The translations under genes were made by a program, and so were the position numbers. Positions 1-47,190 of a stretch of 47,190 bases of DNA are shown piece after piece. The notes under the pieces were generated by a model. The model made no database searches. It had not been told where the DNA came from and saw nothing but the letters and a program-made list of their open reading frames with translations. Positions within the stretch are counted from its first letter, which is position 1. Every line of letters starts with the position of its first letter. The DNA is from Candidatus Peregrinibacteria bacterium (GTDB lineage Bacteria; Patescibacteriota; Gracilibacteria; UBA1369; JABINC01), in the NCBI GenBank assembly GCA_030700255.1, contig JAUYJN010000010.1, positions 1 through 47,190 of the forward strand. Direction: 5' to 3'.

Positions 1-502
1 ACAAAGGTGAAGTGCGGAATATTCCTGTAGAATCAGCTCTGGGGCAAACCGTGGGGTCGCTCGATGCAAATCGAAAATTAGAAAATGAACCATTCCAAAA
101 ATCTTGTACTAGTACGAGTCAGAGTCCCGAAAACCGCATAACAAAGTCAATTTATATGAAATTAAATGTGAAAACGATTGAAAGATTGAAAAAAAATAAA
201 GGCGATAGAGATTGGGATGCGCTAAGCCATATGAGATCTTGCATCATATCTCGCGCTTCGCGCTCGATTCAACACACGCCCCAGACACTTTAGTGCCACT
301 TTGCAAATCACACGAACGGCTTGCGCATGCAGGTCTAATTGAAAATGAGGAGGGCTCACCTGTGAAGCTTGGGCACGGGGTGGCCTTGGCAAAAGGCACT
401 GCCGCAAATGTAGTAATCAACTGGGCGATAAAAGAAGAGGCAGACAAAGCTCATCCCAAATACCAAATCGACAAAAAAGTGGGGGCATTTTACGTCCACT
501 GA
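1..502 (+). pseudogene. HNH endonuclease, 3' part, cut by window edge and frameshifted
   Basis: The gene enters from the left edge in frame 3 (from base 3) and continues to about base 212. The homologous reading then moves to the frame ending at the TGA at 500-502. Both parts match the intact HNH endonuclease at 30780-32030. Before the break, KGEVRN and NRITKSIYMKLNVKTIERLKKNKG parallel its linker. After the break, CAKPYEILHH, a spaced H, PLCKSHERLAH and AGLI parallel its CNRPYENFHH...PVCKIHHEYAH nuclease core. The first zinc cysteine of the usual CxxxxC pair is not visible at the junction, so a base seems to be missing near 213. It could be a true pseudogene or a sequencing error. It carries the SCTSTSQ-coding repeat at 98-123. 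Homology is clear; loss of function is inferred. Confidence 0.7.
98..123. repeat. 26-bp repeat, copy 1, in the HNH remnant
   Basis: Identical over 26 bases to 41030-41055, with the same GTACTAGTAC palindrome and reading frame (KSCTSTSQ). It lies in the variable linker just before the nuclease domain. Confidence 0.85.
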
Positions 503-531
503 ACAATATTTCACCTGAACGGTGAGCTGGC

Positions 532-864
532 ATGACTCGCAAAGGCTCAGAACGTCATGCGACTGGAAGGGTTGTAGAGGAAATGTTAGTAGGTGAAATG
601 CCAGGTCCAGCTAGAGATCCATTCGAGGTGATGATTGCTATAGCACAACGTAATACAAATTATTCTAAAGCCCAGAAGTTAGCTTTGCTGTCACTTCATG
701 CAATTCCTGAGCTTGCCCCAGTGGAAAAGGCTGCTCGAAATATGCCAGGTATTCTTGATGCTTTGCAGAGCATGAATTTAGCAGGGCGCTTGCAACATAT
801 AAGCAGTGTAAGTGAATTGATGGATGAGCTTTTCACTGGTGGTAATTTGCTGGCTGTATACTAG
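532..864 (+). CDS. hypothetical protein, 110 aa
   Basis: No family is recognised. The protein is soluble, mostly helical in appearance, with no signal peptide, membrane segment or cysteine pair. The chosen ATG is preceded by GGTGAG six bases upstream, one of the few good Shine-Dalgarno-like sites in the window, which supports translation from this start. It ends in TAG 57 bases before the likely ATG of the DUF3352 gene, so it may be the first gene of that transcript or an independent cargo gene next to the HNH remnant. Function unknown. Confidence 0.55.
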   Translation: MTRKGSERHATGRVVEEMLVGEMPGPARDPFEVMIAIAQRNTNYSKAQKLALLSLHAIPELAPVEKAARNMPGILDALQSMNLAGRLQHISSVSELMDELFTGGNLLAVY

Positions 865-921
865 TTGCAAAGAACTGAGTTCTTGAGTAGTATTCGGGTA
901 CTTAAAAATCCTATACATACT

Positions 922-2655
922 ATGGCAAAATCAAAAAACAAAAAGGCGAAGCGAAGCGGAGCCTCTAAGGGTGAAAATAAAGCTCCAAATAAAGTAAAAA
1001 AACATGTGGAGCACAAAGTGCATAAAAAGCACGATGAAAAGCATGTGGCCGAGGCGAAGCCGAAGGCCAAACGAAGTTTGCTTGGAAATTTGAAGAATAA
1101 ATTTGCGGCTTTGCTTTTGATATTACTTGGACTTATGTCAGTTGTTTTTATAGGAGCATTTTTTGTAAAAAAAGCGTTTGAGCCACTCGATATAGCGAAC
1201 GTACTTCCTTTTGATGAGACTGTTGCAATGGCGAGCTTGGATGGATTGAGCTTGGTTAAAGATAGAAGTGCGATTGACTCTTTGGCGGATGGATCGTCAT
1301 TTGGAATAAATGATTTAACATCGGTAATAGAGGAAGCGCTCGATGCGAATTTTGAAACTGACATCAAACCTTGGCTTGGATTTAAGCATGGGTATGCACT
1401 TTTGCAAATGACGGATGAGAACGGTGTGGATAAATACGAGCATGTGCTTTTCATACAATCGATAAATAAAAAAGCGACATTGGATTTTCTTGGAAAATTC
1501 CAACTCGAAAGTCTCAAGGATGGATTAACTTCTGAAAAATATAATAATTATTCTATATATAGTTTTGCAGTTGGACAGAATGTAAGTTTTCTTCTGCTTG
1601 ATAAATATTTTGTATTTGCCAGAGATGCGCAAGCTTTGAAAAAAATTGTAGATGTGAGAATTGGCGAAGCGGATGCTTTGATTTCACATGATGAATTCCT
1701 TGCCGTCAGAAATAATTTGAAAAAAGATATTGGGTTTGTATATTACATTCCGGTGAAGTTGTTTGATTATTATATGGGTGAGGAGCTCAGTTCCGGGAGT
1801 GCCTTGATTCGGCCGATTTTGTCGTTATTTCAAAGTCAGGGGCATAGCATGATCTTGAATGATAAGGCGTTGATAGTTCAAACTTATATGAATTTTGATA
1901 CAGCTCAGAGCGAGGAGAGATTGCCAAAATTGACCAGTCATTATGATGGAGATTTATTGCGAGTTATGCCTCCGCATTTCGAATATTTCTGGGGGTCACG
2001 TGATCTTTCGAGGGTAATTGCTGAGTTTGGAGTTGTACTAAATCAGCTGCATCCATCGAGCTTCAATGTTTTGGAAGGAGTGCTAAATGCAAAAAAAGAA
2101 CAATACTTCGGATACGAAGTTGATTTGAGGGAAGATATATATAAAGTGTTTGAAAATGAATTTGCACTTGGGTTATATGCAGGTCCTGACCACATAGATT
2201 ATTTGTTCGTTGCAGATGAGCAGGATCCTGATCGTATAGCAAAACTTCAGGCTTACTATATGGCGGCTATGCAGGAAAATGGTTACAGAATCCTCGAAGA
2301 AGGAGCTCCATTGAATGAGGGTAACTCAAAGAGTGATCAGATATCTGTATTCCCTTTTGATGGCAGAACGAACATGTATGCAACGATGCACAAAGATATT
2401 TTTGTTATGGGTACAAGTAGAGAACTCATCGAGGAAACTTTGACGCACATCGATGAGGGCGGACTACCTTCAAGTGATTTTACGATAAGTTCATATTTGA
2501 AGGATTTTGATGAAATAAATATAGCATCTCCTGCATTGATGGGAGAATTGCTCGGTGAAAAATGGAGCAAATACTTGAATAATTTTACGCGAATCAAGGC
2601 TGCTAAATCTATTTTCCCAAGTGGTATGGCTCTCGTACATGTGTTTGAGTTTTAG
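922..2655 (+). CDS. DUF3352-like single-pass membrane protein
   Basis: The open frame extends back to a TTG at 865, but the ATG at 922 is preferred because it begins a clean Lys-rich cytoplasmic tail (MAKSKNKKAK...), giving 577 aa. Residues about 1-60 are strongly basic, 61-82 form one membrane helix, and the remaining ~490 residues face outward. The outer part follows the DUF3352 pattern: a start near VLPFDETVAMASLDG, a WLGFKHGYALL segment, and two repeats of similar fold in which a FVFARD- or FVMGTS-type strand leads into a helix. The molecular function of DUF3352 is not known. It is followed after 19 bases by a DUF4012 gene, and the two probably share a transcript and an envelope role. No Shine-Dalgarno is seen. 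Confidence 0.7.
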   Translation: MAKSKNKKAKRSGASKGENKAPNKVKKHVEHKVHKKHDEKHVAEAKPKAKRSLLGNLKNKFAALLLILLGLMSVVFIGAFFVKKAFEPLDIANVLPFDETVAMASLDGLSLVKDRSAIDSLADGSSFGINDLTSVIEEALDANFETDIKPWLGFKHGYALLQMTDENGVDKYEHVLFIQSINKKATLDFLGKFQLESLKDGLTSEKYNNYSIYSFAVGQNVSFLLLDKYFVFARDAQALKKIVDVRIGEADALISHDEFLAVRNNLKKDIGFVYYIPVKLFDYYMGEELSSGSALIRPILSLFQSQGHSMILNDKALIVQTYMNFDTAQSEERLPKLTSHYDGDLLRVMPPHFEYFWGSRDLSRVIAEFGVVLNQLHPSSFNVLEGVLNAKKEQYFGYEVDLREDIYKVFENEFALGLYAGPDHIDYLFVADEQDPDRIAKLQAYYMAAMQENGYRILEEGAPLNEGNSKSDQISVFPFDGRTNMYATMHKDIFVMGTSRELIEETLTHIDEGGLPSSDFTISSYLKDFDEINIASPALMGELLGEKWSKYLNNFTRIKAAKSIFPSGMALVHVFEF

Positions 2656-2674
2656 AAAATATATTTGATACACC

Positions 2675-4654
2675 ATGAAAAAAGTTGATACGATTACAAG
2701 AATCGGCGAAGATGGGGCGGCAGGCAGTATGCCTGGCGCAAGCACTAAAAACTGGAAATCGTATTATACGATTTTTGCAATAGCTCTATGTTTTGTTTTT
2801 TTTGTAAATGCGATCAGCATAGTGCAGAAGCTTTTTAATGTGAAAAGCGACGTAACGTATGCGGTGCAGCAGGGGTATAATGAATTTTTGGCAAATATAA
2901 ATGAGCGAAATGATTTTTCAAAAGCGAGGCAGTATTTTTTGGATGCAAAAGTTGAAATGGAAACCATAATCGGAGACGGTAAGTTTTTGAATGATAATAC
3001 ATTGCTTGATACGGTAGCGAATATGATTCAAATCGGAGTCGAGCTTACAGATGGAGCCGAGTTAACTCTCAAGGTTGAAGATATGTTGCTTAGTAATTTT
3101 AAAAATTTAAGTGGTGAGAAAAAACTTGGAGAAATCGAGGCGACATTGGATGATGCTATTGCGCATGTCGAAAACGCAGTAAATCTTTTTGAAAAAATTT
3201 CGTTAAATTCTTTAAAGGTGCAACTTTCAAAAGAAAACTATGCGCATATTTTGACACTCAAAGATCAAGTGACAAAGCTTGATCAAACCCTCAAAGAGAT
3301 AAAAAACAACATTCATCCATTATTCAAATTCTTGGGAGTTCGTTACCCGAACAAGGTTCTTGTTTTGCTCCAAAATAATAATGAAATTAGGCCAACCGGA
3401 GGGTTTATTGGCTCGCTGGGATTTATCGATCTCAACGATGGTCGTATCGAAAATATTCAAGTGAGAGATGTGTATGATTTTGATGGGCAGGCATTCGATA
3501 GAATGCCAAACTCAGAGATCTCAATAGTGTCAGGTCAAGATTGGGGGATCCGTGATTCAAATACATCTCCGGATTTTGAAATCTCAGCTCGCCAAGCAAA
3601 GCGGTTTTTGGAAGAAGCCAAAGGGCCGGGGGTTGATAGTGTCGTGGCGATCGACCTTGAGTTCATGCGCAGCATTTTGAAAAAAACAGGCCCGATAGAA
3701 ATAGAAGAATTTGCATTAACTCTCGATGCTGAGAATTTCGATATCATTCTTTCTTACATCATAGAATCAAAAACTTTTGGTAAAAATAGTCCGAAGGAAA
3801 TTTTGAAATATTTCTTGGCTGATTTGGAGGCGCAAGTATTTGAAAAACTCGATCCACTTGAATTGGTAGCGCTAATTGCAGATGGTGTAAACGAAAGGCA
3901 TGTGCAGATGTATAGCGATGATTCTGATATTCAGGAGTGGTTCAAGGAACTTGGCGCAGCAGGACATTTGAGCTCCGCCGCTCCATATAATGACTATCTC
4001 AATGTGATAGATATTTCAGTTGGAGGTAATAAATCAGATATGTTTATGTGGCAGGCTATCAAGCATGAAAGTTTCATAAAAAAAGATGGTGCGATTACAA
4101 ACCAACTTACGGTCAAACGTACGCATACATGGAATAATGATGTGGAAAATTTTGTGCACGATCAATTGAGAACGGCCGGTGTGTTTGAACCTCATCCGGA
4201 GATGATGCGCATCCTTGGTAAAGATACAAACAAGGTCATGGTTCGTGCTTACATACCATATGGATCGCAGTTAAAAACAGTTATCGGAGTTCCAAAAGAA
4301 GAAATTAGAACTATGATGGATGAAGTTATCACTTATGATAATAATGGAAAAACCACTCGTAAATTAACTTACTTTTTGTTCCCAATGGATACGGTGATTG
4401 GCGGAACCAAAGAGGTTGTACTTACATATGATTTGCCATTCAAACTTAATTTTGATCCGCTCGATGATTATAGGCTTTTCTTCGATAAGCAAGCGGGGCT
4501 CAAGTCGGTAGACTTTGAGAAATACATATACTACGCTAATGGGTTGCGAAGCTACGTTACAAACCCTGAATTTACAGAAAGCGAAGATGGCGAGCTATAC
4601 CGCGCAGTACTCCGCACCGACCGCATGGTCGGCGCTGCCATCGGAGAAGAGTAA
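2675..4654 (+). CDS. DUF4012 domain membrane protein
   Basis: 659 aa. Residues 29-49 form an N-terminal membrane anchor; the rest is extracytoplasmic. A helical stretch (about 60-220) leads into the DUF4012 hallmark at about 228-272: VLVLLQNNNEIRPTGGFIGS followed by an acidic DLNDGRIENIQVRDVYDFDGQ stretch. The length fits the family. DUF4012 proteins are common in CPR and Gram-positive surface-polysaccharide clusters, but their activity is unestablished. It sits between the DUF3352 gene (19-base gap) and the 3D-domain gene (11-base gap), indicating one operon for cell-envelope assembly or remodelling. No Shine-Dalgarno precedes the ATG. Confidence 0.85.
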   Translation: MKKVDTITRIGEDGAAGSMPGASTKNWKSYYTIFAIALCFVFFVNAISIVQKLFNVKSDVTYAVQQGYNEFLANINERNDFSKARQYFLDAKVEMETIIGDGKFLNDNTLLDTVANMIQIGVELTDGAELTLKVEDMLLSNFKNLSGEKKLGEIEATLDDAIAHVENAVNLFEKISLNSLKVQLSKENYAHILTLKDQVTKLDQTLKEIKNNIHPLFKFLGVRYPNKVLVLLQNNNEIRPTGGFIGSLGFIDLNDGRIENIQVRDVYDFDGQAFDRMPNSEISIVSGQDWGIRDSNTSPDFEISARQAKRFLEEAKGPGVDSVVAIDLEFMRSILKKTGPIEIEEFALTLDAENFDIILSYIIESKTFGKNSPKEILKYFLADLEAQVFEKLDPLELVALIADGVNERHVQMYSDDSDIQEWFKELGAAGHLSSAAPYNDYLNVIDISVGGNKSDMFMWQAIKHESFIKKDGAITNQLTVKRTHTWNNDVENFVHDQLRTAGVFEPHPEMMRILGKDTNKVMVRAYIPYGSQLKTVIGVPKEEIRTMMDEVITYDNNGKTTRKLTYFLFPMDTVIGGTKEVVLTYDLPFKLNFDPLDDYRLFFDKQAGLKSVDFEKYIYYANGLRSYVTNPEFTESEDGELYRAVLRTDRMVGAAIGEE

Positions 4655-4665
4655 TTTACCAATTT

Positions 4666-5469
4666 ATGGGTGCTGAATCTAACAATCAGGATAGAAGCGC
4701 GGAGATGAAAGCTCATTTACTTCGAATAGAAGAAGAGGTGGAGTCAGAAGGGGGGATCAAAGATACTCTATTTGAAGAAAACGAAGAGACGGAGAAGGGG
4801 ATTGAAGACCTTAAACGTTTTTATGAGATAAAGGCCGTGTTTGATGAGTATATGTCACGACATGACAGTGATCCTGTGATTGAGCGTCAGATTGATGTTT
4901 TAAATGATCCCATAAAAATCAGGGAAATAATCGAATTAGGATTGATTCCACGTATAGTGACCTTTGATGTGAGCGCATATTATTCACCAATAGAAGGCCA
5001 GAGGTCTTATGGAAAGACGAGTAAGGACGAGGGAACTAACGAGACTATGTATGATGAAGACGGTAATAAAATATATAGGCAAATAAAGTTTGGTGAAGCA
5101 AAAGCCTTAAATGGAAAAGGTGAGGTCGGTAAAAGTGGGATGTCGGTTTTCCGAGGTATGGTAGCTGCTCCGGACAATGCTAACTATCCATATGGGACTA
5201 AAATATACTTACCGGGTATAGGAATGTGTGATGTGCAAGATAGAGGGGGAGCAATAGTAAAAGCAGGTGGAAGAGGTAATGAGTTCGATAGATTGGATGT
5301 TTGGATGGGGCTTGGGGACGCTGCCCGTGAAAATGCACGTGATTTTGGTCGTGATAATTTTATAGAAGCTTTGGTTTTTGGTCCTAGAGAGGATATAGAG
5401 GCTGAAATAGAGGGTGATAGTTGGCTTGATCGAGATCCTAGTGGTGGTGAAATGATTAGCTTAAATTAG
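4666..5469 (+). CDS. 3D-domain protein (lytic-transglycosylase-like barrel)
   Basis: 267 aa. Residues 1-90 are an acidic helical region with no signal peptide. The C-terminal half matches the 3D domain, the six-stranded double-psi barrel shared with MltA-type lytic transglycosylases. FDVSAYYSP begins it near 100, GTKIYLPGIG follows at about 177-186, and the three defining aspartates are D192 (QDRGGAIVK), D208 and D211 (FDRLDVWMG). In the family these aspartates belong to the catalytic pocket acting on peptidoglycan or related glycans. The absence of an obvious secretion signal is odd for a wall enzyme. It is the last gene of the DUF3352-DUF4012 operon. The domain is clear; substrate and location are inferred. 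Confidence 0.75.
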   Translation: MGAESNNQDRSAEMKAHLLRIEEEVESEGGIKDTLFEENEETEKGIEDLKRFYEIKAVFDEYMSRHDSDPVIERQIDVLNDPIKIREIIELGLIPRIVTFDVSAYYSPIEGQRSYGKTSKDEGTNETMYDEDGNKIYRQIKFGEAKALNGKGEVGKSGMSVFRGMVAAPDNANYPYGTKIYLPGIGMCDVQDRGGAIVKAGGRGNEFDRLDVWMGLGDAARENARDFGRDNFIEALVFGPREDIEAEIEGDSWLDRDPSGGEMISLN

Positions 5470-5717
5470 CTAGACTTATCTAAACTTAGCTAAAATGAGT
5501 TAAAACTCGTAAAAGAGGGTTAAATATGAAAAAAGTCTTGCAAAGCATAATTGAGTCTGCTTAAATAGCTTTAAAGGGATTAAAGGACCTTAAACAAAAA
5601 CAAACCTTAGAAAACAAAAACAAAATGGATTAAAGCTTGGGAAAACATAATGAACTATGGTAAAATTAGTTCGAGAGGGATGTTTTCCCTAGCTTTAGTC
5701 ACTCAATACACCCACCC
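5470..5717. other. AT-rich intergenic stretch with repeated TTAAA motifs
   Basis: No convincing gene. The left part repeats a TTAGCTAAA/TTAAA theme (for example near 5488, 5500, 5519, 5563, 5570, 5580 and 5590), then two near-identical A-rich blocks of the form AAACAAAAACAAA. A 12-codon frame starts at 5526 (MKKVLQSIIESA). A small AGGGA/TCCCT stem-loop lies near 5677-5691, and TGGTAAAAT near 5660 could be a -10 region for the small genes that follow. All of these are weak signals. Confidence 0.4.
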
Positions 5718-5882
5718 ATGCAAAAGATCTACACGCCTGAACAGGTAGCATCAATGCTACAGCTTCACCCTTTGACTGTAACGAAATACATCAAAATGGG
5801 TAAGCTAAAGGCAAGTAAAATCGGCCGAATATACAGGATTGGAGAGGATGATGTGAAAATGTTTCTTGATGAAATGAGCTAG
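5718..5882 (+). CDS. excisionase/MerR-type helix-turn-helix protein, 54 aa
   Basis: A 54-codon gene beginning MQKIYTPEQVASMLQLHP and ending MFLDEMS with TAG. YTPEQVASML followed by LTVTKYIKMGKLKASKIGR and YRIGEDDVKMFLD is the standard winged-helix signature of the excisionase (HTH_17) family, which binds DNA as a small regulator or recombination directionality factor. No integrase is seen nearby, so a regulatory role is more likely than excision. It is 29 bases upstream of a zinc-ribbon gene on the same strand. The family match is strong for so short a protein. Confidence 0.8.
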   Translation: MQKIYTPEQVASMLQLHPLTVTKYIKMGKLKASKIGRIYRIGEDDVKMFLDEMS

Positions 5883-5911
5883 AAATAAATATAAAAATAA
5901 AGCGTACAATA

Positions 5912-6088
5912 ATGATTGTTAACTGTTTAAAATGCGGAGTTGCGATATCGACAAAGATTGATTCATGTCCTTATTGCAGAGTGGGGACTGCGGAGTTGTC
6001 ACATTCTTTAAGTGGAATGTTCAACCAAAGAAAGAAACTTAAACAAAAATATTCTGGAACAATTTTTAGTCTTAGTCTAAAGTCGTAA
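5912..6088 (+). CDS. small zinc-ribbon protein, 58 aa
   Basis: A 58-codon gene starting MIVNCLKCGVAI and ending in TAA. Two CxxC knuckles (CLKC near residues 5-8 and CPYC near 19-22) give a zinc ribbon; the rest is basic (NQRKKLKQKY) and could contact nucleic acid. There is no membrane segment. It lies directly after the helix-turn-helix gene and is probably co-transcribed. No specific family or function is recognised. Confidence 0.65.
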   Translation: MIVNCLKCGVAISTKIDSCPYCRVGTAELSHSLSGMFNQRKKLKQKYSGTIFSLSLKS

Positions 6089-6170
6089 ATATATTTCTTC
6101 TTCGGATTAGCCCAGACTAAACAAAACAAAAAATAGTGCGTCTGCGAATTATTCTGCGGATCGTACTCAA

Positions 6171-6219
6171 AACAAAAAAAACAGTGGCTCTATTCACACG
6201 GATAGTCCCTGTTTTTGTT
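6171..6219. terminator. bidirectional rho-independent terminator
   Basis: An A-run and AAAAACAG are matched by CTGTTTTTGTTT about 30 bases later, forming a stem of at least 8 bp with an imperfect inner extension. It lies between two convergent transcripts, the zinc-ribbon gene (+) and the cysteine-rich protein gene (-), so it can serve both. Confidence 0.5.
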
Positions 6220-6241
6220 TATTAATAAAACTTTTAAAGAT

Positions 6242-7918
6242 TTAACCGTAGATAGTTTGTTTATAGCAGGCTTGGCAGTACATTTTGGCTGTGGTATTTG
6301 GGGCATGGCTGGTCCATGTTTGTGAATTGCATTTTGTGCATGGGCGCTCCCAGAGTGACCGTGGTGTCCTTTGGGCCATGCGATCCGAGTATCGTTCGTC
6401 AGGGTGAAGTTGTGGGAGCGGTAGGTTGTTGTTGCGATAGAATTCAAGCTCGCCTTTCGCGATGCGAAAGGCTCGCCCACTTCGTTTACAAATAATTGCT
6501 TTCGTGAGGATTGAGTTATCTACTTCATTTATTGTTTGAGGCAGATCTTCGGCTTGAATGCTTTTATTGAGGGCTGGCGGTGTTGGGATATAGTTAGACC
6601 ATCGATATCCTTTTGCTTCTGCTTGTTCTTTGGTTATAGGGTAATACTCTATTGCCCGGCCTTGATTGTATGCAAAAGGTGAAAAGTTAATTGGGAAGAA
6701 CTCACCGAATTCTCCATTTGGAAAGGATTCGCTCCGCGAATCTGTCATATGCTCAATAATTTTCGGAACCAATGCTTCGTATTCTGCGCGGGAGTATTGT
6801 TTATTGAGTATGCAGTATTCTTTGCTGACGAGGCCGGCACATCCGAATAGATTTTTAGAATTGTGTACGCAGTCACAGTAATCGATATAATTATTGTCAT
6901 AGCTGAAGTGAGAGAAGCGAGCCTGAGTGCTATTGGTGATAGCATGGCATTCATATGTGAGTTCTGACCATCCAACATGATATGCATCCATTGAATCTTT
7001 CATATCAATACTGTCATATAGATAGCTAGAATCTTCTGAATGAATTGAGTCAAATGAGTAATAGACATTTTTTGATTCGAATAATAAATCGCCAATAGAA
7101 TTTTCTGAATTTATGATGTATGTCACAGGGCGAATAGCGATGCCATTTTTTATATTAATATATTCTTTTCTTAATTCTTGGAGTTTCTCTATAGATAATG
7201 GAAATAGTTTCGCTATTTCTGCTTCGTATTCTTCGCGAGTATACTGCACATTTCGAATACAGTATTTGGCATTTCTTAAATTCCAACACATGAAGCTGTC
7301 TTTTACGCCTATGCAATCGTAGCAAAACCAGAGGTCGGAGCACTGACGTATGAAGTCGCAGAAAAATACTTTGTAGCTATTCCATGCATAATAGGTTTCG
7401 TAAGCTATCTCGTTGTTTTCTACGAAATACGAGCAATCTATGGAGTCGCGAGAACTCATTATCCAATCTGAGTAGTAGCAGTCTTCACTGTTGAATATGC
7501 ATCCGGATAAGTAGCAATTTTTATTTTTACCAGCATGATTTGTATATTGTGAATTCTCACTTTGTTTATTCACAAGTGCGGCGCGAGGCACTTCCAGTTG
7601 AAGCTCTCTGAACTGTTCGAAAAATGGACGGCTGAAATCAAAATCTCGTCCATATTCAAGTCCATCCCATTTGTCCGACCACCATATATCTGATTCATAA
7701 ACTTTAAACGGAGAGTCCGGCGGGTACATAGAGACGATATCTTTTCCAGAAAAATCGCACTTACGTTTGTACATGAATCGTTCATTTCTCCATGCCAAGC
7801 GACGTTGTTGCCGGCAATCATGACAGTGGGTAGGGGATGGCACGCCAATCTTTTTATATAATTCTAAATCTTTATCCGTTATTTGAAATTCTCGTGAACA
7901 GTTGGTGCAGGTAGTCAT
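6242..7918 (-). CDS. CPR-type cysteine-rich zinc-ribbon repeat protein
   Basis: 558 aa. It opens with a zinc knuckle (CTNC...CHDC) in a segment MTTCTNCSREFQITDKDLEL followed by RNERFMYKRKCDFSGKDI. The middle consists of many short aromatic/Cys/Asp/Ser repeats (NCYLSGCIFNSEDCYYSDW, YCIRNVQYTREEYEAEI, FGCAGLVSKEYCILNKQYS) that look like a stacked beta-solenoid. The C-terminus has a second ribbon (CTKC...CQAC) after LPLPQLHPDERY. This architecture recurs in CPR genomes as an uncharacterised family. It has no signal peptide and is probably cytoplasmic. It follows the cysteine-synthase-like gene by 11 bases, so the two are co-transcribed. The order of motifs looks intact; function unknown. Confidence 0.75.
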   Translation of the reverse strand: MTTCTNCSREFQITDKDLELYKKIGVPSPTHCHDCRQQRRLAWRNERFMYKRKCDFSGKDIVSMYPPDSPFKVYESDIWWSDKWDGLEYGRDFDFSRPFFEQFRELQLEVPRAALVNKQSENSQYTNHAGKNKNCYLSGCIFNSEDCYYSDWIMSSRDSIDCSYFVENNEIAYETYYAWNSYKVFFCDFIRQCSDLWFCYDCIGVKDSFMCWNLRNAKYCIRNVQYTREEYEAEIAKLFPLSIEKLQELRKEYINIKNGIAIRPVTYIINSENSIGDLLFESKNVYYSFDSIHSEDSSYLYDSIDMKDSMDAYHVGWSELTYECHAITNSTQARFSHFSYDNNYIDYCDCVHNSKNLFGCAGLVSKEYCILNKQYSRAEYEALVPKIIEHMTDSRSESFPNGEFGEFFPINFSPFAYNQGRAIEYYPITKEQAEAKGYRWSNYIPTPPALNKSIQAEDLPQTINEVDNSILTKAIICKRSGRAFRIAKGELEFYRNNNLPLPQLHPDERYSDRMAQRTPRSLWERPCTKCNSQTWTSHAPNTTAKMYCQACYKQTIYG

Positions 7919-7929
7919 GGTGAATTAGG

Positions 7930-9042
7930 TTAATATCTATCAGCTTTATCGTAGGCAAGTGTAAGTATTGGGCCTTTGAATTGTGGCTCGTCCCTTCTTA
8001 GGTAGTATCTTGCGAGAAGTTGTGCCGCCATAGTTGAGTTACCGTATGCTGTATCTGGAGGTGGGTATGAATGTCGGAGCTTGGCAATGTCAGATTTTTT
8101 TGGTGCAAACAATAAAGTACTTACATGTTGTCCTAAGGCCTCTTTGATAAAAGGGAAATCGATCAACCCAGAGCCTCCAAGTCCTGGGTAATCATGTGGG
8201 GTGAAACTATCATTGGGTCGCATATCTTTCATGTCTTCAGTGTATCGTCTAGGTGGTTCGATCAAGTCGGCCGTGGAGACAAAGTTAGGATCTTGGGTTA
8301 GCCTGTATGCGGGACAGGCTTCAATGGGTTCAAATCCAACTACGCGTGTCCCTTGGTTTTCGCGTAGGTATTTTCCAACTGACAGTAGGGTTGCTCCATT
8401 GCCAATCCCTCCTACAAAAGATTCTATCTGAGCTGGGTATTCTCCCATGACTTCACGGGCTATATCTTCGAATGCATCGAGTGTTATTGGGTTCATGGAA
8501 TGATTTACTATCCATATGCCTCTGCCAACTTGTGTGTGGCGATTCCTCATGTCACGTAGGTATCCAACCATCTTTTCTGCGCATGCCGTCATGTAGCGTT
8601 CTCTATCATCTGAAAGGTGTACTTCTGCATTTCGTTCAGCTTCATGTATTCGTGGTTGCGGTACGAAGCTTGGCATGAAGACTATGGGTTTGTATCCGAG
8701 TTTTTTTGCAAGCCATGCAAATGATACACCGGCACTTCCGGAAGACGTTTCAAGTAGTGTGTCTCCAGGTTTAATTGTGCCACCTTCTTCAAGGGCACGA
8801 AGTAGTTTGATATAACATCTGTCATAATGACTCTCCGTTGGATTGTCGGTTTCGTCTTTGACGAGTAGGTCGCCAGAAAATTCTTTATCATCATGTGAAA
8901 TGATATGTAGCCGAGTCTTGCCAATGATTGCTTCGAGTCTTTCGTAAATTACGCCTCTGTCTAGCCTTTTTATATCGCTGTCAGTGACTTTTGCTTCATG
9001 TTCTTTTTCTGTAAGCCGTAATTGAAATTCTGTGCGTGCCAT
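7930..9042 (-). CDS. cysteine-synthase-fold protein lacking the PLP lysine
   Basis: 370 aa with the type II PLP-enzyme layout. A substrate/phosphate loop ETSSGSAGVSFAW lies at about 98-110, and a glycine loop GGIGNGATLLSVGKYL at 211-226 corresponds to the GGTGGT loop of O-acetylserine sulfhydrylase. The segment that normally carries the Schiff-base lysine (NPxGSxKDR) reads NPTESHYDR at 68-75, so Tyr73 sits where lysine is expected. Without that lysine, ordinary PLP catalysis is unlikely. The protein may bind a ligand, use another residue, or belong to a divergent clade. It is divergent from a TrmB-like regulator and precedes the cysteine-rich protein gene. The fold is confident; the activity is not. 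Confidence 0.75.
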   Translation of the reverse strand: MARTEFQLRLTEKEHEAKVTDSDIKRLDRGVIYERLEAIIGKTRLHIISHDDKEFSGDLLVKDETDNPTESHYDRCYIKLLRALEEGGTIKPGDTLLETSSGSAGVSFAWLAKKLGYKPIVFMPSFVPQPRIHEAERNAEVHLSDDRERYMTACAEKMVGYLRDMRNRHTQVGRGIWIVNHSMNPITLDAFEDIAREVMGEYPAQIESFVGGIGNGATLLSVGKYLRENQGTRVVGFEPIEACPAYRLTQDPNFVSTADLIEPPRRYTEDMKDMRPNDSFTPHDYPGLGGSGLIDFPFIKEALGQHVSTLLFAPKKSDIAKLRHSYPPPDTAYGNSTMAAQLLARYYLRRDEPQFKGPILTLAYDKADRY

Positions 9043-9072
9043 ATTTCATAATAAATGATAGCTGACGATTTG

Positions 9073-9100
9073 ATTATAAAATATTCTTAGAGTAAGGCAA
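9073..9100 (-). promoter_or_regulatory. promoter of the cysteine-synthase-like operon
   Basis: Minus strand: TTGCCT (9100-9095), 16-base spacer, TATAAT (9078-9073), about 30 bases before the ATG at 9042. Confidence 0.5.
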
Positions 9101-9132
9101 GTCGCATTGGCTTTGGTCGCAATCATCCAATT
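9101..9132. promoter_or_regulatory. possible operator between divergent genes
   Basis: GTCGCATT recurs as GTCGCAAT 15 bases later, and ATTGG is mirrored by CCAAT about 20 bases on. The site lies between the two divergent promoters, where the adjacent TrmB-like regulator could bind. This is inference from position and repeat only. Confidence 0.25.
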
Positions 9133-9149
9133 CATTTGAGTTTAAATAT

Positions 9150-9179
9150 TTGCTTATATAAGCCATGTTTGATATAATA
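9150..9179 (+). promoter_or_regulatory. promoter of the TrmB-like regulator
   Basis: TTGCTT (9150-9155), 18-base spacer, perfect TATAAT (9174-9179), 28 bases before the ATG at 9208. Confidence 0.55.
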
Positions 9180-9207
9180 AAAAGTGTCGATTATTTAAGT
9201 CAACGGT

Positions 9208-9975
9208 ATGCAAAATTTCCCTCAATTAGAGAGAATTGGAATGACAAATAAGGAGATAAAACTATATCTCAAGTTGCTTGAATTCGGTGACGCAGGGGCA
9301 AATACACTTGCGAGAAGTACAAATGAAAATAGAACTACTACTTATAGTTTGCTCAATTCAATGATTGATAAGGGGTTCGTAAGTTACTATAAAAAGGGCT
9401 CTTTGAAACATTTCGCACCTGTTAACCCAAGCATGCTTGTAGCGAAATTTTTAGACGATGCAAATCAGCTTAAACGTATTTTACCTGAACTTCTAGCTGT
9501 GACGAACTCACTTGCACACAAACCAAAAATTACTTTTCACGAAGGCTTGGATGGAATCAAACATATATGCGGATTGATCCTTTCAAAACCTGGATCGGTG
9601 CGTTATAGCTTTATGGGAATTGATAAAGACAAGATGGATCCGGACGTATTTGAGTATTATGAAAATGATTATATAAACAAAAGAATTGAAAAAGGTATTA
9701 AATATATAGGTATAGTTGCAGGGGAAATACCTATGGGGACAGAGTATGAGAAAACGCAGGAAGGTCAGCTTCGTGAACTGAAATATATAGATAAAAATTT
9801 ATTCCCACTTGATATACATATAGATATTTTCCCAGATAATAGAGTGGCACTTTTTTCACAGAATAAAGGAGAGATAATGGGGGTCGTGATTGAACATGAA
9901 TCTTTTTATAACACAATGAAAACAGTCTTTAAGTTGGCATGGGCTGGTGTAGATGCGCTTGAAAAGAAAAGCTAA
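9208..9975 (+). CDS. TrmB-like transcriptional regulator
   Basis: 255 aa. Residues about 1-75 form a winged helix-turn-helix of the TrmB class: ERIGMTNKEIKLYLKLLEFG, then NTLARSTNENRTTTYSLLNSMIDKGFV with the Arg-Thr-Thr-Thr-Tyr recognition helix, and a wing ending FAPVNP. The remainder (about 100-250) is the sensor or dimerisation part seen in short CPR TrmB-like proteins, starting ITFHEGLDGIKHI. It is transcribed away from the cysteine-synthase-like operon and is a candidate to control it. It has its own TATAAT promoter. It converges with the giant-protein operon with a 1-base gap. Confidence 0.85.
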   Translation: MQNFPQLERIGMTNKEIKLYLKLLEFGDAGANTLARSTNENRTTTYSLLNSMIDKGFVSYYKKGSLKHFAPVNPSMLVAKFLDDANQLKRILPELLAVTNSLAHKPKITFHEGLDGIKHICGLILSKPGSVRYSFMGIDKDKMDPDVFEYYENDYINKRIEKGIKYIGIVAGEIPMGTEYEKTQEGQLRELKYIDKNLFPLDIHIDIFPDNRVALFSQNKGEIMGVVIEHESFYNTMKTVFKLAWAGVDALEKKS

Positions 9976-9976
9976 G

Positions 9977-11086
9977 TTACTCGCTACACTGAGTTTCGTT
10001 TACGAAGTCGAGGCAGTCTTTGGTTGTGTCGAGATTGATCGTTGCAGAGTCTATGGTGCTTATGAGGGTTTGGATGCGCTCTTCATAGTCAGATGAAATT
10101 GCATCTGTTGTATGTTGATACTTTGCGCGGTAGCGGGCCAGCTTGGTGGCCCGCGCTAAGTCCATTTCGTATCTGCGCTGGTCTTCTGCGATGTGAGCTG
10201 CAAGCTCTGCTTGTGATATAGAATTACTTTGGAATTCTCGAATTATCTCATCTGCAAATTTTTGTGGTGATACTTGATTTATTGAGCGAGCGAATATGCT
10301 CATGGCATTTAGTTTTAGTTCTGCCTCTGATGCGTTTTTGTTTCCGCCGTTGTCATTTAGTTTTTCTACTTCAGCATCGAGTTCTTCTTTGTCTTTTTTA
10401 AATTCTGCAACTATGCCATCTATAGTGTCGCGAAGTCCTTCGATTTTATCTCTCATCAATTCGAAATCACCCTTACATTCAAGGTATGTTTTTGCATCAT
10501 ATTTTTTGCTTATATCTCTCCATACCTCTTCAAATGTTTCAACTGTTTGGGTATCACTCGCCTCTTCCGTACTTTCATTTGCTGGAGCAATTTCAACAAA
10601 ATATTTTTTCTGTTTTACATATTTATTGAACATTTTTGTTTTGAGGCTAGAAAGGTCCGTCGCAACTCGCTCGTTTTTCTTTGTGCTGATTAAATTTCTT
10701 AAGAAAAATAATTCAGCCTCTTTGTGATTGTATTCGAGCCTTAGATTATTTGCTGATTTGTTGTCACACATATAGTAAGAATCACGAATTTTTTCACGAA
10801 GATTTTCGAGATCATCTTTGAGTTGTCTGACAGCTGTGTACTGACATGCATTCATTTGAATGTCTTTGAAGAATGCATCAAATTCGCCGAATGAAATAAG
10901 TGAACGAAGAAACGATGCGAAATTTTCTTTACCGTTAAAACAATCAACTTGCGCAACCGGCTCATCGACAACGTCATCTGTCATCGTCTCCGAAACTTCC
11001 GCTGCATAGATCGTCCCAATACCGAGTGTCAGTACTAGCATGGTGCTGATCAGGAGGAGTCGAATTGTTGTTGTAATGTTTTTCAT
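9977..11086 (-). CDS. secreted coiled-coil protein, fifth gene of giant-protein operon
   Basis: 369 aa. An N-terminal signal peptide (MKNITTTIRLLLISTMLVLTLGIGTIYAAEV, cleavage after YAA likely) is followed by long charged helices (about 90-150, 195-260 and 275-350) with coiled-coil character. Cysteines are few; the last two form a CX8C pair, C358 and C367, the latter three residues from the end. No family is recognised. It is the last gene of the operon headed by the 5459-residue surface protein and lies 40 bases after the 599-aa gene. A role as an extracytoplasmic partner of the giant protein is inferred from this linkage. It contains a strong GC-rich hairpin at 10131-10158. Confidence 0.7.
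   Translation of the reverse strand: MKNITTTIRLLLISTMLVLTLGIGTIYAAEVSETMTDDVVDEPVAQVDCFNGKENFASFLRSLISFGEFDAFFKDIQMNACQYTAVRQLKDDLENLREKIRDSYYMCDNKSANNLRLEYNHKEAELFFLRNLISTKKNERVATDLSSLKTKMFNKYVKQKKYFVEIAPANESTEEASDTQTVETFEEVWRDISKKYDAKTYLECKGDFELMRDKIEGLRDTIDGIVAEFKKDKEELDAEVEKLNDNGGNKNASEAELKLNAMSIFARSINQVSPQKFADEIIREFQSNSISQAELAAHIAEDQRRYEMDLARATKLARYRAKYQHTTDAISSDYEERIQTLISTIDSATINLDTTKDCLDFVNETQCSE
10131..10158. repeat. GC-rich hairpin inside a coding sequence
   Basis: GCGGGCCA and TGGCCCGC are perfect complements around a 6-base loop. Outer TAGC/GCTA extends the stem with a small bulge. It encodes LARATKLARYR in the 369-aa secreted protein. Its GC content contrasts with the surrounding AT-rich gene. 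Confidence 0.6.
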
Positions 11087-11126
11087 TTATTTGTTTTATA
11101 CTTTTCGCTGGCGCATACTTCGCCAA

Positions 11127-12926
11127 CTAATCACAAGTTTTTTTGCTGCGGAGAGCTTCACAGGAATTCGCATTAATATCATTGTTCATCTGGTCGAGTG
11201 CTGATACTAATGAGGTGGTTGTCTCTATTTGCATAGATAGATCTCCATATCCTTTTGCATATGAATCTAGGTCTTGTTGGAGTAGGGCCATTTCTTTATT
11301 GAATGCGAGTTCTTTTTCACGGGCAACATTTGCATCATCAATTTCTGCAAATATAGAGCTTGCATTACGAGTGCCGGAAAATGCAACAGTATGTCGTGTC
11401 ACAGCATCAGCCCTCTCCCCTTTCCCGAATCCAAATCCTTCAGTCATCTCTCTACGGAAATCTTCAAATGGATTATTGCTTTGAAATAAAGGGTCTGACT
11501 CTTGCGGAGCCGGGATAGGTTTTTTGATTGCATATATATTTAGGCTCGGTTTGGTTTTTAGAAATCCTTTTTTACATTTGCCGGATTCGAGTAGGTTACC
11601 CGGTGCTTTGGAAGGAGTAAGGGTTTTTGAAAGTAATAAGTCCATATTTTCGAGCATGAATTTTGCATGACAGGCGATGCAATTATCTGTTTCGGCATAA
11701 CCCGATTGAGAATTACCGCTACCCGCCAGCCCTGGGCCGATGCCGGCACAGTTGTTCGTAGAGCCTTCGCCGAATTCACATTCTTGGCCGTTATTTATAA
11801 ATCTCACCTCTATACAGAAAATCTTCGAGTCGGTGATGCAAAGCTCCTCATTGATCCAGTCATGCCCCTCCGCTGGTGCGATTTCATCAAAACCATCTTC
11901 TGCAGTAGTGTCTGAATCATCAGTGCCATCAAAAGACCCGGTATCATCAGCTGTAGGCGGTCTTCCGCCATCACTGTCGACTGGAGGCTCACTAGTGCCG
12001 TCTCCGGTGCGTGGAGGGATTAAATCACTAAATGGATTTTTTGGAGGTAAGTCACCGAAGTAGTCATCTAGAGCATCATCTATATTTGTATCTGAATCAC
12101 ATTGAAGTGGGTTGAGTCCTGTCGGATTGTATAAAATTGCTGAAGATTCACTACTAGTAGTTGGGAATTCTTTTGCATCGTCTGCAAAACTTTGATCTGC
12201 CGGCGATTTGGGTGCAGACGCGGTAGAGGCGCTACTTTCTGTTGCGGCTGCCTCAGAGGAAGTATGAGCCGTATCTCCAGATTCACTCTCTGCAAGAGTT
12301 GAAGTAGGCGGTAAATTTACCGCCGCCCTAGCATTGTCATAAGTACTCGCTTCAATTTGTCCAAATAATATTAATTCCATGAATTCGAAGTCAGGCATCA
12401 ACATATCAGTCGCTATTTCTGTGGCAGCACTGTCGGCTGTGAGTTCAGCTAAAAATCTATTATTATCCATTTCATCTTCTATATATTGTATCATTGTATT
12501 TGCATAAGTATCTTTTATGGAATTATTAACTAATGATAAATTTTCGCTGATTGAAGCGGTGGTACCTTTTAAATAAATATCTCTCCATTCGGCTTCTGTG
12601 AAGAAAACTTGTTCGCCTGTTTTTGCATTTGGCAAAGAAAATTCACGTGAAGCTGTTTTGATAGCTTCTTTGAGTGGCTTGTCGCTCATCTCATTTGTTA
12701 CGGATAAATAAAGATTCTGACCACGCTCATTGCCCTTGCTAGACTCCCAAATTGTATCTGGTTTTATGGCGCTCCTAGAAGTGCTACTTTCTGCAAGGAG
12801 TTTATCAAAAAGTATTTCATCCACACTTTGTGTAGCTTCTAGAGCATAAGCATGACTTACCTGTACAAGACTGAGTACAAGTAGACCTATGAATATTACG
12901 CTGATTTTTGATATAAGGTTTTTCAT
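11127..12926 (-). CDS. secreted protein with linker and one CXXCH motif
   Basis: 599 aa. Signal peptide at residues 1-28 (ends SHAYALE). A helical domain (about 30-200) is followed by a low-complexity Ser/Ala/Thr/Asp/Pro linker (about 205-350), then a cysteine-containing region (C363, C371, C383, C393) with CIACH at 416-420, the sequence used for covalent haem c attachment. A helical C-terminal part (about 490-590) ends in a CX8C pair, C589 and C598, two residues from the terminus. With one CXXCH and no clear cytochrome fold or axial ligand, haem binding is a possibility only. No family is recognised. It is fourth in the giant-protein operon and lies 17 bases after the 219-aa gene. Confidence 0.7.
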   Translation of the reverse strand: MKNLISKISVIFIGLLVLSLVQVSHAYALEATQSVDEILFDKLLAESSTSRSAIKPDTIWESSKGNERGQNLYLSVTNEMSDKPLKEAIKTASREFSLPNAKTGEQVFFTEAEWRDIYLKGTTASISENLSLVNNSIKDTYANTMIQYIEDEMDNNRFLAELTADSAATEIATDMLMPDFEFMELILFGQIEASTYDNARAAVNLPPTSTLAESESGDTAHTSSEAAATESSASTASAPKSPADQSFADDAKEFPTTSSESSAILYNPTGLNPLQCDSDTNIDDALDDYFGDLPPKNPFSDLIPPRTGDGTSEPPVDSDGGRPPTADDTGSFDGTDDSDTTAEDGFDEIAPAEGHDWINEELCITDSKIFCIEVRFINNGQECEFGEGSTNNCAGIGPGLAGSGNSQSGYAETDNCIACHAKFMLENMDLLLSKTLTPSKAPGNLLESGKCKKGFLKTKPSLNIYAIKKPIPAPQESDPLFQSNNPFEDFRREMTEGFGFGKGERADAVTRHTVAFSGTRNASSIFAEIDDANVAREKELAFNKEMALLQQDLDSYAKGYGDLSMQIETTTSLVSALDQMNNDINANSCEALRSKKTCD

Positions 12927-12943
12927 TTATTTTTATGGTTGCG

Positions 12944-13603
12944 TTAAGTACAGCCGCCGCCGTCCGTAGTGACATTGTGAAATTTAGGTGGCAGAGAGTA
13001 GGTTTCGGTACGTAGTCCTGCTAGTTTTTCGTTATAGGCGGCAAGTGACAGGAGGAGCTTTTCATTTTGTTTATGCATCTGCTCCGCCCCCATGAATTCT
13101 GTATAAAAATCGATAGTCATTTCTTGAGAATCACGTGAGCGAGCAATCTCACGATCTATAAAATTAGTTTTTGCACCGAGTTTGTTATATGCTTCACCGA
13201 TTTTTTCTGCCTCTATTTCATCTTTGAAAAGATTGATTTGTGGATTTGATTTTGCTCTTGTCATAGCTTCTTCATATCCCTTATGTTCATAGAGGGCACG
13301 TATTCCGAGACATATAGCAGCTATGTTTTCTCGATCGCTGCATAATTCATTTTGCTCTGCATCATCTTTACTGATTTTTACGACAACTTCACCAGTTAGA
13401 GTTTTTTTAATAGCATCATTTATCATGTCGTTTATACGTTTGTTGTATGTGACATACATTTCTTCGACTGTCTTCATAGCAAGATAGTCTTCATTGTAGT
13501 CGACCTGCTGTTCTGCTGCTGCCAAAAATGGGATAGCGATTATTCCCCCAATTATTAGTAGGGTTACGATGATTCGCCACGAATTTTTGAATTTTAACAT
13601 CAT
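12944..13603 (-). CDS. small secreted protein, giant-protein operon
   Basis: The frame opens at 13642, but the ATG at 13603 is preferred. It begins a hydrophobic signal or anchor (MMLKFKNSWRIIVTLLIIGG) and sits one base after the TAA of the preceding gene, giving 219 aa. The mature part is helical and charged, with two cysteines in NELCSDRENIAAICLG, and ends GGGCT with the last cysteine two residues from the C-terminus. No family is recognised. Tight coupling with its neighbours and the shared terminal cysteine suggest it acts with the giant protein outside the cell. Confidence 0.7.
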   Translation of the reverse strand: MMLKFKNSWRIIVTLLIIGGIIAIPFLAAAEQQVDYNEDYLAMKTVEEMYVTYNKRINDMINDAIKKTLTGEVVVKISKDDAEQNELCSDRENIAAICLGIRALYEHKGYEEAMTRAKSNPQINLFKDEIEAEKIGEAYNKLGAKTNFIDREIARSRDSQEMTIDFYTEFMGAEQMHKQNEKLLLSLAAYNEKLAGLRTETYSLPPKFHNVTTDGGGCT

Positions 13604-13604
13604 T

Positions 13605-14204
13605 TTATTTTGAACATTTGTTAGTAAAGCAAGGTAGCCCATCTGAGAAAGACTTCATTCTTCCCAGGAACTCTGCAAAAGGAAAATGGATTCTGTCTTT
13701 AAACCGATCATTGATTATTTGCATTTTTGCGGTTAGACGAAGGGATTTTCTATCCATTGCTCCCGCTTTATAATTTTGTTTAAGATTTTCTTGCCGATCC
13801 TCAATCTCATTTTTTATAAGTGTATAACATTGCTCTAATAATTCGAATTGTCCGGCAGTTAGGGCTCCACTTTTTGCATTATATTTAAAATATTCAGTTT
13901 TTAGCATATCTCTATATGCATTAAATTTGGCTACTGCCGTCTCAAGTAGATTTGAACTTGAGTCAGGATTACTAAAATGTTTAGCCATAAATTCTTCGTA
14001 CTCTGCTCCCTTTTCTGAAACGAAAAATTGAAGACCGATTTTACATTCAGTTTTTGTATAATCTATGGTGTCTCCACTACCTATGTAATGCACCGGCCCA
14101 AAGTCAGTGTCTACGGTGCGCGCGCTAGCGCGCGCCTCTTGCACATTGCCAAATACAAGCAGGATGAAGATTGAGATACTAATTGTAGATATAATTTTTT
14201 TCAT
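13605..14204 (-). CDS. small secreted protein after the giant gene
   Basis: 199 aa with a clear signal peptide (MKKIISTISISIFILLVFGN, likely cleavage near ARASA). The mature part is helical (about 60-180) with one internal cysteine pair and a C-terminal CX4C (C192, C197) ending CSK. It starts 3 bases after the stop of the 5459-codon gene, so it is translationally linked to it. The DNA encoding the signal-peptide end contains an 18-bp perfect GC palindrome (14118-14135). No family is recognised. Confidence 0.7.
   Translation of the reverse strand: MKKIISTISISIFILLVFGNVQEARASARTVDTDFGPVHYIGSGDTIDYTKTECKIGLQFFVSEKGAEYEEFMAKHFSNPDSSSNLLETAVAKFNAYRDMLKTEYFKYNAKSGALTAGQFELLEQCYTLIKNEIEDRQENLKQNYKAGAMDRKSLRLTAKMQIINDRFKDRIHFPFAEFLGRMKSFSDGLPCFTNKCSK
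14118..14135. repeat. 18-bp perfect GC palindrome in a coding sequence
   Basis: GCGCGCGCTAGCGCGCGC is self-complementary over its full length and encodes the Ala/Arg-rich end of a signal peptide (EARASAR). The surrounding gene is AT-rich, so the element stands out in composition. Confidence 0.8.
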
Positions 14205-14207
14205 ATT

Positions 14208-17200
14208 TTATTTATTTTGAGGAATTACTCCTTGAAATTCAACAGGATCACTTGCCGTAAATACTTTGGAATTATCAACACTTGTAATTGCAGTGAAGAT
14301 TATATCACCTTCTTTGAGATCAGCACTATTTTGTATTGTTGCAGGGCATGGACAAACAGTACATGCGGGTACTACTATATGAGGCCCAGGTTCTTCTGAG
14401 TTCGCAGTTTCGTCTGCATCTGTAAATCCGTCTTCGAGTGAGCCTGTTAAATCAGGTAGGTCATCAGCGCTCGCAGGGAAGTCATCTCTTGGGTTGAGTG
14501 GGTCGCTGCCACGATTTATTTCATCTCCGTCATACACTCCTCCGAAGTCAGTATCCGGATTAAATGGATCTGTACCATATTTATCTTCATCCTCATTTGA
14601 TAATCCGTCTTTGTCGATATCATCATCAGGAGTGAGGGGATCCATTCCATTTAGTACTTCATCTAAATCATTGATGCCATCATTGTCAGAGTCCGCATTG
14701 TTTGCATCTGTACCAAATTTAACTTCGAGATAGTTGTAAAGACCATCTCCGTCCGTATCGATTTCGTAACAACTGTAAATATTTAAAACTCGCTCTGAAA
14801 TTTCGACAAATTTTTCACGTGTAAGATCTTGTCCTGGATTTAGAGCCTCAAGATCGTTAAGTATAAACGCACTATTAACTTTTTCTTTCAAATTTATATA
14901 AGGAACTATGTCTTTTGCGATTTCAAGATATGGTGTGTACCAAGGCGTACCAGGAGTTACGTCATCAAGGCTTTTTAGAACAGTAGATCCTTCTTCGGTT
15001 ATAAATCTTGAAAGTACTTCTTCTATAATTTTTGCAGTTTCTGCAAAATTAATTGTTTGATTAGGTTTGAAGGGAGCTTTGCTATGCTCATCGGTTTCAG
15101 CTAGATATCCGGTAATAAAGTTTCGAATAAATGACTCTTTTGTAATAGGGTAGTACCAAGGTATTTCTTCTGTGAATGCTATATCACTGAAGACTGATGG
15201 GGATTCGTATGCTTCCGGACGTGGCACTATACATAATATCTCAAGCATAATTTTTGTAAATTCTGCACGTGTGATTTTTGCATCAGGTCGGAATAATTGT
15301 CTGTCATTCACGGTATAACCTTGAATGATTCCCTTTGAATAGAAATCATAAATACTATCATAAAGTGGATGATCGGTTGCAATATCTGTAAATGGAGAAT
15401 TAGTCATCCTCACCGGGCTCGTCCCTTGTAATACTTCTTGCATATCAGGGAGCCCGTCATTGTCCGTGTCTGCATTGTTTGGATTTGTACCTAAATTTAC
15501 TTCCTGCGAATTTGTAAGACCATCATTATCAAGGTCAGAATCTCTGTCGGGAGTTAGCGGATCCATCTTATGTTGAAGTTCAAATTCATCGGTGTATCCG
15601 TCGTTATCATGGTCATTGCTAACTACTGGGCTAGCCCCTGTCTCGATGCTACGAGCGAGAGTAGGGTCCCCAATCCTATAATCCAGAGCCAGTCCATTGC
15701 CATCAAATATTGAAATATAAATATCAGCTAAAACCTCAGTTCCTCTATGCAGTTCGAGTACATAAGGGTCCGTACTTTCCACGGTTTCTTTTACCCGAAG
15801 GTCAAGACCTGAATCAAATAAATATATGTTACCATTTGTAGCGACGAGCCCGAGTCGATTATCATTTGATAAAATATCAACCCCTCCGGGATATAGCACG
15901 TCAGATGAAGATATACGTTTGAATTCTATATCGTTCGCAGCTTCTTTTGGTTGTATGTGAACTCCGACGAGTTGTTTTAAGGTTTCATAGTTGTAGTGAA
16001 CTGAACCACTATCTATAACAACATCTGTGTTTACTTCAGGAATCAAGAATGTAGTGAGAATCACTTCACCATCTAGAGTTTCCAAATTGATGCGTGTAGG
16101 TAAAACTTCGCTCGCGCTGAGAGCTCTCAGTCTGTAGTTCTCATCTGTTACGAGCATTCGGCCGGAATCTTCGTCAACTGTGGCGATAGTCATTTTTAAA
16201 GCATTTATAACTTCAATCTCTTCATTGAGTTTGAAATCATCTATATAATATTCTCCATTTTCATCAGTGTAGAAAATATCTGTGCCGTCTGCAGTTTTAA
16301 GAGTATCAAATAGGCCATCACGCTCTCTAACTATACGAAGTGGCATAAATGATTCGCGAGGCTCCGTATATCCTTGTACGACTCCTTGCTTTGCCGAAAC
16401 GGGGCTCAGTATTATGTCCGGAACGTAAACTTCCACTTCAACTTGTTGTGAAGCCAGGTTGCCACCGGTATCTTTTACCCATAGTTTGAGATATCGAGTT
16501 TCCAAATCTTGGAAAGGTCCAATTTGTATTACAGGGCTTGTTTTGTCATTTGCCGTGTTTCCATCAAGATTAGAATCAACAGTTTTATCGAGATCATTGT
16601 ATCTATCAATATCATTGGTAGGGTCTCCATCACGATCATTATCTCTTTCCAGATCCAGGTCATAATAATATTCAGATATTCCGCCGCCTACGTCTCTTGA
16701 CTGGCTACCATCTATATCTATAGTTTTGAATATTGCGACTCGTTTTTTTGCAGGGCCCACTGAGGCGGCGGGAGCAGCGCTATCGCCACATTCCTGAGGG
16801 GCAAGCAATACACCATTTGAAGCTGTACCTTTCTTTCCTTCTGCATTTATCGCACGGATCTTTGTATAGTAATTTCCATTCGGAAGGCTTATTTCAAGTC
16901 TTGGTTTATTTGGATTATCGAGCTTTTTAATTCGAAGTGATTCATTTTCATCAAGTGCAATCTTGAGATTATCTTTGTATCCAATTTCCGCACTGCCACC
17001 TTTTTTCGTGTAAACTATTGATTCCTCAGTTAGAAGCATATTTGACCTGGGCTCTTGTATAACAAGCTCAGAATCAAAATCTATCATCTCTATTCCTCCG
17101 CTGAGCAATTCTATAAAAGTATCATCACCCAGTGAGTCATCAAGTTCAAACTTAGTATTTTTGTCGAGAGTAAGTACGACCGTACCTTTGAGTTCGCTAT

Positions 17201-20200
17201 TTAATTTTATTTTGGAATTACTTAGAGCATGTATTATTTGTCCTTTTTCTATAGGATTTTTATCTCCTCTTAAAATTGTTTTCCTGGGATATGTATATAT
17301 TTCAGAACTACTTGATGCGTTGAGCAGTACGATATCCGCCTTACTTACATCAGGCATATCAAACGTAGTGTCACCTTCAAGGACGATTCGTTCACGGGTA
17401 TCTAGATTGATAGTGAGTTTGGAATCCTTCTCAGTTGAAAGTTTAGTACCGGGTCTTGCAAAAATATTTTCTCCACTGAGTATGAGAGCTTCCCCGGTTA
17501 TATTTAATTTGACAGTGCTATCGTCAGAATTTGGGACTTCAAATAAAGTGTTCTTCTCAAGTTTGATTTGACTCTCATGGTTGTTTTCATCTCTGAAAGT
17601 TAGAAGGGCCTTACCTCCATCAGTTGAAATTTTATCACCGCCTATTATTTTGTTCGGATCTTCAATACTACTTGTTACATCAACGTCACCACTTAAGATT
17701 TCTATATCAGCTTCCGGATTTAACTTTGGTCTATTTTCTTTTGGCGCTGTTACCTCCGCCGTTACAAGGACTCGTTCAGTCGTAGAGTCATCACGTTTAA
17801 AGAAATCATTTAATGAATGTTTCATTTCAAGCTCATAAGCTTGATCCCCATAATGTTTCAGCCACGTCGCAGTGACCCTATTGTTTGCTGTGTCCAGTAA
17901 TTTAAACATATCAACGGCACTTTCTTCCGGCATAAGTTCATTGAGTTCGTATTTCTTTGGAGGTCTTATGTAGTGTTGATCGGATCTTGATTGTTTATAG
18001 TTTTCTTTGAAATATATTTCGGATCCGAGTGTGTAGATTATGTCTTCATCTCCATCTTTGTCGAAATCAGTCATTGCAATTTCGCTACCTTGCCCGCTTT
18101 CTTTTGTATAATTTGTAAGTCTATCAGCTGTACCTTTTTCTTTGTTATATATAAATATTCCTTTGTGAAGAATTTCCGCTCCACCGTTTTCACTTCCGGC
18201 ATTTAGCGCCGCATTTGATGCGAGCGGCCGGTTGTATATCCAGTTATCTTTTATTGCACGAGTATCTTCAAATGTTTCTTTTAGAGTCTCTGCGGCGCTT
18301 ACCATTGGATCATTTTGATCAGAGTTTGTGTCTCTTCCAAGAGATACAAACGAATCAAATCCATCAAGATTCATTGCACTTCCTTCGGCTGCGAACATAT
18401 AACTTATGTTTTCTATTTTAACATCATCGCTAAATCTGGAATTGTTTTCTTTCATAGTGTCTACGTATGTAATCATTCCATGCTTCAAATTATCAAGGTC
18501 AGCGATATATTGATTATCAAGATTTTTGACATCAACCTTTGTGATGCGTAATTCGTCGAGGCTGCGATTTAACAATGGGTGTGTGCTATCGATCATTTCA
18601 GTCTGTGCTACTAGCCGAATATCATCTCCGAAGTGAGCTGTTGCGTTATTGAAATCATTCGCTTCTTTGTTCAAAGTTGAGATAGTATTTGTGAGCTCAG
18701 CTATGTATTTGCTAGCATTTGGTCCAAGATATGAAGTTGCATCAAGTGGTGGCAGAGTTGGTTCAGGGCTGCCGCTATCAATAGCGTCGCTCGCTGTATC
18801 ATCCAGTACGTCAACGGCATCAACAGCATCCTCTACAGTGTCTGAAAGATCTGCAGTAGTCTCGCTTACAGTTTCGGTGAGTGAATTTACTGCATCAGTT
18901 CCAGAATCGATTAGTCCTGTGAGTTGATCAGTCAGTTCATTCGCTTTGTCAGCAACTGCTTCTATAGCATCTTTGATTGGAGTTACGTCTACGTTGAGAT
19001 TTATTTTTGTAATAATTTCTATTTTATCAACGAAATCTATTTTTATATCCGGAGTCTGAATAGTGATTCCTTTGTCTATAGGTAGGAGTAGGTCAGACCC
19101 TCTGGCAGTTAATTCTTCAACTTTTGTTTTGAGGCTACTTTCGTTAGAAGGAATAAATCCATTTTTAACAAGACATACAATCTTTATGATTTTTTCGAGC
19201 CCTTTGACCGTTACCGATAGAGCCTCCGGTAACGCCGGGAAATCAGGTGGTGGTGGGATATCCGGAAGTTTAGGTAGTGGAAGCCCGGGAAGTCTTGGTA
19301 GGTCAGGGAGATTTGGTGGCGAAGGTAATACGGGAATAGTAGGGAAACCAGTCGCGTTGAAGTCCCTTAGGAAGTCTCTTAATTGATCTCCGGGAATATT
19401 TTGCGGGATATAAATTTTTGGAATATCCGGAAGTGTTATTGGTTCAGGTACAACTTTGAGTTCAGGGAAATATAAAGTTACACCGGCTTGTATCTGTGAA
19501 ATATCTAAAATTATATTTGGCCATTTAGGGATATCTATGATTGGTGGAGATGGGACGAATATAAATACTTTCATCATTAGCTCCATCAAACTAAGTCTGG
19601 AAGTCGTACATTTATCACATGAATCTTGATAAGAAATTGAAAGGTTCAAGAGTCCTTGCCATGTTTTAACGGCATCTATGACATCCAAAATTGCTTTGGT
19701 CCAAGCCTTGATACGATTCTTATTTTTTATTACATATCCTCCACTAAAATTAATTATTGCATCTACATAACAGATTATTTGCGTTACATAATCTACTGCT
19801 GCAAATCGGTAATCCATTATTTTGTCCGGTAGTTTTGCATATTCCTGCATGACGAGAGTATTTTCTTCAACTGATTTTATGAGGTTCTCTAGTTTGCTGA
19901 GGAATTCTTGCCCTTCTGCAGAGGCCCAAGCTTGTATAACTTCTGGGGGCATGCCGCTCGCACCCGTAGAGGCGTAGCTGTCGCCTATGTTTTTGTAATA
20001 CTCAAGTTGCGATTTCATATTTTCGGCAAAGCTTTCTGCTTCTTGCTGCATTTTTTCTATTTCTGCTTGGGTTACCGCAGGTATACGTAAAATCACTTCT
20101 TCAGTTTCTATTTTAAATAGTGGAAGGCTGTTTAAGAAATTAAGTGCATCATACAAACTCTTTATTTCAAGTTTAGTATCTTTTGGAGGTAAGAAAGTTC

Positions 20201-23200
20201 CGAGCATACTCTGTGGATCCGGATATATAAAATAAATATCAGGAAGATCGAGTAGGTCGGCAAGTTCTTCAGTTTGTCTGTCTATCCAGTTTGTAAAGAC
20301 AGAAGGGAATCCCGGGATACGTATATTGGTATTCTGCGTCGAGGGCACGCTATAATTGCCCAGATTGTAAGAGACAACACCTCCGGAGCCACCACCGGAA
20401 GCGCCTGAGCTCTGTCCGGTAGTAGAGATCGCGAGTGTATCACTTAGGCTTTTTACAGCATTACTTGCGCCGGCCATTACAGAGTCAACTGCTCCATTGA
20501 TTGCATCGCAAACTCCAAGTGCTTGTAACAGCGGTATATTAAACGCCCAGCATTGGCCGGCTGATTTTGGTCCAAGGCACAGTGCCAATACGAGCCCTCC
20601 ATTTAGAGTAGGGGATAGATAAATTCTTCCAGCTTGAGAGGTCTCACAAATACTTGCTGCACAGACTGTAGATGGATTTGTAGCGCCCCATCCAAATACC
20701 GGAAGACCATTGTCAAATCCGATGGGGATTCCAAATAGATTAAAATTTCCCGGAGTTAAAAATGATATATTTACAGGTGTTGCGAGACACCCACCGCCAC
20801 ATTGTAGTTTCGAGATTGCATCTTCAACTACCGCGGCAGCACCATCTAAGACTTCTCCAATTATAGTATCGCTCAAATCCACACTAAAGCTGAGTATGCT
20901 GATATCGCCGGATACGGTATCCCAACTATTAGGTAGTCCATCACCATCTAAGTCCTCCGTGGTATATGTATCATATGCCGCAGCGACGTCCTCCCGTGTC
21001 TTTTCCGCATCATCATCAAATGGTTCACTGACATCAATCCCACTTTCAGGCTCCGGTTGCAAAGCTGCTCGATCGATCTCTGTTGGTATGTATGTATGTT
21101 TTGCATATTGTATGCCTTCAACAGTCCGTAGATTTGAATAGAAATATGTCATTCTGCCGGATGAGTTTCCTTCCGGAGTAGCTGCTATATCAAGGTATTG
21201 ATCTTCTTTGTACCCATCAGTGAAATTATTGCCAAGAGTTATATTTACTTTCGGAGTAAAATCCAAAGTCGCTTCATATGAAATAGTGATCTCTCCATTC
21301 GCAGGGACTTCAAAATTTCTAACAATAAACGGACGAGTTAAATCATTTGTAAATTCCGTATCAAATCCGGCGCAACTTTCACAGCTTATACTCTCTTTAT
21401 CAAGAGTCATTGAATCAGGTAATTCATCACTTAGTATGACTTTAGAAATGATCATCCCGCTTGCATTTTTAATTGTTAACTCATATTTGATTTTGTCACC
21501 GGGTGTTAAAATATCTCCATTCATGTCGATGGCTTTTTTTGTACTGGTGAAGAAATCATCATCGTATGCGATATTTATAAATTCTTGTTCAGTCTTTACA
21601 CGAGGAGTTGCTGTCTGCACATCTTTACCGGAGTTTTGTATGCTATTTAATTTATTGAAGTATGTAGTGTCCGCCCCTGCAGCAAAGCCTCTATCGTCAA
21701 TTACAGAGAGAGTTCTGAACTTATTATCATCTGAACTGATATTTGGATTGTTTGTTATCATCGAAGGATAGCTTATGAGAAGCTCATTCTTTAAATTCAT
21801 CTCAGGGTCGATTTTCACACCGAGATTACCTACGAATTCACCGTCCTTATCAATCTTTCCTTCACGATTATAGAAGGTATATATGCTGCCACTTGCATCA
21901 CTTACGACTATGTCAGGGTCTCCATCGGACTCCATATCACCAACTTTTAACATGTTAACTTTGTAGTCTAAATTCAATCCTAGATTTTCACGTCTGAAAG
22001 TACCTTCATCATTCCAGTAAATATCGACACAAGTTTTCTCATCGGCTTTACATGATTCTTTGGCGGCTATAACTATGTCATCATATCCATTGCCATCGAA
22101 ATCGCCGATATCTTGACTCAAGATCCCATTTTGAATATCGAGTAGAGTACCTTTGTCTTCAAATCTATTTAGAGAATGTTTGTTTTGTATTAGATCAATC
22201 TTCCCATCTTCGTATGAAACAAGTAGGTCATCGAGACCATCGTTGTTGTAATCATATGGCGTTAAGTCTTTGATAAGCTTGTCACCATTTAGAATTTTCT
22301 TACCGATAGTTCTATCAAATCCGGAGTCAGCAACATTATTCGGTTTCAATGAGATAGTAGGGTCACCAAGTAGGATTCCGATTTCTGAAGTTTTATCCAT
22401 CATGGCTTCTCCCGCCATTTCACCTGCGGCAAAGAGTAGAATATGTTTATTGTCATTTTCAAACCCAACTCCTTCTTTTTCTTTTGCATTATCAAGAGTT
22501 AAGTATGTGCTACCCGGACTTTGGTCTGAAGGTAATTCTTCTGACGTATCAGCAAGCGCATAACTTATATGGTTTTTACTTGAGTTACCGTTGAAGATTT
22601 TTTCAAGTTCATAGTCGGTAGTTCCAAGATGCGGGACTATGTAGATTCCATTTGAAAGTGTATTTGCCGTGATGAAATCAAAATCCTCATCAAGCACTTG
22701 TATGTCACGATTGAAGTTAAAATTAAGAATTATTTCTGCAATCACATTTCCGGCTTTCCATATTTCTACTCTTATATACTCTGCTCGTTGATCGAGTTTT
22801 AGGTCAAAACTTTGGTCTATTACATTTATGTTTCCGGTAGGTGTAATAGAAACAACTTCAGCACCTTTTTCAGTTAGGCTTAGATTTCCTTTAAATCTTT
22901 GAACTTCAAATTTAGGATCAACTGTAAGCTTATTCAAAAATAATCCTTCTTGAGATTTAGTTGGTTTTTGAATATTGAGGTACATTTTTCTCGTCGCCGA
23001 ATTGTTTGCAAAAACCTCTATTAGTGAACGATCTGTAACAATATCTTTAACGGTAAATCGAGTAGGGTAGTTTTTGTCATTCGCAGGTATCACCTCTGTG
23101 TATAGATATGTGCTGTTCACATTGCTGATTAGTCCATTGCCTTGTATTTGCACACGCTTAACAAAGCTTTCAGGTTTTTCAAGTAAGCTCACGACTGACT

Positions 23201-26200
23201 GGGTCTTACCACTCACAGCCATCCATGAGGCAAAATTATTTGGTTCCGTTAAGTCTCCTGCATTTGTACCGAGGAGTGATGCAAATAGTACATTTGGATT
23301 TGAATCTCTTATGTCTTCAAAATCCACACGCTTTTTTGCATAGAGCGTAATAGTTGTTGGAGTCAAATTACCGGTTAAATCTTTTACAAGAATGTTTATA
23401 GGTCCACTGAGAGTTTTTGGAAATACTTTCATAGTTCTTTGGCCATGCTGAGTTGCAACAGGGTTTGTGTTTTCAAGTTCAGCGAACTCATCGGTTGCAT
23501 CTGTAATTCTAAATACTAGTAATTCCCCGGCATTGTCGGAAACGAAATTACCATACCTATCATATACTTTTGCCGTTAACGTGATGTATTCGCCCTCTTT
23601 GGTATATACGGTGTCATTGTCCGCTTCTACTTGTATGAAGGCGGGGCTGAGAGGCTCTATATTCATCCTGAGAACTCCCGGGTTAGTCCCGGGCGACTGT
23701 GCGTTTACAAATTCAGTTCCGGAGAGCACATTGGTTCTAAATACTGCTGTGCCTGAACCTTCAACCATTTCAACTTCAGAAGAGCTACGAATAACTCCGA
23801 GGCTCTCATCACTCAAACTTATATTTACGATTTCATTAAATCCGGTGAGTTTTAATCCATCTTGGTTGACTGCAGTTATTCGAATCTCAGTATCGCTCAC
23901 TCCATCAGCGCGAAGATTTTGGTTTGTATGAGTAAGTATGAGATTAATTTCTTTTTCTGATTTGAGAGATATTTCTCCACTCGCCACTGACGCGGTAGCG
24001 TCACTGCTATCTAAAACATTGGCTCGAACAATTACATCGCCCGGATCTTCCATTGAGAATATCGGGAGTATTCGAGTGCCTTCTGCAAAGTAAAGTTGTA
24101 AGCCATCCCTCTTATCATCTTCATCCGGTATATCAAGAGTAGCCGGCCCTTCTACTTCTATTTGGACTTCATAAAGATCATAGTTGGCAATGTTATCGTA
24201 TTTATCTTTTAGATCAATTTTTACATCGACTTTTGAACGTACTCCGGCTTGCAAGACTTGTGAGCGCGCGGACATATTTATAGTGAGTGGATCGAGTGGA
24301 TGTATGAGCACTGATTTTTTATCGGAAGCTATATTGCCGCTTACAGTCCGTGCGGTTACATTGTAATTTCCGGAAGTTATCTTCGATCGCAAGGTCGTCT
24401 TTGCGACTCCCTTGCTCACTCTTATGATTTGTTTTTCTATTTCTGCAAAAGCCCCGTCCTCAACTATAAATTCAATTATACTTGTATTATCATCAAAATT
24501 AATTCGCCCATCAGAATCCAAGACTTGAGCTTCCATTATTAAATTTTCGATGTCTTCACTCACAGGTAGTTTATCGACCGGACGTATAACATCCGATTCA
24601 AATATTTCATTCGCCTTTTTTTCTATGAAGACAACTTCTTTTTCAATATACAAGCCTTGAACCTCAACATCAGACTTGCGACCGTCTCCACCTAAATCAC
24701 CCGCATCAGGGACAATTGGGTCAGTACCAAGCAAAACCTCTTCGCCATCGTCAACGCCATCCCCATCCGAATCAGCGTTTTCAGGATCTGTACCGGCGAC
24801 CAATTCATCTTCATTTGTTAATCCATCCCCATCGTTGTCGTTTGCAAAATCATATTTTTTAACCTCATCAGAAGTTTCAAATTCTTTGAATTCACCTTCG
24901 TCACTTCTATCAAGTGGATCCATGTTTCGGACAACCTCATTACCGTCAGTGACACCACCTAGATCGGTGTCAGGGTCATTTGGATCAGTACCATATTGAT
25001 AGAGCTCAGTGTTGTCAGGTAGCCCGTCAAAATCAGCATCAGAGTCTCGGCAATCACGAACTTGGAATAGATTTTGTACCATCATGGCAAATTCAGCGCG
25101 CGTTATAGGTGCGCTCAGCCACTGCATAAATGTTCCATTTTCAGTAACTTCCGAATCAAACCAATCTCTAAATTTATTTTCACTAAAATGATCTACTTCA
25201 GTAAACCGACCTTTCGGATATAGTTTGTGCTTTTGAGCTTCACGTACATAATCATAAAACCATGGTCTGTCATTTGCTGTATAAGTGCTAGCTTTGAAGA
25301 CAGAAGAATCTACGAGTGAGCTTGCTGTCTCGATAAGTACTTTTGTCGCTTCACTGCGACTTATATTATTTTGCGGAATAAAAAATCCTTTGTATGGATT
25401 TCCCATGTATCCAGATACGATTCCATCGACTTTACCTTTAGCGACACAGTAAGCGAGCTCAGGGGATATATTTGTATCAGGGAATGGGTCAGTATTGTAC
25501 GCGCCATCAATCTCCTTCTGAATGCTTTCTGAGAAAGCAGTACAGTCTATACATGCGGCACCGAGATTTATTTTTACAAATTGTTCACGCGTCAGTCTGT
25601 TGTCAGGCTTAAAAGTGCCGTCAGGAAATCCACGTAAAATCCCACGAAGATAAAGATTGATTATGGCAGAAAAAGCTTCGTTATCATTTGAAACATCTGA
25701 GAATAATCTTGTCGCAATTTTGAGAGGATCAAATCCGGAAGAAACTTCTTGGTAATCTGAGAACTTATCTCCATCAGAATCAGCGACCTCTATATTTGTG
25801 CCGATGGTGAATTCTTCCATGTTTGTGAGCCCATCCATATCAGCATCAATAGCTACACTAGTCGGAGCCTGTCCGTATACAGTTGGGACAAGATATTCAA
25901 ATACTTTTCCTAGCATTTGTGTGAATAAAACATTGCCATCGTTTTTAAGTGCAGTCGTACTATCTTCCAATATGATATCTATGCTCTTCAAATCAATATC
26001 CATTTCCAATTCAAAAATCGTATCAATATTTTTAATTATAAGATTATTTATAAGATCATTTTTGAGGCTTACTTCATATCCGCCATTTAAATATAGATTT
26101 CCATTATTTTTTACGAGTGCGATTTTTTTATGTTCATTATCAAAAACCTCATAATCTCCATCTTTTTCTTCAACCGAAAATCCTTCAGCAATATTTTTGA

Positions 26201-29200
26201 ATTTCACACTTCTCGCATTTATTGCAACTTTACCTATAGTTTCATTTTCACCTTTGCGCGCAATCGCTATGTATGAAGAGTCGGTTCCTCCGGCTGGAAT
26301 ATATTTTATTTCATAAGCCGGATCTGCAATTTTCAATTCTCCGGTATCCGCATGTAGTCTCGCAACGATATTGTTATCATCTTTCTTTATTAAAATATTT
26401 TTCAAATTCTCTTCGTCATAAGTAATCTTGCGGGATGCTTTTTCTTTTATATATGTTACGACCTTCAGCCTATCTGCAGTGCTCTCTGCCCTTACAGATG
26501 AAGTGTCCCTCAAGTCCTCACGATTCACGGTAGTTGCATTCGCACTAAAAGACCCGGGCTCTGTCGAAGTTAAGATTTCAAATTCAGCTTCACCATTTAT
26601 CAGTGGAGCCGGGTTTTGCGACAAAAGAGTAAATATAGATTCCGAATCATTTAAGTTTAATTCGACCTCCGTGAAGTTGTCAAAAGTATTCGTTATGTAT
26701 CCAACCGAAGTTAATTTCTCTCCATTTACAGTGATTAAAAATTTTTCTTTTCCATCAGCACGCGCAAGAGTTTTATCTATTTCAATAACGACGCGATCGG
26801 TCTGTTCAGAGCCATCCGGAATTCCATCAGAGTTGTTGTCCGGTAAAAATGGCGATACATCCTCATTGTCAGGGATCCCATCGAAATCATAATCCGGGCG
26901 GCTTGGTGGTGTTCGGTCTTCCTCTTCAGGGTCTATCACATTTCCACAGACTGACCCTGACTCACCAAAACTTACTTCTTCAGAAAGTCCATCTATCCAT
27001 TCAACCATAGCTTCAAGCCATTCAAATAATGGCAAAGCATCAACACTCATATTTATAGCATTTTCACTATCATAACTTTCATTTGCCATGGACATCGCAC
27101 TGTCTTGTGAGCTTTGCATTGCAAGTGCCGAGACATGACTTGCTTCGTTAAATTCCGTATCCTCTTCGATATCAGGTACGTCTCCATTGAAAGCAAAGTT
27201 ATAACCATGAGCATCGCCATCTCCTATGAAGTACATAATTTCATATCCATTTTCCGGCCTATCAATAAATGGATCATCATCAGGATTCATAAAAGTAGTC
27301 ATCATGTATTTATGCTTCTCATCTATATTCAAGTTATTCCACTCAATTGCGTCCTCCATCATTTCACGATTAAGTCTTGTATCTATAGTGTTTGTCAAAA
27401 CGTCATTGTATGAAGCGGCCCCGGGAAGAGCTGCGATCTCGGCATCCTTTGCAACCAGTCCTTCTCTGAAATCATCAACAGATGCAAATCTAAATAAATT
27501 AGGGTAGTTAACTTTATGATAAGCAAGATCTTGCCCTCTAAATGTAGTATAACGTGGAGAATCTATAGGTAAGTCGAGAGTAAACTGGGCCTCAACTTGT
27601 TGCATGATTGTATCGTTTGTAGGTTCTTTGTGCATTACAACACTCGGAATCGTATGAGCTAGATTTATATTTGGAGTAAGTACAGGATCCCCTCCGGGGC
27701 CATCAGAATCAGCTACGTATTGACGAGTCATATTGAATATCGCTTCTTCAACTCTAGGTAATGGATTCTGTAAAGTTACATGAGCATCTCCATTTGCAAA
27801 TAAATCTTCAGAAAGGATTTGATTTACTGAGGTGTCATATCCCATAGCCTCAAGTAGATCACCAAGTGAGTATTCAATGTTATTTGAAGGGTCGATTAGG
27901 AGTGGTAATTCTTCATATGGAGTGTAAGGACTAGGGCGTGAACCGAGGGAAAGTAACCAGTCTTTGTAGTAATTTAGAGCTCTGTCAAATTCCTCTTCAT
28001 TATCAACCATGTCCCCAACTCCACTAAAGCTTAGTGGTGGATGTGCGGGGGTTGTTGTATTATAAACCCCATCTTGTTGAAGCTTCCATGTAACGTCGGC
28101 AATATTTTCCGCCCAATATAAATAAGAATTCGGTTGATTTGAAGGTGGGATTGGAGCGAGTGGATTGCCATGGAAACCAAATGATTCTTTGAAATCATAA
28201 CAAGCTCTGTAATCAACAGGCACATCTTGATAAATTTGCTTTGTCCCTTTTTTGCTTCGTATTGGCCCCTGCGAATTATCAGGAAAACACCAATCCGGAT
28301 GTTCTATATTATTTCCAAAACATCCTCCGTAATCATCACCATCCTTTAAATCATCAGGGTACATTTCTTCATCATCATCCGTGTCACGATTGTAGCTACC
28401 TCCGGTCAAAGGATCGTATAGGCGATTTGTTTCAACTATTTTGCTACCTTCACATTGGCCGTCCCCGGTTACGTCACAATCTGCCGCCGTCCCAAGGTTA
28501 AGTGAACATTCAACCGCATCTTCAATTCTTTGTGCCGGCTTTCCCCATATATACGGAGTCAGCGTCATATTCTGTTTTTTAATCCCATGATTTGTAAAAC
28601 CATACAGTACAGGATTTGGTATAGGGTGGATTGGCACGGTAGCCGAGTCGTGATCCTCGTCATATAATAAATTTATGGATACATCAACTCTACCAATTAG
28701 CGGTACGTCTTCTTGGATGTTATTTACGATTGTATCGATCTTGCCCTCAAGATATTCATTTTGAGCTCTGAGATAATTTTTCACAAACTCATCTTTTTTT
28801 GATACGAGCGTGATCAAAGTATCTGTATCATTTCGGGCAAGCCCATCGTCTTCGACTCTTCGGCTATCATAACGCCCGGTATTTTCAGTCCAGTTGTTTA
28901 CGTTACCAAGATGCTTATCAAATCCTTCATAATATTTTTGTAGATATCTATCTATAAGAAGTTTGGATTGAACATCAGGTAGTAAAGCAAAATAACTCAT
29001 GTCCTCTGCCGGAGCTTCCGCATCCCCAGAATCTTCATCGAACAGGCCGTCACCATCATTATCATTGTCGGCTGTACCATCTTCATCACAGAAGCCGTCC
29101 TCATCATCATCCCATTCAGGATGGAAATAATCAGGGTCACCGCTATGCCCGGGGTCATAACAATCCGACTCACTTGTGTATGGCGGCTCATCCACGCAAA

Positions 29201-30587
29201 AATCCCGCGAATACGGAGGTATTATTCCAGCTAAGAACATAGCAGCGGTAAGAGGTGGGAATGGAACATATGCTTTTTTGTATGCTTCCGTGAAATTTGA
29301 AACCATATCAGGGTGATCATCGATAAAATCTTGCCCAATAGTCCCAACGAGGTCATGCTCCATCTGATTTTCTATATAATTACGGAGCCCATCTTTGTCA
29401 GAATCTTTACAATCCCTATCGTCATCTTTACCACATTCACCGGGACAACCATCGCCATCCATATCACCAGGGCCATCTTCATCGGTCTTTCTATCACCCC
29501 GTGCATAATCTGCATTATTGTCATACCTTGTATCTTCATTGAGTTGCCCATCAAGATCATTGTCGATTAAATTTTCAGGATCACCATCATCCTCATCGAT
29601 CAATCCATCTCCATCATCATCGAGCCCATTGATAGGGTCTTCATCAATCAGCCCATCACCGTCATCGTCTTCCGCATTACCTCCACTTAGCTCTCCATTG
29701 ATTTCAACAAAAAGTTCTTCAGCGAGTTCTTTGGTATATCTGTGGTACGCAGTATCCTCCAAATGCTCTATATATCTTTGATAGTTTCCAAACCCTAGTC
29801 GGTTGATAACTTTTTCTTGAGTAGGGGTCGCTTCAAACAACATATTTTGATCGAATTCATCAAACCCGGAAATCCCCTTATTGAATAAATGATTCTTATC
29901 CAAGAATGAAGCGACCAATTCATACGCTTCATTGTTAGAGCAGATAGCGGATGAGTCCGACCCATCTCCACAGTCCGCTCCTTCCAAATTATATGGCACT
30001 GGCGAAGTTATCACTCCATGCCAAATCTCAGGTGCTGTATTGCGAGCCAGCTGATTCGCCTCAAAATCTTCACTCTCCGGATTATAGATATACGCCTTCT
30101 CTTCAAAATCCGTATAAGGATACATAGACAAGAATCTATTCCCATTTTTATTTACAACAGGGATAGGTAAATCCCCAATCAAAACAACTCCAACCAGTTT
30201 CGCAGTCTCTTTTCCGGAAACTTCGCCTTCAAAATACAGCCTCTCAAGGACTTTTGAGATATTAGATGGGTCTTCGTTCATTTCAACTTCAATAATCGCT
30301 GTTTTTGTATATGGCAATTTCGCCTGAACATCTTCAGCATATCTTTCAATCCTTTTGCCTATCATTCCATCGCTAAGCACAGGGTACTCATCGCGAAGAC
30401 CTTGTCTTTGCCTGAGATCTTCATTCATACCCTTTTCAACCAAAATCGCAACTAGAGAATACTCTTCCTGCGATTCAGCTCCATAGGCAGGATTGACCCG
30501 CACCATCTGAGTGAATACAAGTACAGTTATAAGTGACAATGAAACCCACTTATCGAAAAGCTTTTTTAATGGATGAGAACTCCACAT
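14208..30587 (-). CDS. giant multidomain S-layer-type surface protein, 5459 aa
   Basis: Signal peptide at 1-36 (ends NPAYGAES). The N-terminal domain (about 40-290) contains [14 protein letters not shown] and YPYTDF, reminiscent of gingipain-like folds. DxDxDG calcium-binding repeats lie at about 300-530 and 1210-1265. A first TSP3/SLH block follows: TSP3 at 1575-1615, three SLH-like repeats at 1635-1840 ([21 protein letters not shown]), and TSP3 again at 1848-1973. Invasin/Ig-like strands fill about 1980-2420. FG-GAP-like DxDxNGxxD repeats lie at 2776-2912 and 4170-4200, and a DUF11-like domain at 3009-3116. A cysteine-rich part spans about 3206-3382, a proline-rich hinge 3713-3783, and a helical region to 3950. 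A FecR-like beta region lies at 4283-4563 and a PKD-like part at 4600-4730. A second TSP3-SLH-TSP3 block (4990-5362) leads to a Cys-containing tail (CTVCPC). SLH repeats imply anchoring to the cell wall. The gene heads a five-gene operon. Domain calls are by eye. Confidence 0.9.
23677..23693. repeat. CCCGGG hairpin inside the giant gene
   Basis: CCCGGG, five-base loop TTAGT, CCCGGG. It encodes SPGTNPG in the Ig-like region and is another GC-rich inverted repeat within AT-rich coding DNA. Confidence 0.5.
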
Positions 30588-30645
30588 ATTTTTCTTTATT
30601 TTTGTTTTATTGAGGCAGTTTATTTGAGTTTTCCACCTAGCGAAA

Positions 30646-30675
30646 ATTATACCTTAAACACCCCATAATCCTCAA
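30646..30675 (-). promoter_or_regulatory. promoter of the giant-protein operon
   Basis: Minus strand: TTGAGG (30675-30670), 18-base spacer, perfect TATAAT (30651-30646). This leaves a leader of about 50 bases before the ATG at 30587. Confidence 0.6.
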
Positions 30676-30779
30676 TCATAAACCCTCGCATATAAGCCAA
30701 TATTCATATTTTTACTTGACTCTACGTGCGAGTATCGCTTAATAACACAAATCGTATCATCTAAACCTTATGATTAGCC

Positions 30780-32030
30780 TCAATCTTTACGAAATTTCGT
30801 ATACAAAAACTCGTTTTCACCTTCAAAATTCAACCACCATTCTTCAGGCTTGATCAATTCATCCGCAATCAAACCATTATGCGCATATTCATGATGTATT
30901 TTGCAAACTGGAATTATCGAATCATGCGTGCCGCCATTTTTAAATCGTACACGATGATGGAAATTTTCATAGGGCCTATTACAGCCGGGGTACTCACATT
31001 TCCCATTGCTTTTAGCCAAAATCTCTTTTTGAGTGCTTACTGGAACATAGCGATCAAAAAAACTTTTATCAATAATTTTGATTCTTGATCTTATGAAATT
31101 AATAATATGGTTACTACGCGACACTCCGCCCATCTCGTCTATTTTTTCTGCGCAGAAATTTTTGACAACACTAGTCTTTTGTCGTATTTCACCCTTCTCA
31201 CCACTTTTCTTAACAACTCGAACCCCATCTTTATCCAACCTAACACTATCATCAACTCCATTACCATCTATCTTACGCCCCCTGGCGCCAACTCCCAGAC
31301 TATTCAACTCTGCAAGCATTAGCCTCAAAGCTTGTTTCCCACTCAAATTAACGCCACTTTCTTTCTCATATTTTTTCTTCAATTGTAAAAACAAAAACTG
31401 CATCTCAGGATCTAGTGAAATAGTCATGGCTTCTTGCGTAGCCCTGCATTTTCCGAAATAAGACGTTCCAGACCAATTAGTCTCAACTTCATCCACAGTA
31501 TCATTATTTACCCTCGCTTCAGCGAATAGATCGTCTTCTACCAAAACCAAGGTCGATTGATCCATTTTAACTTTAGTTCGTAATTCTTTAGATAGTTCTT
31601 GCAAAGCAGGCATACTCATCTCCTTAACTCTTTTTGCAAACATTTCATCCGTTTCCGCAGTTGCAATCTTCGCAACCAGAGCCACTTTGTGCACACCCGC
31701 TGTGCGAATCGCTTCATACAAGAATGGTTTCCCATTGAGATTTTGATGCAATTTCAAAGTTTTTTCGACAACGCTGTGCGACAAGCCAGCATACCTCCCG
31801 GCGTATTCATATATGGTTCCACATTTATGTTCCTTATATATAGATTCATTGTAAATTTGCGGTAATATAGCCAAAAGCTCATAAGTTAGGCGATTCCTCT
31901 CACGCCCCAAAGCTGCAAATTTCATATGCAAACTTTTATGACTCTGTTTAGCATCAACTTCATTGCTTACATTTGTACAAGTATGCTCAACTTTACTTCT
32001 TACTGATTTTTCAATTTCAAATTTGCTCAT
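30780..32030 (-). CDS. HNH endonuclease with DUF222-like N-terminal part
   Basis: 416 aa. The helical N-terminal part (about 25-240) includes SLHMKFAALGRERNRLTYEL and EYAGRYAGLSHSVVEKTLKL, as in the DUF222/13E12-type HNH families. A variable linker (about 245-325) is followed by the nuclease core: C345 and C350, H358-H359, H369, C376, H379-H380 and H384 (CKIHHEYAH). These fit a zinc-bound beta-beta-alpha-metal HNH site that cuts DNA. Partial paralogs lie at both window edges. The linker contains the palindrome-derived VKNFCAEKID (289-298), also found in the remnant at 32249-32473. It ends in TGA, as do the left-edge paralog and one toxin-antitoxin pair. Biological role unknown; it may be a selfish or defence-related gene. 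Confidence 0.8.
   Translation of the reverse strand: MSKFEIEKSVRSKVEHTCTNVSNEVDAKQSHKSLHMKFAALGRERNRLTYELLAILPQIYNESIYKEHKCGTIYEYAGRYAGLSHSVVEKTLKLHQNLNGKPFLYEAIRTAGVHKVALVAKIATAETDEMFAKRVKEMSMPALQELSKELRTKVKMDQSTLVLVEDDLFAEARVNNDTVDEVETNWSGTSYFGKCRATQEAMTISLDPEMQFLFLQLKKKYEKESGVNLSGKQALRLMLAELNSLGVGARGRKIDGNGVDDSVRLDKDGVRVVKKSGEKGEIRQKTSVVKNFCAEKIDEMGGVSRSNHIINFIRSRIKIIDKSFFDRYVPVSTQKEILAKSNGKCEYPGCNRPYENFHHRVRFKNGGTHDSIIPVCKIHHEYAHNGLIADELIKPEEWWLNFEGENEFLYTKFRKD
31137..31180 (-). repeat. palindromic repeat copy A, encodes VKNFCAEKID
   Basis: The centre is TTTCTGCGCAGAAA, a perfect 14-bp palindrome flanked by A/T runs. It resembles copy B at 32414-32455 across about 40 bases. It is read in frame within the HNH endonuclease linker. 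Confidence 0.6.
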
Positions 32031-32248
32031 ATCAGGTAATCATTAAGTTAATTCTATGAATAAGATGTAATCAATAAATCTTATCAATTTCAAAAATATC
32101 ATAGCATACACTCACCATTTTGAATCAAGTAAAAACACTTAAAAACCCTCTCCAAAACGCCAAAATCTCAAATTCCCAGATGACAATTTTAAAAAATGTT
32201 TTACAGTGAGTACTGACTCACTTGCCGTTGGGTTGTACGGCTCAGATC
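32031..32248. other. intergenic stretch, no gene seen
   Basis: AT-rich DNA between the HNH gene and the DUF5665 remnant. On the minus strand, TTGATT followed after 19 bases by TATGAT with an upstream TG could be the HNH gene's promoter, but it is weak. No open frame resembles a protein. Confidence 0.3.
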
Positions 32249-32473
32249 TCACAAGAAACATTCAAGGCTTTGCGCCGTACCAACTAAGAAATTAATACCA
32301 AAAACTCTCCATGGCGAAGAAAGGAACTCTATATAATCACGCAACTCAGCTTTCTCGAGCTTCTTAGCCCTCCAGTCCACTAAACTGTAATCACGCAACA
32401 TTTCATAATGGCTGTCCAATTTTTCTGCGCCGAAATTTTTGACACTATATCTTTTATATTGCACAACGAACAA
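32249..32473 (-). pseudogene. truncated DUF5665-like membrane protein gene
   Basis: 74 codons. The segment LRDYIEFLSSPWRVFGINFLVGTA matches the DUF5665 pattern of a short helix, a P-R/W motif and the start of a membrane helix (NFLxGxARGLG in the family). The frame stops at TGA just where the hydrophobic helix should continue, and no other frame restores it. The 5' part contains the VKNFGAEKLD repeat, and the nominal start is only a TTG; an ATG at HYEM is another choice. It is best read as a decayed or interrupted gene. Homology is by memory of the family motif and is moderately confident. Confidence 0.45.
32414..32455 (-). repeat. palindromic repeat copy B, encodes VKNFGAEKLD
   Basis: It shares with copy A (31137-31180) AAAAGA, TAGTG, TCAAAAATTTC and GCGCAGAAAAA in the same order, with one 3-base length difference and few substitutions. 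The palindrome is broken at one base (TTTCGGCGCAGAAA). Confidence 0.6.
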
Positions 32474-32536
32474 GCTAGACGAATGAGTAGATAAGATGAA
32501 TAAATCTACCGTTAAACAACGGCGATAAAGTTATAT

Positions 32537-32590
32537 AAAAAGCGCTCGACGTCCATGGTACAAAGACCACTGACATGTCGAGCACTTTTA
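32537..32590. terminator. strong terminator after the pilin genes
   Basis: GCTCGAC is matched by GTCGAGC, with an inner pairing of GTCCATGGT against ACCACTGAC (7 of 9) around a 6-base loop, and A/T runs on both outer sides. It lies directly downstream of the second pilin gene on the minus strand and can act in both directions. Confidence 0.75.
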
Positions 32591-32649
32591 AATTTTTGCT
32601 ATGTTACATTTTTGTCATCACGACATATGAGTCGACGTGAACTAAATGG

Positions 32650-33141
32650 CTATTTCCAATAACCGTACACGTTGTCTTCACCGGTTTCAGTAGTTGCACC
32701 AACAAAAGATGGTGTAGCTATGAATACGCCGTCAGTCATGTATCCATCAGTGAATTTATCAGTTTCTGTATCAGCGACTACTATAAATCCATCAGAATAT
32801 TTACGGTAAGCGTATGAACCTGTTATTGGACCTGGAGTCCCACTGACAACATTGCCAGTTTGTGGATCTTGAGGGATAGTCCCTTTATCAAAATATGTAT
32901 CAATTCCAAGTGCATTAGGAGCGAGCGCTTGCCATGACCCATCTCCAGGATAAGTTTCATTATCCTGATTGTACATTTCTATAGCATTAGCTATATCTGC
33001 AACGTCAGAAACACGTTGCGCATCACGAGCTCTAGCCGGTCCGGACGTGATCTTAGGCAAGAACACAACCGCCAAAATCCCAATAATAGTAATGACGATC
33101 AGAAGCTCGATAAGCGAGAATCCCTTCAAGATTTTTTTCAT
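32650..33141 (-). CDS. type IV pilin-like protein
   Basis: 163 aa. A short basic leader MKKILKG precedes FSLIELLIVITIIGILAVVF, the class III prepilin signal: cleavage follows G7, the N-terminal Phe is methylated, and the Glu at +5 supports pilus assembly. The C-terminal domain is a small beta head with no cysteine pair. The helix and the ARARDAQRVSDVADIANAIE segment closely match the neighbouring pilin (33165-33728), so the two are duplicates. It is the last gene before a strong terminator. No prepilin peptidase is visible in the window. Confidence 0.9.
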   Translation of the reverse strand: MKKILKGFSLIELLIVITIIGILAVVFLPKITSGPARARDAQRVSDVADIANAIEMYNQDNETYPGDGSWQALAPNALGIDTYFDKGTIPQDPQTGNVVSGTPGPITGSYAYRKYSDGFIVVADTETDKFTDGYMTDGVFIATPSFVGATTETGEDNVYGYWK

Positions 33142-33164
33142 TTTATTTTAATTAAGAGTAAAAA

Positions 33165-33728
33165 TTAGTTTCTATTTTTGTATAGTATGTAAAAATTAGT
33201 ATCCGCACTAGTAGTTGTTGGACCTGTCAACGAATTAGCTGAACATAAAGTACTTTCAGTGCTATGGTCGAAGTAATTTGTAGTTGTTTTTGCATTCTCA
33301 GGGTTTGCAACTATTACGTAACCTTGATTAGACTGGCATGACTTGTAGTAATATCTGCCAAGAGTTGTGGTTGTGCCATAGGTACGGCCACTTGGGTCTA
33401 AAGGAATTGTATTATTATCAAAATATGTTTTGAGGGAAAGTCCTGGCTCAGAGGCGTCATGTATAGCACCAGTTACTAGAGGGAAACTCCCAGTATCCTG
33501 GTAGTAAAGCTCAAGTGCTAGTGCTATGTCAGACATATCTGCGATTCTCTGTGTATCTCTAGCCCGAGAAGGGCCAGAAGTTATAGAAGGTAAGAATGCT
33601 ACGGCCAAAATGCCGATGATCGTTATTACGATTAGGAGTTCGATAAGCGAGAATGCCCTGCGACGCGTGAACGAAGTGAACTTGCGTTGCAAAATAGGGT
33701 GCGAAGCATCTTTGTTAGTGATTTTCAT
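33165..33728 (-). CDS. type IV pilin-like protein with long leader
   Basis: 187 aa. The prepilin motif is RRRAFSLIELLIVITIIGIL, so the leader from the ATG at 33728 is about 25 residues (MKITNKDASHPILQRKFTSF...), much longer than usual. A TTG at residue 13 would give a normal-length leader. The residue before Phe is Ala rather than Gly, which prepilin peptidases tolerate less often. The head carries two cysteines (C in YYYKSCQ and STLCSAN) that probably form the pilin disulfide. It shares the promoter at 33774-33803 with the pilin that follows 23 bases downstream. Confidence 0.85.
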   Translation of the reverse strand: MKITNKDASHPILQRKFTSFTRRRAFSLIELLIVITIIGILAVAFLPSITSGPSRARDTQRIADMSDIALALELYYQDTGSFPLVTGAIHDASEPGLSLKTYFDNNTIPLDPSGRTYGTTTTLGRYYYKSCQSNQGYVIVANPENAKTTTNYFDHSTESTLCSANSLTGPTTTSADTNFYILYKNRN

Positions 33729-33773
33729 GGTCCAGATTGTTAAATTTTATTTTTATTTTTGAAATCAAAGGGC

Positions 33774-33803
33774 AGTATAGCTCATTTGCTTTATATACGT
33801 CAA
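33774..33803 (-). promoter_or_regulatory. pilin promoter
   Basis: Minus strand: TTGACG (33803-33798), 18-base spacer, TATACT (33779-33774), about 45 bases before the pilin ATG. It lies just after the RelE stop, so the pilins have their own promoter apart from pilB-pilC. Confidence 0.65.
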
Positions 33804-33808
33804 ATAAA

Positions 33809-34081
33809 TCAGTCTTCGTAGATCGCATGCGTCCCGACGCTGGCGAAAAGTATATCACCATTGTCGCACGGTTTGAAAATTATTCTATATTGCATATCGA
33901 CGGAAATACTCCAAGCGCCAAAAAGTTTACCTTTTAATTTATGTACTCTAAGCGACGGGTGGAACGAATTATTTTTAAAAAGCGTTTCCGCTTTAACAGC
34001 CTTTTTTTGGATATGTACAGGTAAATTTAAAAATTCTTTTTCGAATCCTTCATCGTAATAAATATTTCTTACCTTCATCAT
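33809..34081 (-). CDS. RelE/ParE-family toxin
   Basis: 90 aa, the usual length for the family. EKEFLNLPVHIQKKAVKAETLF is the two-helix start. LRVHKLKGKLFGAWSISVDMQYRIIF and DILFASVGTHAIYED are the beta-sheet parts with the Arg and His/Tyr positions typical of ribosome-dependent mRNA interferases. It starts 7 bases after the antitoxin and is paralogous to the toxin at 43965-44222 (shared HKLKG and VGTH). It ends in TGA. Confidence 0.85.
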   Translation of the reverse strand: MMKVRNIYYDEGFEKEFLNLPVHIQKKAVKAETLFKNNSFHPSLRVHKLKGKLFGAWSISVDMQYRIIFKPCDNGDILFASVGTHAIYED

Positions 34082-34088
34082 TTTCCAG

Positions 34089-34313
34089 TCACATTAAATC
34101 CGCGAGACTTTTTAGAATTTTAGTCTTTCCTTCTTTATAATTTTTTTCAGCCTCCTTTATTCTTTCAAGCAGCTCATCCTCTGAAATCATCTTTTGTTCC
34201 AGGTCAATGGTATAGAGTACGTATGAACTTATGGAAAGCCCCATTTTCTTGGCGCGTCTTTCTATCTCTTTTTTCTTATCGGGAGGTAGGGATACATTTA
34301 ATATTGCTCGCAT
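34089..34313 (-). CDS. ribbon-helix-helix antitoxin
   Basis: 74 aa. MRAILNVSLPPDKKKEIERRAKKMGLSISSYV is an RHH/CopG-type DNA-binding strand-helix-helix. The C-terminal helix (DELLERIKEAEKNYKEGKTK) should wrap the toxin. It precedes relE on the same strand and shares MR-ILN-S-P with the antitoxin at 43743, so the two systems are duplicates. An 11-bp tandem repeat upstream is its probable operator. Confidence 0.85.
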   Translation of the reverse strand: MRAILNVSLPPDKKKEIERRAKKMGLSISSYVLYTIDLEQKMISEDELLERIKEAEKNYKEGKTKILKSLADLM

Positions 34314-34331
34314 AAGTGTATAATTAAAAAC

Positions 34332-34353
34332 TGTATTACAATTGTATTACAAT
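34332..34353. promoter_or_regulatory. tandem 11-bp operator of the first toxin-antitoxin pair
   Basis: TGTATTACAAT occurs twice with no gap, one helical turn apart (ATTGTAATACA on the coding strand), about 20 bases before the antitoxin start. RHH antitoxins autorepress through such repeated short sites. The same TGTAATAC motif occurs before the second system. Confidence 0.65.
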
Positions 34354-34378
34354 CCTACTAATTTAGTCAATATTTACT

Positions 34379-35596
34379 TTACAGTGTGTCAGCCAAATCT
34401 GTAAGTGACATGATAGGCTGCATGATAGCCATGACGAGAAGTCCGACAGAAACACCGAGGATGATCAAGATAAGTGGCTCCATTAACTTAGAAATCCCTT
34501 GAGTCATTATTTCGATTTCATTGTCATAGTAGTCGGCGATTTTATCCATTACATTTGAGAGCTCGGCGTTTTGTTCACCGATTGCGACCATACTTACGAT
34601 GAGAGATGGGAAAAGTTTTTCGTTCCCACTCAAGTTCTCGCCGAGCGGTATACCTTTTGCAACATCGTCTGCAGCGATCAATATACGTTTTCTGTAAACT
34701 TCATTACCAACCGCCTCCGCATCGATTTGCAAAGCTTTTACTATCGAGACTCCACTTGAAATAAGTGCACTGAGAGTACGTGCGAATTTGGCTATAGCCA
34801 TCATTCGAAATAACTTTCCGAAAATAGGTAAATTTATTAAGAAAATATCAAAGTACCATTGGCCTAGAGGCGTTTTTTTGAGTACTTTTAGGCCGAATAT
34901 GGCAGCGGCCAGTCCAATAAGTAAAAACATCCAATAGCTTTGCATAAACCCGGAAAACGCAATAAGTCCTCTAGTTATAGGTGGGAGCGTTAGTCCCGCA
35001 TCCGTAAATACAGTTCCAATACGTGGGATTACCAAAATCATCATAAGACTCATAACTATTCCAAGAATACTCATAACTACTATAGGGTAGATCATCGCAC
35101 CTTTCATTCTTGAGTTTAATTTTGTATTTTTTTCTGTCTCGTGATTTATCTTTTCAAAAATTTCATTCAATTTACCGGAAGCTTCTCCAGCATGAACCAT
35201 ACCTGTCTGAGAGGCATTGAAAACATTTGGAAAATCCTCCATAGCAGCTGAGAGCTTTTTACCTTTCTCTATACGTTTTGCGAGCCCGAGCGTGATTTTG
35301 CGTAGTCTTACATTTTTTATTTCATTTGCAATTGTGCGTAATGCTTTGGTTATAGGTACTCCGGCATTTAACGTCACAGAAAGAAGTTGGAAGAAAGTCA
35401 TCTTCTCCTTCATCTTTATAGTGGTCATTGATTTCATCCAATCATCGAGTCGTCGATATGAATCTATAAAAAAATTACCGGTAAGTTCTATATAAAGGTC
35501 TTCATCAAATTTTTGAGTAGAGTTTTTGTCACCGGACCCTCCGATTTCAAATAAAATCTCTTCTCCTACCGGATTGTTTAGTACTTCTTGTGACAT
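34379..35596 (-). CDS. pilC: type IV pilus inner-membrane platform protein
   Basis: 405 aa, normal for PilC/GspF. It has two T2SSF domains, each starting with a cytoplasmic helical bundle (FFQLLSVTLNAGVPITKALR at about 68 and FARTLSALISSGVSIVKALQ at about 271), and membrane helices near residues 167-190, 217-238 and 375-395. It forms the platform on which the PilB ATPase acts. It lies 15 bases after pilB on the same strand and is separated from the pilin genes by a toxin-antitoxin pair. Confidence 0.92.
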   Translation of the reverse strand: MSQEVLNNPVGEEILFEIGGSGDKNSTQKFDEDLYIELTGNFFIDSYRRLDDWMKSMTTIKMKEKMTFFQLLSVTLNAGVPITKALRTIANEIKNVRLRKITLGLAKRIEKGKKLSAAMEDFPNVFNASQTGMVHAGEASGKLNEIFEKINHETEKNTKLNSRMKGAMIYPIVVMSILGIVMSLMMILVIPRIGTVFTDAGLTLPPITRGLIAFSGFMQSYWMFLLIGLAAAIFGLKVLKKTPLGQWYFDIFLINLPIFGKLFRMMAIAKFARTLSALISSGVSIVKALQIDAEAVGNEVYRKRILIAADDVAKGIPLGENLSGNEKLFPSLIVSMVAIGEQNAELSNVMDKIADYYDNEIEIMTQGISKLMEPLILIILGVSVGLLVMAIMQPIMSLTDLADTL

Positions 35597-35611
35597 TGTT
35601 TGGATTAGTTA

Positions 35612-36913
35612 TTATCCGGACGTATCTGGAGTGGTATTGTTGGTTGGTTCTATGTCTACCTGCACATGTCGCGCTACTCGGTACACTTCTTCGAGTGAAG
35701 TAAGTCCTTGTAGAGCTTTGATAACCCCACTTTGTTCTAGGGTAAGCATACCTTCTTTCATTGCGGTTTTTTGCATGTCGAGTGTATTTGCTCCTGCGAT
35801 AACCATTCGCTTAAGATCATTTGTCATAGTCATCAATTCATATATTCCGGCTCGTCCTTTGTAACCTATATTTCCACATTGTTCACATCCGCGAGGCCCA
35901 TAAAAAACTCTTTCCGGTGGTACGTCTCCTACTGAATGAACATTTATAGTTTGGAGCGCTTCATTTACCATCGAGAGTGTAGTTGGATCGATTTCGATTT
36001 GTTGCTTACAATTCTGACAAAGTTTACGTACAAGTCTTTGAGAGATAATTGTGTTAATAGTTGCTGTAAGTAAGAACGGTGGAACACCCATATTTAATAT
36101 ACGAGTTAAAGTTTCAACCGCACTATTTGTATGGATAGTAGATAATACAAGATGTCCTGTAAGTGAGGCCTCAATCGCAATATTTACAGTTTCTTTATCA
36201 CGGATTTCCCCAACCATTATGATGTCAGGATCCTGACGTAAAGCGGTACGAAGTCCACTTGCAAACGTATAATCAATCTCAGAATGAGTTTGACTTTGGT
36301 TTAGTCCATCCATTTGGATTTCCACCGGATCTTCGATTGTTAGGATATTTACTTCCGGTTTATTTAATATGTTTAAACAAGAATAAAGTGTAGTTGTTTT
36401 ACCGGAACCGGTAGGCCCTGTTGTTAGTATGATTCCATTTGGTAGTTCTAGTGCTTTGCGGAGCAAAGCAAAGCTCGAGCCTTCGAGTCCTAGTTCTTCA
36501 AGACTTGGAATATTTCTAGATTCAGATTGAATACGCATTACGATCTTTTCACCGTTTATAGTAGGTAAAGTTGAAATACGTAGATCCATTTCTTGATTAT
36601 CTTCCGTAGTGACGTGAGCTCGCCCATCTTGTGGAATACGTTGCTCATCAATTTTTAAATTCGACATAATTTTGATACGTGAAACGACAGCCGGATGAAT
36701 ATTATGTGGATATTCAACAACTCTACGTAGAACTCCGTCCACACGATATCTCATACGAATTGTATTTTTTGAAGGTTCTATATGTATATCTGAAGATCTC
36801 ATCTCGATTGCATACGCAATAGCACTCATCACTAGTTGCGGAATATTACCCGCAATAATCGAATTCTGCAGTTGCTGTATTCTGGATGTTGTATCTACTT
36901 GAACTGTATCCAT
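35612..36913 (-). CDS. pilB: type IV pilus extension ATPase, short N-terminus
   Basis: The ATG at 36913 gives 433 aa. A GTG at 36964 would add 17 residues but lies in a hairpin-rich spacer. Motifs are complete: DIHIEP at 42-47, Walker A GPTGSGKT at 166-173, Asp box LTIEDPVE at 191-198, Walker B DPDIIMVGEIRD at 228-239, His box STIHTNS at 258-264, and a zinc site C299/C302 with C343/C346. The zinc site marks an extension ATPase of the PilB/GspE type rather than PilT. The protein lacks the ~130-residue N-terminal (MshEN/N1) domain usually present. It is followed by pilC. Confidence 0.9.
   Translation of the reverse strand: MDTVQVDTTSRIQQLQNSIIAGNIPQLVMSAIAYAIEMRSSDIHIEPSKNTIRMRYRVDGVLRRVVEYPHNIHPAVVSRIKIMSNLKIDEQRIPQDGRAHVTTEDNQEMDLRISTLPTINGEKIVMRIQSESRNIPSLEELGLEGSSFALLRKALELPNGIILTTGPTGSGKTTTLYSCLNILNKPEVNILTIEDPVEIQMDGLNQSQTHSEIDYTFASGLRTALRQDPDIIMVGEIRDKETVNIAIEASLTGHLVLSTIHTNSAVETLTRILNMGVPPFLLTATINTIISQRLVRKLCQNCKQQIEIDPTTLSMVNEALQTINVHSVGDVPPERVFYGPRGCEQCGNIGYKGRAGIYELMTMTNDLKRMVIAGANTLDMQKTAMKEGMLTLEQSGVIKALQGLTSLEEVYRVARHVQVDIEPTNNTTPDTSG
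36453..36469. repeat. triloop hairpin inside pilB
   Basis: GCTTTGC, loop GGA, GCAAAGC: a perfect 7-bp stem in the codons for ALLRKAL. The same GCAAAGC/GCTTTGC arms occur in the spacer upstream of pilB. Confidence 0.5.
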
Positions 36914-36979
36914 ATATTTATTTGGTTGCGCTTCGCGCGCTTTATTTGGCAAAGCAAGTTTCACGCTTTGCCATGTATG
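36914..36979. repeat. hairpins in the pilO-pilB spacer
   Basis: GGCAAAGC (36948-36955) pairs with GCTTTGCC (36965-36972) around 9 bases, next to GCGCTTCGCGC (36928-36938), another inverted repeat with a 3-base loop. The structures sit between two co-transcribed pilus genes and could affect RNA stability or pilB translation. Confidence 0.5.
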
Positions 36980-37612
36980 TTAATTTCCTTCTTCCGGTGC
37001 GTTTTGATTTTGATAGTAGATGTTTAACGAAACTCTATAATCATATAGTCGATTGTTTCGATCATCTTCACGGAACGTTACATCTATAGATTTAATATCC
37101 ATTACTCGGATGTTACTTTGAATCGCTCCGGAGTTTTCAACGTAGCGTAAGAAATTCATAAAATTCGTTTTCGAACTTGTAATACTCATGCTAACCGGGA
37201 TTACGTAGTAACCATCATTTGGAGATGGGTTTCCATAAACCATACTTTTTAAAAATATTTCATTTGAAAGGAAATTATTTCTGAAGAAGTAGTCGTCAAC
37301 AAATCTTGTGAAATTTGTTTTTTCAGCATCAAGTGGAAATACTTTTTGTAATTCAAATAAATGCTCATTACGTCTATCGGTAAATAATTCTGTTTTGCTT
37401 GCGAAGTCTACGCTCGCATCACTTAATTTTTTTGTAAGAGTTTCTTCAACTTGTTCAAAACCCAGTACGCTTGCTTTTACATCAGAAAGCTCCGAATAAT
37501 ATCCGAATGAAAAGTACCCGGTAACAATAAGTAAAATAATACTTAAAATTAGAAAGAATTTATCATTCTTTTCATAAAGTTGTTTGAGTTTTGGATTTAT
37601 TTGACTTGTCAT
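36980..37612 (-). CDS. PilO-like type IV pilus alignment protein
   Basis: 210 aa with a short cytoplasmic start, one membrane helix at about 19-38 (FFLILSIILLIVTGYFSFGY), a coiled coil (about 40-80), and a C-terminal ferredoxin-like domain with YVIPVSMSITSSKTNFMNFLRYVEN, matching the PilO pattern. In pilus machines PilO pairs with PilN to link PilM to the outer parts. It starts exactly where the PilN-like gene stops (1-base overlap) and precedes pilB. Confidence 0.75.
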   Translation of the reverse strand: MTSQINPKLKQLYEKNDKFFLILSIILLIVTGYFSFGYYSELSDVKASVLGFEQVEETLTKKLSDASVDFASKTELFTDRRNEHLFELQKVFPLDAEKTNFTRFVDDYFFRNNFLSNEIFLKSMVYGNPSPNDGYYVIPVSMSITSSKTNFMNFLRYVENSGAIQSNIRVMDIKSIDVTFREDDRNNRLYDYRVSLNIYYQNQNAPEEGN

Positions 37613-38970
37613 TATTGCTCTAGGGTTAAATCGATACTTAGTATTCCTTTATATGAAGTTTCTTGTTCTTTTGATTTCGTAAAGCTATCCATCTTTATAT
37701 CTTGGAACATTGAAGATTTCTCAAATGCATCAAGTAAATCAGCACTAAGTGAGAAATTCTTACCATCATCAGAAACAGTTTCACCTATAACTGTAATTGA
37801 ATTTTTCGCCTGATCGAGTGTGAATGATGAATAGAATATTTCTCCGACTCCATCTTGCATCAATCTACTTCCGAATAATGGGTCTATTGATTGTGTGATT
37901 TTTTCTATCTCTTCGATAATATTTGACCACTTCAAACGTTTCTGCCGAAGAGCACTAAGGGTACCAAAGTTACTGGTATTACTTTCACTTAATAAGGATA
38001 ACATTTCTGCAAATTCTATATCGGTCATCGTTGGTATTTTATATTTACCAAACGCTGAATTAATAGTTTCATTATCAGCAAGTTTTGATACTGTTCTTAA
38101 AAAATCCGTTTCTTCAGGGTTTTTGCTATCTGTTATGCTCAAACGAATTTCATCTTTCAAAGCTTTTTTGAATGCTTGTTCAAGACCCCCACCTTCAGTT
38201 GGGTTAGCAGGGAGTTTATCCGGAACTATCTTGTATGAAAGAAGATCGTTTGCGAGGATAAGATCCTCTCTCATCTTTGCACGTAACGTCGGGAACTCTT
38301 TTTCCAGTTGAACTTTATCTTTTTGAGATACCAAAGAAGATGAATATAAAGAAGTCTTGTACAAATAAGAATCTGTAGTATAGACAAAGTCATCAAGTGC
38401 GTACTTCGCAAGTATATAGTTTTGTTTATTGATTTTTGATTGAAGCGTGAGCACTCTTTCATATGCATAAACATTCTTTTGTACCGGATTTTCTCCCAGT
38501 AGATTGAAAGTTGGATGTAGCTGAGTGTAGAAATATGAAAAAGTCAGTAGTATGATTAGAACTGTGAGTTTGAGTAGGTTCGCTCCAAGTACCGGTTTTT
38601 TATAAATCAAAAGTTCAGCATCATTATTTTTTGGTTTCAGAATTGAGTTAGTCTTTGTAGATGCATTTAAACTATTCATAAGTTGATCATCTGTTTTTTT
38701 CTTTGTAGGAAAAAGATCCGTAAAAACATTTGATGCGGGTTTTACCGGTTCAATTTTTTTGTTTTCTGCAGGTTTTGCGGCGATCTCAGTTGTTGATGCC
38801 GGCGCGCTATCAACCGGCTTGATAGTCAAACCGGCTCCCGTAGAAGCAAGTGGTTGACCAGGAGCAGTTCCATTAGATTTATTTTCAATGTTTTTTGCCC
38901 CGGTATTTTCCGGAGAGGCTTGTTTTTTTCCTTTGTGCGAATCTGTATATTTCTTGAGAAATTCAAACAT
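37612..38970 (-). CDS. PilN-like pilus assembly protein with long tail
   Basis: 452 aa. Residues 1-125 are low-complexity, rich in Ala/Pro/Lys/Ser, probably a disordered cytoplasmic tail. One membrane helix lies at about 131-149 (NLLKLTVLIILLTFSYFYT). The outer part is helical, then ends in a beta-alpha segment (NSITVIGETVSDDGKNFSLSADLLDAFEKSSMFQDIKMDSF) that matches the PilN C-terminus. It is far longer than classical PilN (~200 aa), and no separate pilM is present. It is first in the pilN-pilO-pilB-pilC run and has its own promoter after the rplL terminator. The PilN assignment is from position and the C-terminal motif. Confidence 0.6.
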   Translation of the reverse strand: MFEFLKKYTDSHKGKKQASPENTGAKNIENKSNGTAPGQPLASTGAGLTIKPVDSAPASTTEIAAKPAENKKIEPVKPASNVFTDLFPTKKKTDDQLMNSLNASTKTNSILKPKNNDAELLIYKKPVLGANLLKLTVLIILLTFSYFYTQLHPTFNLLGENPVQKNVYAYERVLTLQSKINKQNYILAKYALDDFVYTTDSYLYKTSLYSSSLVSQKDKVQLEKEFPTLRAKMREDLILANDLLSYKIVPDKLPANPTEGGGLEQAFKKALKDEIRLSITDSKNPEETDFLRTVSKLADNETINSAFGKYKIPTMTDIEFAEMLSLLSESNTSNFGTLSALRQKRLKWSNIIEEIEKITQSIDPLFGSRLMQDGVGEIFYSSFTLDQAKNSITVIGETVSDDGKNFSLSADLLDAFEKSSMFQDIKMDSFTKSKEQETSYKGILSIDLTLEQ

Positions 38971-38999
38971 ATGGTAGCTTTTTAATTCTAAATCTATTT

Positions 39000-39028
39000 A
39001 TTCTACCAAAAAACCACATTTTTTTCAA
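39000..39028 (-). promoter_or_regulatory. promoter of the pilus assembly operon
   Basis: Minus strand: TTGAAA (39028-39023), 17-base spacer, TAGAAT (39005-39000), 30 bases before the PilN-like ATG and just after the rplL terminator. Confidence 0.7.
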
Positions 39029-39044
39029 TACATATAGGGGATAA

Positions 39045-39075
39045 CAAAAAAGAACCCCGCTTGACAGCGGGGCCC
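39045..39075 (-). terminator. rho-independent terminator of rplJ-rplL
   Basis: Minus strand: GCCCCGC, loop TGTCAA, GCGGGGTTC, then a T-run. The stem is GC-rich and lies about 30 bases after the rplL stop. Confidence 0.9.
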
Positions 39076-39102
39076 TTTAGTTGTTTTTTCGCTTAAACGA
39101 AA

Positions 39103-39516
39103 CTATGCAAGTTCAACAGTTGCACCTGCAGCTTCAAGGTCAGCTTTCATTTTTTCAGCCTCAGCAGTTGGTACATTCTCTTTTACTGCTTTTGGAGCAC
39201 CATCTACGATGTCTTTAGCTTCTTTTAGACCAAGTCCGGTTATTTCTTTAACGACTTTGATCACAGCGATCTTAGAAGCTCCTCCGTCTTTAAGTACGAC
39301 GTTGAAAGCAGATTTAGCTACTTCATCGTCTCCACCAGCGCTAGCGCCGCCAGCAGGGGCAGCCATTGCAACTGGAGCAGCAGCACTAATACCATACTCT
39401 TCTTCCATAAACTTAACTACATTGTTAAGTTGCACGATGTTTAACTTTTCAACAGCATCGATAACTGCTTGTTCTTCTTTTGAAAGCTTTACTGCTTCCT
39501 TAGTTCCTTCTGACAT
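39103..39516 (-). CDS. rplL: 50S ribosomal protein L7/L12
   Basis: 137 aa. The N-terminal dimerisation helices (about 12-45, LSKEEQAVIDAVEKLNIVQL) are followed by the Ala/Gly hinge (AAAPVAMAAPAGGASAGG, about 45-65) and the conserved C-terminal domain (KSAFNVVLKDGGASKIAVIK, VKEITGLGLKEAKDIVD, VPTAEAEKMKADLEAAGATVEL) that recruits translation factors. It is slightly longer than many L7/L12 proteins. It follows rplJ by 42 bases and ends at a strong terminator. Confidence 0.97.
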   Translation of the reverse strand: MSEGTKEAVKLSKEEQAVIDAVEKLNIVQLNNVVKFMEEEYGISAAAPVAMAAPAGGASAGGDDEVAKSAFNVVLKDGGASKIAVIKVVKEITGLGLKEAKDIVDGAPKAVKENVPTAEAEKMKADLEAAGATVELA

Positions 39517-39558
39517 AGTTTTGAATGTTAGAAATATAAATTAGTAATAAATGTTTTA

Positions 39559-40092
39559 TTATTCAGCAGCTTCAGCAGGTTTGCTCTTAGAATATTCAGA
39601 AAGTCCACGAGCAAATGATGAAAGTGGTGCATTAAGCATAGATGCAAAGCTTGCGAGTGGAGAATTAAGCATACCAACGAATTTCGCAAGTAGTTGTTCT
39701 TTTCCAGGGATGTCAGCCAATTCATTCGCACCTTTCGTTCCTAAAAATTGTCCTTCTAGAAATAGAGCGATAAGCTCCATTTTCTTCTTTTTTGGATCTT
39801 GTGCCTTTACAAGTTTAGCAGCAGTTACTTCATCTTGAGAGAATGCGAGTCCAACGCTACCTTCCATAAGATCCTTAGTTACATCATATCCGGCTTCTTT
39901 TGCAGCAATACAGATAAGTGTTTTCTTAGCGATCTTGAATGATACGTTATTATCTCTAAGCTTTCTTCTAAAACCTTGTGCTTCTTCAACGCTTAATCCT
40001 TTAGTCTTCGCTACAGCAACCGATTTAGCACCTTTGAAGTCTGCTATTAGCCCTTGCAGGATCTCATCCTTTTTGTCTTTTGTTATTGGCAT
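39559..40092 (-). CDS. rplJ: 50S ribosomal protein L10
   Basis: 177 aa. MPITKDKKDEILQGLIADFKGAKSVAVAKTKGLSVEEAQGFRRKLR is the classic L10 start, followed by NVSFKIAKKTL and GSVGLAFSQDEV. The C-terminal helix that carries L7/L12 dimers is the SFASMLNAPLSSFARGLSEYSK region. L10 anchors the stalk on 23S rRNA and represses its own operon by binding its leader RNA, present here upstream at 40158-40330. Confidence 0.97.
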   Translation of the reverse strand: MPITKDKKDEILQGLIADFKGAKSVAVAKTKGLSVEEAQGFRRKLRDNNVSFKIAKKTLICIAAKEAGYDVTKDLMEGSVGLAFSQDEVTAAKLVKAQDPKKKKMELIALFLEGQFLGTKGANELADIPGKEQLLAKFVGMLNSPLASFASMLNAPLSSFARGLSEYSKSKPAEAAE

Positions 40093-40157
40093 TTTTTGTA
40101 ATTAAATTTTATAAATTTTATTATGCTTAGGCGGTTGCTTCGCTCCGTGCGTGGGAC

Positions 40158-40184
40158 AAAAAAAACTACGACACTGTATCGTAG
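40158..40184 (-). terminator. attenuator hairpin in the rplJ leader
   Basis: Minus strand: CTACGA, a 7-base loop region, TCGTAG, then eight T residues. It lies about 65 bases before the rplJ ATG, inside the leader, so it is likely a regulated terminator controlled by the L10 leader structure. Confidence 0.75.
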
Positions 40185-40330
40185 CGAGAGTTGACATTGC
40201 CTTTTTAAGTGAGCACTAGGTGGGAAAGCTGTGCTACCACCTTAAGGCGTTGATATGTCTATCTCGGCGGGTCTTATCACTTTTGCCGGTCCCATTTGGC
40301 CAAAAGTTGCCTGCTGTCTACGATTACGGG
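40158..40330 (-). ncRNA. ribosomal protein L10 leader
   Basis: The transcript from the promoter at 40334-40362 contains GTAGACAGCAGGC (40321-40309) and AAGACCCGCCGAGAT (40275-40261), matching the conserved halves of the L10 leader (kink-turn stem bound by the L10-L12 complex). A second stem (GGTGG...CCACC, about 40245-40221) and an attenuator follow. The leader explains most of the 314-base gap between rplJ and miaA. The expected role is feedback control of L10/L12 synthesis. Confidence 0.85.
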
Positions 40331-40333
40331 AGG

Positions 40334-40362
40334 ATTCTACGTAAGCGACCCTATATTGTCAA
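40334..40362 (-). promoter_or_regulatory. rplJ operon promoter
   Basis: Minus strand: perfect TTGACA (40362-40357), 17-base spacer, TAGAAT (40339-40334). It gives a start a few bases before the L10 leader. Confidence 0.8.
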
Positions 40363-40406
40363 GAGATTTACAATACCTTGCCATTTTTAATCAATTTTGC
40401 TCATAT

Positions 40407-41414
40407 ATGCGCATGATAATCGAAGAAATCAAAAAATTGATCCGGTCTCACCTTGATGCAATCCCAGAGGGGAGTGTTCCGCTCATCTGCATCATTGGGC
40501 CGACTGCTGTTGGCAAGACAGCCTTGAGTATTGGGCTTGCGCAAGCCTTCAACGCTGAAATCATTTCTGCAGATTCGCGCCAGGTTTACAAGGGGATGGA
40601 TATTGGTACTGACAAGATTACGCCGGAAGAAATGGACGGAGTACCTCACCACATGCTTGATCAAGTCGAGCCGGATGAGGCGTTTTCGGTATTTGATTTT
40701 AAACGCATAGCTGATGAATTGATTCCACAGATTTACGAACGTGGTCATATTCCATTTATAGTAGGTGGTACTATGCTTTATACGGATGCAGTTGTGAATA
40801 ATTTTGATTTTGATGGTGTAAAACCAAACGAAGAGTTGCGCACAGAACTACAAAAATTCCTCGATGAAAATGGCAAAGAGGCTCTGCACAAAAGACTTGA
40901 AGAGCTCGACACGGAAGTCGCAAAAAAGATTCATGCAAATAATACTCACTATGTTATGAGGGCGATTGAGAAAATGATGAATTCTAATGACAAGCAAAAT
41001 GGCCTGGCAAACGAGAAAACCCAAGGTTCAAAATCTTGTACTAGTACGAGTCAGAAATATGAAAGGTCAAACAATTATCATATCCTCAAAATCGGGCTGA
41101 TGCGTCCTCGTGAAGAAATTTATGAGCGAATCAATTCACGAGTTGAGAAGCAGTTGGAAGATGGAAAACTCGAGGCTGAAGCAAAACATTTTATAGACAA
41201 ATATGGTAAAGATGAGCGCTCTATCACAGGTCTTGGCTACCGACAGTTTGTAGAATATTTAAATGGTGAACACACACTTGATGACGTCAAAATTCGTCTC
41301 CAAAAAGAAACTCGCAATTTCGCAAAACGTCAGATAGGCTGGTGGAAAAAAGACGACAGCATTCACTGGTTCGATGTAAGCAGGAACCCTCTAATCAACA
41401 ATATTAATTCTTAA
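40407..41414 (+). CDS. miaA: tRNA dimethylallyltransferase
   Basis: The open frame starts at 40296, but the upstream part encodes the L10 leader complement. ATG 40407 (335 aa), or 40413, fits the family. Motifs: P-loop GPTAVGKT, DSRQVYKGMDIGTDK, HHMLD, GGTMLYTDAVV, RAIEKM and GLGYRQFVEYL. MiaA transfers dimethylallyl to A37 of UNN-reading tRNAs. Residues about 193-221 form a variable loop that contains the SCTSTSQ peptide (210-216) encoded by a repeat also found at 98-123. The enzyme core appears intact on both sides. It is followed after 11 bases by a MazG-like gene and is divergent from rplJ. Confidence 0.95.
   Translation: MRMIIEEIKKLIRSHLDAIPEGSVPLICIIGPTAVGKTALSIGLAQAFNAEIISADSRQVYKGMDIGTDKITPEEMDGVPHHMLDQVEPDEAFSVFDFKRIADELIPQIYERGHIPFIVGGTMLYTDAVVNNFDFDGVKPNEELRTELQKFLDENGKEALHKRLEELDTEVAKKIHANNTHYVMRAIEKMMNSNDKQNGLANEKTQGSKSCTSTSQKYERSNNYHILKIGLMRPREEIYERINSRVEKQLEDGKLEAEAKHFIDKYGKDERSITGLGYRQFVEYLNGEHTLDDVKIRLQKETRNFAKRQIGWWKKDDSIHWFDVSRNPLINNINS
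41030..41055. repeat. 26-bp repeat, copy 2, in miaA
   Basis: Identical over 26 bases to 98-123. The core GTACTAGTAC is a perfect 10-bp palindrome, extended to 16 bases if one G-T pair is allowed. Both copies are read in the same frame, giving KSCTSTSQ. Confidence 0.85.
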
Positions 41415-41425
41415 TTGCACGACTG

Positions 41426-41797
41426 ATGACAAATTTTAACACACTCGTAGAACTGGCAAAAAAACTTCGTGCCGAAGGTGGTTGTCCATGGGACCGGAAG
41501 CAGACTATTGAGTCTTTGGCGAAATGTATAAAGGAAGAATCGGATGAGGTGCAGGAGGCGATTGATAAAAAAGATCATCCGAATTTGAAGGAAGAATTGG
41601 GGGACTTGTTGTTTTCTATGGTTATGATGATAAATATTGCGGCAGAAGAAGAGCATTTTGACTATACTGATGTTTTCAAAGCTATCGAAGAAAAAATTAT
41701 CTCTCGTCACACATGGGTTTTTGGTGATGATAAAGTCGCGACAGCGGAGGATGCACTCGCACTTTGGAAGAAGAATAAGGAGAAGGAAAGTAAATAG
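41426..41797 (+). CDS. MazG-like nucleotide pyrophosphohydrolase
   Basis: 123 aa, a single MazG domain. CPWDRKQTIESLAKCIKEESDEVQEAI holds the EExxE metal site, EELGDLLFSMVMMINIA the ExxD site, and KIISRHTWVFGD corresponds to the family's RHPHVF. The family hydrolyses (d)NTPs to monophosphates, clearing damaged nucleotides or countering alarmone buildup. It is about half the length of E. coli MazG, as in many single-domain versions. It lies 11 bases downstream of miaA and upstream of recJ, probably in the same transcript. Confidence 0.9.
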   Translation: MTNFNTLVELAKKLRAEGGCPWDRKQTIESLAKCIKEESDEVQEAIDKKDHPNLKEELGDLLFSMVMMINIAAEEEHFDYTDVFKAIEEKIISRHTWVFGDDKVATAEDALALWKKNKEKESK

Positions 41798-41840
41798 TCA
41801 CTATTGTTTTCGATAAAGATTGTATGGTATTTTGAATATG

Positions 41841-41855
41841 TCCCGAAAGTCGGGA
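41841..41855. repeat. triloop hairpin in the mazG-recJ spacer
   Basis: TCCCGA, loop AAG, TCGGGA, followed by an A/T-rich stretch with ATTTTT after about 16 bases. It could be a weak terminator or one more of the short GC hairpins in the window. Confidence 0.45.
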
Positions 41856-41894
41856 TGTATAAAACAATTTTTAAATTTAATTTAATAAGATCAC

Positions 41895-43589
41895 ATGTCC
41901 GTAACCGGAAAACTATGGAACTTACTCTCAGAAGACAGATCGGCGCCATTACTTAAAAGACTTCTTGAAGTCAGAGGTATCGTAAACGAAGAAGATATTG
42001 AAGCATTCTTACATGATACGAAAACATTGCATGATCCATTTGGCCTAAAAGATATGGAAAAAGCAGTTTCTCGTGTAAAAGATGCTATCAATACCGGTCA
42101 AAAGATCATTATATTCGGAGACTACGATGTTGATGGCATTTCAGGGACGTCTGTGTTGGTGCATACATTGGAGCGCATTGGCGCAAATGTGTCATATCGT
42201 TTACCACATAGGGTAAACAATGGATATGGCCTGACGGAAGAGTTTATAGAAGAGTTTCAAAAAATAGGCGTAAGTCTTGTAATCACTGTAGATTGTGGAA
42301 TATCCTGCAAACCTCAGATAGATCTTGCAAAAGAATATGGAATAGATGTGATTATTACTGATCATCATTTGATTCCGGAGGCATTTCCAACATCAGCATA
42401 TGCTATTTTGCATCCACTTCAGAAGGATTGTGATTATATATTCCCATATTTATCAGGTTCCGGAATGGCTTTTAAATTTGCATGCGCACTTTTGAAAGGT
42501 TATCTACCTGAGGCTGAATATGAGAAGGAGGTTGACCAATTATGTGATTTGGCATGTCTCGGGACAGTTGCTGATCTTGTACCTTTGAAGGGAGAAAATA
42601 GAGTTATAGTAAAAAGAGGGCTCCGTGGTATTCACATGGGACGTTGGCCGGGGATAGCAGCTATCAAGGAGGTAGCAAATATCACTACTGATGCCGGAGA
42701 ATGGGATGCGGATGTTATAGGCTACGGCCTCGGGCCCCGCATAAATGCGGCCGGCCGTATATCGGAAGCTTATTTTGCACTTCAGACACTGCTCGGTAAA
42801 AAAGAATTTGCTATGAAATTAGAGACTTTGAACAACGAAAGAAAGGAGATGACTTACAAGGCACTCGAAGAGCTTGAAGAGATTATAGCCGGCAAGGACA
42901 AGGGTGCAAAAATTATTATAGAAAATTCAAAGGATTGGCATACCGGTATCATAGGTCTACTTGCCGGTAAAATGGCGGAAAAACACAAGAAACCAGTGAT
43001 AATCATGGAAGATCGCGGACATGAATTAGTCGGCTCTTCTCGTTCTCCGGAATTTTTCTCGATGGTAGATGCTCTATCTGATGTGAGTGATTTACTTGTG
43101 AGTTTCGGAGGACATACTCAAGCTGCCGGATTTACTATAAAAAAAGAAAATCTTGCTGATTTCAAAAAACGTATGAGAAAGCTCGCAGAAGATGGGTTGA
43201 ACGTAACTCAATTGAAGAACACTCTTGATATAGATACTTTGGTTGATATGTCTGAATTGGATTGGAGTTCATATGACATGATAAAATCAATGGCTCCTTT
43301 TGGAGTAGGTAATAAGAAGCCAAAATTCCTTCTGAAGGACATTGAGGTTCGGAATATTTATTGTATAGGCGCTGACAAAAGACATCTTCGATTTGACGCG
43401 TTTCAAGAAGGACCTCTATCTAGTGGCGGTACAGAGTCGCGTGGACTTCAAGTTATTGGATTCAATATGGGAGAATACGAAAAAGATTTATATGATGGTA
43501 GAAAAATCAGCCTTGTTGCACATCTGGATAAAAACACTTGGAATGGAGATACATTCCTGCAACTCAGGCTTGTAGATTTTGAAATTTAA
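41895..43589 (+). CDS. recJ: single-stranded-DNA exonuclease RecJ
   Basis: 564 aa. The DHH domain holds DYDVDGISGT at about 76-85 and the signature TDHHLIPE near 155-162, with VDCGIS between. DHHA1 has GLGPRINAAGRIS and SFGGHTQAAGFTI (about 404-416), and an OB-like C-terminal domain ends the protein. RecJ degrades single-stranded DNA 5' to 3' in recombination and mismatch repair. Length and motifs are normal. It follows the MazG-like gene after 97 bases. Confidence 0.95.
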   Translation: MSVTGKLWNLLSEDRSAPLLKRLLEVRGIVNEEDIEAFLHDTKTLHDPFGLKDMEKAVSRVKDAINTGQKIIIFGDYDVDGISGTSVLVHTLERIGANVSYRLPHRVNNGYGLTEEFIEEFQKIGVSLVITVDCGISCKPQIDLAKEYGIDVIITDHHLIPEAFPTSAYAILHPLQKDCDYIFPYLSGSGMAFKFACALLKGYLPEAEYEKEVDQLCDLACLGTVADLVPLKGENRVIVKRGLRGIHMGRWPGIAAIKEVANITTDAGEWDADVIGYGLGPRINAAGRISEAYFALQTLLGKKEFAMKLETLNNERKEMTYKALEELEEIIAGKDKGAKIIIENSKDWHTGIIGLLAGKMAEKHKKPVIIMEDRGHELVGSSRSPEFFSMVDALSDVSDLLVSFGGHTQAAGFTIKKENLADFKKRMRKLAEDGLNVTQLKNTLDIDTLVDMSELDWSSYDMIKSMAPFGVGNKKPKFLLKDIEVRNIYCIGADKRHLRFDAFQEGPLSSGGTESRGLQVIGFNMGEYEKDLYDGRKISLVAHLDKNTWNGDTFLQLRLVDFEI

Positions 43590-43691
43590 AATTAAAAAAA
43601 ATCACCCTTAGATTTTAATAATTTTTTAACTTTGCCCTGTATAGTAGGGTCGTTTTCATTATATTAATTTGACTGAGAACTATCCTAAATG

Positions 43692-43728
43692 CTATACTGT
43701 AATACAGGTTATTACAAAGTATTACAGC
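43692..43728 (+). promoter_or_regulatory. operator of the second toxin-antitoxin pair
   Basis: CTGTAATACAG (43697-43707), TTATTACA and GTATTACAG lie in a row just before the antitoxin ATG at 43743. They are forward and reverse copies of the TGTAATAC motif found as a tandem repeat before the first pair (34332-34353), a likely RHH binding site. Confidence 0.6.
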
Positions 43729-43742
43729 TAAAAAGCTTTAAA

Positions 43743-43964
43743 ATGAGACAAATTCTTAACATTTCAATGCCTCTCAATATGATAAAAATCATAAAAAAAG
43801 AGGTTAAGGAAGGGGGCTATGCTTCTGTAAGTGAATTTCTTCGCTATCTTATACGAGAGTGGCAACAAGAGAAGTTGCTTAGAGAATTGAATCAGCAAAC
43901 CAAGGATTTCGAAGCAGGCAAAGGGATTGTTCTTAAGTCATTCAAAGACTTAGATAATCTGTAA
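43743..43964 (+). CDS. ribbon-helix-helix antitoxin, second pair
   Basis: The frame opens at 43689, but that start would translate the operator. The ATG at 43743 gives 73 aa and aligns with the other antitoxin: MRQILNISMPLNMIKIIKKE versus MRAILNVSLPPDKKKEIERR. It is an RHH fold with a C-terminal toxin-binding helix (LLRELNQQTKDFEAG). It ends in TAA, and the toxin ATG follows immediately. Confidence 0.85.
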   Translation: MRQILNISMPLNMIKIIKKEVKEGGYASVSEFLRYLIREWQQEKLLRELNQQTKDFEAGKGIVLKSFKDLDNL

Positions 43965-44222
43965 ATGCAACTCACATATCATCCAAAATTTGTTAAGCAG
44001 TATAAAAAACTGCCTGAAAATATAAAGAAGCTACTTCAGAAGAAAGGTGGTATTTTTATGCATGATCCTTTTGACGAGAGTCTCAAAACTCACAAGCTTA
44101 AGGGGGAACTCATGAATTATTATTCATTTCGGGTTAATTATGAGTACAGAGTCATGTTTAAGTTTATGGACAACGATGTGATCCTATTTTATCAAGTAGG
44201 TACTCATGAAGTTTATGACTAA
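43965..44222 (+). CDS. RelE-family toxin, second pair
   Basis: 85 aa. MQLTYHPKFVKQYKKLPENIKKLLQKK is the helical start, and THKLKGELMNYYSFRVNYEYRVMFK and VILFYQVGTHEVYD are the catalytic sheet region. It is paralogous to the toxin at 33809-34081 and, like it, follows its antitoxin with almost no gap. The expected activity is ribosome-dependent mRNA cleavage, neutralised by the antitoxin. Confidence 0.85.
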   Translation: MQLTYHPKFVKQYKKLPENIKKLLQKKGGIFMHDPFDESLKTHKLKGELMNYYSFRVNYEYRVMFKFMDNDVILFYQVGTHEVYD

Positions 44223-44295
44223 TTCCATTTGCAACGTGGGTGTGTTTCATGTAAACTTGTCCCTTCATAAAAACTGTAAATTACTCACTTAGGGG

Positions 44296-44324
44296 TTTAC
44301 AGAAGCGCCATTATCTAGTATAAT
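44296..44324 (+). promoter_or_regulatory. promoter of the DHH phosphoesterase gene
   Basis: TTTACA (44296-44301), 17-base spacer, perfect TATAAT (44319-44324), about 20 bases before the ATG at 44344. Confidence 0.75.
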
Positions 44325-44343
44325 TACTCAATCATATATTCAA

Positions 44344-45840
44344 ATGTCAGTGGATCAAAAAACATTACAAGACGCGGTTGATATCTTAAATAAGAGTCAC
44401 AAAATTCTTATTACTCCTTCGAGTCCTGCGGACGGAGATTCTCTAGGAGCTGCACTTTCGCTTTACTTGGTATTGCGTAAGCTCGGTAAGGAGCCGACCG
44501 TTGTAATGTCTGATGACGTTCCTGAGACGTATGAATTTTTGCCAAAGACAGACGACATTCATCGTGAACTTTTTGGTGTTAAGGACTTTGTTATAACGCT
44601 TGATTGCAAGGATGCAGAGGTTGATACAATCAAATATTTGGTAGAGGAAAATGTTGTAAATATTATTGTTACTCCAAAATCAGGACGATTTAAAAAAGAG
44701 TCAGTTGCCTTTAAAAATGGTTCTGAGAATTTTGATTTGATAGTTACCGTTGATGCCGGTGATATTCATCAGATGCGTGAACTTTATGATGAAAACAAAG
44801 AGATGTTTGAATCATTACCACTTCTTAATATCGATCATCACGCTTCGAATTCAAAATTTGGAACTGTGAATTTTGTTGATTTGGATAGCTCATCTACAAC
44901 TCAGGCCCTTATCAAAATCATAGATGCCCTCAACACTACCGGAGCAGAGATCATAGATAAGGATATAGCGACTTTGTTACTTACAGGACTTATAACTGAT
45001 ACTGGTTCTTTTCAGCATGCAAATACCACACCTCAAGCCTTTGAGGTGGCTTCCCGTCTACTTGATCTAGGGGCGGAGCAACAGGAGATTATCAAAAAAG
45101 TTTATAAGACAAAGAGCCTATCTACTTTGAAATTATGGGGTAGGGTACTTTCAAAAATTCAATTTGAAGAAGAGTACAGACTTGTTTGGTCAACGATTAC
45201 AACTGAAGATTTACTTGAAACTAATTCAACCACAGAAGAGGCGAATGGAATTATCGATGAATTGATGAGCAATGCACCTGGAGCGGAATTGATATTACTT
45301 TTGAAACAAAAGGCTGATGATTTGTTATCGGGCTCTGTTAGAACAAATTCAGATAGCGTTGATGGCAGTGCTTTTGCAGCGAAATTTGGCGGCGGCGGAC
45401 ACGTGCGCGCAGCTGGGTTCCGCATAAAAGGTAAAAACATGATTGATGCAGAGGCAGAGGTAATAGCCGCCGCAAAAGAATTCCAAGCTGCTAGGCTTGG
45501 TTTGAATGCTGCGACTGCACCAAAAATGGAAGAAGTAATGATGGAAGCGGAAAAACTTGAACAACCGGTTAAATCTGAAGAGGTCGTTGATAAATTAACT
45601 CGTGACTTTGTTGGTAAAAAAGACGATACAGAGGCTGTGCAAGTTGCTCAGATGGTAAGTCAGCATATTCAACCTCCTCAACAAGAAGTGATTGCACCGC
45701 AACCGGCTATGTATCCACCCCCCCCTCCAATGCCGATTACCCCACCTATGCAGCAAATGCCGCCACCATCACCAACGCAAGGGCCGCCACCATCACCAAC
45801 GCAAGAGCTGCCAACTCCGCCGATTCCGCCGATAGTTTAA
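44344..45840 (+). CDS. DHH/DHHA1 phosphoesterase, NrnA-like, with Pro-rich tail
   Basis: 498 aa. DHH domain: ADGDSLGAALSLYLVL near residues 30-45, VTVDAGD, NIDHHASNSKFG near 164-175, and GLITDTGSFQH. DHHA1: AAKFGGGGHVRAAGF near 343-357. The family degrades nanoRNA, cyclic dinucleotide products or pAp. The first motif has ADGD where DPDGD is more common. Residues after about 440 are low-complexity Pro/Gln (PPPPPMPITPPMQQMPPPSP...), with PPPSPTQ encoded twice in tandem, a tail not expected in NrnA. The stop overlaps the convergent yebC stop by 4 bases. Confidence 0.85.
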   Translation: MSVDQKTLQDAVDILNKSHKILITPSSPADGDSLGAALSLYLVLRKLGKEPTVVMSDDVPETYEFLPKTDDIHRELFGVKDFVITLDCKDAEVDTIKYLVEENVVNIIVTPKSGRFKKESVAFKNGSENFDLIVTVDAGDIHQMRELYDENKEMFESLPLLNIDHHASNSKFGTVNFVDLDSSSTTQALIKIIDALNTTGAEIIDKDIATLLLTGLITDTGSFQHANTTPQAFEVASRLLDLGAEQQEIIKKVYKTKSLSTLKLWGRVLSKIQFEEEYRLVWSTITTEDLLETNSTTEEANGIIDELMSNAPGAELILLLKQKADDLLSGSVRTNSDSVDGSAFAAKFGGGGHVRAAGFRIKGKNMIDAEAEVIAAAKEFQAARLGLNAATAPKMEEVMMEAEKLEQPVKSEEVVDKLTRDFVGKKDDTEAVQVAQMVSQHIQPPQQEVIAPQPAMYPPPPPMPITPPMQQMPPPSPTQGPPPSPTQELPTPPIPPIV

Positions 45841-46589
45841 AGCTGCTCCATTATTTCATCAGATATATCAAAATTACCTGATATATCGGTAACATCCTCA
45901 TCTTCATCTAGTGCGTCCATGAGGTTTATTATTTTGCGTGCAGTGTCTAAATCCTCAATTTTTTTATCATCTTTTGCAACGAAGCTTACCTCGGCTTTTT
46001 CTATTTCAAAACCACTTGATCGTAGGGATGCGCATACTTCATGTAGGTCTTTCATATCTGTATATATTCCAAAAGTTCCATCACCGTTGTCCTCATAATT
46101 ATTAGCGCCAGATTCTATTATCGCCATTTCAGCTTCCTCTCCGGCAAGTCCTTTTGCACTTATTACACCCTTTTTTTCGAACATCCATGCGGCGGAGCCA
46201 GCGGCTCCCATAGTGCCACCTTTTTTTTCAACGGCAGTTCGAATATTTGGGAAAGTACGATTTTTGTTGTCAGTTAAAGTCGTAATCATCAAAGCTGTCC
46301 CACCAGGGCCTATGGCTTCATAAGTCACTTCGTATAATTGTGTGTCATCTTTATCTTCGCCTGTACCTTTGCGTATAGCACGTTCAATGTTCGTATTTGG
46401 AGTGTTATCTTTTTTTGCGTTATCAACAGCAAGTCTGAGGGATGGGTTTTTATCCGGATCACCGATGCCCATGCCTTCTCTTACAGCAACAGTTATCAAT
46501 TTCGCATGTTTTGTGAAAATTTTACCGCGAGTAGCATCATTCGCCGCCTTTTTGTGTTTGATCGAAGCCCATTTACTGTGTCCTGACAT
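45837..46589 (-). CDS. yebC: YebC/PmpR-family translation or regulatory factor
   Basis: The frame opens at 46685, but the family always begins MSGHSKW, so the start is 46589 (250 aa). MSGHSKWASIKHKKAANDATRGKIFTK, TNIERAIRKGTGE, YEAIGPGGTALMI, TDNKNRT and RTAVEKKGG are all present, with an acidic C-terminus. The family was described as a transcriptional regulator and later members as ribosome factors easing translation of difficult motifs. It is convergent with the DHH gene, overlapping it by 4 bases. Confidence 0.93.
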   Translation of the reverse strand: MSGHSKWASIKHKKAANDATRGKIFTKHAKLITVAVREGMGIGDPDKNPSLRLAVDNAKKDNTPNTNIERAIRKGTGEDKDDTQLYEVTYEAIGPGGTALMITTLTDNKNRTFPNIRTAVEKKGGTMGAAGSAAWMFEKKGVISAKGLAGEEAEMAIIESGANNYEDNGDGTFGIYTDMKDLHEVCASLRSSGFEIEKAEVSFVAKDDKKIEDLDTARKIINLMDALDEDEDVTDISGNFDISDEIMEQL

Positions 46590-46973
46590 AACGCTTAGAA
46601 TTAGATTATAAATATACTGAGAAATCTTCAGCTTTACTATAGTGTGTGAACTGTACAAATATATACCACAGCATTTACTTATCAATCAACCTTAGAAACG
46701 GGGAGCTTCACCATTTTTTGCGCATGCCCCGCCATTTCCCACCTACTAACTCCGTTATCCCCTCGCACCTCTTGACCTCCACTTCGCCACCATTCCGCCT
46801 ACTTTTTTGAACCGCATCGGTGAGCGCGTGCGTACCACGAAACATTTCCATTCTCGCGCAACTCGAAATGGTGATTTTTGGCTTATTACTCATGTTTTTT
46901 GCCTATTTTTGTCTGGCAATTTTGACGGATTTTTGTTAGTATTTTCTTCTAATAATCCTTAAATATAAAAGAT
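46590..46973. other. intergenic stretch between yebC and the third HNH gene
   Basis: A 61-codon frame on the minus strand (46893-46708, starting MSNKPKITISSCARMEMF) fills part of it. It has no recognised family and its G-rich codon use differs from its neighbours, so coding is doubtful. Divergent promoters for yebC and the HNH gene are expected here, but no strong -35/-10 pair was found. Confidence 0.25.
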
Positions 46974-47190
46974 ATGTACGATAAAAAATCAAACGGACTC
47001 GTGGGGAAAAATACCTTGCAGAAATCCGCTGGACTTGTGGAAAATACCCTGCAGAAATCCGCAGGGGTCAAGGCGAAAAACGATCTTTTGGCAGCAAAAA
47101 ACCTTCATAAAAAATTTATTTCCCTTGGCAATCAACGAAATAAAATTACTCACGAACTTATCCTTCTGATTCCCGAGATCTATAAAAAAG
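46974..47190 (+). CDS. HNH endonuclease paralog, 5' part, cut by window edge
   Basis: 72 codons are visible from ATG 46974 to the right edge. LLAAKNLHKKFISLGNQRNK and THELILLIPEIYKK align with QSHKSLHMKFAALGRERNRL and TYELLAILPQIYNE in the intact HNH protein at 30780-32030, so this is the start of a third family member. The first 30 residues are unlike that paralog and contain a tandem duplication, NTLQKSAGLV repeated as NTLQKSAGV, encoded by two near-identical ~30-base units. The nuclease domain lies outside the window. Confidence 0.7.
   Translation, partial: MYDKKSNGLVGKNTLQKSAGLVENTLQKSAGVKAKNDLLAAKNLHKKFISLGNQRNKITHELILLIPEIYKK

Follow-up and report, generated by a model that had tools for sequence, protein, structure and literature searches.

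A 26-bp repeat that occurs twice in the window (the whole stretch of 47,190 nucleotides analysed here, contig C10 of a Candidatus Peregrinibacteria genome of 1.37 Mb in 46 contigs) is quite probably the cognate site bound by an HNH-family protein, carried by the protein's own gene and with stray copies elsewhere, as judged from sequence comparison. Computed directly were the linker palindromes of this gene family, the codon phase and symmetric change of these palindromes, the way they covary with protein residues, and the extra copies. A literature search found no paper linking palindromes with HNH genes in the Peregrinibacteria clade.

Copies of the repeat in the genome

The following features of the window bear on the repeat:

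3 to 499, + strand: HNH-family gene remnant at the left edge (tblastn with the paralogs of contigs C40 and C13)
98 to 123, + strand: first copy of the 26-bp repeat (copy 1), within the linker-coding DNA of this remnant
106 to 115: palindrome GTACTAGTAC in copy 1, its centre on the codon boundary between ACT and AGT
30783 to 32030, - strand: second HNH-family gene, a more distant paralog with M-P-Q at the reading positions
31145 to 31158 (region 31137-31167): palindrome TTTCTGCGCAGAAA in the second HNH gene, phase 0, with G as base -2
32372 to 32464, - strand: related HNH gene remnant adjoining the second HNH gene, with the decayed palindrome TTTCTGCGCCGAAA at 32422-32435 (region 32414-32444)
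40413 to 41414, + strand: miaA (IPP transferase; Pfam PF01715, E=3e-73, and relatives)
41030 to 41055, + strand: second copy of the 26-bp repeat (copy 2), within the miaA loop
41038 to 41047: palindrome GTACTAGTAC in miaA

The initial annotation had reported one 26-base sequence at two places, with a perfectly palindromic core and a common reading frame encoding KSCTSTSQ, and all of this was confirmed. The two copies of AAAATCTTGTACTAGTACGAGTCAGA agree at 26 of 26 bases, far beyond chance (about 2e-6 pairs expected for a 26-mer, none in 100 shuffles); each contains the perfect palindrome GTACTAGTAC, and each is translated as K-S-C-T-S-T-S-Q in the same frame. Copy 1 does occupy a linker-coding position as described, but the gene around it is a truncated and frameshifted remnant rather than an intact HNH gene: the contig begins within it, a deletion and frameshift lie at about 215-233, and its halves are out of frame (3-233 in frame 3, 215-499 in frame 2).

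Within the whole genome, the search suggested in the initial annotation recovered eight copies with at most 3 mismatches, and a reversed control recovered none:

C10:102, C13:102, C40:41842 and C27:38139: four copies in HNH genes, at a homologous position in paralogs
C10:41034: the miaA copy, in the sole unrelated open reading frame among the eight
C39:4071, C27:30303 and C40:21187: three intergenic copies

The sister-genome search suggested alongside it came back empty, with a 22-mer of the repeat absent from all 58 relatives at 3 mismatches allowed. Exact scans of 84,980 genomes with a 21-mer and of viral contigs with a 19-mer likewise gave no match. Bases 1-141 of the window are also the start of contig C13, so that copy 1 lies within an assembly-overlap segment. 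That copy 1 is merely a contig-end overlap, and the repeat an assembly artefact, is nevertheless scarcely credible, as the C40, C27, miaA and intergenic copies are internal to their contigs and an orthologous site exists in the congener.

The unit common to the copies spans 26-35 bp and is found at only about five independent sites, with two classes of flank. The first comprises the HNH-type copies and C39:4071, which continue as GTC..AAAACCGCATAA; the second comprises C27:30303, C40:21187 and the miaA copy, which are preceded by GT.CAAAATC and followed by AAAT.

Palindromes in the linkers of the HNH family

The named relatives of the genome's HNH proteins belong to Candidatus Peregrinibacteria and Peribacteria. 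With the intact paralog of contig C40 (L005) as query, 47 matches were obtained in its own genome, and 29 of 40 genomes contained matches. Two further observations concern this genome: the window contains a single open reading frame of 5459 aa at 14208-30587 (- strand), and a perfect 36-bp palindrome, AAGAGAAGCATGGAGGCTAGCCTCCATGCTTCTCTT, lies at L111:81-116 on C40.

Palindromes proved to be a general feature of the linker in 104 non-redundant HNH-family genes from the order, which were compared with codon-shuffled versions of themselves. A linker palindrome of at least 11 bits occurs in 69 of the 104 genes versus 8.1 expected, and one of at least 13 bits in 52 versus 1.65. Of these palindromes, 68/69 and 52/52, respectively, have their centre between two codons. 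The linker that holds the palindrome is disordered and connects an N-terminal DNA-binding-like domain to the HNH domain; within HNH genes, the parts encoding these two domains showed no palindrome excess and resembled the shuffles. The density of palindromes of at least 13 bits is 3.65/kb for linkers, as against 0.093/kb (39-fold lower) for the rest of the coding DNA, and linker palindromes are confined to this gene family, of which about one third of the members lack a strong one.

The palindrome differs from gene to gene, and its change is symmetric. CCCGGG is the most frequent core (26), followed by CCTAGG (7), GGCGCC (6), CACGTG (6), ACTAGT (3) and others. Among pairs of genes anchored by their flanks, the changed core was again a perfect palindrome in 25, with every change two-sided, while the remaining pairs were mostly chance anchors or unalignable. 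The subfamily of the repeat itself provides the clearest such case, as TCTTGT-ACTAGT-ACGAGTCAGA of this genome corresponds to TCTTGT-GATATC-ACGAGTCAGA in the congener G001, where the flanks are kept and the core is swapped. Since this sequence, in an HNH gene, is the sole copy in the congener, the HNH linker is likely the older home of the repeat and the dispersed copies would be recent.

An RNA hairpin or a terminator in the mRNA would be in keeping with the G+C-rich stems and with the position of several intergenic copies near gene ends, yet such a role is highly improbable. With the requirement limited to the outer stem, 42 of 57 genes still show palindromy at the four central bases, which would form the loop; the first mismatches of the linker palindromes are 15 GT versus 14 AC, so G-T is not enriched, and most copies lack the following T-run of a terminator. 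The palindromic centre and the missing G-T preference disfavour a hairpin and favour a symmetric DNA site.

Covariation of palindrome bases with N-domain residues

Protein columns were compared with palindrome bases by mutual information, and column 375 stood out for base -2 (z=17, against 6.5 for the next column). Lysine in this column goes with C at base -2 in 43 of 44 cases, whereas N, S, T, A or C mostly go with A, and Q or M mostly with G; the second HNH gene of the window, with M in column 375 and G at base -2, fits this pattern. The genes were picked on palindrome and phase only and never on the residue, and the test is therefore not circular. In 34 disjoint nearest pairs, chosen as independent pairs to take out relatedness, residue and base had both changed in 18, the residue alone in 2, the base alone in 0 and neither in 14 (Fisher P=8.6e-8), which makes column 375 the best of 222 columns. 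Column 379 was the best for base -3 (P=0.001), and columns 375 and 376 were among the best for base -1. All three columns belong to one helix, as its residues i, i+1 and i+4, and the palindrome centre follows downstream at a median distance of 26.5 codons.

The same relation appears among close relatives. In the subfamily of the repeat, the listed K-N-E proteins all have a CT/AG centre, while G001 (N-N-R) has GATATC. Of the paralogs in this genome, N-R goes with TGCACGTGCA and K-S with TGCCCGGGCA, a contrast that equals the difference at base -2 between the parS and NBS oligos (PMC8429893).

Hairpin-templated (quasipalindrome) repair that neutrally maintains an old palindrome would account for the symmetric change and for the constant phase. 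It would leave both the covariation with the N domain and the confinement to one family unexplained, and is very unlikely to be the origin of the pattern.

Structure of the N-domain

A structural model of one member (L133) consists of a well-predicted helical N-domain, a disordered linker at residues 146-167, within which the palindrome encodes residues 151-158, and the HNH domain. The model of the N-domain has a pLDDT of 94. The best PDB match in Foldseek was the DNA-binding domain of Noc on its site, with a probability of 0.95 for the N-domain and 0.94 for the whole protein and with weak E-values (0.39 and 0.48). Profile comparison of the HNH family with nine ParB proteins (hhalign) was not significant, even though the helix-turn-helix was in register; PF17762 gave E=0.04 in only one of 16 HNH-family members, no sequence profile match; and a PDB sequence search with the HNH alignment returned nothing useful. 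An N-terminal ParB domain was not seen in the architecture of the HNH proteins. Given a best fold match with weak E-values and a lack of significant profile homology, the likeness is claimed for the reading of the site and not for ParB identity: an HNH-family protein would read its site much as Noc or ParB does, which does not make it a ParB. Separately, the canonical ParB helix-turn-helix (HTH_ParB, PF17762) was found in 1 of 31 genomes of the order, and many of these genomes may lack a standard ParB.

Dispersed copies and the insertion in miaA

Dispersal of linker palindromes was sampled in four genomes (this one, the congener G001, G030 and G009). Outside HNH genes, the linker palindromes of G030 were found 7 times in G030 and in none of the remaining three genomes, the G009 palindromes 4 times in G009 and 0 times elsewhere, and those of the present genome 8 times in itself, 4 times in the congener, once in G030 and 0 times in G009. 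The palindromes of G001 were not enriched in G001 (2 versus 2 and 2 elsewhere). Most outside sites lie between genes; a 362-aa open reading frame of G009 (L261) contains one in frame, and another match (L214) resembles ordinary coding DNA.

Other palindromic sequences were observed in the same genomes. A single intergenic stretch of about 180 bp in G030 (L212:4445-4621) contains three different HNH-linker palindromes, and the intergenic palindrome AAAGTTCATGAACTTT occurs four times in G030 (L215, L225, L230, L231) and was seen in no HNH linker. In the present genome, a separate dispersed non-coding repeat of 300-400 bp with TTGTACGTTATCTTGTACAA and the palindrome TGTGCACGTGCACA has at least 12 copies (L017-L028), often at contig ends, on contigs C2, C6, C8, C9, C17, C19, C39, C40, C42 and C43. 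TGTGCACGTGCACA is also the linker palindrome of the HNH gene L120:506. A fragment of a large serine recombinase (zinc-ribbon domain; L130:249-857, C9) ends in the palindrome AAGTGTGCCCGGGCACACTT near a copy of this longer repeat and is possibly its mobilising enzyme.

In miaA, the loop with the repeat exceeds that of the congener by 57 nt (19 aa); the exact ends of the insertion cannot be fixed at 70% protein identity. The comparison across relatives proposed in the initial annotation found the expansion in this genome only and in none of the 29 aligned relatives. Because of this absence the miaA copy is, on these alignments, a derived, in-frame loop expansion and not an ancestral loop. It resembles the intergenic copies across 33-35 bp (35 bp aligned with 2 mismatches to C27:30303), and the flank class common to both suggests that it most likely came from the intergenic class of the repeat.

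The initial annotation had likened the repeat to the Rickettsia palindromic elements (RPE), mobile repeats that persist within proteins by keeping the frame open. On such a reading, small selfish palindromes would insert where the frame stays open, and both the HNH linkers and the miaA loop would put up with them. Further copies and a derived in-frame insert in miaA were indeed found, and neither of the two outcomes named in the annotation as refuting the idea (no more copies in the genome, an ancestral MiaA loop) was obtained; the in-frame palindrome of the 362-aa G009 open reading frame and the likeness of the miaA copy to intergenic copies also speak for such an element. Its small unit, few sites and lack of matches outside this species do not. 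For the HNH copies the idea of a mobile insert fails, since four of the eight copies occupy one homologous position in one family and are explained by common descent. Moreover, a parasitic insert would not account for a palindrome that is a standing feature of the family, keeps one codon phase in nearly every linker and covaries with residues likely to read DNA. Selfish palindromes are thus an unlikely explanation overall. The original observation stands, and is most likely better explained by a self-carried recognition site of a nuclease family, of which one copy became stranded in miaA.

A proposed self-carried recognition site

The proposed protein would combine an N-terminal helical domain of Noc/ParB-like DNA-binding fold with a disordered linker and a C-terminal HNH nuclease, and would store its own dyad-symmetric site in frame in the DNA encoding the linker. 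A dimer may contact the palindrome with K150, N151 and E154 of the helix (numbered as in the C40 open frame). Extra sites would be scattered between genes and, in this genome, also in the variable loop of miaA, where the copy presumably survives as the frame stays open.

The effect of binding is the least certain step. Most likely it either limits expression of the nuclease or targets the nuclease to the site, where repair would swap nuclease modules between paralogs in frame; autorepression by a dimer bound within the gene is plausible. Binding by itself leaves the in-frame placement of the putative site unexplained. Cutting and repair at the palindrome is plausible as well, because paralogs of this genome lose homology at the palindrome and appear to have exchanged N and HNH domains.

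A stronger form of the latter, in which the palindrome is mainly a joint where N-terminal and nuclease modules swap by cleavage and in-frame repair, is compatible with a self-carried binding site and is possible, if doubtful as the main function. Over the 55 bp to the left of the palindrome, five paralogs of this genome share 75-95% identity, which falls to 18-35% on the right side (the L111/L116 pair is an exception), N domains with 78-82% identity accompany HNH domains with 42-48%, the reverse also occurs (44% and 83%), and the intergenic copy C39:4071 retains about 25 bp of the HNH right flank. A fast-evolving linker to the right of the palindrome would, however, produce the same drop in homology.

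Extended to the whole clade, Noc/ParB-like HTH-HNH nucleases would each store their own recognition sequence between reader and cutter, forming a self-labelled library of specificities with dispersed cognate sites, in which the site doubles as the joint for module swaps; the case for and against this wider proposal is evenly balanced. If it holds, the sequence targeted by any nuclease of this large, uncharacterised family could be read from the nuclease's own gene, and sequences alone would suffice to learn the recognition code (375 to -2, 376 to -1, 379 to -3). A gene family present in many copies in uncultured Peregrinibacteria would acquire a function that can be tested, and its members would provide a natural series of specificity switches resembling that between parS and NBS. 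The in-frame palindrome of a housekeeping gene would also be accounted for, with no need to invoke a new class of mobile element.

Comparison with known systems

As in the Rickettsia palindromic elements, a palindromic repeat is translated in frame within unrelated proteins. RPE are about 150 bp long, with ten families and 44 insertions in many unrelated genes of R. conorii (PMC10969869). Here, only the miaA copy is a derived in-frame insertion, the shared unit of 26-35 bp falls short of a palindromic unit of about 100-150 bp, and miaA is the only unrelated gene reached by the eight copies. Unlike RPE, the repeat has its home in one nuclease family and its sequence is tied to protein specificity.

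REP elements are palindromes of 20-40 bp, mostly intergenic with some inside open reading frames (PMC3733652), and REP/RAYT systems share with the present repeat the link between short palindromes and one gene family. The 26-mer differs from them in having no GTAG or CGTC tag and a low copy number (eight). A RAYT-type Y1 transposase was rejected as a partner, as the domain is absent from four of five relatives (G001, G030, G032, G009) and represented by one fragment in this genome. Nematomorph mitochondria also keep perfect palindromes in coding DNA, of up to 284 bp and in conserved regions of many genes (PMC6649704), while those described here measure 10-24 bp and lie in the disordered linker of one family.

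Proteins of the REP13E12 (DUF222-HNH) type are multi-copy and combine a helical N-domain with a C-terminal HNH domain, an architecture shared by the present family; membership was rejected, as the DUF222 profile has no match in this genome.

The closest parallels are Noc with its binding sites (NBS) and ParB (Spo0J) with parS. The first parS of B. subtilis was located within spo0J itself. Like the sites of these proteins, the present palindromes are perfect, scattered on the chromosome and include CCCGGG and CACGTG cores; the N-domain model has the Noc DNA-binding domain as its best fold match, with weak E-values; and the site tracks specificity residues, as seen in the covariation above. In Noc and ParB, specificity is switched by few residues (PMC7333895). 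Unlike these proteins, whose sequences it does not match significantly, the HNH family has a C-terminal HNH domain and dozens of paralogs of differing specificity per genome, and each HNH gene has a site in its own linker.
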